From Xylanibacter rarus (GTDB taxonomy: Bacteria > Bacteroidota > Bacteroidia > Bacteroidales > Bacteroidaceae), in the NCBI RefSeq assembly GCF_001275135.1, contig NZ_LFQU01000009.1:1-64000 (forward strand): a stretch of 64,000 nucleotides of DNA, given 5' to 3'. This document shows positions 1-64,000 of this stretch, piece by piece. A program made the translations under genes and the position numbers. Under the pieces are notes generated by a model. That model saw only the letters and a list, made by a program, of their open reading frames with translations, was not told the DNA's origin and made no database searches. Position 1 is the stretch's first letter. Each line of letters opens with the position of its first letter.

Positions 1-66
1 TAAATTTCTACTGCCTCGGGCTTTGTGATTTCTGTGGTCCGGTTTTAAAGTTTGGATACAAATAAA

Positions 67-95
67 AAAGTCATCTCAGTATTGAGATGACTTTT
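67..95 (-). terminator. Terminator of tRNA-Arg
   Basis: An inverted repeat of about 11 bp (AAGTCATCTCA and its complement, 3-nt loop) is followed on the minus strand by a T-rich run. It lies directly downstream of the tRNA-Arg gene. Confidence 0.75.
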
Positions 96-96
96 G

Positions 97-170
97 TGAT
101 CCCGACAGGATTCAAACCTGTAACCTTCTGATCCGTAGTCAGATGCTCTATTCAGTTGAGCCACGGGACC
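97..170 (-). tRNA. tRNA-Arg (anticodon ACG)
   Basis: On the minus strand a 74-nt cloverleaf can be drawn. The 7-bp acceptor stem GGTCCCG/CGGGATC has one G-U pair, the T-arm contains GGTTTGAATCC, and the anticodon loop CTACGGA gives anticodon ACG, which decodes CGN arginine codons after A-to-I editing. CCA is not encoded. A promoter lies just upstream on the same strand. Confidence 0.95.
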
Positions 171-187
171 ATTTCTTAAATGCGATG

Positions 188-218
188 CAAAGGTACGCAT
201 ATTTTTTAATACAGCAAA
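188..218 (-). promoter_or_regulatory. Promoter of tRNA-Arg
   Basis: Read on the minus strand there is TTTG (215-218), a 19-nt spacer and TACCTTTG (188-195), a full match to the Bacteroidetes -33/-7 consensus. The same GCGTACCTTTGCATCGCA block occurs before tRNA-Phe at about 1134-1150. Confidence 0.8.
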
Positions 219-611
219 ATTTTTTCGGATTTTTTTATCAGATTGTTTTGATTTTATTGAATATTGCCTTTATAATGCAGAAAAGATGATTTAAAACAAT
301 AAAATATGATGACTTGTTTGCTTAGTTTGCCAGACAATGAAATGTGTGGAGTGTGGATTTATGGAGTGTTATATATTAATAAGTGTTATATATTAATAAT
401 ATTGTACCATTTACTTCATATTTGTTTTTTAATATAAAATTATGTTGAAAGTGTTTTTTGCTTTTTTAGTTATGTGGTATACATACTAAAATGGTGTTCC
501 TTCTTTGTTGTAATTTATAGCTTCTATTGATTCGCCTTGCCGTATTATGGAAGAGCGGAATTGGATAAATTATGGTATATGATATTTTTTTTAAAGAAAT
601 ATTCTTGAAAA
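219..611. other. AT-rich spacer without recognisable gene
   Basis: This stretch between the two tRNA promoters is very AT-rich. A 61-codon open frame on the minus strand at 466-651 overlaps the tRNA-Cys promoter and has no family resemblance, so I see nothing functional here. Confidence 0.5.
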
Positions 612-643
612 TTTGCACGTATAAGAAAAAAGTATTACCTTTG
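612..643 (+). promoter_or_regulatory. Promoter of tRNA-Cys
   Basis: TTTG (612-615), a 20-nt spacer and TACCTTTG (636-643) match the Bacteroidetes primary sigma consensus. The tRNA begins 20 nt after the -7 box. Confidence 0.8.
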
Positions 644-663
644 CAGCGCAAAAAGCGAGAAAT

Positions 664-734
664 GGTACCTTGGCCGATCGGTTAGGTAACGGTCTGCAAA
701 ACCGTGTAGAGCAGTTCGACTCTGCTAGGTACCT
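664..734 (+). tRNA. tRNA-Cys (anticodon GCA)
   Basis: A 71-nt tRNA with a perfect acceptor stem GGTACCT/AGGTACC. The anticodon loop CTGCAAA gives anticodon GCA (cysteine). The T-arm contains GTTCGACTC. CCA is not encoded. Confidence 0.95.
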
Positions 735-737
735 CTT

Positions 738-771
738 AAAAGGCAACATTCATGTGAATGTTGCTTTTTTT
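738..771 (+). terminator. Terminator of tRNA-Cys
   Basis: A stem of about 12 bp (GGCAACATTCA and its complement, very short loop) is followed by a run of seven T, immediately after the tRNA. Confidence 0.8.
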
Positions 772-800
772 ATATATTTACGATTTGTTTGGTGCTGCCG

Positions 801-885
801 AAATTTCTACTGCCCCATAAAAAGCTTTTTCTCTTTAGAATCGCAAAGCTCTACGGATACCCCCATTAAATTTCTACTGCCCCAT
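801..885. repeat. Pair of 18-bp direct repeats
   Basis: AAATTTCTACTGCCCCAT occurs at 801-818 and again at 868-885. The first 14 bases also occur at 2-15 at the left edge of the window. Flanking bases are not conserved between copies. The function is unknown and no inverted structure is present inside the unit. Confidence 0.6.
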
Positions 886-998
886 GATGCCAATGTTGAT
901 TGTTACGTGTTGTAATTGTTTTTCGTTAAATATTTGAGTCTGTGAGAATCGTGCTAATTTAATTTTGCTGTATATAATAAGGTGTGGGGTATATAAAA

Positions 999-1028
999 GA
1001 AAAACCCTGACGCTTAAACGTACAGGGC
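999..1028 (-). terminator. Terminator of tRNA-Phe
   Basis: On the minus strand CCCTG and CAGGG frame a second short ACG/CGT pairing, followed by TTTTTCTTTT. It lies 15 nt downstream of tRNA-Phe. Confidence 0.6.
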
Positions 1029-1043
1029 TAATGAAAGGAGGAG

Positions 1044-1116
1044 TGGTACCACCAGGAATCGAACCGGGGACACAAGGATTTTCAGTCCTTTGCTCTACCA
1101 ACTGAGCTATGGCACC
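1044..1116 (-). tRNA. tRNA-Phe (anticodon GAA)
   Basis: A 73-nt minus-strand tRNA with acceptor stem GGTGCCA/TGGTACC (one G-U pair), anticodon loop CTGAAAA giving GAA, and T-arm GGTTCGATTCC. CCA is not encoded. A TACCTTTG -7 box lies at 1139-1146 on the same strand. Confidence 0.95.
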
Positions 1117-1229
1117 ATCGTTGTTCTTTTTTGCGATGCAAAGGTACGCAAAAGTTTTAAAATAAAAGATTCATTACGTGATAAAAGTATTCTTTTTAAC
1201 TTATTTTTGGAAATTAGCTTATAAAAACG

Positions 1230-1280
1230 AATAAAACATGCATAATTGTGCAGAATACACCTTTATGCATGTTTTATTTT
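1230..1280 (-). terminator. Strong terminator after the outer-membrane protein gene
   Basis: A perfect 15-bp inverted repeat (1230-1244 with 1264-1278) encloses a 19-nt loop and is followed by T-rich sequence on the minus strand. It ends the transcript of the leftward barrel-protein gene. Confidence 0.75.
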
Positions 1281-1351
1281 GCGTATTTATTGCATTAAAG
1301 CAGTTGTGCGCTGTGTGATGATTTTATTTGTTTAGCTGCACTTTTTCTGTA

Positions 1352-2062
1352 TTATAAAGTGAAACCATAGCCTACTGTCAGCGAGAAACTGCGGTTGCAT
1401 ATGTTATCATCGTAATATTTATATGGGTTTTTCAGGCCGAACAAGTATCTCAGGTCGATGCTTATATTGTTGTATTCGTAGGCAACTCCTACAGGGATGC
1501 CGATGTCGAAACGTTTGAATATTCCGGTTGTGGTGTTGCTTGCCTCTCCTGATTGTTCCGCGTCAGGTATATATTGGCCGTTTTCAATAGTTCCGTTCTC
1601 GTAGTCACCGCTTCCTTTTGCCGACAGAAGGTATCCCGCCTGCACTCCGGCTTTTATCGAGAAGCCGCTGTTGCCGAAATAGCAGATGGCCATTACGGGT
1701 ATTGTGAGATAGTGGAGTGTCTGCTTCGAATCGGTTATCTTGTTATAGTATTGCTCATTGCTATAAGTATAGTCTGAATATTTGGTGCCGTACATCGCGT
1801 AGAGCAGACCTGCGCTGAAGCCAAAGTCATTGTTTTTAAATCTGTGTCTTACCTCGGCTCCTGCCGTTATGCCAAATTTATATTTTGGCTTAAGCTCATC
1901 GCCCTGTCCGTTTCCTGCGTCAGTGAGGATTATGTCGTTGTTCATCTTAGATAAGGTGAGTCCGAACATAGGGAAAATCTTTGTTTCGCCTCCTGCTGTT
2001 TGTGCTGTTGAGTTTTGTGTCATCGTCAACAGCACGAGCATTATTATTACCAGTTTTTTCAT
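1352..2062 (-). CDS. PorT-like outer-membrane beta-barrel protein
   Basis: A secreted outer-membrane protein of 236 aa. The start is set at the ATG giving MKKLVIIMLVLLTMTQNSTA, a clear Sec signal peptide; an upstream in-frame ATG would add 12 polar residues ahead of it. The mature part has alternating hydrophobic/aromatic strands with many Gly and Tyr and ends in a strand terminating in Phe-Thr-Leu, typical of small 8-10 strand barrels of the OMP_b-brl_2/PorT group in Bacteroidota. Such proteins have no general assigned role. It is a single gene with its own terminator; the adjacent upstream DNA is a repeat element, not an operon partner. The fold assignment is fairly safe, the function is unknown. 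Confidence 0.75.
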   Translation of the reverse strand: MKKLVIIMLVLLTMTQNSTAQTAGGETKIFPMFGLTLSKMNNDIILTDAGNGQGDELKPKYKFGITAGAEVRHRFKNNDFGFSAGLLYAMYGTKYSDYTYSNEQYYNKITDSKQTLHYLTIPVMAICYFGNSGFSIKAGVQAGYLLSAKGSGDYENGTIENGQYIPDAEQSGEASNTTTGIFKRFDIGIPVGVAYEYNNISIDLRYLFGLKNPYKYYDDNICNRSFSLTVGYGFTL

Positions 2063-2191
2063 GTTATTATGTTTTTTCTGATATAACGTTTTTTGCATTT
2101 TTTTATTGTTACTTTCCGTTCATATTTAAATATGTGCTTTCAGTCTATGAATATGTTGCTGTCTGTGTCCTTGTTTTGTTGATGTTGGCTG

Positions 2192-2442
2192 AAAAGTTTT
2201 TTGTAGAAACTCATCACTCGTCACATTCGCATGTAATTTGTTGATATTCAGTTGCTTGCGGTGTGATGAGTTGTCGTGCAAACTCATCACACAAAGATTT
2301 AGCCGTTCTTTTTTGTCCTGATTTTGGTTGATTTATGCCTGATGTGATGAGTTCGCATGACAACTCGTCACGCCATAATGCTTTGATTTGCAGTGCCTTA
2401 TGCCGTGTTGTGACGAGTGATGAGTTTCTTCGAAAAACTTTT
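2192..2442. repeat. MITE-like element, copy 1
   Basis: A 221-bp core (2207-2427) is bounded by perfect 19-bp inverted repeats beginning AAACTCATCACTCGTCACA. The inverted similarity continues outwards, with two mismatches, to 2192 and 2442. Inside are two more hairpins built from the GTGATGAGTT/AACTCATCAC theme (around 2273-2292 and 2342-2371) and a conserved centre containing CCTGATTTTGGTTGA. It encodes nothing. A second copy with a core of nearly the same length lies at 17536-17757. Confidence 0.8.
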
Positions 2443-2518
2443 TTGTTCATTCATTCCGTTATGGATTTCTTTTCATCTTTCTTTTTGCTTTGTGTCGGAT
2501 GCATGTCAATATCCGTCT

Positions 2519-2600
2519 GAAAGCATATCTTTTGCATCATGAAAGGCCTTGTTTTGTCATGTAAAAGCATGCCTTTCGAAAAGCTATTTGATGCCTTCTG
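2519..2600. repeat. 22-bp-period palindrome array, locus 1
   Basis: Four imperfect units start at 2519, 2541, 2563 and 2585. Each has the form (G/A)AAAG-N5-CTTTT, with decay in some units. The spacing is exactly 22 bp. It follows the MITE-like element by 92 bp from its core, as in locus 3 at 17.85 kb. Confidence 0.65.
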
Positions 2601-2692
2601 CTGGGGCTTAACGTGATGGAGCATGCTGGTTATGTGATTAGATGCCATCACTGATCTTAGCTTTTGTGTTAGTCTTCAGTAGTAACTGTTTT

Positions 2693-2729
2693 AACAAAAA
2701 ATGTTCAGACTGCCGGCAGCCTGAACATT
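2693..2729 (-). terminator. Terminator of the sppA-lpxK-punA-thiL cluster
   Basis: A 14-15 bp stem (AATGTTCAG, one mismatch, CTGCC and complement) is followed on the minus strand by TTTTTTGTT. It sits about 25 nt after the thiL stop codon. Confidence 0.85.
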
Positions 2730-2754
2730 CCTGTATGATGAATAATTTATTGTC

Positions 2755-3825
2755 TTAGTCTTTTAAGGGATTCCAGCCCTGAGCTTTCAGCTCAAACTCG
2801 TTGTTGTCGCGGCTTACGAGCATGTGGCCCAGTTCTTTCTTTGTGATATGCCCTATGAGCTTCACGTCTTTCATGTCCTCAATCTTCTCATGGTCGCCTA
2901 TGGGCACGGTGAACAGCAGCTCGTAGTCTTCGCCGCCGTTGAGCGCACACGTAGTTACGTTCATGTTCATCTCCTCAGCCATCACAGCCGTCTGATAGTC
3001 AATGGGGATGTTCTTTTCGTAAATTCGGCACCCGCAGTTGCTCTGGTTGCAGATGTGCAGCAGTTCGCTGCTCAGTCCGTCGCTTATGTCCATCATGGCC
3101 GTGGGGTGTATGTTGCGCTCGCGCAGTGCTTGCAGAATGTCGCCTCTTGCCTCCGGCTTTAGCTGGCGCTGCAGCAGATATTCCTTTCCGGCAAAGTCAG
3201 GCTGAAAGTGGGCCAGCTCTTCGAGCGCACGCTTGTCGTTCTTCTTCCTTGCCTCGTTCACCTGCTGATAGTAGACGCTCTTTTCGCGCTCTAGCAGTTG
3301 CAGGCCCATGTATGCCGCGCCGAGGTCGCCGCTGACGCATATCAGGTCGGTGTCCTTAGCGCCGTTTCTGTATACGATATCCTCCTTTGCACATTCGCCG
3401 ATGCACGTTATGCTTATGGCCAGTCCGGTGTACGACGACGTCGTGTCGCCGCCCACAATGTCTACGTTCCATTTTTCGCAGGCCATGCGCAGGCCGCTGT
3501 AGAACATCTCCATGTCCTCAACCGTGAAGCGTTTGCTCAGCGCAATGCTTACAATGAGCTGGCGCGGTGTGCCGTTCATGGCGAATATGTCGCTTATGTT
3601 CACCATTGCCGACTTGTAGCCAAGGTGCTGCAGGTCGATGTATGTAAGGTCGAAGTGGACGCCTTCCATAAGCATGTCTGTCGTAACGAGCACTTCCTTG
3701 TCGGGATAGTGCATCACGGCGCAGTCGTCGCCTACGCCGTATATTGTCGATTCGTTTTTGGGGGCATGTCCGTCTGTGAGGTGACGGATAAGTCCGAATT
3801 CGCCAAGTTTCGCAATGTCTGTCAT
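2755..3825 (-). CDS. thiL: Thiamine-monophosphate kinase ThiL
   Basis: It phosphorylates thiamine monophosphate to thiamine diphosphate with ATP, the last step of cofactor synthesis, in the cytosol. The 356 aa show the ThiL/PurM-like fold signature. Metal-binding GVGDDCA is at residues 30-36, TTDMLMEGVHF follows at about 48-58, then KSAMVNISD, VGGDTTSS near 125 and MDISDGLS near 245. It is slightly longer than enterobacterial ThiL because of an insert at about 185-215, which is common in Bacteroidota. It is the last gene of the leftward cluster, 105 nt after punA with a stem-loop between them. No TPP riboswitch is visible upstream. Confidence 0.95.
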   Translation of the reverse strand: MTDIAKLGEFGLIRHLTDGHAPKNESTIYGVGDDCAVMHYPDKEVLVTTDMLMEGVHFDLTYIDLQHLGYKSAMVNISDIFAMNGTPRQLIVSIALSKRFTVEDMEMFYSGLRMACEKWNVDIVGGDTTSSYTGLAISITCIGECAKEDIVYRNGAKDTDLICVSGDLGAAYMGLQLLEREKSVYYQQVNEARKKNDKRALEELAHFQPDFAGKEYLLQRQLKPEARGDILQALRERNIHPTAMMDISDGLSSELLHICNQSNCGCRIYEKNIPIDYQTAVMAEEMNMNVTTCALNGGEDYELLFTVPIGDHEKIEDMKDVKLIGHITKKELGHMLVSRDNNEFELKAQGWNPLKD

Positions 3826-3861
3826 TCTGCTTTTAGTTTTTTCTTTGTTATATTTCGATTT

Positions 3862-3904
3862 AAGGAGCTAAGAATACGCCTTTAGGCAACATTCTTAACT
3901 CCTT
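3862..3904. other. Stem-loop between punA and thiL
   Basis: A 14-bp stem with one mismatch (AAGGAG-TAAGAAT and complement) encloses a 15-nt loop. There is no U-run on the minus strand, so it is more likely an mRNA processing or stability structure, or a weak attenuator, than a full terminator. Confidence 0.6.
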
Positions 3905-3930
3905 GTATCCTATAATCCGGCCGGCACAGG

Positions 3931-4740
3931 TTATGCACGGTTGATCATCTCTCTCATTATTTCAGTCATCAGCGGCTGAGCCTTGTTGGCTGCAATCTGC
4001 ACCTCCTCATGGCTTACCTCAACCGGTGTGTCCTCGAGTCCGAGGTCGGTGATGATGCTTATACCGAATGTCTTTATGCCGCAGTGATGTGCCACGATAA
4101 CCTCAGGCACCGTGCTCATGCCTACGGCGTCTCCGCCAAGGCGGTGATACATCTTATATTCTGCCGGAGTCTCAAACGTAGGACCCTGCACGCCCACATA
4201 AACGCCGTGAACCACGCGTATGCCCTTTTCGGCGGCAATGGCGTCGGCCTCTGCTATGAGCTTCTTGTCGTAAGTCTCGTGCATGTCTGGGAAGCGCGGG
4301 CCTGTGGGGAAGTTCTTTCCGCGCAGCGGATGCTCCGGGAAGAAGTTGATGTGGTCTGTGATTATCATCAGGTCGCCGATCTTGAACTCAGGGTTCATGC
4401 CTCCCGAAGCGTTGCTTACGAAGAGAGTCTTTATGCCGAGTTCGTACATTATGCGTATCGGGAACGTAACTTCCTTCATGTTGTAGCCTTCATAATAGTG
4501 GAAGCGTCCTTCCATAGCCATTATGTCAACGTTGCCGAGCTTGCCGAAAATCAGTTTGCCGGCGTGTCCCTCTACTGTAGAAACGGGGAAGTTAGGTATT
4601 TCAGAGTAAGGAAACTCGTAGCTGTCAGTGATTTCTGAAGCTAATTGTCCTAGGCCTGTTCCCAGAATTATTGCCGTTTTTGGGCTTGTTGTCATCCTTT
4701 GCTTTAGCCAGGATGCTGTTTCTTGAATTTTTTCGTACAT
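3931..4740 (-). CDS. punA: Purine-nucleoside phosphorylase
   Basis: It cleaves purine (deoxy)nucleosides with phosphate to the free base and (deoxy)ribose-1-phosphate in purine salvage. The 269 aa match the trimeric PNP family. The phosphate loop GTGLGQ is at about 27-32, EGHAGKL at 58-64, SNASGGMNPEF near 110 and the base-site region GMSTVPE near 205. I chose the ATG at 4740, giving MYEKIQETAS; a TTG two codons earlier is the only in-frame extension. The first 116 nt lie inside the 3' end of lpxK in another frame. Grouping with lpxK and thiL looks like co-transcription, not a shared pathway. Confidence 0.95.
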   Translation of the reverse strand: MYEKIQETASWLKQRMTTSPKTAIILGTGLGQLASEITDSYEFPYSEIPNFPVSTVEGHAGKLIFGKLGNVDIMAMEGRFHYYEGYNMKEVTFPIRIMYELGIKTLFVSNASGGMNPEFKIGDLMIITDHINFFPEHPLRGKNFPTGPRFPDMHETYDKKLIAEADAIAAEKGIRVVHGVYVGVQGPTFETPAEYKMYHRLGGDAVGMSTVPEVIVAHHCGIKTFGISIITDLGLEDTPVEVSHEEVQIAANKAQPLMTEIMREMINRA

Positions 4741-5800
4741 AACCAATTATTTTTTCGTTAAATTCCTCTTCCTGACCGAGCATGAACTTTATCCTTATGG
4801 GCAGCATGTATAGATTTTGCCTTACCTCTTCAGAAAGTCCGTCCATTCCGGCCAGTCTCGAGTTGTCTTTTTCTGTAGTGATTATTATTTTGGGCGACGG
4901 CATCTTGTCGAACGCCTCGTTTATCCGTTCAATGTCCCTTCCGGTAAACTGATGGTGGTCGCCGAATGTCAGCGGCACAACGTTGCCGGCGTAAGGCTTC
5001 AGGTCGTAAATCATCTGTTTTGGCGACGCTATGCCTGTGAGCAGCAACACGTTCTCCTTATTCTTTCTGATGCTGTCGAGCGTCTTTGTCCTGCTGCCGA
5101 ACACGGCCTTAAGGTCTTCATACTCGAGAGTGGAGAAGAACAGCTGCTGATATGGAAACAGGTTCATTGCCTTTATTATCACGCGATACTCCATGGGCTT
5201 TAGGTCCTTGGGGCATTTTGTTATAATAACGATGTCGGCCCTTGCCTTTCCGCTTAGCGGTTCGCGCAGTCGGCCGGCAGGCAGCAGCTTGTCGTAGATG
5301 ATGAGCCTGTGATAGTCAACGAGCAGAATGTTGATTCCCGGTTTGACATATCTGTGCTGAAAGGCGTCGTCGAGCAGTATCACGTCGGTGTCTTTCGTCT
5401 CTTCGTCGCCGGTTATGCGGTCAATGCCGTGACATCTGTTTTTGTCTACAGCCACGTATATGTCCTTGAATTTCTGCTTCATCTGGTAGGGCTCGTCGCC
5501 AATCTTTCTCATCTCAGTGTCGTCCTTAGCCAACACGTAGCCCTTGCTCTTGCGCTTGTATCCGCGGCTCAGCACGGCCACCTTGCCCTTGTCTTTGAGC
5601 AGGCGGATGAGATATTCCACGTGGGGCGTCTTGCCCGAGCCGCCCACGGTGATGTTTCCTACCGATATTACCGGAATGTCGAAGCTGCGGCTTTTAAGAA
5701 TGCCGAGCTCAAAAAGCTGGTTGCGCAGCCTTACGCCCAGGCCGTAGAGCCAGCTCAGCGGAAGCATCCATTCGTTTATCTTTATAAAGTCGCCTTCCAT
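4625..5800 (-). CDS. lpxK: Tetraacyldisaccharide 4'-kinase LpxK
   Basis: It phosphorylates the 4' position of the lipid A disaccharide at the cytoplasmic face of the inner membrane. The 391-aa protein has the LpxK Walker A region ISVGNITVGGSGKTPHVEYL at residues 45-64, LSRGY, and DDAFQHR in the middle. An N-terminal amphipathic segment with WMLPLSWLYGLGVRLRN is usual for the family. The last 35-40 residues are Lys/Asn/Arg-rich, unlike LpxK, and coincide with the overlap with punA, so the reading frame simply runs on into the neighbour. It starts 80 nt after sppA. Confidence 0.93.
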   Translation of the reverse strand: MEGDFIKINEWMLPLSWLYGLGVRLRNQLFELGILKSRSFDIPVISVGNITVGGSGKTPHVEYLIRLLKDKGKVAVLSRGYKRKSKGYVLAKDDTEMRKIGDEPYQMKQKFKDIYVAVDKNRCHGIDRITGDEETKDTDVILLDDAFQHRYVKPGINILLVDYHRLIIYDKLLPAGRLREPLSGKARADIVIITKCPKDLKPMEYRVIIKAMNLFPYQQLFFSTLEYEDLKAVFGSRTKTLDSIRKNKENVLLLTGIASPKQMIYDLKPYAGNVVPLTFGDHHQFTGRDIERINEAFDKMPSPKIIITTEKDNSRLAGMDGLSEEVRQNLYMLPIRIKFMLGQEEEFNEKIIGYVRKNSRNSILAKAKDDNKPKNGNNSGNRPRTISFRNH

Positions 5801-5880
5801 TCCTTTACTGAATTCATTATATTGTTTGTCGTTATATGCAGCAGGCGCGCCGGCAGCTGTGCCTGTGGCGCCTGCTTTGT

Positions 5881-7653
5881 TTATCTGATGTTAAGTATGA
5901 ACGGCACACGTGCCTGCACGGCGTTCTGTCTGTTCATGCTTCTGATGAGCATGAACGGCTCGTAGTATTCGCCAAGTGTGAGGCGCAGCTGATTGTCGAT
6001 GTAGCTGCCCTGCGATGCCTTGTTGAGCAGTTGCTCCATCCAGTCGCTTTTTCCGGGATAAGGAGCCGTGTGATATTCCTTCAGGTTAGCCAGACTTGCA
6101 GCCTTTGCCACAGCCTCGTTGAGGCCTCCGAGCTGGTCTACCAGCTTATGCTTGTATGCATCCTGTCCGAGCCATACATGGCCCTGAGCCACTTTCTCTA
6201 CCTGTGCAATGCTCAGCTTGCGGCCTTCTGCCACACGTGAGCGGAACAGCTTGTAGCCGCGGTCGATATAGTTCTCGATGTATGCCATCTCCTCTTCGTT
6301 GAAAGGACGTGCAGGCGTGCCCAGACCGCTGTTCTTGTTGGTCTTCACCTCGTCGAACTTAACGCCGAGTTTCTGCGTGAGCAGTCCGCTGAAGTCGGGG
6401 AACATGCCGAATATGCCGATGCTGCCGGTCAGTGTTGTGGGCTCAGCCACAATCCAGTTGGCGCCGCTGCTGATATAGTAGCCGCCCGATGCAGCCATGC
6501 CGCCCATAGACACAACCACGGGTTTCTTCTTTTTCAGCATTTCAACATAGTGCCATATCTGTTCTGAGGCATAAGCGCTTCCGCCTCCCGAGTTGATGCG
6601 CAGCACCACGGCCTTTACGTTATCGTCGTCGGCCAGAGCCTGCAGGTCTTCGCAAACCTTCTTGCCCACGATGTTGTGGCCTTGGCTCATCATGCCAGTC
6701 TCCTCGCTGTCAACAATGTTTCCGTAAGCATAGTATACAGCAATCTCGTCTCCTTTGCTGCTGTTGTCAGCCAGAAGCTTCATCTCTGCCAGTCCTGCCG
6801 TGTTGATGTTGTCGTCGGCATCCTTTTTCATGAGCTTGTTTATTTCGGCCTTTATGCCGTCAGTGTATATAAGCTTGTCCACCATCTTGCGCTTGACAAA
6901 CTCTTTCGGATCGTCGAAGGTTATCAGTCTGTCGGCATATGCGTTAAGCGAGTCGACGCTGATCTTTCTGCTTTCAGACACATCCTTGCAGATGGTCTGC
7001 CATATTCCGCTAATATAAGCCGTAACCTGTTCGCGGTTGGCGTCGCTCATCTTGTCGGCAGTGAACATTTCGGGAGCGCTCTTGTATGTGCCCACTTTAG
7101 CCAGCTGCATCTTAACGCCAAACTTTGCCAGCATGTCTTTAAGGAATATCGGCTGCGAAGCCAGACCATGCCAGTCTATCTGTCCGCTCGGATTCAGGAA
7201 TATTTTGTCGGCAACCGATGCGATATAGTAGGTGCCCTGTGTGTATACGTCGCCGTAAGCCACAATCCATTTTCCGCTCTTCTTGAAGTCTTTCAGCGCG
7301 TTGCGTATGGCCTGCATCGACGCATAAGAGTCGGCGCCGAACATTCCTGCCTCAATATATATACCTTTAATCTTGTCGTTGTTCTTGGCTTTTTTAATGG
7401 CATCGAGTATGTCGTCGAGTCCCATGTTTCCAACCGTACTTCCGCTCAGCTGGTCCATGATGCTTTCTTCAGAGCGTTCGTTGAGCACTCCCGACAGGTT
7501 GAGCACCATTACCGTGTTGTCGCTCACGTCCTTTGCCGAACTTTCAGAGGCAATCATGCCTGCGATACACATCACTCCGAGCACGCCTGTTAGCAGGGTG
7601 AAAACTATCAAGCCGACAACCGTGGCGGCCATGTATTTAAAAAAGTCCTTCAT
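5881..7653 (-). CDS. sppA: Signal peptide peptidase SppA, 67K type
   Basis: An inner-membrane serine protease with a Ser/Lys dyad that clears cleaved signal peptides. The 590 aa carry one N-terminal membrane anchor (about residues 9-34) and two tandem S49 domains. The general-base lysine is in VGTYKSAPEMF (Lys191), where the E. coli enzyme has its catalytic Lys. The nucleophile is in MAASGGYY (Ser389), preceded by RINSGGGSA. Both catalytic residues are present and the length is standard for the long form. It is probably the first gene of the leftward cluster with lpxK, punA and thiL; a GC-rich hairpin lies in the 80-nt gap before lpxK. Confidence 0.95.
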   Translation of the reverse strand: MKDFFKYMAATVVGLIVFTLLTGVLGVMCIAGMIASESSAKDVSDNTVMVLNLSGVLNERSEESIMDQLSGSTVGNMGLDDILDAIKKAKNNDKIKGIYIEAGMFGADSYASMQAIRNALKDFKKSGKWIVAYGDVYTQGTYYIASVADKIFLNPSGQIDWHGLASQPIFLKDMLAKFGVKMQLAKVGTYKSAPEMFTADKMSDANREQVTAYISGIWQTICKDVSESRKISVDSLNAYADRLITFDDPKEFVKRKMVDKLIYTDGIKAEINKLMKKDADDNINTAGLAEMKLLADNSSKGDEIAVYYAYGNIVDSEETGMMSQGHNIVGKKVCEDLQALADDDNVKAVVLRINSGGGSAYASEQIWHYVEMLKKKKPVVVSMGGMAASGGYYISSGANWIVAEPTTLTGSIGIFGMFPDFSGLLTQKLGVKFDEVKTNKNSGLGTPARPFNEEEMAYIENYIDRGYKLFRSRVAEGRKLSIAQVEKVAQGHVWLGQDAYKHKLVDQLGGLNEAVAKAASLANLKEYHTAPYPGKSDWMEQLLNKASQGSYIDNQLRLTLGEYYEPFMLIRSMNRQNAVQARVPFILNIR

Positions 7654-7812
7654 AAAATATGCTTTACGTTTAAAAATTTCAGAAAAATGTTTTTATTCAA
7701 TGTCGTGAGGCATGCTCCATGGCGGAATATGTTGCGCCGTGTGCCGCATTGCCACTTACCAACTGCAAATATAAGCAATTTTATTTTATTTTGTCTGAAA
7801 ACGTATGCAAAG

Positions 7813-7844
7813 TTTGACAGAATCGTCAAATATTATTATTTTCG
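7813..7844 (+). promoter_or_regulatory. Promoter of the SDR gene
   Basis: TTTG (7813-7816), a 20-nt spacer and TATTTTCG (7837-7844, one mismatch to TAnnTTTG). The start codon of the SDR gene begins 5 nt after this box, which leaves little or no leader. Confidence 0.6.
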
Positions 7845-7849
7845 CACTG

Positions 7850-8587
7850 ATGAAACGAGCTGTTATTATAGGTGCTTCTTCGGGCATAGGGCGCGAAGTT
7901 AGCAAGATATTGCTGGCAGAAGGCTGGATTATCGGCATTGCCGCAAGGCGTGAAGACAAGTTGCTTGAGATTAAAGAGCTTAATCCTGCCATGGTGGAGG
8001 TGTGCGCCATGGACGTTACCGACAAGGAGGCGCCGCGCAGGTTGCTCGACCTTGTGGGGCGCATGGGCGGAGTGAATCTTTTTGTCTACTGCTCAGGTGT
8101 AGGACATCAGAATCCGCGGCTTGACGCAGACACCGAGCTTGACACGGTAGGCGTCAACGTGTTCGGATTTACGCAGATGGTCGACACGATGTTTAACTAT
8201 ATGGCTGACAATCTTGGCGGCGACATAGCCGTGGTGTCTTCAATAGCCGGCACAAAGGGACTTGGCGCGGCGCCGTCGTACAGCGCGTCGAAGGCATATC
8301 AGAACACTTATATCCAGGCGCTCGAACAGTTGTCCAACATGCGCCGTCTGCATATAAGATTTACTGACATCAGGCCGGGATTTGTCGACACCCCGCTGCT
8401 GTCGGGCAGCGGCAGCTATCCAATGCTGATGGACAAGACGTACGTTGCACGTGAGATAGTGAAGGCCGTAACGGCCCACAGGCATGTTAAGATTATCGAC
8501 TGGCGCTACAGCATTCTCGTGTTCTTCTGGCGGCTGATACCGCGCAGGTTGTGGCGGAGGATGGATGTCACCAACAAGAAATTATAA
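7850..8587 (+). CDS. Short-chain dehydrogenase/reductase
   Basis: A cytosolic NAD(P)-dependent oxidoreductase of 245 aa; the substrate is not predictable. The start is placed at the ATG giving MKRAVIIGASSGIGREV, because the Rossmann TGxxxGIG motif must be close to the N terminus and the promoter -7 box lies upstream of this ATG. The active-site motif YSASKAYQNTY follows SSIAGTKG, so Ser, Tyr and Lys are all present. PGFVDTPL is the usual SDR loop. The C-terminal part is Arg/Trp-rich. It ends 6 nt before the GH28 gene on the same strand, so the two may share a transcript. Confidence 0.85.
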   Translation: MKRAVIIGASSGIGREVSKILLAEGWIIGIAARREDKLLEIKELNPAMVEVCAMDVTDKEAPRRLLDLVGRMGGVNLFVYCSGVGHQNPRLDADTELDTVGVNVFGFTQMVDTMFNYMADNLGGDIAVVSSIAGTKGLGAAPSYSASKAYQNTYIQALEQLSNMRRLHIRFTDIRPGFVDTPLLSGSGSYPMLMDKTYVAREIVKAVTAHRHVKIIDWRYSILVFFWRLIPRRLWRRMDVTNKKL

Positions 8588-8593
8588 TTAGTC

Positions 8594-9922
8594 ATGAAGT
8601 TTTCTCAGCAGATATTGACAGTAGTGTTTGCCCTTATGGCCTTTACTGCCAGCGCAGGAGCGTCGGGCGGCAGCTTTCCCGACGGAACGGACATTCCGGC
8701 ATGGTTTAACGATACGTCGCGTATAGACATTGATACACTCGGACGCAAGTATGTCATCACGTCCTATGGCGTGAAAAACGACTCGACTCTGTTGCAGACA
8801 GAGGCAATACAGCGCGTCATCGACCTTGCTGCTGCAGAGGGCGGGGGAGTGATAGTGGTGCCCGAAGGCACGTTTCTCAGTGGTTCGCTGTTTTTCAAGC
8901 AGGGCACTCATTTGCATATTTGCCGTGGCGGAGTGATTAAAGGGGTTGATGCAATAAAATATTATCCGCTAGTCAAGACTCGAATGGAGGGGCAGACGCT
9001 CAACTATTTTGCAGCTCTGATAAACGCCGATGGGTTAAACGGCTTCACCATCACTGGCCCGGGAACGATAAACGGCAACGGACTGCGCTTCTGGGAGGAG
9101 TTTTGGATCAGGCGGAAGTTTAATCCCGACTGCACCAATCTTGAGGCTCTGCGTCCGCGTCTTGTATATCTGTCGCATTGCACTAACGTTCAGGTGCAGG
9201 ACGTAAGACTGATAAACAGTGCTTTCTGGACAAATCATCTTTACCGCTGTCACCATGTTAAATACATCGGGTGCTATATCTTTGCGCCTACTTCGGGCGT
9301 AAAGGCGCCAAGCAGCGACGCCGTTGACATAGACAACTGTCACGACATACTGATAAGCGGATGCTATATGAGCGTAAACGACGATGCCGTAGTGCTGAAG
9401 GGAGGCAAGGGAACGTTTGCCGATAAAGACCCTGACAATGGTCCTAACTATAACGTCATCGTGCAGGACTGCACTTATGGCAAGGTGCACGGCTGCCTGA
9501 CGCTCGGCAGCGAGAGCCTGCACAACCGCAACATCGTTATGCGACGCTGCATATTCAATGATGCCAACCGTGTTCTGTGGCTAAAGATGCGCCCCGACAC
9601 GCCGCAACATTATGAGTATGTAAGCCTTGAAACGTTGAGCGGACGTTGCGGAAGTTTCCTTGTCGTTCGTCCTTGGACACAATTCTATAAGCCCGAACAG
9701 CGCGACGACATGCCGATGTCTGTTTGCAACAATATATCAGTAAGCAATGTTGACGCTACGTGTGACAACTTTTTTGACGTAGGAATGTCAGATAAATACC
9801 GGCTGACAGACTTCTCGTTTGTCAACTGCAATATCACTGACAGCGCCAATTCTTTTGATAAAAGCGTGATAGAAAATACCAGGATAAAGAATCTTGTTAT
9901 AAACGGAAAAAAGCAGAAATGA
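8594..9922 (+). CDS. Secreted glycoside hydrolase family 28 (polygalacturonase-like)
   Basis: A right-handed beta-helix hydrolase acting on galacturonan-type pectin chains outside the cytoplasm. Of 442 aa, residues 1-23 form a Sec signal peptide. Coils follow with the pectin-lyase-fold opening YGVKNDSTLLQTEAIQRVID. The active-site region has DAVDIDN (about 242), SVNDDAVVLKGG (about 260) and HGCLTLGSES (about 297), matching the GH28 order of three aspartates and a histidine; WLKMRP replaces the usual RIK. Exo- or endo-action cannot be decided. It lies 6 nt after the SDR gene. The pectinesterase/SusCD locus at 54-64 kb would complement it. Confidence 0.88.
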   Translation: MKFSQQILTVVFALMAFTASAGASGGSFPDGTDIPAWFNDTSRIDIDTLGRKYVITSYGVKNDSTLLQTEAIQRVIDLAAAEGGGVIVVPEGTFLSGSLFFKQGTHLHICRGGVIKGVDAIKYYPLVKTRMEGQTLNYFAALINADGLNGFTITGPGTINGNGLRFWEEFWIRRKFNPDCTNLEALRPRLVYLSHCTNVQVQDVRLINSAFWTNHLYRCHHVKYIGCYIFAPTSGVKAPSSDAVDIDNCHDILISGCYMSVNDDAVVLKGGKGTFADKDPDNGPNYNVIVQDCTYGKVHGCLTLGSESLHNRNIVMRRCIFNDANRVLWLKMRPDTPQHYEYVSLETLSGRCGSFLVVRPWTQFYKPEQRDDMPMSVCNNISVSNVDATCDNFFDVGMSDKYRLTDFSFVNCNITDSANSFDKSVIENTRIKNLVINGKKQK

Positions 9923-9951
9923 CGTCTGGCTTATTTCGTTATGTTGAAATA

Positions 9952-9995
9952 CAACATGTAAGTAGTTAACCGAAATTGCTTACATGTTGATTTTG
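9952..9995 (+). terminator. Terminator of the GH28 gene
   Basis: A perfect 11-bp stem (CAACATGTAAG and complement, 9952-9989) is followed by ATTTTGT, 30 nt after the stop codon. Confidence 0.7.
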
Positions 9996-10168
9996 TATAA
10001 CCTCACAGAATCGCGTTGCTCAAAAAGATAAAATATTTTCGGCTGAAAATTACGGCTTTTTGTGTGCAGCCGTAATGTCCTGAATAGCTATGTGTTATGA
10101 GAGATTTCCGATAAATGTGCATCGCTTATGTCTTAAAACTGCCGTAATTTAAGGCTTTTCGGCCTTAT

Positions 10169-10270
10169 GAATAAGTGTGTTTTGTATTGTAAAAGCATAG
10201 CTTTGGCAATGTAAAAGACTAGCTTTTGAAATACAAGTGCATGTCTTTTGCAGTGAAATCCTTGTTTTGT
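10169..10270. repeat. 22-bp-period palindrome array, locus 2
   Basis: Units with AAAAG-N5-CTTTT character begin at 10191, 10213 and 10235, with more decayed ones at about 10169 and 10257. The spacing is 22 bp. It lies in the 847-bp gap between the GH28 gene and groES. The remainder of that gap shows no gene. Confidence 0.6.
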
Positions 10271-10635
10271 TGCCGTTTTGATGCCTGTATGTGCCGCCTG
10301 AATTTCTATTTCATTAAATTTTACTGACATTTTCTTTATGTCATAATGTCGCCTGTTAGACAATAATTCAAGCATTTTGAATGTTCGTCAGGCGGCATGT
10401 CTTGTAGCTGGATATAAGTCAGAAACGGCATAAGTTGAAAATATCGTGTGCATAAAGATATATTCAGAGATAATCTCTGTGGTATTGACGGCAAAACACC
10501 TTTGCCTTTTTTCTAACGGCTGCGCCTTCCGTGTAGCGTAATTTTAAAGCACGTTATACATATTTATATATAAGGACATATGGGCTTGTCTCTTCTTTGT
10601 GGTTTTCTTGGCAGTGTGTCATCAATGTGTTATGA

Positions 10636-10674
10636 CTGACACGTTTGTCATACACTGACAACCAAAGACTGACA
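10636..10674. promoter_or_regulatory. Cluster of CTGACA boxes upstream of groES
   Basis: CTGACA occurs at 10636, 10655 and 10669, and TGTCA at 10646-10650 forms an inverted pair with the first. The cluster sits 100-135 bp before groES. No CIRCE element is present. A role as the heat-shock operator is my inference. Confidence 0.35.
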
Positions 10675-10769
10675 TTTTGGCTTTTGGCACGCTTTTCGCT
10701 ATTGTGTTTGCGGATGCTCAAAGCATCGGTAATATAAAACGTATAAATAACAGTTTAAATATAAAGATT

Positions 10770-11042
10770 ATGAACATTAAACCATTAGCAGACAGAGTGC
10801 TGGTACTTCCTGCACCGGCAGAAGAGAAAATCGGTGGTATCATTATTCCTGATACAGCAAAAGAAAAACCTTTGCACGGCACTATCGTTGCTGCTGGCAC
10901 AGGCACTAAGGATGAGGAAATGATTCTTAAAGAAGGTGATGAGGTTCTTTACGGCAAGTATTCAGGCACAGAGCTTGAGTATGACGGCGTTAAGTATCTT
11001 ATGATGCGCCAGAGCGACGTTCTCGCTGTTATAGTAAAATAA
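10770..11042 (+). CDS. groES: Co-chaperonin GroES
   Basis: The heptameric lid of the GroEL chamber, cytosolic. At 90 aa it is of standard short length. The start at 10770 gives [20 protein letters not shown], the conserved beginning; the open frame upstream is unrelated leader. The mobile loop [15 protein letters not shown] is complete, and [19 protein letters not shown] is the usual second half. It is followed after 115 nt by groEL on the same strand. Confidence 0.97.
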
Positions 11043-11075
11043 TATATTCAGATCAATAATTTAAAAACAACCCTA

Positions 11076-12786
<1,711 letters not shown>

Positions 12787-12811
12787 TTTGTAAACTACAA
12801 ATAACAAAATG

Positions 12812-12842
12812 GGAGGCTGCTTAACGGGCAGCCTCTTTTTTT
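12812..12842 (+). terminator. Terminator of groESL
   Basis: An 8-bp GC-rich stem (GAGGCTGC and complement, 7-nt loop) is followed by nine or more T. Confidence 0.92.
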
Positions 12843-12884
12843 TGCGGTATAGATGTTTTTTTGCGCAATTTTTTTTGAAAATGT

Positions 12885-12915
12885 TTTGTCACGAATTATA
12901 AAATGTCTATATTTG
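12885..12915 (+). promoter_or_regulatory. Promoter of a short transcript
   Basis: TTTG (12885-12888), a 19-nt spacer and TATATTTG (12908-12915) are a perfect consensus match. Transcription would start near 12921 and meet a terminator at 13013-13046. Confidence 0.75.
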
Positions 12916-12920
12916 CATGT

Positions 12921-13046
12921 CAACAGATAGATACGTTATGGATAAAGATCCTAAAGTAGATATTTTTTTGATTTGTTTTAGTAGATTAGTTTTTAAGTAG
13001 TTTGTTTTTTGAAAATCGCTTGTCGTGAGGACATGCGATTTTTTTT
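12921..13046 (+). ncRNA. Candidate 125-nt small RNA or micropeptide mRNA
   Basis: The unit is bounded by a perfect promoter and a strong terminator. It contains one small open frame at 12938-13000, starting MDKDPKVDIFLICFSRLVFK (20 codons), without an obvious ribosome-binding site. It could be a stand-alone regulatory RNA, a micropeptide message or the remnant of a larger gene. I see no known RNA family. Confidence 0.45.
13013..13046 (+). terminator. Terminator of the short transcript
   Basis: AATCGC pairs with GCGATT, with inner TGTC/GACA, followed by eight T. Confidence 0.85.
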
Positions 13047-13104
13047 ATGTCCTTACGTTTGTCAAAAATAAACACCATTATTTCATATTGTCTTTGATTT
13101 TGCT

Positions 13105-13112
13105 TATCTTTG
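13105..13112 (+). promoter_or_regulatory. Likely -7 box of the kinase/nucleotidyltransferase/guaA operon
   Basis: TATCTTTG fits TAnnTTTG; a TTTC at 13081-13084, 20 nt upstream, is a near match to the -33 box. The leader to the first gene would be about 165 nt and opens with a small CCGAAT hairpin. Confidence 0.5.
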
Positions 13113-13285
13113 CACCGAATGTTATTCGGCTATAGCATCTTAGCCCCGTTTGTTGAGGCTGCGTGATGGTTGTCGGGCAAGTTTTCGCCGTTGGGCGGGC
13201 CGATGTCCTGCTGCACTTTCAGCCCTGTAGATTAGTTTGGCATAAGCTGATGGCCGGGTTAGTTTCGAGTCAAGAAAAATACTTT

Positions 13286-13477
13286 ATGGACATTAAGGAT
13301 TTTAAAATAAAGAAGTCGCAGTGGCTTATTTTCATCGTACTTTCTGCCGGACTGATGTATATTACGGAGTCGTGGCTGATGTCTCTTGGCATAATACTGC
13401 TGCTCATGGTGCTGGATTTTGTCCTGGCCGAGTTTATAGGAAAGAAACGGGGCAAGAAGGATGATAAAATGTTTTGA
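13286..13477 (+). CDS. Small two-helix membrane protein
   Basis: A 63-aa protein with two hydrophobic segments (about residues 12-28 and 30-52) and a Lys-rich tail, so it should sit in the inner membrane with the basic end inside. The start at 13286 gives MDIKDFKIKKSQWL; the longer open frame upstream lies in the probable leader. No family is recognised. It ends 4 nt before the preferred start of the kinase gene, so the two are translationally close, and it is probably the first gene of that operon. Confidence 0.55.
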   Translation: MDIKDFKIKKSQWLIFIVLSAGLMYITESWLMSLGIILLLMVLDFVLAEFIGKKRGKKDDKMF

Positions 13478-13481
13478 CGTC

Positions 13482-15020
13482 ATGCAGAAACTTATAGAAC
13501 TATATAGACAATGGCACGGCTCTGAGCCGGTGAGCACAGAGAAGCTGCCGCAGGCCGGAAGCAACCGCGAATATTACAGAATGACAGGCGACGACGGCAG
13601 TTCGGTGATAGGTGCAATAGGCACAAGCCGCGACGAGAATCACGCCTTTATATATCTTTCGGGCCATTTCCGCAAGCGCCAGCTGCCCGTCCCCCGTATA
13701 TTGTCAGTGTCAGACGATGAGTTGAGATATCTGCAGGAAGACCTCGGACGTGTGTCGCTGTTCAGTGCAATAAGCGGCGGACGCGAAGCCGGAGGACGAT
13801 ACAACCAAAAGGAGAAGCAGTTGCTGATAAACACGATAAAGGAACTGCCGAACATACAGATACGCGGCGCCCGCGGCCTCGACTGGTCTAACTGTTATCC
13901 GCAGCCGGAGTTTGACGAGAACAGCGTGCTCTTCGACCTCAATTATTTTAAGTATTGTTTCTTAAAGCCTGCCGAGCTCGATTTCCACGAACTTAAGCTT
14001 GAAGCCAATTTCAGGCTTTTTGCAAAAGACCTCGTTGCAGAAAAGACAGACAGCTTTATGTATCGCGACTTTCAGGCGCGCAACATAATGCTCGACGCTT
14101 CAGGACGTCCGTATTTTATCGACTATCAGGGCGGACGCAAGGGACCTTTCTATTACGATCTTGCCTCATTCCTTTGGCAGGCTTCGGCAAAATACCCTCA
14201 TAAGTTGCGCCGCGAGCTGATATACGAATATTATAATTCTCTGAAAAATTATACCGAAGTGCCTTCTGTCAGACACTTTGCCGAGCGCCTTAGCCTGTTC
14301 GTGCTTTTCCGTACGCTTCAGGTGCTTGGTGCATACGGCTTCAGAGGATTCTTTGAGCGCAAGAAGCATTTCATTGACAGCATACCGCCTGCAATGCAGA
14401 ATCTGCGCGAGCTGCTTAAGCTTAACGTGTTTACATATCCTTATCTTATGGATGTGCTGAAGAGGCTCACGGAGCTTCCGCGTTTTGCAACTCTCGAAGA
14501 GCCGGCATTGAGCCGTGCAGACGGGTTTAAGATATCAGACAGCAAGGTGTTTGCGGCACATCCTTCAGATGGTCCGGCCACATTCTCAAAATATGACAAC
14601 AAAGGTCCGCTTGTGGTACGCGTCTACAGTTTCTCTTATCACAAGGGAATACCTGAAGATGAGTCGGGCAACGGCGGTGGTTATGTGTTCGACTGCCGCA
14701 GCACTCATAATCCCGGGCGGTATGAGCCGTACAAGAAACTTACGGGACTTGACGAACCTGTTATACGTTTCCTTGAGGACGACGGAGAGATACTGACATT
14801 CCTCGACAGCGTGTATAAACTTGCCGATGCTCATGTGCGCCGCTATATCCAGCGCGGATTCACGAGCCTGATGTTCTGTTTTGGATGTACGGGCGGACAG
14901 CACCGCAGCGTCTATTCGGCACAGCATCTGGCAGAACATATCAACAAGAAGTTCGGCATAGAGGTACACATCATTCACAGAGAACAAAACATAACACAGA
15001 CGCTTGAGGCGTTGAAATGA
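13482..15020 (+). CDS. AmgK-like sugar kinase fused to a RapZ C-terminal domain
   Basis: Two domains in 512 aa. The N-terminal part (about 1-330) is an aminoglycoside-phosphotransferase-fold kinase: catalytic loop MYRDFQARNIML, metal motif YFIDYQGG and the following KGPFYYDLASFLW resemble AmgK, which phosphorylates the anomeric position of MurNAc/GlcNAc in peptidoglycan recycling. The C-terminal part (about 370-510) is a RapZ C-terminal domain with CFGCTGGQHRSVYSAQHLAE; in E. coli RapZ this domain binds GlcN6P. The next gene resembles MurU, which uses the AmgK product. I infer a recycling kinase regulated by an amino-sugar phosphate. ATG at 13461, overlapping the upstream gene, is an alternative start. 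Confidence 0.8.
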   Translation: MQKLIELYRQWHGSEPVSTEKLPQAGSNREYYRMTGDDGSSVIGAIGTSRDENHAFIYLSGHFRKRQLPVPRILSVSDDELRYLQEDLGRVSLFSAISGGREAGGRYNQKEKQLLINTIKELPNIQIRGARGLDWSNCYPQPEFDENSVLFDLNYFKYCFLKPAELDFHELKLEANFRLFAKDLVAEKTDSFMYRDFQARNIMLDASGRPYFIDYQGGRKGPFYYDLASFLWQASAKYPHKLRRELIYEYYNSLKNYTEVPSVRHFAERLSLFVLFRTLQVLGAYGFRGFFERKKHFIDSIPPAMQNLRELLKLNVFTYPYLMDVLKRLTELPRFATLEEPALSRADGFKISDSKVFAAHPSDGPATFSKYDNKGPLVVRVYSFSYHKGIPEDESGNGGGYVFDCRSTHNPGRYEPYKKLTGLDEPVIRFLEDDGEILTFLDSVYKLADAHVRRYIQRGFTSLMFCFGCTGGQHRSVYSAQHLAEHINKKFGIEVHIIHREQNITQTLEALK

Positions 15021-15038
15021 AATAAAAGCTCAAAAAAT

Positions 15039-15776
15039 ATGCTGAAGATGCAGGCTATGATATTTGCAGCCGGACTGGGCACAAGGCTCAAACCGCTTAC
15101 CGACGCAATGCCGAAGGCACTTGTAAAGGTAGGTGGCAAGCCGCTGATAGAGCGCGTTATTGAAAAGCTGAAAGATGCCGGAGCCGACCGCATTGTGGTT
15201 AACGTTCATCATTTTGCGTCGCAGATTGTCGGTTATCTTAAAGACAACGATAACTTCGGCACAGACATCAGAGTGTCTGACGAGACAGACAAGCTGCTCG
15301 ACACGGGCGGAGGCATAAAGAAAGCCGCGCCGCTGTTCGACAGCGACAAACCAGTGCTGATACATAATGTAGACATATTGAGCAACGTTGACCTCACACA
15401 TCTGTACGCCATGCACGGCGACAGCGCCGCGACGCTCGTGGTAAGCAGCCGTAAGACAAAGCGCTATCTGCTCTTTGACGACGACATGAGGCTGAAAGGA
15501 TGGACAAACATTGAGACGGGCGAGGTAAGAAGTCCATACCCAGACTTGAATGTTGCCGACTGCCGCATGCTGGCGTTCTCGGGCATACATGTCATCTCGC
15601 CGTCTATGTTCGGCCTTATGGACGAATTCCCCGACAAGTTCGGCATAATAGACTTTTATCTAAAAGTGTGTGACAAAGTGGTGATAAAGGGATACGACAA
15701 AACCGACCTGAGGCTTATGGACGTAGGAAAACTTGACACACTTGCAGAAGCAGAAAATTTTATAAACCAATTATAA
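15039..15776 (+). CDS. MurU-like nucleotidyltransferase
   Basis: A cytosolic NDP-sugar pyrophosphorylase-fold enzyme of 245 aa. It probably makes UDP-MurNAc (or another NDP-sugar) from the sugar-1-phosphate. The signature [20 protein letters not shown] binds the nucleotide, followed by [23 protein letters not shown] is the metal-binding Asp region. Length and sequence fit MurU/short RfbA-like transferases. It starts 18 nt after the AmgK-like gene and ends 4 nt before guaA. Pairing with an AmgK-like kinase supports MurNAc salvage; a GlcNAc- or mannose-specific role is possible. ATGs at 15039 and 15048 are both plausible starts. Confidence 0.78.
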
Positions 15777-15780
15777 TAAT

Positions 15781-17325
15781 ATGCAACAGAAAATTATTAT
15801 TCTCGATTTTGGTTCACAAACCACACAGCTGATAGGCCGTAGAGTGCGTGAGCTCGACACGTTTTGCGAAATCTTGCCTTACAACAAGTTTCCGAAAGAC
15901 GACAGCGACGTTATCGGTGTGATTCTGAGCGGATCGCCTTATTCTGTTCATGATGAAGAGGCTTTCAAGGTAGACCTCAGTCAGTTTGTAGGCAAATATC
16001 CGGTGCTCGGCATCTGCTACGGAGCGCAGTTTATTGCCAACTCTAACGGCGGAAAGGTTGAAAAGACCGGCACACGCGAGTATGGACGTGCCAACTTGAG
16101 GACATTCGATGCCGACAATGCTCTGTTTAAAGGCTTCGAAGAGAACTCTCAGGTATGGATGAGCCACGGCGACACCATCACCGCAATACCGGCCGACTGC
16201 CATGTGATAGCTTCAACAGCCGACGTTAAGTATGCCGCTTATGCAAGCGACACCAACCCATTGTGGGCTGTTCAGTTCCACCCTGAGGTGTTCCACACAA
16301 CACAGGGCAAGCTCTTGCTGAAGAACTTCGTTGTTGACATTTGCGGAAGCAAGCAGCAGTGGAGCCCCGCTTCGTTCGTTGACTCTACGGTGAGCGAACT
16401 TAAGGAGCAGCTGGGCAACGACCGCGTAATTCTCGGTCTGAGCGGCGGCGTCGACTCTTCAGTTTGTGCTACATTGCTTAACCGTGCCATCGGAAAGAAC
16501 CTTACATGTATCTTCGTTGACCACGGAATGTTGCGCAAGAATGAGTTCCAGAAGGTTATGGAGGCATATCAGGGACTCGGACTCAACGTTATCGGCGTTG
16601 ATGCAAGCGAGAAGTTCTTCAAAGATCTTGAAGGCGTTACCGACCCTGAGCAGAAGCGCAAGATTATAGGCCGCGACTTTGTTGAGGTGTTCAATGCTGA
16701 GGCAAAGAAGATTACTGATGCAAAATGGCTTGCACAGGGCACAATCTATCCTGACCGCATTGAGAGTCTGAGCATAACAGGTATGGTTATCAAGAGCCAT
16801 CACAACGTTGGCGGACTGCCGGAGGAGATGCATCTGCAGCTCTGCGAGCCGCTGAAGTGGCTGTTTAAGGACGAAGTGCGCCGCGTAGGCTACGAGCTTG
16901 GCATGCCCGAGCGCCTCATCAAGCGTCATCCGTTCCCCGGACCGGGTCTTGCTGTTCGTATTCTCGGTGACATCACACGCGAGAAGGTGCGCATACTTCA
17001 GGATGCCGACGACATCTATATTGAGGCAATGCACAACTATATCTGTGAAGACGGCGAATGTCTTTACGACAAGGTTTGGCAGGCAGGAACGGTGCTTCTC
17101 TCTACGATACGCAGCGTGGGAGTCATGGGCGACGAGCGCACTTACGAGCATCCTGTGGCTTTGCGTGCCGTAACGAGCACAGACGCCATGACAGCCGACT
17201 GGGCACATCTGCCTTACGACTTTATGGCTAAGGTTTCTAACGAGATTATCAATAAGGTGAAAGGCGTCAACCGCGTTTGCTATGACATCTCGTCAAAGCC
17301 GCCTTCGACAATCGAGTGGGAGTAA
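15781..17325 (+). CDS. guaA: GMP synthase (glutamine-hydrolysing)
   Basis: It converts XMP to GMP with glutamine and ATP in the cytosol. The 514 aa comprise a class I glutamine amidotransferase (about 1-190; nucleophile in GICYGAQ, with His-Pro-Glu in QFHPEVFHT), an ATP pyrophosphatase domain with the PP-loop [11 protein letters not shown] near 220, and the dimerisation domain ending in PPSTIEWE, the canonical GuaA C terminus. All key motifs are intact. It lies 4 nt after the MurU-like gene and is probably co-transcribed with it. Confidence 0.98.
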
Positions 17326-17386
17326 GTCTGGCTGACAGAATAGGCTCTTTGCGCGGCATCGTCTGCGCATCATTATAGTTAACCTG

Positions 17387-17425
17387 CAAGGGCAAATGCA
17401 TCATATAGCATTTGCCCTTGTTGCG
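17387..17425 (+). terminator. Terminator of guaA
   Basis: A perfect 13-bp stem (CAAGGGCAAATGC and complement, 8-nt loop) lies 60 nt after the guaA stop. The T-tract is short, so it may be leaky. Confidence 0.7.
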
Positions 17426-17519
17426 TAATATAGGCAGGCCTGTGATATTGGTGCTAACATGCATGGTTATTCGTTTTGTCTGGCAATGTCAAAAGTCTGT
17501 TTATATTATTATAAACCAT

Positions 17520-17773
17520 ATAATTTTTTTGCAAGAAACTCATCACTCGTCACATTGCGGTTTAACACGCTGATTGTCAATGAGATATGGCGTGATGAGT
17601 TGACTCTATCATTCATCACGCTTGGCTGTTTGGGGTTTAATGTGCCTTTTCCTGATTTAGGTTGACCCTGAATGTGATGAGTTATAAATGTAACTCATCA
17701 CAGCGTAAACATCTTATTATCAGTAGCTTATGTGTAGATGTGACGAGTGATGAGTTTTTATGAAAAATATTTC
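17520..17773. repeat. MITE-like element, copy 2
   Basis: The 222-bp core (17536-17757) has the same perfect 19-bp terminal inverted repeats as copy 1, the same two inner GTGATGAGTT hairpins and the conserved CCTGATTTAGGTTGA centre, while the remaining interior has diverged. This pattern, conserved stems with free loops, suggests selection on structure or on the ends. It lies between guaA and the esterase gene and has no coding potential. Confidence 0.8.
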
Positions 17774-17845
17774 CATTGTTTTTCCATGTTATGATAAATG
17801 CATTTGGCTTATGCCACGTCAGCTACAGGTTTTTCTCCTCATTCC

Positions 17846-17912
17846 ATGCAAAAGCATACCTTTTGTGTGCCGAAAGGCGTCCTTTTGATACCCGAAAGAT
17901 GGCCTTTTATAA
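17846..17912. repeat. 22-bp-period palindrome array, locus 3
   Basis: Three well-preserved units begin at 17850, 17872 and 17894, each (A/G)AAAG-N5-CTTTT. The first unit starts 93 bp after the MITE-like core, against 92 bp at locus 1. The sequence just before it (about 17810-17849) resembles that before locus 4 at 19.6 kb, sharing GCTACAGG and ATTC-ATG. Confidence 0.75.
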
Positions 17913-18026
17913 GGTAAGATGCCGTTAGCTGTTGATAAAAGATTATTGGTATCTTCATTTGTGTTTGACAAATCAGATTGAGAATACCGTTTCATGACAG
18001 CCAATAGACAGTTTTTTCTGTAGCCG

Positions 18027-19325
18027 CTATTTATGCTGTTCGAAGAGCCAGTCCTGCACGCCCTTTATTCCGTAAGCCACGAACCATGTAGCGCGGTGGT
18101 TGCCGCCTGTGAGATGTGTGAAGAGCAGATGGTTGCCTTCGGCCCTCATTTTGTCGGCTTCGTCAGAGAGCGCTTCTGGTGTCTGTGTCATGTCCCATGT
18201 AGCTTCAGACACTTTGCTTCCCTTATTTCGCCATATCTCAACAGCCTGTCCTTGCAGTGAGTTGGACGAGCTGTCGCCCTCACATGATATAATCCATATA
18301 TTCTGTTTGTCAAGGGGTGCCATGATAGACGGAAGCCATTTGCCGGCAACAAGCAGGGCTCCGGCAAACATGTCGGGTTCTTTGAGCATCATCACGATAG
18401 ACGACATGCAGCCCATCGACTGGCCCGTGGTGTATATCCGGCTGCTGTCTACAGAATAGCGTGTCTGCAGGTCTTTCAGCAATGCTATTGTCGCGTCGAG
18501 ATGGTGACTGTAGTTCCAGTTGTCGTCTACTGTTATATAAGGATATTCGGGTGCAACCACAATGCATCTGTGCCGTGCCTGCGCCTCAGGCTCAGCCCAT
18601 GACGTGGCGCCGTTGCCTTGATATAGAGGCTGCTTTACCTGAGAACTTGCCACTCCGGCATCGTGAATGAACAAGACAAGAGGATATTTTTTTGCGGGGT
18701 CGTAGTCTTCGGGCAAATATATGTTATATGGCAGCACCTGTCCTGTATACGGGCTGACGAATTCTTCTTGCCTGAAGTCGTCTGCTACAAGGCACTTCTC
18801 TTCAGTGCTGTTTATCTGTGTGTCGCTGGCCTTATAGGTTTTTCCTCCGGCAGTTTTTATATCCTTTATCTGCACCACGACAGCATTGCCGGGGTATTCG
18901 TCGTCTCCTCCAGTGCTCCATCCGGCCCTCAGTCTAGGGCCACCCTGCATCAGGTCGCGCTCTTTTTTCTTTTCCAAGTCAGCATTTGTGGGCTGTTTTG
19001 GCTGTGCGTATAAGTCAACTTCAGCTTTCACCTCAATGACGACATATTTTCCGTCTGTGCCTTTCTCTGTCTTTTCCGGCACATTATTGGCATATACGTC
19101 TGTAACCTCCTTGCCGACGACTGCATAGCTGCCGGCCGACAGGCTCTTGTTGCTTATAGGAGTGTCGTATTCCAGAATTACTGTTGCCACCTTGCGTCCG
19201 TCACCAAGCACTTTGCTTACAGCTGTTACAGATTTTATATGCTCTAAAGATGTGGAGTTGTTTTGGGCTTGTGCCAAGCCAAGGAATCCTGCCAGAACCA
19301 TTGTGAAAATTGCTTTTTTGTTCAT
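18027..19325 (-). CDS. Secreted alpha/beta-hydrolase (esterase/peptidase-like)
   Basis: A periplasmic or secreted serine hydrolase of 432 aa. The start at 19325 gives MNKKAIFTMVLAGFLGLAQA, a Sec signal peptide; the upstream frame extension is dropped. Residues 25-200 form an Ig-like N-terminal domain seen in Bacteroidota esterases. The hydrolase part contains YNIYLPEDYDPAKKYPLVLF, the nucleophile elbow TGQSMGCMSS, and a late GGNHRATW that supplies the His. The closest groups are PHB-depolymerase/LpqC-like esterases, and the substrate is unknown. It stands alone, with repeat elements on both sides. Confidence 0.75.
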   Translation of the reverse strand: MNKKAIFTMVLAGFLGLAQAQNNSTSLEHIKSVTAVSKVLGDGRKVATVILEYDTPISNKSLSAGSYAVVGKEVTDVYANNVPEKTEKGTDGKYVVIEVKAEVDLYAQPKQPTNADLEKKKERDLMQGGPRLRAGWSTGGDDEYPGNAVVVQIKDIKTAGGKTYKASDTQINSTEEKCLVADDFRQEEFVSPYTGQVLPYNIYLPEDYDPAKKYPLVLFIHDAGVASSQVKQPLYQGNGATSWAEPEAQARHRCIVVAPEYPYITVDDNWNYSHHLDATIALLKDLQTRYSVDSSRIYTTGQSMGCMSSIVMMLKEPDMFAGALLVAGKWLPSIMAPLDKQNIWIISCEGDSSSNSLQGQAVEIWRNKGSKVSEATWDMTQTPEALSDEADKMRAEGNHLLFTHLTGGNHRATWFVAYGIKGVQDWLFEQHK

Positions 19326-19614
19326 AACAATACAAATTGAAATGATATTTGTCACATTGATTGGATTTTGCAAATATACATATATTTTGGTAAGAAAAGC
19401 TCTTGATATGTGTCATTGGTTTGTTTATTTTGTGATTTTTATCACTTTGTGTCGTATGCATTAACTTAAATTTGAATTATGAGAATGATGTTGCAATATA
19501 GTTTTATGGCCGAAGAGGCTTTATGACACTTTTATTGCCTTTGACCTCTGACTTGTCATATGATATATGTATTGGTTATTATGGCATATCTGCTACAGGC
19601 TTTTACTGCCATTC

Positions 19615-19662
19615 AATGTAGAAGCATTTGTTTTGATGCTCAGAAAGAATCTTCTATAAAAT
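19615..19662. repeat. 22-bp-period palindrome array, locus 4
   Basis: Two degenerate units at 19620 and 19642 keep the 22-bp phase (AGAAG and AGAAAG starts). It is recognised mainly through the preceding sequence that it shares with locus 3. No MITE-like head is present. Confidence 0.45.
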
Positions 19663-19817
19663 GAAATTGTTCATGATGTAATATTATTAATTGCCGGTTA
19701 TCGGCCATAATTATGGCATTATCATCAAACATATGCTCTATGTTGGCATAACATTGCCCTATATTTGTTTGAAAAATAGAAAATGAAAGAGGACGGCACA
19801 AGTTTTCAGACAAAAGG

Positions 19818-19848
19818 TTTGAATGTTGATGAAAAATTAATATCTTTG
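19818..19848 (+). promoter_or_regulatory. Promoter of the candidate switching RNA
   Basis: TTTG (19818-19821), a 19-nt spacer and TATCTTTG (19841-19848) are a perfect consensus match. It predicts a transcript starting near 19854. Confidence 0.75.
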
Positions 19849-19853
19849 CCTTT

Positions 19854-20087
19854 GACATATTGTGTGCAGAAAAATGCGCACAGACAGAAGTACTTGTGTA
19901 CACGCACAGACAGTGACGTTCAGGGAGTAGAATCTGGCAGTTCAATCCTGATAGTAATGAATGATTGTCTGAGCGAGTTCACACCATGCTATTGGTGTGG
20001 ATTCCTCTTTCATGTTTTCTTTATTATCGGGTTTTGCCAGAACCTTACTCTCAGAAAGCGTGGGGGAGTGAGTTCACACCGCTTTTT
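19854..20087 (+). ncRNA. Candidate structured or switching RNA
   Basis: The transcript would be about 235 nt. It starts with an 8-bp hairpin (TGTGTGCA/TGCGCACA, 19858-19879). The 15-mer GAGCGAGTTCACACC (19971-19985) recurs as GAGTGAGTTCACACC (20066-20080). The strand GGTGTGGATTC (19994-20004) can make 11 pairs (two G-U) with the first copy across an 8-nt loop, or with the second. The second copy forms part of the terminator stem, so the alternatives exclude each other. It could be a free regulatory RNA or a leader of the gene at 20284. No known family is recognised; a 102-codon frame across it includes the promoter and is unlikely to be coding. Confidence 0.5.
20055..20087 (+). terminator. 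Terminator of the candidate switching RNA
   Basis: AAAGCGTG pairs with CA(C)CGCTTT (one bulged base) and is followed by five T. The pairing competes with both a CTTACTCTC/GGGAGTGAG stem and the distal 15-mer repeat. Confidence 0.5.
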
Positions 20088-20211
20088 GTAAACTGAAGAC
20101 GTAACTTGATGGTTGGTTGCATGGCATCTGATTATTTGTTGTAACGTGTTACATAATGCAAAAACACAAGAACACTCTTGGGTTAATAATTGTGAAGTGA
20201 ACCATTGTGAA

Positions 20212-20243
20212 CTTGATTGGCAGATTTAAAAGCTCTATTTTTG
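20212..20243 (+). promoter_or_regulatory. Promoter of the double zinc-finger gene
   Basis: CTTG (20212-20215, one mismatch), a 20-nt spacer and TATTTTTG (20236-20243). The start codon follows at 20284. Confidence 0.6.
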
Positions 20244-20283
20244 TTAAATAAATATTGAAGGACACAAATTTGATAAGATAATA

Positions 20284-20637
20284 ATGAAAAACAAAATACC
20301 GACTATATCTATAACCGCTATATGTCTTTTGGCATTAATCGTATTGTCATCCGGTATTCAGTCGGAGAAAGGAGGAAAAATGCAGCAGAAATATTATTAT
20401 TGTGAGTATTGTGGTCATCGCTTTCCGTCAGTGCGCCTGCTGACATCAGCCCCGTGTGTCCGCCATCCCGACGGCCCGAACAAAGGTCGCCACAAGCTGT
20501 ATGAAGGCACGGAGAAGAGCGAATACACCTGTAAATATTGTGGTCGGAAGTTCCCGTCGATAATGATGATGACAGCAGCACCGTGCGTAAATCATCCAAA
20601 AGGTGCGAATAAGGGCAATCACTCTCCGGCGCTGTGA
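20284..20637 (+). CDS. Membrane-anchored protein with two zinc-finger-like repeats
   Basis: A 117-aa protein. Residues 8-24 form a hydrophobic N-terminal anchor or signal. Two tandem copies of one unit follow (about 38-72 and 80-114): YxCxYCGxxFPS, then a hydrophobic stretch, APC, HP, NKG and H. The Cys-x2-Cys, the later Cys and the His could hold a zinc ion, giving a short knuckle. Similar tandem units occur in small Bacteroidota proteins without known function. If the N terminus is an anchor, the fingers would lie outside the cytoplasm, which is unusual for zinc knuckles. It is the first gene of the accessory stretch 20.3-27.6 kb. Confidence 0.65.
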   Translation: MKNKIPTISITAICLLALIVLSSGIQSEKGGKMQQKYYYCEYCGHRFPSVRLLTSAPCVRHPDGPNKGRHKLYEGTEKSEYTCKYCGRKFPSIMMMTAAPCVNHPKGANKGNHSPAL

Positions 20638-20763
20638 AAATAACATGGCTCTTTAGTTTTACTGAAATTTTCGTTCAAGTTATTGACCTTATGCTTTAGT
20701 ATGGCATATCATAGGCGTATCTTTGGAATTGAAAATTAATGTATAACGTAAAAAATAAAGATT

Positions 20764-20970
20764 ATGTTAAGAGGATTTATAAAATTTCATTGCACCGAGT
20801 GTGGTAATAACTTCATAGGTCTGGATATAGAATATGCTGCAACCATATTTTCAATGCCACTGCGATGTCCAAAATGCCAAAGTATCAGGACTTTGCCAAA
20901 AGGTTATTTAACTCAGCCTAATAATCTTAAATTTTATAAGAGTATTTGGGATAGATGGGAGAATAAGTAA
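20764..20970 (+). CDS. Small zinc-ribbon protein (68 aa)
   Basis: The 68-aa product has FHCTECGNNF near the N terminus and LRCPKCQS in the middle, two Cys-x2-Cys pairs as in a rubredoxin-type zinc ribbon. No family is recognised. It is AT-rich and is followed 22 nt later by another tiny double-CxxC gene, which in turn overlaps the EcsC-like gene, so these three look like one cassette. Confidence 0.6.
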   Translation: MLRGFIKFHCTECGNNFIGLDIEYAATIFSMPLRCPKCQSIRTLPKGYLTQPNNLKFYKSIWDRWENK

Positions 20971-20992
20971 TTTTAAACTAAAATAAATTATT

Positions 20993-21160
20993 ATGAATAT
21001 TAAAGTTGTAACGTGCAGTAAATGTCATAAATCATTTACTATTTATAGTTCTACAGGAGTATGCCCATATTGTCAGCATGTTTATGTTGATTATGCGGAT
21101 GTTGTTGTAAAGGGTGTGAAAATATTATCAAAATTTTTAAATAAGAAATATGGCAAATGA
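20993..21160 (+). CDS. Tiny zinc-ribbon protein (55 aa)
   Basis: A 55-codon gene read directly from the sequence. It starts MNIKVVTCSKCHKSFTIYSS and contains GVCPYCQH, giving two Cys-x2-Cys pairs about 13 residues apart, as in zinc ribbons of the DUF-type found before membrane proteins. Its last 11 nt overlap the start of the EcsC-like gene, which strongly suggests translational coupling and that it is real despite its size. Confidence 0.6.
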   Translation: MNIKVVTCSKCHKSFTIYSSTGVCPYCQHVYVDYADVVVKGVKILSKFLNKKYGK

Positions 21161-21908
21161 GGTGTCTATTTGGAATAAAGTCATGTCATCAGCAATGACT
21201 GTTCCTGGAGTAAAGGTGGATAGAGAGTCTTTTTTGAGAAAAGAATTTTCATTATATTGTTCTGCGGAACAATTGGATAAGGTTATTTCAATAAGACCGT
21301 CTGAAGTATTATCAAAAAATATTATTGATAGAGTTGCAAATTCTTGTATAAATAGTCATACAACAAAAGTGACAGCATTGTCTACTCTTGCAGGCATTCC
21401 TGGTGGTTTGACCATGGCAGCAACAGTCCCGGCTGATATGGCACAATATTATTGGCATGTTTTTGTGTTAGCACAGAAATTAGCATATTTATATGGTTTT
21501 CCTGATTTGAGAGATGAAAATGGTGATTTATCTGACTCAGCCTGTGATATGTTAACTATTTTTGTAGGTGTAATGATGGGGGTTGCCCAAGCAAATATGG
21601 CTATTAGGATGCTGTCTGAAAAATTTGCTAAGGAGGTAATAAAACGACTCCCTCGAATGGCATTAACAAAAACTGCAATTTATCCTCTTATAAAACAAAT
21701 TGCGAAATGGATAGGAATAAGTCTGACAAAATCAAGCTTTGCTAAAGCTTTAGGTAAGGTAATACCTATAGTGGGAGGTGCTATATCTGGTGGATTAACT
21801 CTTGCAACATTCCGACCACAAGCAAAGAGATTACAAAAGAAATTGCAAGAGCAAATGTGTGTATTGAATAGTAACGCATCTGAGTATAATAAAGAAGACT
21901 TGAGATGA
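21150..21908 (+). CDS. EcsC-like membrane-associated protein
   Basis: A 252-aa protein. The centre has a Gly/Ala-rich stretch (LAGIPGGLTMAATVPADMAQ, about 81-100) followed by YYWHVFVLAQKLAYLYG. The C-terminal part has KVIPIVGGAISGGLTLATF, the recurring pattern of EcsC family proteins (PF12787-like), whose function is poorly known but which associate with membranes. Assignment rests on these patterns only. It is translationally coupled to the 55-aa zinc ribbon. The coding sequence is much more AT-rich than the core genes to its left, consistent with recent acquisition. Confidence 0.55.
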   Translation: MANEVSIWNKVMSSAMTVPGVKVDRESFLRKEFSLYCSAEQLDKVISIRPSEVLSKNIIDRVANSCINSHTTKVTALSTLAGIPGGLTMAATVPADMAQYYWHVFVLAQKLAYLYGFPDLRDENGDLSDSACDMLTIFVGVMMGVAQANMAIRMLSEKFAKEVIKRLPRMALTKTAIYPLIKQIAKWIGISLTKSSFAKALGKVIPIVGGAISGGLTLATFRPQAKRLQKKLQEQMCVLNSNASEYNKEDLR

Positions 21909-21921
21909 AGTATATTCATCG

Positions 21922-22159
21922 TGTCCACTAAAAAGTAAAGAGGTCACTGAAATTATTGATAATAAAATCGTTGTAGAGATTTTTCTAGTTAGTAAACTTG
22001 AATTTTGATTTTCGGTTTTATAATAAGTCACATATGTTTAAGGATACGTTTATTTGGGCTCAACTTATAGAATTTTTTGATAGAAATAGCTAGGTGGTCT
22101 TGACCAGTATGCTTGATTATGTTTCGTTAATTTTGGTATCTCCACTATTTTAGTGGACA
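21922..22159. mobile_element. Deleted IS4-type element (MITE-sized remnant)
   Basis: The 238-bp segment is bounded by perfect 12-bp inverted repeats, TGTCCACTAAAA. Inside, at 22034-22093, an ATG frame reads MFKDTFIWAQLIEFFDRNS and then stops; this resembles the N terminus of IS4-family transposases with the DUF4372 domain (consensus start of the type M-x-K-x-x-x-F-x-Q-L). Everything else of the transposase is gone. No target-site duplication is evident. It lies between the EcsC-like and SH3 lipoprotein genes. Confidence 0.65.
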
Positions 22160-22201
22160 TTAGTGATAAGGTATTTAAAATAAATGTTTAATTGATATAT
22201 T

Positions 22202-23083
22202 ATGAAATTTTTAAAATTATTTTTATTGACAATTATTGGTGCTTTGTTAACATCATGTAACTCAAATGAGCGAGCTTTAAAGAAATTTGAGAGTAGATTG
22301 AATGCAGAAGAATATGCTTGTGCTTCAGTTTATATATATGATGGAGATTTACCTTCTTTTTCATTTTTTGTAAATGAAATAAAAAAGAAAAATCCTAATT
22401 TATTAATAAAATTAAAGGAAAGTGAAACCGTGGAGGTTTCTGGGAAGAAAGTTGTTATTGCAGACTTTGAATTGGTTAATTCTAGTGATCAGGTACGCAA
22501 TTATTTTACAAATTTAGGCTATGATATTGTAAATGATACTTTTAAAGATACAATTTATATTAGACAATCCAATGAGGGAGAAAAGTTGTCATTTAATTGG
22601 GGCTTAAGAAGTTCAGATGAAAATCATTATTGTTTAGCAGAATTAGTAGGTAAAGATGTTAATTCTTTAAATATTAGAAATCGTCCTACAACAAGCTCTA
22701 AAGTAATAGGTACTTTAACAAAGGGGGAAGATTTATTAGTGGAAAATAATAATGACAATAAAAAATGGAAACATTGTTATATGGTAAATGATGATGGTAA
22801 AATAATAGAAGGATATATTTATAATAAAAATTTAAATTATCAAACTTCTTCTTTTTTTAGTTTGGGAGTTTTTGATTCAATGACGCTTACAGTTGCAATT
22901 ATTATTTTAGTCGTAATATGCGTATTTTTTGCTTTTGGAAGTTCTATTTTTTTAATGATTTCTGCAATACCTGTTGGTGGAATAATAATTGTAGTTGGCT
23001 GTATTTTAGGATTGCTATACACGGTTTATCAATTATTGGAAAAAATTTTATTTGAAATGTTTATTATAAATTTGCCGTATTAA
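22202..23083 (+). CDS. Lipoprotein with SH3b domain and C-terminal membrane helices
   Basis: A 293-aa protein with a lipoprotein signal (LLTSC, Cys19). Residues 20-135 are an unrecognised alpha/beta domain, and residues 145-212 form a bacterial SH3 domain (LNIRNRPTTSSKVIGTLTKG). Two strongly hydrophobic segments follow at about 228-248 and 251-275. Bacterial SH3 domains often bind peptidoglycan. A lipid anchor combined with C-terminal membrane helices is odd; the protein may span from the periplasm into the inner membrane. The gene is very AT-rich. Function unknown. Confidence 0.6.
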   Translation: MKFLKLFLLTIIGALLTSCNSNERALKKFESRLNAEEYACASVYIYDGDLPSFSFFVNEIKKKNPNLLIKLKESETVEVSGKKVVIADFELVNSSDQVRNYFTNLGYDIVNDTFKDTIYIRQSNEGEKLSFNWGLRSSDENHYCLAELVGKDVNSLNIRNRPTTSSKVIGTLTKGEDLLVENNNDNKKWKHCYMVNDDGKIIEGYIYNKNLNYQTSSFFSLGVFDSMTLTVAIIILVVICVFFAFGSSIFLMISAIPVGGIIIVVGCILGLLYTVYQLLEKILFEMFIINLPY

Positions 23084-23144
23084 ATTAAAAAATGATATAT
23101 AAATAGTCATTAGTGTTTGATGTCGTTTTTTATACTTATATATA

Positions 23145-23621
23145 ATGAACAAAGATTTAGTTGAAATAAAGTCATCCAAGTCATACCAACTTGCAGAAAG
23201 GATTACGCGGTTGATGGATAAATATTATCTTGATGCTGTGTTGGGCTTTTTGCTTGAAGGATTTGGCGACTTGCTCACACAGTTGCTTATGCTGCCTTAC
23301 ATTTATGTCAGTGCAGTTAAGATACGGTCGGTGCCGTTGACATTGGCGGTGATTTATAATGCGCTGTGCGATATTGCGATGGGACTTATTCCATTTTATA
23401 TCGGTGATGTCATTGACGTGTTCAACAAGTCGTTTGTCCGAAATTTTAAACTGATTGTCGGATTTGTTGAAGGCGACAAAAAGGTTATAAGTGAGATAAA
23501 CCGCAAGGCGGTGAGGATGGCTGTTCTCATAGTTATGCTGTGCGTAATTATTTATTTCCTTGTGTTGCTGACAATAAAGGTGATGACATGGTTTTGGCAC
23601 GTTATTGCCGGGCTGTTTTAG
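23145..23621 (+). CDS. DUF4112 membrane protein
   Basis: A 158-aa inner-membrane protein. The central part follows the DUF4112 pattern: LDAVLGFLLEGFGDLLTQLL, LMLPYIYVSAVKI, ALCDIAMGLIPFYIGDVIDV and a closing KSFVRNFKLI, with two Gly-Asp turns between hydrophobic segments. The C-terminal 40 residues form a further membrane helix. The family has no assigned role. Base composition returns to the genome norm here, unlike the two genes before it. Confidence 0.8.
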   Translation: MNKDLVEIKSSKSYQLAERITRLMDKYYLDAVLGFLLEGFGDLLTQLLMLPYIYVSAVKIRSVPLTLAVIYNALCDIAMGLIPFYIGDVIDVFNKSFVRNFKLIVGFVEGDKKVISEINRKAVRMAVLIVMLCVIIYFLVLLTIKVMTWFWHVIAGLF

Positions 23622-23748
23622 TTAAACTGAAAATAGAATAAGCCATATGATTTAGAATGGAAACATGCGGAGATTTTAATATAATTTCTTTTGGCCCATT
23701 TTAATTTCAGTATGGCTCATAAGTTAATTCAAATATGATTTATAGAAA

Positions 23749-24510
23749 ATGAATTATAAGCAATTTGAAGATAATATTTTTGCTGAATGGCTGAAGCGTT
23801 CTGTCGCCAACGGTGATGGCTGCGAACTAGCACCTGACGGACTGCTTTATCGTGGACGGTTTGTTTATAAAGACGGCTATTGGAGCCGTGAACCGGGCAA
23901 TGAGAATGCTATATGGGAGCGTGCCAAGAGGCGTGTGTTGATACTGACCAAAGACCTTAATGATGAGGAAGCGTGGGACATACGTGCGGAGACAGGGCGC
24001 AGCAACTTCTCTGGCGAGAATAATGTCGTTGTTTCTGCACCGTTCTATAAGAACCTCATGCGCTGGGTTTACGGATTGCTGACGATCGACGCCAACGGAC
24101 ATGCCAAGAAGTTTGCAGAAATAGACAGACAAGATGTTTATCGGCCATTTTACGACCAGGCACCCGTAGCCCGTGTAAACTGCAAAAAACAAGTAGGTAC
24201 GAGCAGCATTGAAACTTCTGTGTTGAAGTCGTATATGGAGCGTTATAAAGACTTGCTGGTGAAACAGATTGCTGCCTACGACGCAAATATACTTTTGTGT
24301 TGTGGCGCTTCAGGAGCAATAAAGGATTTTGTTGCAGAGAATTATCTTATAGACTTGCTAAAACTGAATAACTGGATATATTATTCTCCACGAACCCGTA
24401 AGATGGTTATTGACAGCTGGCATCCAACCTATACAGGCGATACGCACGAAAAAATGTATTCAGACATGATGTCGGACGTTGAAGAAGCGTGGAGCCGGAT
24501 TAAGCTTTAA
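23749..24510 (+). CDS. Uncharacterised protein, UDG-fold-like
   Basis: A soluble 253-aa protein without signal peptide. Features seen are RVLILTKDLNDEE near 65, LLCCGASGAIKDF near 183 and DSWHPTYTGD near 223. The order of a beta-strand ending in a polar loop, a later glycine-rich strand and a terminal His-Pro motif recalls the uracil-DNA glycosylase superfamily, but the classic motif-1 residues are absent. I regard the fold as a guess and the function as unknown. It stands 128 nt after the DUF4112 gene and 437 nt before the AAA+ gene. Confidence 0.45.
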   Translation: MNYKQFEDNIFAEWLKRSVANGDGCELAPDGLLYRGRFVYKDGYWSREPGNENAIWERAKRRVLILTKDLNDEEAWDIRAETGRSNFSGENNVVVSAPFYKNLMRWVYGLLTIDANGHAKKFAEIDRQDVYRPFYDQAPVARVNCKKQVGTSSIETSVLKSYMERYKDLLVKQIAAYDANILLCCGASGAIKDFVAENYLIDLLKLNNWIYYSPRTRKMVIDSWHPTYTGDTHEKMYSDMMSDVEEAWSRIKL

Positions 24511-24947
24511 GTTATAAAAGTAATATTATCATGAGACTTGTCTGTCAGTGTTTCAGATTGTATGTTGTTGACAGTGTGTACAACACCTTACTTTCCGAAA
24601 TGCTGACAGATTTTTTTGATGCCGAACTACGGCATTATGTAAATTACGACAGAGATTTTTGAAATAAGAAAATCTTGAAAGACAATATGTTACAATATAG
24701 CAAATTCTTTAGGTATCACTGCCAGCATGTTGATGTAATCTTGGTGATATCGAGCATGTAAAAGTAGAAAAATATTTTGGTTGTGCTTTATTTTGGCATA
24801 GCTAATGGCAATCTTTGCATCCGTAAAACATAACTGTGTGGCTTGGATGTACACGGAAAGGCTGCTAAATAGGTAGCTTTGTCTGAAAAAGGCGGAACAG
24901 ACACCAGGCTTATACAGTTTGGAGATGATAAAGTAAAAACATAAAGG
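24511..24947. other. Intergenic stretch before the AAA+ gene
   Basis: It holds a small hairpin ATGCCG/CGGCAT at about 24618-24635 that might be a weak terminator of the preceding gene. Otherwise I see no gene, repeat copy or clear promoter. Confidence 0.4.
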
Positions 24948-26693
24948 ATGCATAAGATGGGAGAATTAAAAGTGAAAACAGAAACAGGCGAACAGACAGA
25001 AAAGACAGAGAAGAAAGAAAAGCTGACATTGATGACGGCCATGGATAATATCGTAGAACTCTCTGAAGGTTCAAACCTGAGCGATGAGTTTTATGAGAAG
25101 GCAAAACGTTATATCAGTTATGTGTGCCGTAAATTGTCCGTGAACAAAGTACAAGCCGTGCTGCTGTCGCTGTTTGTAGACAACTGCTGGGACAGAGATG
25201 TCGAACTCCGAACTTTGGCAGAATATCTGAAATGCCGTATGGTAAGGATGATAAACTACAGCACTGAGATTGACGAGCTTTTAAAAAGAAAGATGATACG
25301 CATAAAAAACAGACGTGGTGAAACAACATACGCCATGGGGCCTGATGTGATAGATGCGTTTAAGCATAATGAGGCATTTGTGCCGGCTGAGCCCAAGCTT
25401 CTTACTTGCGATGAGTTGTTTTGTGAAATTTATAGTCTGTTTGAATCTCGTGTTTATGATTATTTGCCGTATGAAGAATTTATTTCAGAGTTGTTCAGTT
25501 TGCTTGAAACAAACAGAAATCTCGAGTTTGTAAAGCAGTTGCGTACCTATAAACTTATCTGTGACAATATAGTTAATGACGAAGGCATAATATTTGTTTT
25601 CTGGGCAAGTCGTTTGGTTTGTGACAACGATTACAACCTGGACACGCAAAGTTTTGGAGACTTATTCAAGAATAGGGCTATTGCAAATAAGCTGAAGGGT
25701 AAGCTCTCTCGAGGCGAAAGCATGCTGCAAAAGAACGGACTGATTCAATTCTGTAATGAAGACGGATTGGCCAATCACGAGAAATATAACCTGACGGTAA
25801 AGGCTAAACAGGAGTTTCTGTCAGAGCTGAACATGAATTTGAACACTACGACCAGATTCAAAGAACTGATAAAGCATGAAGACATAACGGAGTGCAAGAT
25901 GTACTATAACAAACGCGAAAGCCGTCAGGTCGAACAGCTGAAAGAGTTGCTCACCGAAGAAAGATACACCAAAGTGTGCAGCGAATTAAAGAGAGTAGGC
26001 ATGCGCTCTGGCTTTACGTGCTTGTTTTATGGCGCACCTGGAACGGGAAAGACAGAAACTGTTATGCAGCTGGCTAAGGCAACACACCGTGATGTGATAC
26101 AGGTGAATTATGCTGAACTGAAAAGTTGCTGGGTTGGCGAGAGCGAGAAGAATGTGAAAAACCTTTTTGACCGTTACCGCGCGTTGGTAAACTCCTCAGA
26201 TGTAACACCAATCCTGCTTTTTAATGAGGCCGACGCTCTGATTGGCATCAGGCAGAAAGGTGCCGACCGGGCTGTGGAAAAGATGGAGAACTCAATACAG
26301 AACATAATTCTTCAGGAGCTTGAACAGCTCGAGGGTATATTTATAGCCACGACGAATCTTACGGAGAATCTGGACAAAGCCTTTGAGCGCCGCTTCCTTT
26401 ATAAGATAGAGTTCGAAAAGCCGAGCATTGTGGCACGATGCGGCATCTGGAAGAGCATGATACCTATAATCAGTGACGAAGATATATGCTATCTGGCTTA
26501 TCATTATGATTTTAGCGGCGGGCAGATTGAGAACGTTGCGCGCAAGCAGGCCATCGACCTCATTCTCTATGGAAAAGAGAAAATGAGTCTGGAATATATA
26601 AAGGAGAAATGTGACGAGGAACTGATACACAAAAATCCGATGCCGAGAGTGGGATTCATTAGTGATGCAGAAATATCACGAAAGACATCGTAA
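24948..26693 (+). CDS. AAA+ ATPase with long N-terminal region
   Basis: A 581-aa protein. Residues 1-30 are highly charged and 55-130 look like a winged-helix-type region; 150-300 are unrecognised. The AAA+ module (about 340-560) has Walker A GAPGTGKT (362-369), pore-loop-like ELKSCWVGESEKNV, sensor 1 ATTN (467-470) and a paired Arg, FERRF (479-483), as arginine finger. The Walker B is ILLFNEAD (422-429), with Asn where the Mg-coordinating Asp is normal but the catalytic Glu kept. The core resembles FtsH/Cdc48-type AAA domains. It is followed 30 nt later by a WYL gene, a common arrangement in stress or phage-defence loci. Substrate unknown. ATG at 24957 is an alternative start. Confidence 0.75.
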   Translation: MHKMGELKVKTETGEQTEKTEKKEKLTLMTAMDNIVELSEGSNLSDEFYEKAKRYISYVCRKLSVNKVQAVLLSLFVDNCWDRDVELRTLAEYLKCRMVRMINYSTEIDELLKRKMIRIKNRRGETTYAMGPDVIDAFKHNEAFVPAEPKLLTCDELFCEIYSLFESRVYDYLPYEEFISELFSLLETNRNLEFVKQLRTYKLICDNIVNDEGIIFVFWASRLVCDNDYNLDTQSFGDLFKNRAIANKLKGKLSRGESMLQKNGLIQFCNEDGLANHEKYNLTVKAKQEFLSELNMNLNTTTRFKELIKHEDITECKMYYNKRESRQVEQLKELLTEERYTKVCSELKRVGMRSGFTCLFYGAPGTGKTETVMQLAKATHRDVIQVNYAELKSCWVGESEKNVKNLFDRYRALVNSSDVTPILLFNEADALIGIRQKGADRAVEKMENSIQNIILQELEQLEGIFIATTNLTENLDKAFERRFLYKIEFEKPSIVARCGIWKSMIPIISDEDICYLAYHYDFSGGQIENVARKQAIDLILYGKEKMSLEYIKEKCDEELIHKNPMPRVGFISDAEISRKTS

Positions 26694-26723
26694 TATAAAT
26701 TGACATTTAAATAAAAATAAAAT

Positions 26724-27635
26724 ATGACACAAGATCTTTTTGACAAATACATCTGGCTGGTTGATACCATCTACCGTGCCCGGAACATAACCTTCGAGGA
26801 GATAAACGAGCGGTGGCTGCGCTCGCAGCTAAGCGAAGGCGTAGACCTGCCTCTGCGCACGTTTCATAACTGGCGCAAAGCCATAGAGAAAGTGTTTGAC
26901 ATAAATATTGAATGCGACCGCCGGCACGGCTACTATTATTACATCGAGAATGCCGAGGACATGGAGCGTGGCGGCATACGCAACTGGCTGCTCAATACGT
27001 TTGCGGTGAACAATCTTATAAATGAGAGCCATCATCTGAAGCGGCGCATATTGTTTGAGGAAATACCGTCGGGCCGGGATTATCTTGCACCGGTGATAGA
27101 GGCTATGCGCGACAGCCTGAAGATAGAGATAAGTCATAAGGGATACTTTGACGGCGAGGCTAAGGTTTATACCATAAGTCCTTATTGCGTCAAAGTGTTC
27201 AGGCAGCGGTGGTATGTCGTGGGACTATGCGACGAGCGCAATGCCGTAAGGACATTCTCGCTCGACAGGATATTAAGGCTTGACACCACAGACAATAAGT
27301 TTACATATCCAAAGGACTTCGACCCTGAAGCATGGTTCTCAAGCTGTTTCGGAATAATAACCGAAGACATCAAGCCGGAACGGGTACGCATCAAGGTGTA
27401 CGGCCGTCAGCGTATGTATCTGCGTTCGCTTAGACTTCACTCTTCGCAGACCGAGACAGAAACATATTCAGACTATTCCGTATTTGAGTATTACATAAAG
27501 CCGACGTTCGATTTCCGTCAGGAACTGCTTTCACGCGGCGGGGCGGTCGAGGTGTTGTCGCCCGTATGGTTTCGCGACGAGATGGCTGACGAAGTGGCAG
27601 ACATGGCTGTGGCTTACGGGCTGATAAAAAAATAG
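26724..27635 (+). CDS. WYL-domain protein
   Basis: A 303-aa protein of the WYL family, whose members usually sense a ligand and control transcription, often next to defence genes. The N-terminal 80 residues are helical with a possible HTH (FHNWRKAIEKVFDINIECDR). The WYL domain spans about 130-200, with VKVFRQRWYVVGLCDERNAVR-type sequence in which the signature triad is Trp-Tyr-Val. The C-terminal WCX-like part ends PVWFRDEMADEVADM. It is immediately downstream of the AAA+ gene and followed by a strong terminator, so the two form a bicistronic unit. Confidence 0.85.
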   Translation: MTQDLFDKYIWLVDTIYRARNITFEEINERWLRSQLSEGVDLPLRTFHNWRKAIEKVFDINIECDRRHGYYYYIENAEDMERGGIRNWLLNTFAVNNLINESHHLKRRILFEEIPSGRDYLAPVIEAMRDSLKIEISHKGYFDGEAKVYTISPYCVKVFRQRWYVVGLCDERNAVRTFSLDRILRLDTTDNKFTYPKDFDPEAWFSSCFGIITEDIKPERVRIKVYGRQRMYLRSLRLHSSQTETETYSDYSVFEYYIKPTFDFRQELLSRGGAVEVLSPVWFRDEMADEVADMAVAYGLIKK

Positions 27636-27655
27636 CAGCATATTTATGAAAACAA

Positions 27656-27702
27656 AAGTATGAACGCGCATGGGGTTGTTGCAGCGTTCATACTTTCTTT
27701 TT
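27656..27702 (+). terminator. Terminator of the AAA+/WYL unit
   Basis: A perfect 13-bp stem (AAAGTATGAACGC and complement, 15-nt loop) is followed by CTTTTTA, 20 nt after the WYL stop. Confidence 0.85.
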
Positions 27703-27792
27703 ATATTCAAAATTAAAGCATTATTTAGGGTTTCCAGGTTTATATCATTTTAGGTCTTGGGGTTATATCATTTTAGATTTGGAATTTATTTT

Positions 27793-28230
27793 TTATAAGA
27801 AACCTACAATTTTGAACTTAAATGCTCCGTTAGAAGTAATTTTCTCGTAAACCACTCCGCCGAATGCATAGCCTATTCTGCCGTGCGGACGCTTAACCGT
27901 TACATAGCCGGTGGGCAGACTTGGCACAATCATTCCGATTGACGGCTTTACCACAACGTATGTGCCGCCCCTGTCGCAATAGTAACGTCCGTGTGAGTAG
28001 ATGTACGGCCTGTGGTTATGATGTATCACCACTCCAGGCGGGCGTCCGTGCGGCGGCGGAGCAGGGCGCTTTTTGTGATGATATTTTTTATGTGGCGGTG
28101 CCTTGTGGTGATGTTTCTTATGGTGTTTGGGCTGAGTTATATACGATGTCTCAGTCAGTGTAGAGGCTCCTGTTGTTGCGCATGTGAGCGTCAGAAGCAT
28201 TAGCAGCGATAATAGTCTGAATCTTCTCAT
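27793..28230 (-). CDS. Secreted His-rich protein (DUF6515-like)
   Basis: A 145-aa exported protein with signal peptide (1-22). Next comes a His/Lys/Pro-rich linker (about 34-68, with KHHKKHHHKAPPHKK) that could bind metal, then a small domain with YIYSHGRYYCDRGGTYVVVK and GMIVPSLPTGYVTV, reminiscent of DUF6515. Function unknown. The transcript should begin near 28325, giving a leader of about 95 nt. Its promoter lacks a -33 box and carries the TAGGGA direct repeats shared with the gene at 45554-46507, which is also basic, secreted and His-containing. Confidence 0.65.
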   Translation of the reverse strand: MRRFRLLSLLMLLTLTCATTGASTLTETSYITQPKHHKKHHHKAPPHKKYHHKKRPAPPPHGRPPGVVIHHNHRPYIYSHGRYYCDRGGTYVVVKPSIGMIVPSLPTGYVTVKRPHGRIGYAFGGVVYEKITSNGAFKFKIVGFL

Positions 28231-28330
28231 AGCGTAGTCTCCTTTTATTTTGTTGTTATTATTTCTTTTTTGCCGGTCTAAGCCTCTGTCTCCAGTATGC
28301 TCAGGTATTGGTTTTAATTATTTTTCTGTT

Positions 28331-28437
28331 GCAAAGATAGGCATTAAATATCTGCCGGCAGAATTGTTTTCCCTACAAGTGGTTAGGGATTTCCCTAAGT
28401 TTGATATGGATTTAGGTATTTTGTGTGCATTTCCCTA
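28331..28437 (-). promoter_or_regulatory. Activator-type promoter with TAGGGA direct repeats (site A)
   Basis: On the minus strand a consensus -7 box TATCTTTG (28332-28339) has no TTTG at the -33 place. TAGGGAAAA begins 36 bp upstream (28375) and TAGGGAAAT begins 22 bp further (28397); a third TAGGGAAAT begins at 28437. The central site is also a near-palindrome TTAGGGAAATCCCTAA. Two-turn spacing of direct repeats is the usual geometry for LytTR-type regulators, but the regulator is not identified. Confidence 0.6.
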
Positions 28438-28440
28438 TGA

Positions 28441-28844
28441 CAGTGTTTTGTCCGTTATATAGAGCAAAATGTTATTTGATTTATGTCCGGATTTTACGGC
28501 AAAATAGAAATACATTGGATGTAAAACGCATTTCTCTGATAAAGAATATTTACAAAGTAAGAAAAAACGTATGCTTTTTCATCGTAAACGATATGGTTCT
28601 GACTCGAAAGTGGCCGCTTTTTGAGTGCCAAAACGGTTGTTTTTAACTCTGTTTTATGGGCTTTTTGGGGCGTTGTTTATCAAATTTTATTGCACACAAT
28701 GCTGTAGATTCTCTGTAAAATGCTGTTGACAGTGCAGTTGCGTTTGCACACTTATTTCAGCGTATTTGCGGACAAAATATTTTATTTTTAAAATAACTCA
28801 GTTATGGAGCGTCTGCGGTTTTCAGATAGTAAGGGTATATAAAG
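28441..28844. other. Intergenic stretch without recognisable gene
   Basis: The region between the His-rich gene's control region and the bidirectional terminator is without a convincing gene; a 73-codon open frame at 28425-28646 overlaps the control region and shows no family resemblance. Confidence 0.45.
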
Positions 28845-28885
28845 AAATTGCAGCAAAGTGAAAATCCTTCTTTGCTGCAATTTTT
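28845..28885. terminator. Terminator of the AspT-family gene
   Basis: A perfect 12-bp stem (ATTGCAGCAAAG and complement, 28847-28881) has T-rich flanks on both strands. It should serve the leftward antiporter gene ending at 28949. Confidence 0.7.
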
Positions 28886-28948
28886 ATGTTAGTAGCGGTG
28901 CATGTCATTGCGCCTGCATACTGCTTTTACCATATTTATTGGTTTGTC

Positions 28949-30610
28949 CTATACAAGGAACATCACCAGCACTTGGGCTATGACCACACGGACAAACATG
29001 CCCAGCGGATAAACCGACGTATAGCTGATAGATGCAGAGTCGCCTTTCAGCGTGTCGTTGGCATAGCTTAGGGCCATCGGGTTGGCCATAGAGCCGCATA
29101 GGATGCCGCATATAGTGCCGAAGTCATATTTGCGTGTAAGCAGGGCGGCTGCTCCTATTATCAGCACCGGTACCACAGTCAGTGCGAAGCCTATGCCTAT
29201 CCACAGCAGACCTTCGGGGCGCACCACGGTTTCGAAGAACTGATAGCCGGCTTCAAGGCCGAGGCAGGCAAGATAGAGCGACAGGCCCAGCTTGCGCAGC
29301 ATGAGCGATGCCGACGGCGTGGTGTAGCTTATGAAGTGGGCACGAGAGCCGAGCGAGCCTACCAGTATGCCCATGATGATTGGGCCTCCGGCTATGCCGA
29401 GTCTTACGGGGGCGCTCATGCCGGGCAGGCTGAGCGGTATGGTGCCGAGAGCCAGACCGAGCATTATGCCCAGGAATATGGCCGCAAGATTGGGCTCGTT
29501 GAGCGTCTGTACGGCGTTGCCCAAAAATCCTTCCACGTGGTTTATGTCCTCAGGTGCGCCAACAACTGTTACGCGGTCGCCATACTGCAGCCTGATGTCG
29601 TCGGTGGCCAGCAGCTTTATGTCGCCTCTCTGTATGCGGCTGACGTTCACTCCGTAAGTGTCGCGCAGGTGCAGCTGTCCGAGGTGCTTGCCGTTGAGCA
29701 CACGGCGTGACAGCACTATGACGCGGCTTTCCACCTGGGCGTCTATGGCATTCCAGTCTATTTTCTTTTTGTTCCAGTCGGTTTCAATCTTCTTTCCCAG
29801 CAGAATCTCTATCGACGGAATCTCGTCGGCCATGGTGACCACCAGCACATTGTCGTTGATGTGCAGTTGGGTGTTGGCCAGCGGCATTATCACCTCGCCG
29901 TTGCGCCAGATGCGTGAAATGATAAACTTGATATGCGATTTCTGCGATATTTGTGAAAGCGTTTTGCCTTCTAGGGCCGGATTGATAACGACAAACTGCG
30001 CCACGTATGTGTTGTCTTCCTCCATGGATATGCGCGGCTCAAGGTCGGCCGGCTTAACCAGCAGCTTTCTGATCAGTATCATTGCCAATATTACGCCCAC
30101 TACGCCAAGCGGATAAGTAACGGCGCATCCCAGGGCAGCCCCTCCGCTAGGTTGTCCTGCAGCCTCGAGTGCCTGTTGTGCAGCTCCGAGTGCGGGCGTG
30201 TTGGTTGTCGCTCCGCACAGTATGCCTACCATGTCGGGCAGGCTGACGGGCAGGACAAGGCAGAGGCCGAGGGCCATGACGGTGCCTATGACTATGACGC
30301 CAAGGCTCCACAGGTTGGCGGCTATGCCCTCGTGGCGCAGCAGTCCGAAGAAGTTGGGGCCTACGTAGAGTCCAAGTGTATAAACAAACACGGTAAGTCC
30401 GAATGTCTCGGCAAAGTCGAGCATGCTCTTGTCGGCGCTGAGCTGGAAGTGTCCGGCCACGATGCCTACGAAAAATACAAAGGCAACGCCGAGTGATATG
30501 CCTTTGACGTGGAGCTTGCCCAATGCTAGTCCGGCCGCTATGATTAGCGACAGCAGTACCATTGTCTGCAGGGCAGAGTGTGTGGTGAAAAGTCCGTTAA
30601 TCCATTCCAT
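28949..30610 (-). CDS. AspT/YidE-family antiporter with TrkA-C domains
   Basis: An inner-membrane secondary transporter of 553 aa. The start at 30610 gives MEWINGLFTTHSALQTM, dropping a 20-codon upstream extension. Two blocks of about five helices (about 10-180 and 370-553) flank a cytosolic middle with two TrkA-C/RCK_C-like domains (about 200-285 and 290-365). This is the layout of the AspT-YidE-YbjL duplication family, which includes aspartate:alanine and succinate exchangers. GXXXG-rich helices such as LGIMLGLALGTIPLSLPG are evident. The substrate cannot be read from sequence. It lies 131 nt downstream of the symporter gene's end, and both face left. Confidence 0.85.
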   Translation of the reverse strand: MEWINGLFTTHSALQTMVLLSLIIAAGLALGKLHVKGISLGVAFVFFVGIVAGHFQLSADKSMLDFAETFGLTVFVYTLGLYVGPNFFGLLRHEGIAANLWSLGVIVIGTVMALGLCLVLPVSLPDMVGILCGATTNTPALGAAQQALEAAGQPSGGAALGCAVTYPLGVVGVILAMILIRKLLVKPADLEPRISMEEDNTYVAQFVVINPALEGKTLSQISQKSHIKFIISRIWRNGEVIMPLANTQLHINDNVLVVTMADEIPSIEILLGKKIETDWNKKKIDWNAIDAQVESRVIVLSRRVLNGKHLGQLHLRDTYGVNVSRIQRGDIKLLATDDIRLQYGDRVTVVGAPEDINHVEGFLGNAVQTLNEPNLAAIFLGIMLGLALGTIPLSLPGMSAPVRLGIAGGPIIMGILVGSLGSRAHFISYTTPSASLMLRKLGLSLYLACLGLEAGYQFFETVVRPEGLLWIGIGFALTVVPVLIIGAAALLTRKYDFGTICGILCGSMANPMALSYANDTLKGDSASISYTSVYPLGMFVRVVIAQVLVMFLV

Positions 30611-30740
30611 GATATTACCTGGAAAAATTTTTACCTTAAAACTGATTTGCGGTGCAAAAATACAAAACAAATTTAATAAGCAGGCGCATAATCATGATAA
30701 AAAGATGTTTCGTGCCTGCAGATTGTTCTTTTATGTCTTT

Positions 30741-32186
30741 TTATCTTATGTCTTTGCCTGCATTCTGATTTTTGCCGATTCCGCTTATCCATAGTCCGCA
30801 GAAGGTTATGAGCCCGTTGAGAAGCAGCAGTTCGTAGCCGAATTTATATCCCGTAGCAGCCGGCACGATGTAGTTGGCGGCAAGACATATCAGAGGTGAT
30901 GCCACGGCGATATACGGCGCGGCTGTGTCGCTCGCCTTTCTTTTGGTGAGCAGACCGAAGGCAAACAGACCGAGCAGAGGGCCGTAGGTGTAGGAGCAGA
31001 GGATGAATATGGCGTCGATCACGCTTGTTGAGTTTATCATCCTGAACAGTAGTATGAACACTGCAAATATCACAGCTATGGCCACATGCACGCGGCGGCG
31101 CAGGCCAACGTCGGCCGGACGCTCCTTAATGTCGACGCAATAGCTCGTGGTGAGAGCCGTAAGCGACGAGTCGACAGTGCTGGCTGAAGCTGCCACAATG
31201 CCAATGATGAACAGCACCACCACGGCTGAACCCAGCTCGCCCGTGGCGGCAAACATGGGCAGCAGTTCGTCGGGACTGTCGGGCAGGGCCATGCCTTTGC
31301 GCCCGGCAAGCATCATGAGCAGAATGCCGAGAGAGAGAAACAGCAGATTGACGGGCACGAACGCAAAGCCGTAAGTGCACATGTCCTTGCGTGCCTCGGC
31401 AAGAGTCTTGCACGTAAGGTTCTTCTGCATCATGTTCTGGTTAAGTCCTGTCATGACAATCACGATGAAAGCTCCGCTGACAAGCTGTTTCCAGAAGTTT
31501 TGCGTGCTCATCCAGTCGTCAAACACAAACATGCGGCTGTGGCTGTCGGCAACAACAGCCTTTGCTGCTTCGCCTAAGTTCATGTCGAGCTCTCCGGCCA
31601 CCTTTATTATTATCAGCACCAGCGCACCTAGCATGCATGCCGTCTGCACAGTGTCGGTCCATACCAGAGTCTTTATTCCGCCCTTGTGAGTATAGAGCCA
31701 TATAAGGAACATCAGCACGGGCACAGTTACGGCAAAGGGCACATTATAGGCATCGAGCACAAAGCGCTGCAGGATGATGCACACGACGTAGAATTTCACT
31801 GCCACGGCCGTTAGGTCAGACAGAATGAAAAATGCGGCTCCCGTCTTGTACGACCGCGTCCCGAGGCGTTCGCGCAGGTACGAATATATTGTGGTAAGAT
31901 TTAGTCTGTAGTATACAGGCAGCAGGATGAAGGCTATGGCAAAATATCCCAGTATGAATCCGATGCACGTCTGCATGTAGGTCATGTCCATGTGCATCGC
32001 CATGCCCGGCACAGAAACGAAACTGGCACCGGACACCGATGCGCCAATCATGCCGAAGGCAACCATGTACCATGGCGATTTGCGGTTGGCGCGATAGAAT
32101 GTTTCATTGTCGGCCTTGCGTGATGTTAGCCGGCTTATGCCGAAGAGGACGGCAAAATAAATCAAGACAGTAATCAGAATAAGCAT
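30741..32186 (-). CDS. Sodium:solute symporter (SSS family)
   Basis: An inner-membrane Na+-coupled importer of 481 aa with about 13 hydrophobic segments. The start at 32186 gives MLILITVLIYFAVLFGISRL; the in-frame ATG at 32219 lies upstream of the -7 box TACCTTTG (32191-32198) and is therefore unlikely. Family features are FYRANRKSPWYMVAFGMIGASVSGASFV-type first helices (shown here in part), TVWTDTVQ-like KTLVWTDTVQTACML and ASASTVDSSLTALTTSY. The solute may be a sugar acid, sialic acid or amino acid. The mRNA is probably leaderless. Confidence 0.85.
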   Translation of the reverse strand: MLILITVLIYFAVLFGISRLTSRKADNETFYRANRKSPWYMVAFGMIGASVSGASFVSVPGMAMHMDMTYMQTCIGFILGYFAIAFILLPVYYRLNLTTIYSYLRERLGTRSYKTGAAFFILSDLTAVAVKFYVVCIILQRFVLDAYNVPFAVTVPVLMFLIWLYTHKGGIKTLVWTDTVQTACMLGALVLIIIKVAGELDMNLGEAAKAVVADSHSRMFVFDDWMSTQNFWKQLVSGAFIVIVMTGLNQNMMQKNLTCKTLAEARKDMCTYGFAFVPVNLLFLSLGILLMMLAGRKGMALPDSPDELLPMFAATGELGSAVVVLFIIGIVAASASTVDSSLTALTTSYCVDIKERPADVGLRRRVHVAIAVIFAVFILLFRMINSTSVIDAIFILCSYTYGPLLGLFAFGLLTKRKASDTAAPYIAVASPLICLAANYIVPAATGYKFGYELLLLNGLITFCGLWISGIGKNQNAGKDIR

Positions 32187-32190
32187 GATG

Positions 32191-32198
32191 CAAAGGTA
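32191..32198 (-). promoter_or_regulatory. -7 box of the symporter gene
   Basis: TACCTTTG on the minus strand ends 4 nt before the ATG, so transcription should start at or next to the start codon. Confidence 0.5.
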
Positions 32199-32444
32199 GT
32201 GTTTTTTTGTAAACAACAAAGATACTTCAGTGTTTTATTTGTAACCGGCAGAGCTTGTTCGCAGTTAATTTTGTCACAAAAATCCGTTTATCGGCCTTTT
32301 TTGCCGTTATATAATAAGGTATGGAATCATATTGTAAGTTTTTTGAATAAATTATTTGAAATTTTCTTGTTTTTTATAAAGAAAAATATTAAATTTGTCG
32401 TCGTAAGATGTTGAGAGTAACAAACGGAAATATAAATTGAGATA

Positions 32445-32936
32445 TAAAGGGGCATAAGAGGTCTATTCTGCAGGAAAAGGAGATGCCACACATGGTGGTA
32501 TAATATCTAGATAGACGTGGTTGGCAAACCGCTGCAGCCTCTTAATCTGGCAACAAAAGAGCCATTGAAAAACTTTTCTCGTGTTCTGTGAATAGTGTTG
32601 CAGATAGAAGTTTGACAATAAGCATGCATGGATGGACATCCCCGACGAGGTGCTCGATATGCGTAAATATTAACGTTCAGCACCACTTGAGGATATGCGC
32701 TTGAAAAGGCGCTCGATATTCGGCTCCTGATATCTGCCACGCCATGGCGGCAAACATACGTGAGGCAGCTAAGTGCAGATAGAGGAGAACAGAAGGTGAT
32801 ATTGCTTAATCTAAGCGGCCACGGCCTAATAGACATGACTGCTTATGATCAGTATCTCAACGGAGACCTGATTAACTGTTCGTTGTCCGATGACGATATT
32901 AAGAAAAACATAAATGCTCTTGATTCCATAGGCTGA
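32445..32936 (+). pseudogene. trpB: Decayed, internally deleted trpB (tryptophan synthase beta, TrpB2 type)
   Basis: Successive frames spell TrpB2 pieces in order. The N-terminal pieces are ILQEKEMPHM, then WYNI, stop, IDVVGKPLQPLNLATKEPL, stop, then MDIPDEVLDMRKY, stop, and YALEKALD. The sequence then jumps to the C-terminal part HAMAANIREAAKC, stop, and after a frameshift KVILLNLSGHGLIDMTAYDQ to the end SDDDIKKNINALDSIG. About two thirds of the gene, including the PLP lysine region, is missing. At least three stops and two shifts make it clearly non-functional. Confidence 0.8.
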
Positions 32937-33314
32937 AATGCTTAAATATTGTCCGGTCATGCGGATTGATGAAAATGACTTGATGATTATTTATAATATG
33001 GTTGATGGAATATAGAGACAAAGTTGATGGATGTTGAAATTTAGGTTGATATAAATTATTGGGAATAAGTTGTGTATAGCCGAATCTTGCAGTGATGCAA
33101 GCGGCACAGTGTCTTTATATTCAGTTGTAGTAAGGAGGGACTTGCATAAAAAACATTTATGGCGAGACGGGTGCTGATAAACAAAACACGGATTTACCAT
33201 ACAATGTAATTTTACTCATAGTCACAATTATGCAGTTGTTAGTCATTATGTTTTTTTGCATACTCTCTTTACAATGATAATAAATGGAAAATGATTGATT
33301 TTCAGATGTAACAC
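32937..33314. other. Spacer after the trpB remnant
   Basis: No gene is recognised. Open frames on either strand are short and without family character. It ends at a strong hairpin (33315-33350). Confidence 0.4.
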
Positions 33315-33350
33315 TCGGCTCAAATCCAATTCTGATTTGAGCCGATTTTT
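33315..33350 (+). terminator. Strong orphan terminator
   Basis: A 12-bp stem (TCGGCTCAAATC and complement, 7-nt loop) is followed by five T and GTTTT. No intact plus-strand gene lies upstream, so it may once have ended the trpB transcript or may end an unrecognised small RNA. Confidence 0.8.
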
Positions 33351-33647
33351 GTTTTATAGAATCTGTATCAGCCGCGATAATGCTGCAACTATATTTGAAT
33401 TTGCTCTTAAATTGGCAGGATGTTTCTTGTCTGTATATATTGTTCTGTTTGACAATAAGTAATGACGGAATAAAAATAGATATTGATGATAATATCATTA
33501 AGGATACATTGGTAGGATAAACTTGCAGAATCGTAAATATCTAATGAATTTATTTGCTATTGTGTCTATTTTAGGTCTTTAAGGCGATATCCACGTTTGT
33601 ATTTTCATGCTATATCTAAGCCGAGTCAGTCTTGACATGATAAATGT

Positions 33648-33695
33648 GAAGAGCCATATCAATCTCTGCATTTTGGGGTGATGATATGGCTCTTC
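33648..33695 (-). terminator. Hairpin after the nuclease gene
   Basis: A perfect 13-bp stem (GAAGAGCCATATC and complement) with a 22-nt loop lies 24 nt after the stop codon of the leftward nuclease gene. The T-tract is weak. Confidence 0.55.
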
Positions 33696-33718
33696 AGATA
33701 TTTAAATGATGTAATCGG

Positions 33719-34666
33719 TTATTTCAGTCCCCATGCTTTAATGGCTATGCTGCTTTCCACCTTGTTCTCCGTATCGTCAGGCAGATTGCAGAAGAAGTCG
33801 ATGCCCGTAAGTTCTTCGAGCCGGTCTATCGTAACTGCATATAGTGAAAGCGGGTCGTCTGTCCGCCATTCGTCTTTTTTCTGTTCGGCCCAGAATCCTA
33901 TAGCTCTATAGCCCTCGCTGTTTTTTAGAAGGCATGCCATGAAGAAATATTTTGGTACGATAAGTTTACCCTGTATTCTTGAAATTATCTGGTCTTCATT
34001 GTCTATTGTTCCTCCTTTACAGACGTATAGCGTATCAGTCTTTGCTCTGGGAGTCCATGAACGTACCTGATCCTCCATTCTTACCCATAGGCCTTCGCCT
34101 TGATCCTGACCACTGTTTGTGTAGCCGTTAAATTTGTGATATTGCGGCTGCATGTTGGTCATATAGAAAGTTTGGTAGTTTGCATCATAAGAAAATTTCC
34201 TGTCTGCGTTAGGGCAGATGTGCCCATGCTCATATCCGGAGCCATAATAATAGTCTTCAGCCCAATAATACTCTGAGTCGAGGTTGGTGTCGTTATGATA
34301 GCTGTCAGTCACACGGCTGTAATTTCCGGTGTAGCCTTGGTGCATCTGATAGCACGACCAGCGCTGCGATTTCTTGCTACAGTCCCATTCGACACAATAG
34401 TTGATTTCGTCTTTGTCATACTGTTTATCGCCTTTGGTCCTGTATATGAGAACTATGCTGTTGCCTCCTTTCAGGCGTGGAAATTCAAGTCGGGTGACAG
34501 CCTTGTCTGTGGTAATCTCATTCTTATTGAGATTTATCTCTTCTTTTCCGTTCCCTCCGTTGTCGTTGTCGTCATTGCTGCATGAGACTGTCAGCAGAAT
34601 AAATGACGGCAGAATTATTGCGAGTTTGAGCAGGGCTGTTTTGCTAAAAATACTTTTTACAGACAT
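33719..34666 (-). CDS. DNA/RNA non-specific endonuclease, lipoprotein
   Basis: A secreted beta-beta-alpha-metal nuclease of the NUC1 family. The start at 34666 gives MSVKSIFSKTALLKLAIILP and a lipobox TVSC, so the 315-aa product should be lipid-anchored, probably at the surface (Ser-Asn-Asp-Asp follows the Cys). The active-site segment is YEHGHICPNADRK: the catalytic His is present, but the usual Asp-Arg-Gly-His reads Glu-His-Gly-His. NMQPQYHKFN provides the metal-binding Asn. It lies left of the rpmE gene and the TonB locus, and a second secreted nuclease-type protein lies on the other side of that locus. Confidence 0.85.
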   Translation of the reverse strand: MSVKSIFSKTALLKLAIILPSFILLTVSCSNDDNDNGGNGKEEINLNKNEITTDKAVTRLEFPRLKGGNSIVLIYRTKGDKQYDKDEINYCVEWDCSKKSQRWSCYQMHQGYTGNYSRVTDSYHNDTNLDSEYYWAEDYYYGSGYEHGHICPNADRKFSYDANYQTFYMTNMQPQYHKFNGYTNSGQDQGEGLWVRMEDQVRSWTPRAKTDTLYVCKGGTIDNEDQIISRIQGKLIVPKYFFMACLLKNSEGYRAIGFWAEQKKDEWRTDDPLSLYAVTIDRLEELTGIDFFCNLPDDTENKVESSIAIKAWGLK

Positions 34667-34830
34667 AAATTTACTAATAACTATGATGGTATGATAATGA
34701 ACAATCCGCATAAGCCAGCAAGAAAAAGATGCGGAAAGAGTAGAAATGTCTTTAGACAAAAAGTGCGCTTAAACGTATATGCAACTACGCCCAAACGCAC
34801 TTTGTATGTTAATCGAAATATGGTAATCTA

Positions 34831-35082
34831 TTATTTGCGAGCTTTACCATAGCGGCTCATGAACTTGTCTACGCGACCAGCTGAGTCAACGAGCTTGCTC
34901 TTACCTGTATAGAACGGGTGAGATGTGCTTGAAATTTCGACTTTTACCACCGGGTAAGTTTCGCCTTCAAATTCTACTGTCTCTGTAGTCTTGCATGTAG
35001 AACGTGTAAGGAACATATCGCCGTTGGACATATCCTTAAATACGACGGGGCGATAGTTTTCTGGATGAATACCTTTTTTCAT
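34831..35082 (-). CDS. rpmE: Ribosomal protein L31, type B
   Basis: A large-subunit protein of 83 aa. [20 protein letters not shown] and [20 protein letters not shown] are family signatures. The zinc-binding Cys pairs of the C+ form are absent, so this is the zinc-independent type B form. It has its own promoter and is unrelated in function to its neighbours. Confidence 0.97.
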
Positions 35083-35131
35083 TTTGTTCTTAAATATTGT
35101 TGTTAAAAATATAATTACACATTACAGGCTG

Positions 35132-35163
35132 CAAAAATACGAAGATTTCCGCAGCCTGCCAAA
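35132..35163 (-). promoter_or_regulatory. Promoter of rpmE
   Basis: On the minus strand TTTG (35160-35163), a 20-nt spacer and TATTTTTG (35132-35139). The same bases form a hairpin (AGGCTGC/GCAGCCT) that could end the transcript arriving from the lipoprotein gene. Confidence 0.65.
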
Positions 35164-35187
35164 TGTTTTGGTAATAATTTTTATAAA

Positions 35188-36840
35188 TTATTTTATAATG
35201 ACTGTTCCTCCCATGCTCAAGGTGAAGTCGTCGATGAGGACATCTCCGCCAGGATTCTTAGAGTTCATAATCACTACGCAATATGTTCCGTCTGCATCAA
35301 TAGTAAAGGTGTGTGTAACTTTTACCCATTCGCTGCTTGTAATGTCATTTGTGTAGTCGCCATAGAAATAGTTGCCTACTTTTCCGTCTGTAACAGGTAC
35401 GTATCCCGGACGTACTGATGCTCCTGCAGATGTGGCAGCCTTGGCATAGAATGTCATTGTGTATTCACCGGCTTTGAGCTCTATTTCTTTGTATGATATA
35501 CGCTTGTTGTATTTTGAATCTCCGGCAACTTTTACTGAATATGAACCGCTGTGAGCGTCTGTACTCATAGAGAGTGTTGCATTTCCGGCTGTAGATGTTG
35601 TCGACCAGTTGTTGGGAAGACCTGACACCCATGCCTCAAAGTCGCCATTGGGAGCTGTAAGATCGCCTGTGTCTCCGCCCGGCTGCTCTTCAACAGAACC
35701 GTCTTTTACAGAAAGTTTCTTAACTTCCCATGTTGATGACTGCTGGTCGTTGCATGTATGGCGCAGTGCTATAACAACCTTGCTTCCAATATACTCAGCA
35801 GGAATGTTGACGCTCTTTTCCATAAATGTGAAGCTTGTGCCTAAGCCGTTTGTGTCATATTCGAGCATCTTCCATGTTGCTGTCTTTACGTCGCCGTTGT
35901 AATCTTTGCTTATAACGATAGAGTTGTTGGCGTTGATGTCACCCTTCTCATAGTTGATGGCATGATTAATGGTGATATATGCCTCTGTTGTGCTTGTAAG
36001 GTCGATTACAGGGCTTACGAGATATGTAACACCTGCCTGGTTCTCTTTAGAGCCGTCTCCGTTGAAATCCTGGAAACCTGTAACCATGGCGCTTGAGTAG
36101 TCGTTATACCATTTAAGGCTTCCGCTTGCAGACTGTGATGTAAATGAACCAAGTGAAGAAGAGAAATCCTGGTCGATATATGTGCCGTCAGGGGTTTCGC
36201 TGCCGCCTTCTTCAGGTGCCTTGCCTTCCTGAACCTTGATGCTCTTAACCTCCCATGTTGATGACTGGCTTTCTGAGCAGGTGTGGCGCAGTGCGATAAC
36301 AACCTTGCTTCCCATGTATGATGCAGGGATGTTTACGCTCTTCTCGCAGAATTCGAAACCTGAGTTCAGACCGTCTGTATTGTAGCTTAACGGCTCCCAT
36401 GTGGCTGTGTTTACGTCGCCTGAATAATCCTTGCTTATCAGGATAGTGTTGTTTGTATTGATGTCGCCTCGTTCGTAGTTAAGCGCATGGTTGATGGTTA
36501 TGTATGCGTTTTCAACACCTGTGAGGTCGATTTCGGGGCCAACAAGATATGTAACTCCGGCCTGGTTCTCTTTCTGACCGTCGCCATTGAAGTCCTGGAA
36601 TCCTGTAACCATAGCGCTTGAATAGTCGTTGTACCATTTGAGCGAGCCGCTTGCTGATACAGATGTGAAGCTGCCTAACGAGTTGGTGAAGCTTTGGTCG
36701 AGCAGTACGCCCTCAGGCAAAACTACCTCACCACCGCCGCCTGCGTTGGGATCGTCATAAGGAGCGGGAACGTCTTCGCAACTTGTGAATGAGAATGCTG
36801 CCATAGCAAGGGCAAGCACTGAAAATAATATCTTTTTCAT
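35188..36840 (-). CDS. Choice-of-anchor J-type surface lipoprotein with tandem duplication
   Basis: A 550-aa exported lipoprotein (lipobox FTSC, Cys21). After a Gly-rich spacer come two nearly identical domains, about 46-203 and 221-378, each beginning xDQxFxxSLGSFTS and containing YNDYSSAMVTGFQDFNGDG and VVIALRHTC; these look like choice-of-anchor J/cleaved-adhesin folds that bind ligands. The C-terminal part (395-550) resembles a carbohydrate-binding jelly roll (GDFEAWVSGLPNNW...VLIDDFTL). It is the third gene of the TonB receptor/DUF5689/anchor set, 35 nt after the DUF5689 gene. The ligand is unknown; nucleic acid or a glycan is possible. Confidence 0.75.
   Translation of the reverse strand: MKKILFSVLALAMAAFSFTSCEDVPAPYDDPNAGGGGEVVLPEGVLLDQSFTNSLGSFTSVSASGSLKWYNDYSSAMVTGFQDFNGDGQKENQAGVTYLVGPEIDLTGVENAYITINHALNYERGDINTNNTILISKDYSGDVNTATWEPLSYNTDGLNSGFEFCEKSVNIPASYMGSKVVIALRHTCSESQSSTWEVKSIKVQEGKAPEEGGSETPDGTYIDQDFSSSLGSFTSQSASGSLKWYNDYSSAMVTGFQDFNGDGSKENQAGVTYLVSPVIDLTSTTEAYITINHAINYEKGDINANNSIVISKDYNGDVKTATWKMLEYDTNGLGTSFTFMEKSVNIPAEYIGSKVVIALRHTCNDQQSSTWEVKKLSVKDGSVEEQPGGDTGDLTAPNGDFEAWVSGLPNNWSTTSTAGNATLSMSTDAHSGSYSVKVAGDSKYNKRISYKEIELKAGEYTMTFYAKAATSAGASVRPGYVPVTDGKVGNYFYGDYTNDITSSEWVKVTHTFTIDADGTYCVVIMNSKNPGGDVLIDDFTLSMGGTVIIK
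35707..36705. repeat. Intragenic tandem duplication, period 525 bp
   Basis: Repeat units 36232-36705 and 35707-36180 encode the two near-identical domains of the lipoprotein. The DNA is also closely similar over much of the unit, so the duplication is recent or kept homogeneous by recombination. Confidence 0.85.
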
Positions 36841-36875
36841 AACTGTTGTTCTTTTATTGTTTTGTTAAATGTTTT

Positions 36876-37739
36876 TTATTCTGATATTTTGAAGTCTGAG
36901 TCAGAACGCATCAGTATCTGCCATGTGTTGCTGTAGCGTGTGAAGATACCTGTTATGTCAAGTTTCTCCTGTGGCATTACTGTTCCGGCAAAGTCGGCAT
37001 ACGTGCTTGAGCGTACTACGAATTCGTTTGAAGAGAATCCTTCTATTGGACGGCTTACGCCGTTGCCGCCGTCTTTCTCTGATTCAGGTGCAAAAGTCTT
37101 CACGCCGTCGGCATCTTTGAGTCTTACACCCTTTACAACCATGAGGCGTCCGCAGTTCTCTTTCATGTAGCTGGCGTCTTTTGCCTTGCTGATGTCAAAC
37201 TCGAGAGTGTCTATCTTTGACGCATCAGCTGCGCCCATCAGCTTGAAGTGCTGTTGCCATACAGTCTTGTTCATTCTGCTCGGGAATGTCTTTCCGCTTG
37301 CATTGGTATACGGAGTGCCGATTTGCGGCTGGTAGCCGTAGGTTCCGATATAGAGGTCTTTCAGGTTTACAAGTATTTCCTGACCTACAGGCAGAAATCC
37401 GAAGAGTCCGCCCTGAGAGATGCAGATAAGTATTGCTCCTGTGCCGTCGTCGACAGCCACTTCGCTATAGATGTTTCCGCCAATGTCGTTTCCTGTTACG
37501 CGGGCCTTTATCTGCAGGTCGTCTGTTATGCGCGCCGTGTCGTTCTGGTTGGCCAGGGTTGATGCATATTTGGCTTTTAGGTCGGCAATAGATATTACGT
37601 TTGTCTCCTGTATGTCGTTATTGCCGTAGGGCGCGGTGTCTCCTGTCGGGTCGCTCCAGTCTTCGTCCATGCATGATGTAACTGAAAGTCCGAGGGCCAG
37701 CGTGAGCATTATCAGTTTTATATATTTAATTTTTTTCAT
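36876..37739 (-). CDS. DUF5689 lipoprotein
   Basis: A 287-aa lipoprotein (lipobox VTSC, Cys23). The DUF5689 hallmarks are ISIADLKAKYA, DDLQIKARVTGNDIGGNIYS, DDGTGAILICI and LKDLYIGTYGYQPQIG. This layout resembles a DUF5689/OB-like beta barrel followed by a second barrel (about 180-287). The family is found next to TonB receptors without SusD and probably forms a surface-exposed partner of the receptor. It lies 13 nt after the receptor gene and 35 nt before the anchor-J lipoprotein gene; the three are clearly one operon. Confidence 0.85.
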   Translation of the reverse strand: MKKIKYIKLIMLTLALGLSVTSCMDEDWSDPTGDTAPYGNNDIQETNVISIADLKAKYASTLANQNDTARITDDLQIKARVTGNDIGGNIYSEVAVDDGTGAILICISQGGLFGFLPVGQEILVNLKDLYIGTYGYQPQIGTPYTNASGKTFPSRMNKTVWQQHFKLMGAADASKIDTLEFDISKAKDASYMKENCGRLMVVKGVRLKDADGVKTFAPESEKDGGNGVSRPIEGFSSNEFVVRSSTYADFAGTVMPQEKLDITGIFTRYSNTWQILMRSDSDFKISE

Positions 37740-37752
37740 CGTCTTTTGATTT

Positions 37753-40302
37753 TTAGAATCTGTAAGTAATGTTCAGCATGCCGTTAGTTCCGTAAGCATA
37801 GAATTTCATCGGGTTCTTAGAGAAGCGGTATGCGCGGATGTTACCAGAGCTTGTGTAGTCGCTTCTGCTCTGCTCATATCCTCCGGTGCAGAGGTTCTGG
37901 TTGTTCAGGATGTTTGTAACCATGAGGTTGATAGAGAGCGATCCTCGTTTCAGATATATGCTTCGTCCGATTGATCCGTCGAGCATGAATCCGCCGTGGC
38001 CCTGTGCCTGCTCTAATGCAGATGCGCGCACGTTGCCTTCATTGTCGTAGATGTCGCCTACAGCCTCCTGACGTGCGTTGAGTGTGCTCTCGTATCTGTA
38101 GCATGGAGAATAAGAGAGGTAGATGCGGTCGTAGTAGTTGCAGCTGAGGTCGAGATACCATCCGCCGCTGTGATAGCTCAAGCCGAGGCTTGCTGCCGTG
38201 AGCGGTGTGCCAGAGTCGCGCATGCCTTTGTTGTATACTATTTCGTCGGTGTAGAGCGCGCTTGTTGAGTTCATGTAGCGTACATGAGCGTTGTTCTTGA
38301 TTTTGGCGTCGCTGATAGTACCGATAAGCTTGATGTCGAATGCGCTTGTAACCTTGAACTTAAGTCCGGCTTCAACTCCGTAATACTCTTTCTTCATGCC
38401 TGTCAGAGATACGTATGAGAACGAGTTGATATCGTCGAAGTAGAAGTTCTGCCAGTCGGTTACGTTTGTCAGATAGCTATAGTAAGCGTTGATGTTGGCA
38501 TGCAGCCATGATGTCTGCAGCTGATAGCCGATTTCGGTGCTGAACACGCGCTCGTTCTTGAGGTTGAGCACGAAGTCGTTGTTGATTTCAGGAGATGCAA
38601 ACGCATTTCTTGCCTGAGGTGCGCGGTGCTCATATCCGGCTCCGAAGGTCAGCGTGTTGCCGCGTCCGAGATTGAAGCTTGTGCCGAGCTTGAAGCCTCC
38701 GTCGAGGAACTGGGCTGTCTTGCTCTTGCCGTAAGAATTGTTGGCTGCCATACCGTTACGCATTCTACCGTCGCGCTGCATGCTGGTGTATCCCAGTTTT
38801 GCTGCTATGGTGTAATGCATAATGCCGAAGTTCTCGCTGTAGCTCGACCATATTTTGCCGTTGTTTACGAGCAGGTTGTAGTCGTAGCCGAATCTGTCGC
38901 CCTCTCTTACCACACCGTTGCGGTTGTTAAGGTCGTACTGTATTTCGTCGGCGTTGCGGTCGTATGTTCCCAGGGCGTATGTGTTTATGTTGTGATATGT
39001 GGTAGCTCCGAGCAGGTCTTCCATCGTCTGATAGTGCATGCCTTTGTTTGTAGATGCGATGATACCTAAGTTGAGCTGACTGTTCTTGCTGAGCTGCTTG
39101 TTCAGCGTTGACGCGAGTGATACTGTCAGCGCGTCGTTGTGCTTGGCCTGGATGTAGTACATGGCGTCGGCTCCCTGTGCTGAAACCTGGCGGTTAGAAT
39201 AGTACAGGCGGTCCCAGTTTATCTGGCGGTTGGCCTTCGACGAAGTCCAGTAGTCGTATGCCGTGTTCCAGTCAGCCAGGCATTGCTCAGTGCGGTTGGT
39301 GGCGTCGGTCTCGTCCCATACGTCATAGTAGCTGCTCGGCATGTTCTTCCAGTAGTTGGGGTGTGGGTTATCAGCATTGTTGTAGTTGAGCTTTGTGCTC
39401 TTATACATGCTGTATTTTCCCATGAGCGACGTGGTGAGCTTTGTCTCGTCGTCAATTTTCCAGTCCCATGTCAGCAATGCTGTAGGTGCAAAGTCTGTCA
39501 CGATGCGCGAGTTGCGCTTCTTGCCGTTCTGATATCCCCAATAAGGGTTATAGTAGCGGTCGTTTGCCAGCCAGTACATCTCGTCAGTACCTGCACCCTG
39601 TGATGCACGCTCCGTGGGGTTGCCCCATGTTACTAACGAAAGCGAATGTGCGCCGTCGCCGAACACCTTCTGTACGCCGAGGAAGTAAGAGAGCGAGTTG
39701 TAGAATGTTCCCTCAACATATCCCTCGTTGGCCCAGCGGTAAGTTACGTTGCCCGAGAAGGCCCATCCCTTGCTGTTGAGTCCTGAGTTGAATGTGTACA
39801 TTCCGCGCAGGGTGTAGTTGCGGTTTGCGCCGCTCAGCGTCAGCCTGTGGCCTGTGGGCATGGCAGCCGGGCGGAAGTTATAGTTGTTTGCACCGCCCAT
39901 TGACGGCATGGCAAAGTTGTTGCTCTCAAAGGGCAATGAGAATTCCATATTGCGTGTCTGTTGGTTGAGTCCGCCTACGACCGAATAGCGGAACTGTCCA
40001 GACTCGATGTCGTTCATCGGTACGCCGTTAATGTAGATGTCGTTGAATTTCTGGTCGAATGCACGGTAGCGGAAACGCATAGGTGAGAACAGATATCCAA
40101 CCTCGCTTGCATAGATGTTTGAGTTAGAGTTCACTATGGTTACGTTTTGTGACATGTCATCGTCTTCGCCCAATTGTGCCTCCGTGAATGTGAATGCCGA
40201 CTCACTCAAGACGGCACCCCTTTGCCCTATGGAATCGCTTTGCGCATGCAGCAAAGGCGTATAGCATAAAGCAATCACTGCTAATTTCAGCTTTTTTTGC
40301 AT
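37753..40302 (-). CDS. TonB-dependent outer-membrane receptor
   Basis: An 849-aa importer. A signal peptide (1-21, ending LLHAQ) leads straight into the plug domain (about 40-150, with FNDIYINGVPMNDIESGQF), without the carboxypeptidase-like extension that SusC proteins carry. The rest is a 22-strand barrel rich in aromatic pairs, ending in a C-terminal strand GMLNITYRF. It heads an operon with the DUF5689 and anchor-J lipoproteins and has a perfect promoter. The imported compound is unknown. The nearby secreted nucleases suggest nucleic-acid breakdown products, which is inference from position only. Confidence 0.88.
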   Translation of the reverse strand: MQKKLKLAVIALCYTPLLHAQSDSIGQRGAVLSESAFTFTEAQLGEDDDMSQNVTIVNSNSNIYASEVGYLFSPMRFRYRAFDQKFNDIYINGVPMNDIESGQFRYSVVGGLNQQTRNMEFSLPFESNNFAMPSMGGANNYNFRPAAMPTGHRLTLSGANRNYTLRGMYTFNSGLNSKGWAFSGNVTYRWANEGYVEGTFYNSLSYFLGVQKVFGDGAHSLSLVTWGNPTERASQGAGTDEMYWLANDRYYNPYWGYQNGKKRNSRIVTDFAPTALLTWDWKIDDETKLTTSLMGKYSMYKSTKLNYNNADNPHPNYWKNMPSSYYDVWDETDATNRTEQCLADWNTAYDYWTSSKANRQINWDRLYYSNRQVSAQGADAMYYIQAKHNDALTVSLASTLNKQLSKNSQLNLGIIASTNKGMHYQTMEDLLGATTYHNINTYALGTYDRNADEIQYDLNNRNGVVREGDRFGYDYNLLVNNGKIWSSYSENFGIMHYTIAAKLGYTSMQRDGRMRNGMAANNSYGKSKTAQFLDGGFKLGTSFNLGRGNTLTFGAGYEHRAPQARNAFASPEINNDFVLNLKNERVFSTEIGYQLQTSWLHANINAYYSYLTNVTDWQNFYFDDINSFSYVSLTGMKKEYYGVEAGLKFKVTSAFDIKLIGTISDAKIKNNAHVRYMNSTSALYTDEIVYNKGMRDSGTPLTAASLGLSYHSGGWYLDLSCNYYDRIYLSYSPCYRYESTLNARQEAVGDIYDNEGNVRASALEQAQGHGGFMLDGSIGRSIYLKRGSLSINLMVTNILNNQNLCTGGYEQSRSDYTSSGNIRAYRFSKNPMKFYAYGTNGMLNITYRF

Positions 40303-40331
40303 AATAATGGTTTTAGGTAATAAACTTTTGG

Positions 40332-40362
40332 CAAAGATAATTTTTTTTAGATAAACATCAAA
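40332..40362 (-). promoter_or_regulatory. Promoter of the TonB receptor operon
   Basis: On the minus strand TTTG (40359-40362), a 19-nt spacer and TATCTTTG (40332-40339), a perfect consensus match about 25 nt before the likely transcript start. Confidence 0.8.
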
Positions 40363-40634
40363 AATAAAACAAAAAATAATCTTTTTGCTTGCTTCTTTTT
40401 GTGTTAAATTTAATCAGAGTGTAATATCTCCACGTTCATTGGCCTTGAATAGCCCGTTTTTACTAGCTTTATGCAACTTTAACAAGCGGTGTTCTTGCAG
40501 TTTGCTTTTTTGTTCTATTTTTCGCATGCCACGGTTTTTATGCAGTTTTAGCCTGCGTTTTTTCCAATGCAGTTTTTGTATTCTTTCGTGCAGTTTTTTG
40601 TCCGTGTATTATGGTTGGCAAAATGCCGTTTTGC

Positions 40635-40718
40635 AAAAGGTGTCTTTTGGCTTCCGAAAGACCATCTTTTACATTGCAATATGCCACCTTTTGCAGCCTA
40701 AAAGAATACCTTTTACAA
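40635..40718. repeat. 22-bp-period palindrome array, locus 5
   Basis: Four units in exact 22-bp phase; CTTTT begins at 40644 and then at 40666, 40688 and 40710. Units 1, 2 and 4 keep the AAAG-N4/5-CTTTT palindrome. It lies between divergent promoters of the TonB operon and the secreted endonuclease-type gene. The rest of the 0.9-kb gap carries a 236-codon open frame that spans the array and has no protein character. Confidence 0.7.
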
Positions 40719-41090
40719 TGCCGTTTGTAACTTATTGTATGTCAGTGTGTTATCTCTTTGTCTGCGAGCGCCGTGCGCACGGCTGTCTTTGTCCGGCTGT
40801 GGGCTTGTGCGTATGTGCAGTTTGGTCAGCGTGTTCCATGCAGATGTTGAGCTGCGTTGAGGCTTGCCGTGATGTTGCCGGTTGCGGCAGTCTTGGGCCG
40901 ATGCGTTGTTTTGGGCCGGCGCGGGCTTTAAGTTGCAATATGGGCACATGCTGGCGTGCTGTGACGTATCCTTCAGGTTTCTCCCGGTTGGCGCTGATGT
41001 GGGTTTTTGGCGCAGTGTGTCATTATTGTTACTTGTTTTCTACAAATTTGTTTCAAAATCCGGATAATCAAAAAATAAAGTATCTAATTT

Positions 41091-41121
41091 TTTGAATTAT
41101 CTTTAAGTTGCATTATCTTTG
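41091..41121 (+). promoter_or_regulatory. Promoter of the secreted EEP-family gene
   Basis: TTTG (41091-41094), a 19-nt spacer and TATCTTTG (41114-41121); the leader is about 90 nt. Confidence 0.8.
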
Positions 41122-41216
41122 CAAAAATAACCACCACCTCCGAAAAGCCATGCTTTCAGCATTGCCATGGGGGATAAATCAGAAAATTGTATTGAAGAAA
41201 CAATGATTTTTATATT

Positions 41217-42266
41217 ATGAAAAAGTTTAATCTGTTAATTGTTTTGTCTCTCTGGCTTGTTGCCGTGAGCAGTTTTGCACAGAAAAAATACTCAGTGTAT
41301 GCCGTAGGTTTCTACAATCAGGAAAACCTTTTCGACACATGTCATGATGAAGGCAAGAAAGACTATGAGTATCTGCCCACAGGTTCGTCGCGCTGGAACG
41401 GTCTTAAGTATTCGCATAAGTTGCGCAACATGGCCAAGGTGCTGGCCGATATGGGCACCGACGTGCTGCCTGACGTGGGATGTGCTGTGATAGGACTGTC
41501 TGAGGTTGAAAACGCCAATGTGCTCAACGACCTTACGGCGCAGGAGCCTCTTCGCGCGCGTGGATATAAATATGTACATATTGAAGGACCCGACAGCCGC
41601 GGTATCGACTGTGCGCTGCTCTACAATCCGTCTATGTTCACAGTCAATAAGTCTACACTGCTGCCATACATTCCCGACGAGACCATGCCTGCCAACTTCC
41701 GCACGCGCGGATTCCTCACCGTTACCGGCGAGCTTGCCGGCGAGCCTGTTACGGTCATCGTGTGCCACTGGCCGAGCCGTTTTTCAGGATCTTCATATCG
41801 TGAGAGGGCTGCACAGCTCGTCAAGAATATCAAGGATTCGCTTGTCAGCGAAAACCCGGCAATGAAGGTGCTCGTTATGGGCGACATGAACGACGACCCG
41901 ACAAACAAGAGCATGAAAGACATATTGGGAGCAAAGGCCGAAGTGAAGGACGTAAAGGACGGCGACATGTATAATCCGTGGTATAACATCCTGACAAAGC
42001 AGGGCGTGGGCACGCTCTCATATCAGGGCTCATGGAATCTTTTCGACCAGATAGTGCTTACGCCAAACATGCTTAACCGCGACGGCAAGAAAGACTTCTC
42101 GACACTGAAGTTCTGGAAGAATCAGATATTCCGCCGCGACTATCTCTTCAACAATGAAGGAAAATACAAGGGCACGCCTAAGCGTACACACGGAGGAGGC
42201 ATCTGGCTCGACGGATACAGCGACCACCTGCCTGTTGTTGTTTACTTGGTAAAAGAGCAGAAATGA
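41217..42266 (+). CDS. Secreted endonuclease/exonuclease/phosphatase-family protein
   Basis: A 349-aa metal-dependent phosphodiesterase-fold enzyme exported by a signal peptide (1-21, ending SFAQ). EEP motifs are present: FYNQENLFDT (metal Asn/Glu), VIGLSEVEN (catalytic Glu), VIVCHWPSR (His), VMGDMNDDP (Asp-x-Asn) and a final YSDHLPVVV (Asp-His). Secreted EEP proteins of this type usually act on DNA or on phosphate esters. It is divergent from the TonB receptor operon. Its stop overlaps the start of the UDG-family gene by 4 nt. Confidence 0.88.
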   Translation: MKKFNLLIVLSLWLVAVSSFAQKKYSVYAVGFYNQENLFDTCHDEGKKDYEYLPTGSSRWNGLKYSHKLRNMAKVLADMGTDVLPDVGCAVIGLSEVENANVLNDLTAQEPLRARGYKYVHIEGPDSRGIDCALLYNPSMFTVNKSTLLPYIPDETMPANFRTRGFLTVTGELAGEPVTVIVCHWPSRFSGSSYRERAAQLVKNIKDSLVSENPAMKVLVMGDMNDDPTNKSMKDILGAKAEVKDVKDGDMYNPWYNILTKQGVGTLSYQGSWNLFDQIVLTPNMLNRDGKKDFSTLKFWKNQIFRRDYLFNNEGKYKGTPKRTHGGGIWLDGYSDHLPVVVYLVKEQK

Positions 42267-42841
42267 GCGTTACAGAAGAACATCCGCTAAGGCCTTTTCT
42301 GCCTGAAAACACACGGTTGCTGATGCTCGGCAGTTTTCCGCCGGCACGCAACCGTTGGTGTATGGATTTCTTTTATCCCAACTTCATCAATGACATGTGG
42401 CGCATATTCGGCCATATCTTCTTCGGCGACAAATTGCATTTTGTAGACAGTGATGCGAAGATTTTCCGACGTGAGGACATCATCAGTTTCCTTAACGAAA
42501 AGGGCATAGGTCTCTACGACACGGCGTGCAAGGTGTGCCGCACAAAGAATACGGCATCAGACAAAGACCTTGAGATTGTTGAAGCCACCGACCTCGGCTC
42601 GCTGCTGGACTCAATACCAACATGCCGCGCCGTGATAACCACGGGACAGAAAGCTACGGACACATTTGCCTCTTACTTCGGAATAAAGCAGCCGAAGGTG
42701 GGCGAGGGCGTCAGCTTTTCTGCCTTAGGCCGCAGTCTGACGCTATACCGCATGCCGAGCAGTTCGCGCGCATATCCGATGAAGATTGAGCGTAAGGCCG
42801 AATATTATGAAAAAGCCTTCAGGCAACTTGGCCTTATTTAA
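42263..42841 (+). CDS. Uracil-DNA-glycosylase-superfamily protein
   Basis: A 192-aa cytosolic DNA-repair glycosylase. Motif 1 is LGSFPPARNRWCMDFFYPN, close to the hypoxanthine/uracil glycosylase group (UDG family 6-like), with Trp-Arg after a conserved Asn. Motif 2 is RMPSSSRAY, where the family has Leu-Pro-Ser-x-Ser. GLYDTACKVCR and ITTGQKATDTF are further family landmarks. It should remove deaminated bases; exact base preference is not readable. It is translationally coupled (ATGA) to the secreted EEP gene, an odd partnership because one enzyme is exported and the other is not. Confidence 0.8.
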   Translation: MSVTEEHPLRPFLPENTRLLMLGSFPPARNRWCMDFFYPNFINDMWRIFGHIFFGDKLHFVDSDAKIFRREDIISFLNEKGIGLYDTACKVCRTKNTASDKDLEIVEATDLGSLLDSIPTCRAVITTGQKATDTFASYFGIKQPKVGEGVSFSALGRSLTLYRMPSSSRAYPMKIERKAEYYEKAFRQLGLI

Positions 42842-42929
42842 GCAATAAAGTTATTAACCATAAATCCGCAGGGCATATCCACCTTATTAAATATAAGACA
42901 ACTGCCTGCGACTAAAAAACATATAGAGT

Positions 42930-43541
42930 ATGACCATTATTGGAATAGCCGGTGGAACAGGTTCGGGCAAGACCACCGTTGTGAGAAAGATAGCCGAGGC
43001 GCTGCCGCCGCATCATGTGGTTGTGGTTCCGCTCGACTCATATTATAACGACACGTCGCACATGACCGAGGAGGAGCGTCATGCCATAAACTTTGACCAT
43101 CCGGACGCTTTCGACTGGAAACTGCTTATCAAGCAGGTTAACGAACTGAGAAACGGACAGGCCGTTGAGCAGCCCACATATTCGTATATCAAGTGTAACC
43201 GCCTGAAAGAGACGCTGCACGTTGAGCCGAAGCCGGTGATAATCATTGAAGGCATCATGACTCTGCTCAACAAGAAACTGCGCGACATGATGGACCTGAA
43301 GATATTTGTTGACACCGACTCGGATGAGCGTCTGATACGCAACATACAGCGCGACGTGCTCGAACGCGGGCGCACCGTAGACATGGTTATCAGCCGTTAT
43401 CTCGAAGTGCTTAAGCCCATGCACGAACAGTTTATCGAGCCTACAAAGAAGTATGCCGACCTCATAATTCCGCAGGGAGGAGAGAACCATAAGGGAATAA
43501 ACATCCTTTGTAAATACATTGAAAGTCTTGTAAACGTTTAA
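42930..43541 (+). CDS. udk: Uridine kinase
   Basis: It phosphorylates uridine/cytidine in pyrimidine salvage, in the cytosol. At 203 aa it is of usual length. The P-loop GGTGSGKTTVVRKI is at about 7-20. DSYYNDTSHM, NFDHPDAFDW (nucleoside site) and RLIRNIQRDVLERGR (lid) are all intact. It lies 88 nt after the UDG-family gene and ends before a strong bidirectional terminator. Confidence 0.96.
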   Translation: MTIIGIAGGTGSGKTTVVRKIAEALPPHHVVVVPLDSYYNDTSHMTEEERHAINFDHPDAFDWKLLIKQVNELRNGQAVEQPTYSYIKCNRLKETLHVEPKPVIIIEGIMTLLNKKLRDMMDLKIFVDTDSDERLIRNIQRDVLERGRTVDMVISRYLEVLKPMHEQFIEPTKKYADLIIPQGGENHKGINILCKYIESLVNV

Positions 43542-43591
43542 TGCCTCTTCATTGTAGCGTTGACGGCATTAAACCTCATTCTTATAACAAA

Positions 43592-43632
43592 ACAATAAAG
43601 GCTGCCCGACATTGTCACGGCAGCCTTTATTG
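43592..43632. terminator. Bidirectional terminator between udk and the DUF308 gene
   Basis: A perfect 13-bp stem (AATAAAGGCTGCC and complement, 12-nt loop) lies between two convergent genes, with A/T tracts on both sides. Confidence 0.88.
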
Positions 43633-43635
43633 TTA

Positions 43636-44235
43636 TTAGTCTTTGTCTTTTATTGTCATATTTGTCTCGATGCGCTTGCGCTCACGGTGAATCTTAAATG
43701 CGTTGACGCATTCCGTTGCGCCGTACAGCAGCAGGCACCATCCTATGATAAGCAGCGGCAGCGATGCCGTTTCCATTGGCTTAATCAGTACAAGTAATCC
43801 TGTGAGGAATATCACCGACGGGCATATCCAGAACCACAGTGGCACGCGGAACATCCTTTTGGCATTGACCAGAACCATAAACTGGTTTATGGCTCCGAGG
43901 ATGATTATGGCTCCGAGAAAGTACATCAGCGACTTGACAAACAGACCCGGCACTATGGTCAGTATCAGACCGAGCAGCACGCTGCCTATTCCTACAATAG
44001 GGAATGTAGGCTTGCCCGTTACAATAAGTCGTCCCTGAGCGTCGTAAATTTCAGTGTCTGATGCGTGCGTCCTGGCGTTCAGATATACCGCACACGATAT
44101 TGCACCCGACACGAGGAACAGCAGTCCGATGGCAATGGTTATGCCTTTCACGGTGTTGTCGGGATTGTTTATCAGCAGTATGCCGATAATTATTGCGCAT
44201 ATAGCGCGAAAAACAGAACTTTGCAATACTTTCAT
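43636..44235 (-). CDS. DUF308/HdeD-like membrane protein
   Basis: A 199-aa inner-membrane protein with six hydrophobic segments in three hairpins. The DUF308 pattern of short repeats is seen: IIGILLINNPDNTVKGI, SVLLGLILTIVPGLFVKSL and TGLLVLIKPMETASLPLLI, each a helix ending in Pro followed by a second helix. HdeD in E. coli is linked to acid resistance, but most members are uncharacterised. A basic tail (HRERKRIETNM) is cytosolic. It stands alone. Confidence 0.8.
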   Translation of the reverse strand: MKVLQSSVFRAICAIIIGILLINNPDNTVKGITIAIGLLFLVSGAISCAVYLNARTHASDTEIYDAQGRLIVTGKPTFPIVGIGSVLLGLILTIVPGLFVKSLMYFLGAIIILGAINQFMVLVNAKRMFRVPLWFWICPSVIFLTGLLVLIKPMETASLPLLIIGWCLLLYGATECVNAFKIHRERKRIETNMTIKDKD

Positions 44236-44573
44236 GTCTGTAGATTTTATTTAGATTTTCTTTTATATATAGTCCTTAAGGATTATTATTGTCATGCAGC
44301 CTTTATGCTGTTTTATTCTTCCTGCCGGCCATGCGGCATTCTGGCTGTAAGTTCTTTGCTCTTTCTTACAAAGATAGTGCGTTTTGTCTTTGTTTACAAT
44401 AAGTTTAACTTATTTTATACAAAGAATGATAACAAAGTGATGCTGGCCGTGTCCGGCTTGACTTTATCCCGCTGCCGGCACTGTATATTGGCGCTGTTAA
44501 TATGCATGCAAAGGCTTTCGTGTCCTGCCGTCAGCTAAAAAACAGATAACATCAGGCTTAAGCTGACTTTTAT
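44236..44573. other. Intergenic stretch between the divergent DUF308 and phosphatase genes
   Basis: It contains the upstream regions of both genes. Apart from the phosphatase promoter at its right end I see no gene or repeat. Confidence 0.4.
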
Positions 44574-44604
44574 TTTGTTTTGTTCTCGTTATGTGTTACC
44601 TTTG
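44574..44604 (+). promoter_or_regulatory. Promoter of the histidine phosphatase gene
   Basis: TTTG (44574-44577), a 19-nt spacer and TACCTTTG (44597-44604). The start codon lies 25 nt further on. Confidence 0.8.
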
Positions 44605-44628
44605 CATTGATTTGAAAACTAAAGAAAT

Positions 44629-45135
44629 ATGACAACGCTTTATCTTGTAAGGCACGGCGAGACTGTGGGCAACGCAAACCACATCATGCAGGGACAGACG
44701 CATGGCGAGCTTAACGACAAAGGACGTGAGCAGGCCCGCGAACTGGCTGTGCAGATGTCATCCGAGCATATAGATGTCTTTGTGGCGAGCGATTTGTGGC
44801 GTGCTGTTGAGACATGTAGAATATTGGCAGAGCCTTACGGGGCTGAAGTTATTAACACGGAACTGCTCAGAGAGCGCGACTGGGGCAGCTTTACCGGACG
44901 TTACATACCTGACTTGAAGGATGTTGAATGGCCTGATGACATAGAGACAATTGACGCTTTGAAATCAAGGGCAAGGCGCTTTATTGATTTTATACGTGAG
45001 AATTTTCCTGAAAAGAGAGTGCTTGCCGTTGGGCATGGCATTATAAACAAGGCCATTCAGGCTGTGTTTTATGACAAGGAAATGAAGGATATTGCGCCTA
45101 TGCGCAATACGGAGGTAAGACAGTTGATGCTTTAG
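44629..45135 (+). CDS. Histidine phosphatase family protein
   Basis: A cytosolic phosphoglycerate-mutase-fold phosphatase of 168 aa. The catalytic LVRHGETVGN lies at 6-15, the second Arg in ASDLWRAVET, the acid residue in LLRERDWGSFTG, and the second His in AVGHGIINKAI. The short length and sequence fit general phosphatases (CobC/GpmB-like) more than glycolytic mutases. The substrate is unknown. It is monocistronic. Confidence 0.88.
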   Translation: MTTLYLVRHGETVGNANHIMQGQTHGELNDKGREQARELAVQMSSEHIDVFVASDLWRAVETCRILAEPYGAEVINTELLRERDWGSFTGRYIPDLKDVEWPDDIETIDALKSRARRFIDFIRENFPEKRVLAVGHGIINKAIQAVFYDKEMKDIAPMRNTEVRQLML

Positions 45136-45270
45136 TCCTGGCAGGCTATAAGTCTGCCGGGCGCTTATGGCAGTTCATCTGATTGTTGCCTGTTGCCGTC
45201 AGATGTTCTCCGTAGGCGCAGTATTGTCTGTATTATGCGATTGCATAAGGCACTGATTACGGCAAAAAAC

Positions 45271-45313
45271 ATAGGACCGACGAGGATTTCTCCTGTCGGT
45301 CCTGGTGTTTTTG
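45271..45313 (+). terminator. Hairpin downstream of the phosphatase gene
   Basis: A perfect 9-bp stem (AGGACCGAC and complement, 13-nt loop) is followed by GGTGTTTTT. It lies 137 nt after the stop codon. The rest of 45136-45553 shows no gene. Confidence 0.55.
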
Positions 45314-45553
45314 GACTGTTGAAGACCATGTATCTTGCTGTTTAAGAAGTAGTCTTTATTGTAGGAATTGCAGATTTCAGTCCTCAACAGTCACTTATTT
45401 TGTTATCAGTTTTAATGTTTCTTCCTCTTGTCGGCAGCATTACTCTTTGTTAACGTCCCTGTTTGTTGTTTATGTTTGCGGCAAATTATTCTGTCGTGTC
45501 AATGATGCCGGGCTCATGCTGTTATGATATTGTCTGTTTGCATGGCTTTGCTT

Positions 45554-46507
45554 TTATCTTCGTCCGCCAAAGTGTCTGCCGCTGTTTCCGCCAGATGAGC
45601 TTTTTCGGCTGCTGCTTCCGCTGCTCTTAAATGAGCGTGTGGGAGTGCTTCTGTTTCCGCTGAAGCTCTTGGTTGACCTCTGTGGACTGAAAGTATTGTT
45701 GGGAGTCTTAATCTGGCGGCTGATGCCTTGCCTCCTGTTCCTGTTGAAGTTCATGCTTCCGTTGCCGTTTGGTCTCGGTCTTGCTGTTGTCCGCGTACTG
45801 CTTTCACGGTTGTTCCTTCTGAAACTTTTTTGTCCCTTCAGGTTGCTTCCGTTGATGTTCCCTTTTACATTCTGAATGGTTTTTATGTTTTCTGGTCTGC
45901 GGTTGAAGTTGCGGCCCCATCCGTTTTCTCTTGGCCGCCTGTTGTCTCTGTCTCTTCCGGAGAAAGCACCTTTATGGCCTCTTCCGTAGTCGCCGCGGTC
46001 AAATCTGTCTCTCATGCCGTGGCCTCTGTTTATACTTCCGTGGTTAAACGTGCGCCCTTTATACCAGCTGCATCCTCCGTTATGGTGCCAGCTGTGACCT
46101 CCGCGATATGATATGTATACAGTCGGATGGCTGAAGTAGAAGTAGTCGCGTCGGGGATAGCGGGCGTAAATTGCAAAGTGCCATACTCCGGAGGTCCAGT
46201 AAAGCGGGCGGTAGAAGTATGTTGCGGCGCAGAATGCCCTGTATTGCCAGTCGAGCAGAATGTAGCTGAAGTCGAGGTTGCGTTGTGTCCAGTATGTGCC
46301 ATACAGGTCATCGTATGTGTTGATGCTCATCAGATAGTCGAGATTCACCTCGTATGCTGCATCATATTGCTCCTCGTTCAGGTTCAGCTCATAGGCCATT
46401 TTGTCCGTCAGAAACAGTGCCTGTTCGCGTGCCTGACTATAACTCATCGCCTTTGTTGCGGTGGTGAGTGTCAGCAGGGTTGTCAGTATTATTATAAACT
46501 TGTTCAT
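45554..46507 (-). CDS. Secreted Arg/Gly/Ser-rich protein with His/Tyr-rich middle
   Basis: A 317-aa exported protein. The start at 46507 gives MNKFIIILTTLLTLTTATKA; the in-frame ATG at 46564 lies upstream of the -7 box and is excluded. Residues 20-75 form a helical domain (ALFLTDKMAYELNLNEEQYD), followed by an aromatic Trp/Tyr/His stretch (about 95-155). A low-complexity tail of 160 residues is rich in Arg, Asn, Gly and Ser and ends SGRHFGGRR. The basic tail could bind acidic polymers. No family is recognised. It shares its promoter architecture with the His-rich gene at 27793-28230. Confidence 0.6.
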   Translation of the reverse strand: MNKFIIILTTLLTLTTATKAMSYSQAREQALFLTDKMAYELNLNEEQYDAAYEVNLDYLMSINTYDDLYGTYWTQRNLDFSYILLDWQYRAFCAATYFYRPLYWTSGVWHFAIYARYPRRDYFYFSHPTVYISYRGGHSWHHNGGCSWYKGRTFNHGSINRGHGMRDRFDRGDYGRGHKGAFSGRDRDNRRPRENGWGRNFNRRPENIKTIQNVKGNINGSNLKGQKSFRRNNRESSTRTTARPRPNGNGSMNFNRNRRQGISRQIKTPNNTFSPQRSTKSFSGNRSTPTRSFKSSGSSSRKSSSGGNSGRHFGGRR

Positions 46508-46540
46508 GTCAAAGCCTTTCTGTTTTCTTTTTAACCGTAT

Positions 46541-46607
46541 GCAAAGAAAGCTATAATTATTCATATGTAAAAAGGTTTTTCCCTAACTTCAAGGGGGAAA
46601 ATCCCTA
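46541..46607 (-). promoter_or_regulatory. Activator-type promoter with TAGGGA direct repeats (site B)
   Basis: On the minus strand the -7 box is TTTCTTTG (46542-46549, weaker than consensus) with no -33 box. TAGGGAAAA begins exactly 36 bp upstream (46585) and TAGGGATTT begins 22 bp further (46607). Both distances equal those at site A. ACACAAAATA also precedes the distal repeat in both. Confidence 0.6.
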
Positions 46608-46776
46608 TTTTGTGTTTATTCTGCATATAGATGCCGTATTTTTACGTTATATTCAGTGCTGTTTTTATATCTGATGGTGTGCCGTAAATTCTTTATTTAA
46701 AGACTGATATAAGTCTTTTGAATGGTAAATGTAATATTTTTTAATAAATGGCGTTATATATTAAAATTTGTTTTTG

Positions 46777-48348
46777 ATGAAATCATTATTACTCGCTTTA
46801 TTATTATTGTCATCTGCCGGTCAGGCTTTTTCACAAGGATGGGAAGAAGACAAGCCTGAGAAACTGCGTCTCGACAAGGGACTTAAATATAATGTTGAGA
46901 TGCAGGCCGACTTCTCTTCGGGAAGTACGCCGCTTTGGCTCAATGCCAACAGATACGGACTTAGCTCGCTCGACGAAACTAACGGATATGTCAGGGCTGG
47001 TCTGTTCAGGCCTTTGCGCACTGATTCGGCCAGACGGTGGGGAGTAGGCTATGGCGTAGATCTTGCCGTGCCTTATAATTATACAAGCAATTTCGTTGTC
47101 CAGCAGGCTTTCGTTGAGGCACGCTGGCTTCATGGAGTGCTTACCGTCGGAAGCAAACAGTATCCAATGGAGCTGAAGGACGACCGCCTGAGCAGCGGTT
47201 CGCAGACGTTCGGCATTAACGCAAGACCTGTGCCACAGGTGCGTTTGGCTCTGCCTGATTATTGGACTCTGCCTTTTGCCAACGGCTGGCTTCACCTAAA
47301 GGGACACATTGCCTACGGAATGATGACTGATGACGGATGGCAGCATGACTTTACAGGAAAGAAGAGCAAATATGCCGACAATGTGCTGTATCACAGCAAG
47401 GCAGGATATTTGAAGTTTGGAAATGAGAATTTCTTTTGTCCTTTCTCGTTTGAACTTGGACTTGAGATGGCTTCAACTTTCGGCGGAACGTCGTATCAGC
47501 CTGACGGAAATGGAGGCATGACAGCCATAAAAGGCGACACCGGTTTCAGTGCATTCTGGAATGCTTTTATTCCAGGCGGAGCAGATGTTGGCGAGACTAC
47601 CTATCAGAACGCCGAAGGCAATCAGGTAGGAAGCTGGCTCGTGCGCCTTAACTGGGAAGAAGACCTGTGGCGTTTCAGCATCTATGCCGACAAATATTTT
47701 GAAGATCATTCAGCCATGTTCCTGGTTGACTATGACGGATATGGCGAGGGAAGCGAGTGGCAGGAAAAGAAGAAAAGCCGCTATCTTCTGTATGACTTTA
47801 AAGACATTATGCTTGGTGCAGAGTTCAGAATGAACTATGACAGATGGGTGAACGGCGTGGTGTTTGAGTATATTTATTCGAAATATCAGAGCGGTCCTAT
47901 TTATCACGACCATACAAGTACGATACCCGACCATATTGGCGGCAAGGATAATTTCTATAATCACGGAATATATACAGGCTGGCAGCATTGGGGGCAGGTG
48001 ATGGGCAATCCGCTCTACCGTTCGCCGCTGTATAATTCTGACGGCACGATATGTGTGAAGGACAACCGCTTCATGGCTTTCCATCTCGGTATAGACGGAT
48101 GTCCTATTGAGCGCTTTACCTATAGATTGCTGGCTTCGTGGCAGGAAGGCCTGGGTACTTATGACGACCCGTATGGCAAGAGCCGCCACAATTTCAGCTT
48201 TATGCTTGAGGGACAATACGCCTTTGGCGGCAAACTGCTGAAGGGATGGAGCGTTAAGGGAGCTTATGGCATGGATCTTGGCAGCATACTTGGCAACAAT
48301 TACGGATTTCAGTTGACGGTGGCAAAGACCGGAATTCTTAATTTATAA
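46777..48348 (+). CDS. Capsule assembly Wzi-family outer-membrane protein
   Basis: A 523-aa outer-membrane beta-barrel protein related to Wzi, which anchors capsular polysaccharide at the cell surface. The start at 46777 gives MKSLLLALLLLSSAGQAFSQ, a Sec signal. Family features are the early LWLNANRYGLSSLDETNGYV and the strand patterns ADKYFEDHSAMF, VFEYIYSKYQSGPIYHDH and WQHWGQVMGNPLYRSPLYN. The small lipoprotein gene follows after 8 nt, and a WecA-like transferase lies 0.9 kb further on the other strand, consistent with surface-glycan functions here. Confidence 0.85.
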   Translation: MKSLLLALLLLSSAGQAFSQGWEEDKPEKLRLDKGLKYNVEMQADFSSGSTPLWLNANRYGLSSLDETNGYVRAGLFRPLRTDSARRWGVGYGVDLAVPYNYTSNFVVQQAFVEARWLHGVLTVGSKQYPMELKDDRLSSGSQTFGINARPVPQVRLALPDYWTLPFANGWLHLKGHIAYGMMTDDGWQHDFTGKKSKYADNVLYHSKAGYLKFGNENFFCPFSFELGLEMASTFGGTSYQPDGNGGMTAIKGDTGFSAFWNAFIPGGADVGETTYQNAEGNQVGSWLVRLNWEEDLWRFSIYADKYFEDHSAMFLVDYDGYGEGSEWQEKKKSRYLLYDFKDIMLGAEFRMNYDRWVNGVVFEYIYSKYQSGPIYHDHTSTIPDHIGGKDNFYNHGIYTGWQHWGQVMGNPLYRSPLYNSDGTICVKDNRFMAFHLGIDGCPIERFTYRLLASWQEGLGTYDDPYGKSRHNFSFMLEGQYAFGGKLLKGWSVKGAYGMDLGSILGNNYGFQLTVAKTGILNL

Positions 48349-48356
48349 TTACGTAT

Positions 48357-48806
48357 ATGAAGATGAAACATTGTTACATAAATATTTTTATAGCTTTTGT
48401 TGTTTCCATGATGTTTGGTGCGTGTGAGATACGGACGCTTGACAATGGCGACCTTGACGGTATGTGGCATTTGACGCGAGTAGACACGCTGGCCACGTCG
48501 ACCACAGCAGATCTTGGCAATGAGCGAATCTACTGGTCGTTTCAGGCCAGGCTGTTGCAGCTCGACGATAAGTCGGGGATGCATCAGAGCCTGTTGATGA
48601 GATTTGAACATAATGGTGCCACCCTTCGTCTTTATGACCCTTATATCTATGACCGTGAAAATGGTGACAAGCCCCTTGAGGACATTACGCTGCTTAATCC
48701 TTTTGGAATTGTGGCGCCTGACGAGACGTATACCATAGAAAGTCTTAGTGGAAACAAGATGATATTGTTGTCGGGTACTTATCGTATGTATTTCAAAAAA
48801 TTGTAG
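48357..48806 (+). CDS. Small lipocalin-like lipoprotein (DUF4847-like)
   Basis: A 149-aa lipoprotein (lipobox FGAC, about Cys23). The rest is a predicted small beta barrel: DLDGMWHLTRVDTL at its start, as in lipocalin-like domains, and MILLSGTYRMYFKKL at its end. Ligand and role are unknown. It follows Wzi by 8 nt and must be co-transcribed, so a supporting role in capsule or outer-membrane assembly is plausible. ATGs at 48357 and 48363 are both possible starts. Confidence 0.7.
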   Translation: MKMKHCYINIFIAFVVSMMFGACEIRTLDNGDLDGMWHLTRVDTLATSTTADLGNERIYWSFQARLLQLDDKSGMHQSLLMRFEHNGATLRLYDPYIYDRENGDKPLEDITLLNPFGIVAPDETYTIESLSGNKMILLSGTYRMYFKKL

Positions 48807-49146
48807 TCAGGGTATAAACTTGTACTCCGTTAAGATACAAGTGTAAATATATTATCTGTGGTTTTGGGCCACCCTATTTGAGGGTTTGTGGGATATATAC
48901 AATTGGTGCCACGCTTTTGGGTGATGTAAATTATAATTATTTGATATCTGTGGCATGAGCCGAGTGCCGTGATTTTGATGTTTCTTGATTTAGTATTTTG
49001 AACATTAAAATGGCATTTGCAGGCGGCTCATGCCACATTTTTATTTTTATGCAGTAATGGCTGCAGCGACATGTTTATCTTATCTATATTTTTCGTAGCT
49101 TGTAAAAGATTGTTTCCTGCATTTTAAAAGGTGATGTTATACAAAT
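48807..49146. other. Intergenic stretch with weak 22-bp periodicity
   Basis: No gene is seen. Near 49103-49135 AAAAG occurs twice exactly 22 bp apart, with a C-T-rich centre, possibly a decayed relative of the 22-bp arrays. Confidence 0.35.
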
Positions 49147-49186
49147 AAAAAAGCGTCCATTCGCATTGCAAATGGACGCTTTTAAT
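49147..49186 (-). terminator. Terminator of the WecA-like gene
   Basis: A perfect 13-bp stem (AAAAGCGTCCATT and complement, 9-nt loop) is followed on the minus strand by a T-run, about 20 nt after the stop codon. Confidence 0.88.
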
Positions 49187-49204
49187 AATCTTGATGATAT
49201 TTGT

Positions 49205-50332
49205 TTAACTTTTAACTCTCTCAGAAACAACTTTTATATCGCCTACGTGCGAATGCTTTCTCATTATTATATAGTTGAGCGCAAGGTTCACGCCGATGTA
49301 TATTAACACGTCTATGATAAACACAACAGTGTTGCTCATTGCCATAAGCATGAAGTGGTTGGCTGCAACATAAAATACAGCCAATAGCAATATTGCTACA
49401 AGAGCTTTGTGCTGAGTGCATCCGGCACTCATAAACTTATGGTGAATGTGTGTCTTGTCGGCAGAAAAAGGCGACCTCTTGTGGTAAATCCTCATCATGA
49501 AAACCCTGACAACATCAAACATGGGTACCAGAAGAAGGGTAAAGGCTATGATGAAGTCGAATTTGTGGTGAGACATAACAGCCGTATTGTTCATAGAATA
49601 TTTTATACAGAGAAAACCGAGCAGGTAACCCAGCGTAAGGCTTCCTGAGTCGCCCATGAATATCTTTCGGTTGTTCTCAGCCGATCCGAACAGGTTGAAG
49701 TACATAAATGCCACAAGCACACCTATCAGGCCTGCAATCAGTATAGAATAGCTCCATACGTTCTGAACGATGAACATATAGAGAAAACCAGACAGGGCTA
49801 TTATTGACAAACTGGCCGCAAGGCCGTCTATTCCGTCAATAAGGTTGATGGCATTGTCGATAAACACAATAGTAAGCACCGTCAGCGGAAAACCTATATA
49901 ATAAGGGATCTCATGAATACCGAAAAAGCCGTACATATTGTTGATATACAGTCCAGACAAAGGCAGAGTGCAGGCTGCGATAATCTGCACGATAAACTTG
50001 ATGAGCGGCGAAAGCCCCAAAATGTCATCAACTATGCCCATTACATATATCATCAGCATGCTCAGCAGGAAATAAATGCTCCACAGGTTGATTGTTACCT
50101 GCTTGTCGGTAGTGTTGATTACATACAACGCTGCGGCAAACGACAGCAGCATGCTGGGCATGAAGGATATTCCTCCAAGCCGCGGAATGGCGTTGTGATG
50201 TATTTTTCGTGCGTCGGGTATGTCATAAAGCTTACGCGACTTGCAGAAGTTAAGTATCAGCGGGATAAACAAAAAACCGCATATGGCACTGATGATGAAT
50301 ACCCCGATAATGCATAATATGTAGATGTTCAT
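49205..50332 (-). CDS. WecA/MraY-family undecaprenyl-phosphate sugar-1-phosphate transferase
   Basis: An inner-membrane enzyme that loads a HexNAc-1-phosphate from a UDP-sugar onto undecaprenyl phosphate, starting surface-glycan or O-antigen synthesis. At 375 aa with about 11 helices it has the right length. Motifs are DIPDARKIHHNAIPRLGG, GIVDDILGLSP (Asp pair), INLIDGIDGLAASLS, FMGDSGSLTLGY and the HIHHKFM loop that distinguishes WecA/TagO from MraY. MraY is excluded because no cell-division cluster is nearby. Confidence 0.92.
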   Translation of the reverse strand: MNIYILCIIGVFIISAICGFLFIPLILNFCKSRKLYDIPDARKIHHNAIPRLGGISFMPSMLLSFAAALYVINTTDKQVTINLWSIYFLLSMLMIYVMGIVDDILGLSPLIKFIVQIIAACTLPLSGLYINNMYGFFGIHEIPYYIGFPLTVLTIVFIDNAINLIDGIDGLAASLSIIALSGFLYMFIVQNVWSYSILIAGLIGVLVAFMYFNLFGSAENNRKIFMGDSGSLTLGYLLGFLCIKYSMNNTAVMSHHKFDFIIAFTLLLVPMFDVVRVFMMRIYHKRSPFSADKTHIHHKFMSAGCTQHKALVAILLLAVFYVAANHFMLMAMSNTVVFIIDVLIYIGVNLALNYIIMRKHSHVGDIKVVSERVKS

Positions 50333-50569
50333 AAAATTTCGTTAGTGCGATTACTTTTTATAAAACCCTAATAATCTTAAAATATTGCATGACTGGATGA
50401 ATTTATTTTAAATTTATATGACATTTATGCTGTCCCAATTGATGAAAACATTATTTTATCAGTTGATATAATATTTCCATTCTTCCTCTATCTGTCATAC
50501 TTAATGCTCATAATTTACTTTTTGCATACCTCATTATATGCAATATGGTATAAAATTAATACAGAATGT

Positions 50570-50599
50570 TTTGTTTATGCAAAAATATAATTAGTTTTG
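50570..50599 (+). promoter_or_regulatory. Promoter of the GLUG-motif protein gene
   Basis: TTTG (50570-50573), an 18-nt spacer and TAGTTTTG (50592-50599). The start codon follows at 50640. The remaining gap back to the WecA-like gene shows no other gene. Confidence 0.7.
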
Positions 50600-50639
50600 C
50601 ACAAATTACGGATGTATACAAGTTTACTTAATTAGATTT

Positions 50640-51929
50640 ATGAGTAAAATCATTTTTACGATTTTGAGTTTGTTTGCATTTATGGTTGCAAATGCACAGG
50701 TGTGGGACGGTACTGCAAAGGCTTGGACAAAAGGAAGCGGAACCGAAGCAGACCCGTATCTCATTGAGACAGGAGAAAATCTGGCTTATTTGGCAGAGAC
50801 TGTTACTGACGGAGAAACTTATGAGGGGGTGTTCTTTAAACTTGTAAACAGTCTTGACATGGGAGGTGGACTGCACAAGTTTTCGCCTATAGGTTTCTTT
50901 AACGAGTATGCTGATCTGGAAAATCCAGATCAGATGATTGACGAGTCAAAATATTTTTTAGGCGTTTTTGACGGCAATGGTAAAACCGTGGACAACGTGC
51001 ACATATATTTTATAGACGCCCAAAACAGCGTAGGCGGCACAGGACTCTTTGCTTGTATATCAAAAAATGCCGTAGTGAAGAATCTTACAATAGGCAAAAA
51101 TTCGGTTGTTGAAGGCACCGACGGCTCTGGTGCTGTTGTTGGAGCAATGACCGGCGGCAGGATTGAGAACTGCGTAAACAAGGCATCTATAGCAATAACC
51201 CAGGGCCTGGGGCAGGGTGGAATCGTCGGCACAATGTATGGCGGCACGGTGTCAGGCTGCATCAATGACGCTGATATTGCGGGCAGTACAGACTTAGGCG
51301 GCATTGCAGGATATGTAGACCGTGGAGGAGTAATCGAAAATTGTTATAACAGGGGCAATATAGTCTTTACCGGATTTTTTGCAGGCGGACTTGTCGGCTT
51401 CCTGGTAGACGGTACATTGAGAAACTGCTATAACTGTGGAGAGATATTAAGCGATTTTACTGGCAATGCTGTTGTAGGCACTACAGAAGACGGTGCTGTA
51501 ATAGAAAATTGCTATTATCTTGAAACAGAAGAAGGAGCCACTGATGATAATGGTGCTGTTGTCAAGAAGACGGCAGACGAGATGAAGAGCGATGATTTCC
51601 TGTATGCGCTTGACAACGGACAAAATGCATGGAAGAAAGACGCAAACGGCATTAATAATGGATTTCCGCTACTAAGCTGGCAAGATGAAAGTACAGTATC
51701 TGTAGGCTCAGTCTTGCAGGAAGACAAAATCGGGCTTGTTGTGTCAGGCCATAATGTCTCAGCTTCTGTAGACGGCGCTTGCAGAATTGTGGTAACAGAT
51801 CTTAGCGGGAAAACAATAGCAGACAAAATTATTGACGGAGGCTCATTGTATGTTCCGGTTAAAGGTCTTTATGTAGTAACGGTCTATGCGAAAGGAAAAA
51901 GCGAGAGCTGCAAGATTATCATAAAGTAG
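50640..51929 (+). CDS. Secreted GLUG-repeat protein with sorting-type tail
   Basis: A 429-aa exported protein (signal 1-20, ending VANAQ). Residues 25-300 are a parallel beta-helix-like series of short repeats with GGIVGTMYGGTVSGC, LGGIAGYVDRGGVIENCYNRG and GGLVGFLVDGTLRNCYNCG, i.e. GLUG-type motifs seen in adhesins. The last 80 residues (SVDGACRIVVTDLSGKTIAD to ESCKIIIK) form an Ig-like domain of the kind that directs type IX secretion. It is probably cell-surface attached or released, a possible adhesin. Confidence 0.7.
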   Translation: MSKIIFTILSLFAFMVANAQVWDGTAKAWTKGSGTEADPYLIETGENLAYLAETVTDGETYEGVFFKLVNSLDMGGGLHKFSPIGFFNEYADLENPDQMIDESKYFLGVFDGNGKTVDNVHIYFIDAQNSVGGTGLFACISKNAVVKNLTIGKNSVVEGTDGSGAVVGAMTGGRIENCVNKASIAITQGLGQGGIVGTMYGGTVSGCINDADIAGSTDLGGIAGYVDRGGVIENCYNRGNIVFTGFFAGGLVGFLVDGTLRNCYNCGEILSDFTGNAVVGTTEDGAVIENCYYLETEEGATDDNGAVVKKTADEMKSDDFLYALDNGQNAWKKDANGINNGFPLLSWQDESTVSVGSVLQEDKIGLVVSGHNVSASVDGACRIVVTDLSGKTIADKIIDGGSLYVPVKGLYVVTVYAKGKSESCKIIIK

Positions 51930-52991
51930 CAGGCTACATTGTGAACGCATAAATCCACAAACTGAGATATAATAGATGTCGGCGGACAGAACTTTAGATA
52001 TGCCGTAAATGAGCGGAAGATGCATCTGGCAAAAAGGAGAATGTTTATTTTGTCCCGTGTTTGTTTGGTGCATATATCTTCTGCCGGCATGAAAAAGATA
52101 TTTAAGTTAGCATTATAATTTGAAGATGTTCACGGAGCAGCATTCTCCGCTATAAAACATCTTAATGATTCATGGACGTTTTATAATATTTTTTACTGTC
52201 CGTTCTTGGCGATTAAAAGCATATTTCTCTTTGTTGAAGGAGAGGTATGCTTTTAATTATATAATAAGATGTTTAATTACCTTTCGGTCCGATTTTCTTT
52301 GTTTATTATATAAGTCTGTCATCATGCTATAAAAATAGTGATGGCTGTGATTTTTACACGATGAAGTGTTATAACTTTATGCGCATGTCAAACTGAAATC
52401 AAAGGTTAACTTTAATAAAGGCAGTGACAACCTGATTTGAATTTAAAAAAGATTTGGAAACAAATATAGTTTTAACACGGAGAATTGTCAACTAAATCCA
52501 GTATACTGCAAACAAAATTAGATATATTGTAAAATATCAAAAATAAACGATTGAGTTTTACATAAAAACTCGGCCATTTACGGTTAAAAAGTGGCCGAGT
52601 TACGATGCATAAACCGGCCATTAACAGTTTGAAAGTAAATGCGTGTTGGTTGCTTAAAGAATTTTTGTGTGACTATGCGTAAACGCTCTATTTGTAATCT
52701 TTAGTGATAGAAATGGTTACAGTTTTTTATGCTATATTTCTGCTGTTGGTTTAAATTGTGAAAAATAGTTCTCAAACAGATGCTTTTATCCGGATAGATA
52801 GTCTGGCTGATTTGTTATATTGAATATTCCTTTATATGGATATATGCATGTTGAATAACCTCATCTTGTTCATGGTCTTAATGGGCTTAAAACTACGTGA
52901 AAGTTTTATAATTGGTCGTCTGCCATGTTATTTCGAGCCTATAAAATTCTTATATTTGCATGAATTCCTTTTGAGGTTAAATATTGGATGT
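51930..52991. other. 1.06-kb stretch with several hairpins and no gene
   Basis: It contains three inverted repeats: 52124-52164 (AAGATGTT outer and CGGAG inner stems), 52213-52258 (18-bp stem with two mismatches around ATTAAAAGCATA) and 52567-52601 (perfect 10-bp AACTCGGCCA stem). A -7 box TATATTTG lies at 52951-52958, before the next gene. No reading frame has protein character. Confidence 0.45.
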
Positions 52992-53468
52992 ATGTTTCTT
53001 GTCAGACTTTTTGGCTGTCTCGTGTTATTGTTGATATGCATTGATGGCAGTGCACAAATAACAGGTGTGGTCTTCGATATGGAGACCAAACGTCAGATAG
53101 CCGGTGTAAGAGTGTATATCAATCCGAAAGGAACCGTGATTACCGATTCGAGAGGACGTTTTGTAATCAGTCAGCTGTGTAACGGCGTCACTTTTTCACA
53201 TGTAAGTTATGAAAGCAGGGTATACAGCCGAAAGGAACTTTGTGACACAATATGGCTTATGCCCAAACTCAACCGGCTCGATGAGGTTGTCATTACGGCA
53301 AAGGCACCTATAGTGTGCATCAAAAAGGGTGAGGTGTCTAAATATGCAAAACAGTTTAAGGCCCCGTCGGGCTTGTTCTCGTTTGATATGTTCAAGCTCT
53401 TTGATTTTAAGGGGCATAAGCACGAAAAGAGACGCAAGCGTCTTGAAAAGATACTGGAGGATTATTGA
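52992..53468 (+). CDS. Carboxypeptidase-regulatory-like secreted protein
   Basis: A 158-aa product. The start at 52992 gives MFLVRLFGCLVLLLICIDGS as signal peptide and lies after the -7 box TATATTTG; the longer frame runs into the promoter. The core (about 24-100) is the carboxypeptidase D regulatory-like fold: ITGVVFDMETKRQIAGVRVY, DSRGRFVIS and LDEVVITAKAP, the same fold that opens SusC proteins. The tail is Lys/Arg-rich (KHEKRRKRLEKI). No barrel follows, so it is a stand-alone domain. Function unknown. Confidence 0.65.
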   Translation: MFLVRLFGCLVLLLICIDGSAQITGVVFDMETKRQIAGVRVYINPKGTVITDSRGRFVISQLCNGVTFSHVSYESRVYSRKELCDTIWLMPKLNRLDEVVITAKAPIVCIKKGEVSKYAKQFKAPSGLFSFDMFKLFDFKGHKHEKRRKRLEKILEDY

Positions 53469-53480
53469 TCGTGTAAATAA

Positions 53481-53514
53481 AAAGGGACAAAGTCGTTTTG
53501 AGCTTTGTCCCTTT
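53481..53514. terminator. Bidirectional terminator between convergent genes
   Basis: A perfect 12-bp stem (AAAGGGACAAAG and complement, 10-nt loop) lies between the two stop codons, with T-rich sequence on either side. Confidence 0.85.
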
Positions 53515-53541
53515 CATTTATTATAACGTAAACTATATTAT

Positions 53542-54222
53542 TTACTTATTGATGAATTTTTTGCCGTTCTGGATAAGGATGCCTTTTGTTTCTTTGCTTA
53601 CACGCTGACCGGCAAGGTTGTATACAGGAGCGTTGGCGTCAACGTTGTCTTTTGTTATGTCGTAGATGCCAGTAGATCCGCCTGTTGAGAAGATGAAGCC
53701 GTAGAAGCTCATCTTAGAACCTTTCATGTAAAGATAGTAAGTGCTGTTTGCCTTAACGTCGAAGTTTACATATCCGTAGAATTTCTCTGCGAGAGTGTTG
53801 TCCTCTGCAAGTTCAACAGTTTCGCCGTCTTTGTTAACCAGAGTGAAGTCTGTTCCGGGTGTCATATATGCGCCGTCGCATACTGCACGGAACTCTTTAC
53901 CGTTACCGATAACGGCACCAACTTTCAGTGAGCCGTCTACTGCAGGCTTGAATTCATAGTATGTTCCAGAAACAGGAATTATACCATCTTCTCCGAAAGC
54001 AGCATTGCTGTTTCCTTGTGTGTAGGCAACAAATTCAGGAAGGTTAGTGTTGCTTTTGTTCTCCTTGAATCCGGTTCCGAGTGTGACAGTGATGTTCTCA
54101 ACGTCTGTTATCACCATGTTGTCTTCAGGTGTTGAACCATCGTCTGGTACAGCGTAAGTTCCTTGCGCATTAGCACATACAGCCATCATAGCAGCTGCTA
54201 CAAGAGTAAAAATTTTTTTCAT
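53542..54222 (-). CDS. Secreted protein with type IX-like C-terminal tail
   Basis: A 226-aa exported protein (signal 1-20, ending CANAQ). Residues 30-180 form a beta-rich domain without recognised family. After a Gly/Ser turn (STGIYDITKDN) comes a 35-residue tail VYNLAGQRVSKETKGILIQN followed by GKKFINK, the short tail often seen on secreted Prevotella proteins. Role unknown. It faces the pectinesterase gene divergently. Confidence 0.65.
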   Translation of the reverse strand: MKKIFTLVAAAMMAVCANAQGTYAVPDDGSTPEDNMVITDVENITVTLGTGFKENKSNTNLPEFVAYTQGNSNAAFGEDGIIPVSGTYYEFKPAVDGSLKVGAVIGNGKEFRAVCDGAYMTPGTDFTLVNKDGETVELAEDNTLAEKFYGYVNFDVKANSTYYLYMKGSKMSFYGFIFSTGGSTGIYDITKDNVDANAPVYNLAGQRVSKETKGILIQNGKKFINK

Positions 54223-54472
54223 AAGACTTAATTTTTTAGTTAATAATTTGATTTGTAAAAAAGATATAATATTTTATTCTATTCCACGTAGCTTGTTGTT
54301 TCGCTGCAAAGATAATAATTTATTTTAATAAGATGCTTCTTAAGGGATAAAAATCGAAAATATTTTATCTTTTTGCATGTTTTGAGTTAATGGTTTTAAT
54401 CAGCATTTTCATTAAAGATGAAGTTGTCGCCATATTTTTATCAATTTTTATCGTATATTTGTTTTTTATTCA

Positions 54473-54480
54473 TATCTTTG
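54473..54480 (+). promoter_or_regulatory. -7 box of the pectinesterase gene
   Basis: TATCTTTG is a consensus -7 box; no good TTTG is present at the -33 place, so an activator may be needed. The start codon lies 74 nt further. Confidence 0.5.
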
Positions 54481-54553
54481 CACGCAACAAACGAACTTTA
54501 TATAAGTATTGAAAAATAATTTACTAAAATATATTAACTAACCTAATTTAAAT

Positions 54554-57500
54554 ATGAGAAAATCGTTACAAAAAGTGACCCTCATGTGCCTTTTTGCGCT
54601 GTTTGCAATCGTAGCTAAGGCACAGAATGATGTTACTGCGTTGTGGGACTGGGAGCATAACAGTCCTTTAGGCATTTGTGCCAGTACGAATTTTGAAGGC
54701 AAGACTGGCGACCTGAAATCTAACGTTGATGGTGTTGTGCTGCATGTAGACGCCACAAACGGCAAATTGAACGCAGAGAAAAACAATTATGCACAGTTTA
54801 ATCAGGGAACAATCCTGCAGGTTCCTGTAAAGTCTGTAAACGATGTTGTTACAGTGAAGTCTTATCCCGGTCAGTATAAGTTTACTGTGGGCGGAGTTGC
54901 TGCAACGTCAGATGTAACAACTTATAATGTTAAAAGTAAGGATCTGGAGAAAGGCTATGTTGAGGTAATAGCAACCGGAGGTTCTTATCTTTATAGTGTT
55001 CAGGTTAAATTCATCTCAAACATTCAGGAAAAGGAATTGTATTCTACCAATTTTTCTGAATGGGGAGATTATGAGACCGCTGCCAAAGAAGAAGAAACTG
55101 TTGTAAAGTGGAATACCAAGTACAGCCATGAGGAGATATCATTCTCAATCTTCAATACACAGATTGGTGCAAGCAACTTTAATGTTGGTAAATTCCCTGA
55201 TTGGACTGGCGGTATGCTGATGGCCGCAAAGAGTGACAATCCTTATATTATTACTTCAAAACTTGCTTCTGTAACAAAGGTTCATTTTATACATGGTGCC
55301 ACAGGCGGAAATCGTGGCTGGAAACTTTGGGCTAAAGGTGACGGCGATGCCGACTGGGTTATCCTGTCGGAAAGTGTGGCTAATCCGGCTGCCGGCTGTG
55401 AAGTTACATGTGATGTCAACAGAACAAACTGTCAGCTGAAGTTTACTAATATCACAACCAATCAGAATGCATATCTTCTGCAGCTTGACATTTATGGTAA
55501 TGTAGACATGTCGCTTACTCCGTCTCTCGGAACTTTCTCTTACAATAACGAGACATACCATGCAGCTGATATCTTCGAAGAGACATCTGCCGGCGTGCTG
55601 ACTACAACTATCGAGGTGCCCAATGCAACTCCACTGCCGTCTTTGGAGAATCCTGTAACAGATATAACTTGCGACAATGGTGAGGTTGACGGTGACGTTA
55701 CATACGAAACTGTCGGTGAAACATCTGTCGTTACAATAAAGGTGAAGGCCAACGAGGACGTTATGACATATAAGATTACTTTCGTTCACAAGCCTTACTT
55801 CACCCTTACCTATTATAATATAGATGGAAGCGTGCTGGAAAATTCACAGAAAGTGGAGAAAGATGCAAGCATCGCTACATTGAGAGATGATGAAGGTGTT
55901 ACTGTTGCTGAAGGAAAGAAATTCCGCGGCTGGTTTGCTGAGGCAGATGGTGGACGTAAGTTTACTATAGATGATGTCGTTACTTCTGACCTTAATCTTT
56001 ATGCAGGTGTTACAGAAATAGAGACAGAAAGCACATCTGCACGCTATACATTCAATCTCACTGACGAATATTTCTATGATGAAGACCATGAGGCGTTTAA
56101 CGCTGAGAAGGCCCAGTTCCACGATACTGCACACGGATGGACACTCGAGTCAAACGGCAAGATAGACTTGTTGGTCGGCGGTCATGCTTATATTATTGCA
56201 ACACTGTGCCGTTACAGCAAGCAGGATGCTACACTCACTCTCTATGATGCAGAAGGCAATGAGGTTGCTACTGCTCCCGGATATGATTCAACAGACGGCA
56301 AGAGCGTTATGCTCGAATATAAAGGTCAGGCAGGAACTGTCACTCTTAAGTCAAGCAATGAAATTTATCTGCACAAACTCGTGATAGCAAATGTTGAAGA
56401 TTCTCCTATTGAGATGAACGAGCAGGGCTATTATGTAGTTAAACCAAACGACGGCGGTAACTTCCTTACAACTCTTGAAATCGCAAACGCTGCTTCTTCT
56501 TCAGACAAGCGTACCTATGTGTTCGTGCCGGACGGAACTTATGATCTTGGCAATGCCGTGCTTACACCTATATCAGGAAACAATATCTCTGTAATCGGTC
56601 AGAGCATGGATAACACAATAATCGTAAACGAGGCTGAGCAGGAAGGTATCGGAGTTTCTGCAACATTCCTCATTACAGGTGAAAATACTTATCTGCAGGA
56701 TCTTACCCTGAAGAATGCTTATGACTACTACAAACCCGGATTTGCCGGCCGTGCCGTTGTTATCCAGGACAAGGGTAAGCACACTGTCTGCAAGAATGTA
56801 CGCATGCTTTCTTATCAGGACACATATTATTCAAACAGCAACTCAAACTTCTATTTCGAGAATTCTGACATTCACGGAACAGTAGACTTTATCTGCGGTG
56901 AGGGTGATGTGTTCTTTAACAACTGTACACTTACTGTAGAACCCCGCAATGCCGACGGCTCAGGTGAATGTACGCTTACTGCTCCTTCTACAAATTCATC
57001 AGAGGGAAACAAGTTTGGTTATGTATTCAGTGGTTGTACAATTGACAGCAAGGCAGAGAAGTTTAACTACGGCCGTGCATGGAACAACACCCCGCGCTGT
57101 GCTTACATAAATACAACTCTGCTGCAGCCGGAGCGTCTTAATGAAAACAGATGGACTCTCGGTGGAATGAACGTGCCTGCAGATAAATTTGTAGAGTATA
57201 ACACTATGGATCAGAGCGGAAAGGTTATTTCGCCAGCTTCACTTGTTTGTACATTTACAAAGGACAGCAAGAGCAATACTTATGAAACAATACTTACAGC
57301 TGAACAGGCTGAAGAATACTCACTCGAGACTATCTCTAAATCATGGAACTGGTATCCGGCAACATACACAGCTCAGAAGAGCATGGACGTGCTGAAGGCT
57401 GACGGAAACAAACTTACATGGAATGCTGTTGACGGAGCTTTGGCTTATGCAGTGTTCAGAAATGGTGAGTTCGTCGGAATGACAACATCAGCTTCTTATG

Positions 57501-57742
57501 ACATCACAGAAGGAAATGCTTCTGAGTATTCTGTACGTGCTGCAAATGAGTGTGGAGGTTTCGGCCCTGGTTCAACAACAACTACAGGTATCTCTGATTC
57601 TGTTGTTGCCGGTGGTGATGTTGTCCGCACATCATATTACAATGTGCAGGGTGCCCGTGTTGGCAGCTCTTATAAAGGTATTGTTATTAAAGTAGAAACG
57701 TTGAAAGACGGTAAGCAGATAGCAACCAAAATTATTAGATAG
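54554..57742 (+). CDS. Large secreted pectinesterase (carbohydrate esterase family 8)
   Basis: It de-methylates homogalacturonan outside the cell. The 1062 aa include a signal peptide (1-24), N-terminal beta-rich modules (about 30-410, probably binding), an InlB-type repeat (about 415-500, KFRGWFAEADGGRKF), a further domain, then the CE8 beta-helix at about 632-905: YQDTYYSNS, VDFICGEGDVFF with the catalytic Asp, and NYGRAWNN in place of the Gly-Arg-Pro-Trp motif. An Fn3-like part and a sorting-type tail (YYNVQGARVGSSYKGIVIK) end it. The standard Phe of DFIFG is Cys here. It lies upstream of the SusC/SusD pair. Confidence 0.88.
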   Translation: MRKSLQKVTLMCLFALFAIVAKAQNDVTALWDWEHNSPLGICASTNFEGKTGDLKSNVDGVVLHVDATNGKLNAEKNNYAQFNQGTILQVPVKSVNDVVTVKSYPGQYKFTVGGVAATSDVTTYNVKSKDLEKGYVEVIATGGSYLYSVQVKFISNIQEKELYSTNFSEWGDYETAAKEEETVVKWNTKYSHEEISFSIFNTQIGASNFNVGKFPDWTGGMLMAAKSDNPYIITSKLASVTKVHFIHGATGGNRGWKLWAKGDGDADWVILSESVANPAAGCEVTCDVNRTNCQLKFTNITTNQNAYLLQLDIYGNVDMSLTPSLGTFSYNNETYHAADIFEETSAGVLTTTIEVPNATPLPSLENPVTDITCDNGEVDGDVTYETVGETSVVTIKVKANEDVMTYKITFVHKPYFTLTYYNIDGSVLENSQKVEKDASIATLRDDEGVTVAEGKKFRGWFAEADGGRKFTIDDVVTSDLNLYAGVTEIETESTSARYTFNLTDEYFYDEDHEAFNAEKAQFHDTAHGWTLESNGKIDLLVGGHAYIIATLCRYSKQDATLTLYDAEGNEVATAPGYDSTDGKSVMLEYKGQAGTVTLKSSNEIYLHKLVIANVEDSPIEMNEQGYYVVKPNDGGNFLTTLEIANAASSSDKRTYVFVPDGTYDLGNAVLTPISGNNISVIGQSMDNTIIVNEAEQEGIGVSATFLITGENTYLQDLTLKNAYDYYKPGFAGRAVVIQDKGKHTVCKNVRMLSYQDTYYSNSNSNFYFENSDIHGTVDFICGEGDVFFNNCTLTVEPRNADGSGECTLTAPSTNSSEGNKFGYVFSGCTIDSKAEKFNYGRAWNNTPRCAYINTTLLQPERLNENRWTLGGMNVPADKFVEYNTMDQSGKVISPASLVCTFTKDSKSNTYETILTAEQAEEYSLETISKSWNWYPATYTAQKSMDVLKADGNKLTWNAVDGALAYAVFRNGEFVGMTTSASYDITEGNASEYSVRAANECGGFGPGSTTTTGISDSVVAGGDVVRTSYYNVQGARVGSSYKGIVIKVETLKDGKQIATKIIR

Positions 57743-57764
57743 TTATTAAGGGCTTTTAGACGTA

Positions 57765-57800
57765 ATGGTGGATGCGCTTAAATGTGTATCCACCATTTTT
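57765..57800 (+). terminator. Terminator of the pectinesterase gene
   Basis: A perfect 9-bp stem (ATGGTGGAT and complement, 14-nt loop) is followed by TTTTTATTTT, 22 nt after the stop. Confidence 0.85.
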
Positions 57801-58055
57801 ATTTTAGAATGTTTGTATGCATTAGTCTCTGTCTGTCATTGTATTTTTATGCTGCATTTATTTTGTTCCTTTTGTCCGTCGCTTTTTATCTGTTGATTAT
57901 TTGAGCATACGAAAAGTTAATACTTTCACATCCTTTTTACCTACATCCTAATTAACAATCTTTTGTTGTAGTTGTATTCATGAAGATTTATATATGTTAA
58001 TAAAATTATGGGTTTTATATATTTAAATTTTTTATGTATAAAATAATGATTTTGT

Positions 58056-58085
58056 TTTGTGGAATGTATTTTTTTCGTATCTTTG
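58056..58085 (+). promoter_or_regulatory. Promoter of the susCD-type operon
   Basis: TTTG (58056-58059), an 18-nt spacer and TATCTTTG (58078-58085). The leader to the susC start is about 205 nt and contains a GGCGC/GCGCC pairing around 58197-58230. Confidence 0.75.
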
Positions 58086-58296
58086 CAGGCAAAACTATCA
58101 AACTTATAAAAACTAATATCAAAAAACAAGGTAATAACAATGTAAATGTTTGTTTGATGAGCCTTTATTATGCGATATAGAGTACGTAAGGGTCCGGCGC
58201 TTGGCTGTTTTGGACACGCCATAATTGCGCCCTTTATGGTGGTTTTGTCGTAAGATGAATTTATATTTTTTATTTTTAATTAAATTAATAACATTT

Positions 58297-61200
58297 ATGT
58301 CTGGTAATTTGAAAACTTTTCGAATTGTGCTTTTAGTGCTTTTCACTTTTGTGGTGAGCGGTCTTTCTGCACAAACAGTTAAAGGTAATGTGAAGGACAC
58401 CAACGGTGAGCCGATCATCGGTGTGACTGTCCAGGAGAAAGGTACCAAGAATGTCGCCGTGACAGATCTTGATGGAAATTTCTCTATTAAAACAACCGGC
58501 GACGGACAGTTGCAGTTTTCATACATCGGTATGAAGGCTAAGACTGTAAATGCTGCCGGAAAATCAAACATCAACGTTGTACTTGAAGATGAGGCAACAA
58601 ATCTTGATGACGTTGTCGTTATCGGTTATGGTACGGTTAAGAAAAGAGACTTGACTGGTTCTGTTGCATCAGTTAGTGCTGAAGACATCGCAAACATTCC
58701 TGTTTCAAGCGTAAGTGAGGCTATGACAGGTAAAATGGCCGGTGTTAACATCACAACAACAGAAGGTTCTCCTGACGCCGACATCAAGATTCGTGTGCGT
58801 GGTGGAGGTTCTTTGTCTCAGGACAACTCACCTCTTTATATAGTAGACGGCTTCCCTGTTGAGAGCATCAGCGACATCGCACCCAGCGAAATTCAGAGCA
58901 TCGACGTGTTGAAGGATGCTTCGTCTACTGCTATTTATGGTGCGCGTGGTGCAAACGGTGTAATCATCGTTACAACAAAGAGCGGTAAAGAGGGTAAGAC
59001 TCAGGTTAACTTCAATGCATCTCTGGGATGGAAGAAGGTTACTAAGCTTATCAAGACAATGGATCCTTACAACTATGCATATTATCAGTATGAACTTGGT
59101 AATGATGCTTACGGAAACTATGATGACCTTGATATCTGGAAGTCAATCGAAGGACGTGACTATCAGGATGAACTTTTCGGACGTACTGGTTTGCAGAAAC
59201 AATACAATGTTAATGTTAGCGGTGGTTCAAAAGAAATCAAGTATAACGTAGGTTTCTCTCACAACGATGAAAAGAGCATCATGCTCGGTTCTGGTTATGC
59301 AAAGAACAACGTTAACGCAAAAATCAATGCTACACTTAACGAATGGTTGACTCTTGACTTCAACGGCCGTATGGCTTTCACAAAGCTCAAAGGTCTTAAT
59401 GGTGGTGCTGACACCAACGAAAGCAATGCAGCAAACTCTGCTGTAGCAAACTCTGTTAAGTGGAATCCTGTTGAGGCTTTGGTTTCTGTAGATGATGACA
59501 GCGAAAACAGTTCTAATACACGACGCAATCCGGTTGAGCGTATCAGCGATACATATAAGTATCAGGAGCGTTTCTCTCAGAACTATAATGTAGGTTTGAA
59601 CTGGAAACCTTTCAAGAACATTACATTCCGTACTGAATTCGGTTACGGCTGGAAATATAATGATACAGACCAGGTTTGGGGCGCAAGAGCCGTTACAAAC
59701 TCTAAATATGGATATAACGGACAGCCGCAGGCTATGTTTGTAAGACTGGAGAATAAGAACTGGCGCAATGCTAACACTGTTACTTACGATAACAAAAATT
59801 GTTCGGTGGCCGTGATCATATTAACGTAATGATCGGTCAGGAGTGGAGCAGTTCACGTGATATTACACGTACAAATGTTTCTGTTGCATTCCCAGAGGAA
59901 ATGACAATCGATGAGGTTCTTGCAAATACAGCAGCAGGTACAGCTCTTCCAAACGAAGGCGATATTGAGGCACAGGAAAACATCCTTTCATACTTCGGCC
60001 GTATTAATTATACAATGGCTGACAAATATCTTGCAACATTCACTCTCCGTGCTGACGGTTCAAGTAAGTTTGGCAAGAATAACCGTTGGGGCTGGTTCCC
60101 TTCACTTGCATTGGCATGGCGTATGTCAGAAGAGAACTTCATGAAGGGTGCATCTGACTGGCTCTCTAACTTGAAGCTTCGTCTGAGCTTTGGTACAGCA
60201 GGTAACAACCGTATTAATTCAGGATTGCTCGAGCCCTTATATTCAATGGCTTCTAATACATCAAAGGCTCCCGAGTTCAACGGCGTTACAGGTTCAATGC
60301 TTGAGCATGGTAAATATCTTTATAATCCTGACTTGAAATGGGAAACAACCATAACACGTAACTTGGGTATTGACTTCGGCTTCTGGAATAACAGAATCAG
60401 CGGTACTTTGGATTTCTACTGGAATACAACAAAGGATTTGCTTATGGAAACAGTAATTCCTTCAAGCACAGGATATGAAACTCAGTTCCAGAACTTTGGT
60501 AAGACATCAAACAAGGGTGTTGAACTTGCAATCAACGCTGTACTTGTTGACAAGAAGAACTTTGGATTGAACTTTAATTTCAATATTTCTTACAACCGCA
60601 ACAAGATTGAAGAACTTAACAGCGGCAGCCCATGGCAGAGCTCAAGTTGGAGTGGTAAGACTCTTGAGCAGTATGAGGACTTCCGTGTTGTTGCCGGTGG
60701 TCGTCTGGGAGAACTTTGGGGATACAAGACAAATGGTTACTATACCGTTTATGATCCTGCCACAGGCACAGGTGACCTCGTGCTGAATGCAAATGGAACA
60801 TGGTCTTTGCGTGAAGGACTGAAAGACAACAGCTATACTTACTTTGGCGGTCTCTATCCCGGCGTTCTTAAAGTGCAGGTTGACGAAAATGGTGATCCTA
60901 TAAAGCAGCGTCTTGGCAATACTGTTGCTCCTACAACAGGTGGTTTCGGATTTGACGGTCGCATAGGTAACTTTGACTTCAACGTATTCTTCAACTATTC
61001 TCTTGGCAACAAGCTGGTTAACGGTACAAAACTTGCAAACTCTTTCTATGCAGGTTCAAGCAAGAACTACAACCTGGTTGCAGACTTTAATCTTGAGAAC
61101 CGTTATACATGGATCGACCCTGAGACAGGTCTTAACTTAGGCCGTCCTTCAACAAACACAATTGCTGCTTATGGTAGCGCTGAGGCTGTTATGGCACGTC

Positions 61201-61532
61201 TGAACGAAATCAACCAGGGTAAGGTTATGTATAACCCTGCAGGTGTTTCAAAGATGTACCTTATTGATTATGCAGTTGAGGATGCTTCATTCTTGCGCGT
61301 ACAGAATATTACAGTAGGATATACACTTCCTAAGAAGTGGGTTAAGGCTATGAATATTGAGAATATCAGACTCTATTTCACAGGTTATAACCTCTTCTGT
61401 ATCACAGGATATGATGGCTATGATCCTGAAGTTGATACAAGCAGTAAGAAGACTCCTATGTGTCCTGGTATAGATTATGCGGCATATCCTAAGAGCCGTA
61501 CATTTGTAGGAGGTATTAACGTAACATTCTAA
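58297..61532 (+). pseudogene. SusC/RagA-family TonB-linked outer-membrane protein, frameshifted
   Basis: The outer-membrane half of a glycan importer. The first frame (58297-59829) has a signal peptide, the carboxypeptidase-like extension (VKGNVKDTNGEPIIGVTVQE), TonB-box/plug sequence VVVIGYGTVKKRDLTGSVAS and SPLYIVDGFPVESISDI. At about 59794-59799 the frame is lost in a run of five A; the second frame (59799-61532) continues LFGGRDHINVMIGQEW and runs to the barrel end FVGGINVTF. One extra A would rejoin them as a normal protein of about 1078 aa. It may be a true mutation, a sequencing error or slippage-based variation. susD follows 20 nt later. Confidence 0.85.
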
Positions 61533-61552
61533 ATTTTAAGAATATAGAAATT

Positions 61553-63526
61553 ATGAAAAAGATATTTTCAATGATGATTCTTTCTGCGGGAATTTTGGGA
61601 CTTTCATCTTGTTCTGATTTCCTGGATCAGAATTCTCCTTCGGAAATGAATCAAACAACTGTGTATAACTCAACATATTACACAAGTTTGCGTGTGAATA
61701 AACTTTATGGTGGTATGGGTCAAGACCGTACTTATTCACAGGATTGGAGTATTACAACCAATATAAACAGTGATATCGAGCTTGTAGACGGTCTAGGAAA
61801 CGGTGCTTATGAAGCAGGTAACCGTGGTGCCGGAAACTATAATGTTTCTACAGGATGGAGCACTCTTACAGATGAGTGGACAGCAATGTATGGAATCATT
61901 GAGGATGCTAATGATATTATTGAAGGCATTCGCCAAAGCCCACTTTTTGTTGAAGGCAATGATTCATACCAGGAAATGGGCCGTTATCTCGGTGAAGCTT
62001 TGACTATCAGAGCTATGGTATATTTTGACATGTTGCGTTACTGGGGTGATATTCCTATGAAACTCGAAACATCTCAGCCTGATTTGAGCAATGCGTTCAT
62101 GGCCAAGACTGACCGCGATGTTATTATGGACACATTAATGGTTGACCTTGAGGAAGCTACAAAACTTTTGCCTTGGGCTGGTGAGAATGGATATACCACA
62201 GAGCATGTAACAAAGGGCTATGCTCACGCCCTGTTGGCACAGATAGCCATGACACGTGCAGGTTATGCTATACGTGAGAAGGCTAAGGACGGATATGAGA
62301 CAGCTAGTTATTCAGATCCTGTGTATCCGACACAGCGTCCTGGTGCAGAGGAGCGTAAGGCTCTTTATGAGAAAGCATTGAAGCATCTTACAGCCGTTAT
62401 CGTATCTGGCAAGCACCAGTTGAATCCTTCGTTCGAAAATGAGTGGTATCTTATCAATCAGCAGACATTGGATTTGACATATCAGGAGAACTTGTTCGAG
62501 ATACCTATGAAGTATAACGTTACAAGTGAGCTTGGTTATACAATTGGTGTGCGTATTACAAAGGATAATGCTACATTTGGTAATGGTAACTCTAGCGGTA
62601 AAGTTAAGTTGACAGCTCCTTTCTTCTATTCTTATAAGCAGAACGATACACGCCGTGACGTAACTGTTGCTCCTTACGAAATCACTACTACAAGCGGTAG
62701 CGACAATAGAGCTGAGCAGGCTGTTGAAAAGATGCTTAAGAATGCTCCATTTGGACTTTATGTAGGAAAATGGAATCCAAGATGGATGTCTGAAACATGG
62801 CTTTCTGACAACCAGAAGATTGACTCAAAGCACATGACTGGTATCAATCCTGTTAAGATGCGTTATTCTAATGTACTGCTTTTCTATGCAGAGTGTATGA
62901 ACGAATTGGCTGGAGGTCCTGATGCAACATATCCTGATAATGCTGGCTTGACAGCCCGTCAGGCTTTGGCTCTCGTACATGAGCGTGCTTACGATGACGA
63001 GCATAAGGCTGAAGCTCAGGCTTATGTGGCTTCTCTGCCGTCAGATAAGGAAGGATTCTTCAACGATGGTATCGTACAGGAGAATGCATGGGAGTTTGCA
63101 GGTGAAGGCTTCCGCAAATATGATCTGATTCGTTGGAACCTGCTTGTTCAGAAGATTTATGAGTTTAAGCAGACATATCTGCGTCAGCTTGCTGATGGAA
63201 CATATCCTGAAAAAGTGTTCTTCAACTATACAGATGACTCAAAGAGTCGTATCGATTTCTCTTCTGTGACATGGTATACACCTGTCGAGGAAGTTAATGA
63301 GGCAGATTATCAAGACAGCTGCGACTGGTTCGGAAAGGCTGATCTTGAATCAGGAACAGATACTCAGGTAAATACAAACCTTCCTTCTATATGTAGCGGA
63401 CTTGTTGGCAATGATGTAAATTCGATGGATGCAGGTGTTGCAGTTAAGAATCGTTATTTGATGCCTATAAGTTTGACAACAATCTCTGACTCACAGGGAT
63501 ACTTAAGTAACTCATACGGTTATTAA
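61553..63526 (+). CDS. SusD/RagB-family glycan-binding lipoprotein
   Basis: The surface lid of the SusCD importer. The 657-aa lipoprotein has lipobox LSSC (Cys20) followed by SDFLDQNSPSEMNQTT. TPR-like helices are typical of SusD (YLGEALTIRAMVYFDMLRYW, HVTKGYAHALLAQIAMTRAG), and the late motif AWEFAGEGFRKYDLIRWNLL marks the family. It is longer than the usual 500-600 aa. The context with a pectinesterase suggests a pectin-derived ligand. Confidence 0.93.
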   Translation: MKKIFSMMILSAGILGLSSCSDFLDQNSPSEMNQTTVYNSTYYTSLRVNKLYGGMGQDRTYSQDWSITTNINSDIELVDGLGNGAYEAGNRGAGNYNVSTGWSTLTDEWTAMYGIIEDANDIIEGIRQSPLFVEGNDSYQEMGRYLGEALTIRAMVYFDMLRYWGDIPMKLETSQPDLSNAFMAKTDRDVIMDTLMVDLEEATKLLPWAGENGYTTEHVTKGYAHALLAQIAMTRAGYAIREKAKDGYETASYSDPVYPTQRPGAEERKALYEKALKHLTAVIVSGKHQLNPSFENEWYLINQQTLDLTYQENLFEIPMKYNVTSELGYTIGVRITKDNATFGNGNSSGKVKLTAPFFYSYKQNDTRRDVTVAPYEITTTSGSDNRAEQAVEKMLKNAPFGLYVGKWNPRWMSETWLSDNQKIDSKHMTGINPVKMRYSNVLLFYAECMNELAGGPDATYPDNAGLTARQALALVHERAYDDEHKAEAQAYVASLPSDKEGFFNDGIVQENAWEFAGEGFRKYDLIRWNLLVQKIYEFKQTYLRQLADGTYPEKVFFNYTDDSKSRIDFSSVTWYTPVEEVNEADYQDSCDWFGKADLESGTDTQVNTNLPSICSGLVGNDVNSMDAGVAVKNRYLMPISLTTISDSQGYLSNSYGY

Positions 63527-63547
63527 TTTACAGTAAATTAAAAAAGG

Positions 63548-64000
63548 ATGAAAACTATTAATAAATTTTTCAGTTCAATACTGATAATGTTTTTAGGTCT
63601 CTCTGTGGTTTCTTGTACAGACGGAAACGACTGGGGCTTGGACAGTGCTTTTGACAGATTGTTTGGAGTTGGAGAGGACGACATTACTGTTGAAACAACT
63701 GCAACAACTGCAACTGTTACTTTCTCGGCAATGTCTGCCACAAAGGACTCTTTATATTTTGTTATCGAGGTCAGCAAAGACTCTTTGTATGACGAAATCG
63801 CAATGGGCGGTGAGCGTGCCAAAGTTTTTGGACTGAACAAGGAAATCAGAAAGTCTCCTGTTGTTCTGACAGGTCTTGACGGTGACTCTAAGTATTATAT
63901 GCGAATAAAGACAATGTCTGATACAAAGGCAGAGTCTAAGTGGGTTTATTATAAGGAAGGCGAATCTTTTAAAACTCAGGCAGAGCAGATCTTTGATGAG
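63548..64000 (+). CDS. Surface lipoprotein, partial at window edge
   Basis: The first 151 codons of a gene running off the right edge. The start gives MKTINKFFSSILIMFLGLSV with lipobox VVSC (Cys23). A Thr/Ala-rich beta-strand segment follows (about 50-140) resembling a fibronectin-type or DUF-type Ig domain (SKYYMRIKTMSDTKAESKWVYY). Third genes in such operons usually encode surface glycan-binding proteins. It starts 21 nt after the SusD gene, so it belongs to the same operon. Confidence 0.7.
   Translation, partial: MKTINKFFSSILIMFLGLSVVSCTDGNDWGLDSAFDRLFGVGEDDITVETTATTATVTFSAMSATKDSLYFVIEVSKDSLYDEIAMGGERAKVFGLNKEIRKSPVVLTGLDGDSKYYMRIKTMSDTKAESKWVYYKEGESFKTQAEQIFDE

Follow-up and report, generated by a model that had tools for sequence, protein, structure and literature searches.

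Two sites in the stretch of Xylanibacter rarus DNA analysed here (64,000 nt, hereafter the window), A and B, are very probably copies of one conserved activator operator that belongs to a cell-envelope regulon. The operator has a fixed geometry, a restricted set of targets and a limited taxonomic range, and as more than a hundred related bacteria, by a wide margin, have the same site at the same distance from genes of the cell surface, it represents a real, so far unnamed switch. It is a real operator of activator type, specific to one lineage and serving mostly exported proteins. We propose that the bound factor would activate rather than repress transcription, a repressor at the operator position being possible, and that the signal would come from the cell envelope and might be stress.

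Results

Two unlinked genes share one operator geometry

Sites A and B contain the pair TAGGGA-N16-TAGGGA on the minus strand, at positions 28370-28397 and 46580-46607, respectively. Measured from start to start, the repeats are 22 nt apart and the proximal repeat lies 36 nt from the -7 box at both sites (Table 1), which bears out the earlier note that two unlinked secreted-protein genes have an identical operator geometry. The same note described both sites as lacking a -33 box. This is true of A and B, which have TTCT and TTTT at this place, but does not hold as a general rule: across 218 sites, NTTG is found 19-21 nt before the -7 box in 94, as compared to 14.3 expected from shuffled spacers, and exact TTTG in 55. 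A weak -33 element is often left in the operator promoters, A and B being exceptions. The third repeat noted at site A is a genuine TAGGGA, but it is not conserved, is not part of the operator and most likely arose by chance. At this place, -40, TAGGGA is present in one of the 218 sites, namely site A itself, and absent from the other 217, and within 100 nt upstream there are three copies in all among the 218 sites.

Table 1. Positions of the operator elements, their target genes and the small-RNA candidates
Feature	Position	Strand	Sequence	Remarks
Site A, distal unit	28392..28397, read from 28397 down	-	TAGGGAAATCCCTA	TAGGGA and profile match
Site A, proximal unit	28370..28375	-	TAGGGAAAAC	TAGGGA and profile match
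Site A, -7 box	28332..28339	-	TATCTTTG	30 nt past proximal TAGGGA
Site A, third TAGGGA	28432..28437	-		40 nt above distal unit; probably chance
Site B, distal unit	46602..46607	-	TAGGGATTTTCCCC	TAGGGA and profile match
Site B, proximal unit	46580..46585	-	TAGGGAAAAACC	TAGGGA and profile match
Site B, -7 box	46542..46549	-	TTTCTTTG	30 nt past proximal TAGGGA; one mismatch to TAnnTTTG
P0001, target of site A	27793..28230	-		145-aa secreted His-rich protein, DUF6515 (PF20125, E 8e-10)
P0002, target of site B	45554..46507	-		317-aa secreted protein, 'TDKMAYEL' family (our own label)
sRNA candidate	L146:3105-3225	-		directly behind operator; shared core and hairpin
sRNA candidate	L479:1530-1645	+		directly behind operator; shared core and hairpin
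sRNA candidate	L538:6300-6420	+		directly behind operator; shared core and hairpin

With up to one mismatch, the pair occurs twice in the window, whereas the mean in shuffled sequences is 0.13 (100 shuffles, one of which reached 2). In the whole 3.79 Mb genome, the exact pairs are A and B only. A random scatter relative to -7 boxes, which the earlier note named as a refutation, did not emerge from the analysis. When one mismatch is allowed, the genome holds five bare pairs and eight matches to the reversed control, so that the short pattern alone is no evidence; the evidence for the operator comes from its geometry and from the relatives.

For P0002, searches of Pfam and NCBIfam gave no match. 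Its predicted structure has a mean pLDDT of 51 and contains helices between residues 23 and 94 in a block with pLDDT 71-92, followed by an Arg/Gly/Ser-rich tail of low confidence in the model, and a fold search returned no clear known match. A stretch that we take to be LTDxQ-like had suggested a Spy-like protein; this idea was dropped, as neither family nor fold searches gave support. Spy and CpxP are absent from the VIA list for P0002, which excludes nothing. Neither P0001 nor P0002 matched PHROGs, no relatives of P0001 were found in the genome contigs, and there was no two-component pair among the ten tested ORFs neighbouring the sites. A gene for a WYL-domain regulator (window 26724-27635, plus strand) is convergent to the site A gene and shows no sign of operator membership.

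A profile ranks sites A and B first in the genome

We trained a sequence-only profile, R1, on 98 sites, with A and B excluded, and searched the genome with it, scoring the best 150 of 2449 first-look candidates. Site B ranked first (46540-46609, 47.8 bits, E 4e-12) and site A second (28330-28398, 41.6 bits, E 4e-10), followed by C7:21375 (29.0 bits), C26:21919 (24.7) and C17:49910 (23.1). Weaker matches that span nearly the whole model lie at C2:157647 (14.6 bits), C23:9554 (13.7) and C21:32584 (13.5), and partial matches, which cover little beyond the -7 end, score up to 17.4. Genes for exported proteins stand behind seven of the eight near-full-length matches, that is, behind A, B and five of the six others; no secreted-protein gene lies downstream of C21:32584. 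These five further targets are a protein of the DEYNRR family (our own label), with an outer-membrane-type gene next in line; a second P0002 paralogue, which shares 61% identity across 155 aa; two lipoproteins, one small and one of the glycine-zipper type; and an OMP_b-brl_2 protein (E 9e-15). Homologues of each occur among the operator targets of other genomes.

The operator consists of two directional units

From fetched loci we collected 137 distinct pairs, A and B included; selection of the loci relied on the pair and the appearance of its spacer, never on a -7 box. Counted from the second TAGGGA, a TAnnTTTG box starts at +29, +30 or +31 in 1, 87 and 15 pairs, respectively, which makes 103 of 137, and is missing from these positions in the remaining 34; the relaxed form T[AT]nnTTTG is found at +28 to +32 in 118. 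Other TAnnTTTG boxes within 50 nt occur only at +7 (15 sites) and +8 (one site). In an alignment of 99 sites from other genomes, C10 and C11 of the distal unit are kept in 96-97% and their proximal counterparts, C32 and C33, in 78% and 64%, which indicates that the operator is made of two directional units, TAGGGAWWWYCC, 22 nt apart. Each unit has 12-15 informative positions, the -7 box begins ~29.5 nt downstream of the centre of the proximal unit, and the signature with its fixed geometry is 66 nt long.

The reading that the repeats are due to chance or composition and that the geometry of the two sites coincides by accident is refuted by the family-wide range (see below), the fixed geometry and the genome ranking by R1, and we give it a negligible probability. 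The bare pair with one mismatch, which is no commoner here than its reversed control, would agree with it; the geometry, fixed even among pairs collected without a -7 requirement, and the restricted gene content downstream speak against it.

The operator is confined to a group of related bacteria

Among 150 genomes of the genus, the exact pair was found in 110 and the reversed-control pair in 39, with counts inflated by 22-nt tandem arrays in some genomes. Such arrays, whose units begin with TAGGGA, were seen in G140, G050, G071 and G006, and by their look they are unrelated to the operator. Since the matches in relatives showed a longer unit, the search pattern was refined to TAGGGAWWWNCY-N10-TAGGGA. 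In the family, 59 of 201 genomes, representing 11 of 30 genera, contain this pattern, and the matches listed include no reversed control. In a draw from the order, it was found in 2 of 198 genomes, with one control match; one of the two is the genome of the window, and the other, G349, lacks a -7 box at the expected distance. None of 12 g3 genomes yielded the exact operator. A scan of the named genome collection with the pattern and a required -7 box gave at least 120 stretches, and the matches listed come from Prevotella, Segatella, Hoylesella, Hallella, Leyella, Phocaeicola and Mediterranea, as well as from Bacteroides caecigallinarum, other Bacteroides sp. and uncultured kin, one match being labelled solely as an uncultured bacterium. 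The argument of the earlier note that conserved distances mark a true regulatory site is upheld by their being kept in related genomes too; the operator is conserved among relatives, and an absence from orthologous promoters was not what the comparison yielded.

The targets are exported proteins

An ORF lies close by in 215 of the 221 distinct full-geometry sites, 103 of which stem from the named-collection scan that required a -7 box. By a simple hydrophobicity rule, applied to the controls with equal leniency, 207 of these 215 downstream ORFs are signal-peptide-like, as compared to 263 of 604 control ORFs (other ORFs of the named loci). The largest clusters among the 215 are the DEYNRR family (81), the P0002 family (61) and a glycine-zipper-type lipoprotein (23), and minor ones comprise MG2-like (5), beta-barrel (4) and BamE/DUF4476-like (4) proteins, in addition to smaller clusters. 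For MG2, glycine zipper and BamE, the scores do not reach the curated cut-offs. One target is a Skp/OmpH chaperone (E 2e-38), and a weak match to CpxP (E 0.0027) is far below the cut-off. That the target set belongs to the cell envelope is well supported, and we infer from its make-up that it may serve in stress. Two labels given by eye found no support: in L144, the gene that comes next to the DEYNRR gene downstream, taken as FadL-like, has a weak match to PorV/PorQ (42.6 bits, cut-off 90), and the first small ORF in L132, taken as DUF6249-like, has no Pfam match.

A candidate small RNA follows the operator at some loci

At three loci, the operator is directly followed by a similar stretch (Table 1), a candidate for a conserved small RNA under its control. 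In an alignment of the three sequences, they share a 36-nt core with one variable position and a predicted hairpin in which four pairs are changed on both sides with pairing kept and one pair is broken in one sequence. A T-rich run after the hairpin is clear only in L479 among the three. None of the stretches contains an ORF of more than 18 aa; in L538, a 185-aa frame further down was counted as its ORF in the target survey. Other stretches, in L047 and L076, each possess a terminator-like hairpin, and no ORF of at least 45 aa begins there within 170 nt. Searches of Rfam with L047, L076, L146, L049 and L051 gave no match besides tRNAs elsewhere, and a stretch of this type was not found in the genome of the window. 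In L049 and L051 (from 1500), the operator is followed by stretches that lack a nearby ORF and are alike by eye, with a terminator-like hairpin visible by eye in L049. An ORF-poor stretch also follows the operator in L076 and L132 (5229-5460), and in L132 it precedes a small ORF and then an ECF-sigma-type gene (Sigma70 regions 2 and 4).

Candidate regulators

A search with R1 over 264 regulator loci (807 kb) found no full-length site, which speaks against simple autoregulation and also serves as a negative control for R1. The best partial match (14.0 bits), before a hemerythrin-LuxR gene in L309, is too weak to count. No regulator gene was found under a site, save the ECF-sigma-like gene further down in L132.

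The earlier note had favoured a LytTR-type activator. As a shared factor, this was not upheld: no LytTR orthologue is common to all operator-bearing genomes examined, so that a LytTR factor is weakly supported at best, and we consider it very unlikely that such a protein binds the operator. The 22-nt period of the direct repeats falls within the ~20-23 nt of LytTR sites. In the accessible part of PMC6193735, LytTR systems are described with two direct repeats ~21-22 nt apart, and repeats of 11 bp, separated by 11 bp, are predicted ahead of a TATCTTTG -7 box in two LytTR operons of Bacteroides; one unit of these repeats, ACCGGAAATCA, resembles TAGGGAAATCC. In the genome of the window, six LytTR response regulators are encoded next to LytS-like kinases. 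All 22 operator-bearing genomes of one survey have one or more LytTR matches, and among g19 genomes, all eight with the operator have a match, whereas three of four without the exact operator have none. However, G313 (one operator, 90% complete) has no match at E 0.001, and the single matches of G232 and G277 each lie in a frame of ~860 aa. G173 (two pairs, one with full geometry, 100% complete) shares no orthologue with the genome of the window (G000): its three LytTR proteins, with N-terminal parts that are hydrophobic by eye, match the six response regulators with no more than 32% identity and over no more than 120 aa. According to the same accessible text, the distance from LytTR repeats down to the -35/-33 element is mostly ~10 bp, with 4-11 bp for Streptococcus mutans, and the repeats head the operon of the regulator itself (PMC6193735). 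In the operator, by contrast, the unit abuts the -33 place, ending 0-3 nt above it depending on the length assumed, which is outside but near the lower bound given there, and the proximal unit is 9 nt nearer to the -7 box than in the Bacteroides cases cited (36 versus 45) (PMC6193735, accessible part). The targets of the operator, moreover, are exported proteins.

Binding by an AraC-type factor, to which a directional two-box unit and the proximal position would point, appears decidedly unlikely. For Bacteroides hybrid two-component regulators of this type, direct repeats have been predicted, for example sites of 14-16 bp with a mean distance of 21 bp, as far as the accessible part of PMC3878776 goes, and the operator, with units of 12-15 positions 22 nt apart, agrees with this distance. 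In that account, these motifs govern mostly local sugar-use clusters beside the regulator (PMC3878776, accessible part), whereas the operator precedes scattered cell-envelope genes with no such regulator nearby. AraC-type matches number 41 in G000, 9 in G173, 20 in G313 and 15 in G163. The AraC protein of L356 found its mutual best partners only at 26-29% identity, and the partners were inconsistent. In all four genomes, one small stand-alone AraC protein consistently came out as the mutual best match over its full length, among the fetched proteins, which for G163 and G313 were only part of the AraC set. It was nevertheless rejected as the regulator: in a survey that scored the best 20 candidates in many genomes, it had matches of generic level or none in the operator-bearing g19 and g30 and strong ones in g3, without exact operators. 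This small protein (L344:1063-1482, plus strand, and kin) carries an HTH_18 domain and no sensor domain and has strong matches in many genera of the family; in G000, G163 and G313, its gene adjoins one that by eye resembles a DPP III peptidase.

A LuxR/NarL-type or Crp/Fnr-type factor would have to read the imperfect dyad TAGGGA-WW-TCCCTA, a reading we hold to be unlikely. In the distal unit of the 99 aligned sites, T stands at position 12 in 56% and A at position 13 in 53%, and this partial dyad is centred where a class II dimer would sit, but its right half is weak and shifted by one base between site types. GerE-type proteins occur in all 37 genomes searched, and a hemerythrin-LuxR form, confirmed by Pfam in G024, recurs in many of the genomes; its gene is represented by only the HTH part in G173 (L292), though it is full-length in G281, a genome of the same genus.

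When the LytTR, LuxR/GerE, AraC and OmpR families were compared, only RprY, the OmpR-type regulator of the RprX/RprY system, had a clear orthologue in every operator-bearing genome examined for it. Binding by RprY, which would make the regulon a Cpx-like envelope response of the group, is a possibility, less likely than not, that we put forward tentatively. The protein is present in all 12 operator-bearing genomes tested, from eight genera, at 69-89% identity, its assignment by NCBIfam is clear (445.6 bits, cut-off 370), and it is the sole OmpR-type match in G163 and G291. OmpR-type factors usually bind tandem half-sites ~11 nt apart, whereas the operator has no such 11-nt half-sites, with nothing like TAGGGA at +11 in the 99 aligned sites, and the RprY loci contain no full-length site. 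In the accessible part of PMC6032018, the system is stress-related and RprY is known from B. fragilis, Tannerella and Porphyromonas. Its co-occurrence with the operator is therefore necessary but not telling, since RprY is reported in Bacteroidales outside the operator-bearing lineages, and its range is wider than that of the operator, which in exact form was not found in the 12 g3 genomes and which occurs in only 2 of 198 genomes of the order draw. No binding motif is given in the accessible parts of PMC6032018 or PMC3646045.

Discussion

Class II activators sit where the proximal unit is centred and contact RNA polymerase from there. The operator resembles their sites in that it abuts the upstream promoter element, has its centre ~29.5 nt above the -10/-7 box and goes along with a weak upstream element; it differs by its own sequence, TAGGGAWWWYCC twice, 22 nt apart, and by the -7 box of Bacteroidota. 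In our model, the two directional units would be on the same side of the DNA, separated by two helical turns. At the proximal unit, the factor would touch RNA polymerase as a class II activator, the distal unit being placed two turns further up, and promoters with a weak or missing -33 element would need the bound factor for full activity. The regulon served in this way would consist mostly of exported proteins, namely lipoproteins, outer-membrane proteins and one Skp/OmpH chaperone, with an apparent small RNA at some loci.

Envelope-stress systems of a different kind, CirY/CirZ and EcfO/Reo, are described for Phocaeicola vulgatus in the accessible part of PMC13114119. They likewise control exported stress proteins but make use of alternative ECF sigma factors, in contrast to the two-unit operator above an ordinary -7 box, and no such operator is mentioned in the accessible part of that account. 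Literature searches, which left most subscription-journal papers outside their coverage, yielded no bacterial account of the motif, matches to the operator string being on viruses, animals and human cells, and nothing on TAGGGA in Prevotella, on LytTR direct-repeat promoter sites in Bacteroidetes or on hemerythrin-LuxR regulators in Bacteroidetes-type bacteria.

The microbial communities of the human gut and mouth and of the rumen have Prevotella and its relatives among their major members, yet few regulons have been defined in these bacteria. We see about an even chance that the family-wide envelope regulon of Prevotella-type bacteria and Phocaeicola, with an activator and a conserved trans-acting small RNA, is their counterpart of Cpx and sigma-E, in which ordinary -7 promoters with a two-unit operator take the place of alternative sigma factors. 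If its targets answer envelope damage, a large bacterial family would guard its surface by means other than those of Escherichia coli. Scanning for the 66-nt signature lists the regulon in any genome, and its sites provide ready reporter promoters and bait DNA for the regulator.

A further feature is seen at sites of the DEYNRR class, for instance in L104 and L108. Here, a second TAnnTTTG box lies 7 nt past the proximal TAGGGA and 23 nt above the main box (15 of the 137 pairs), and it may be another promoter, one that would be blocked once the factor is bound.
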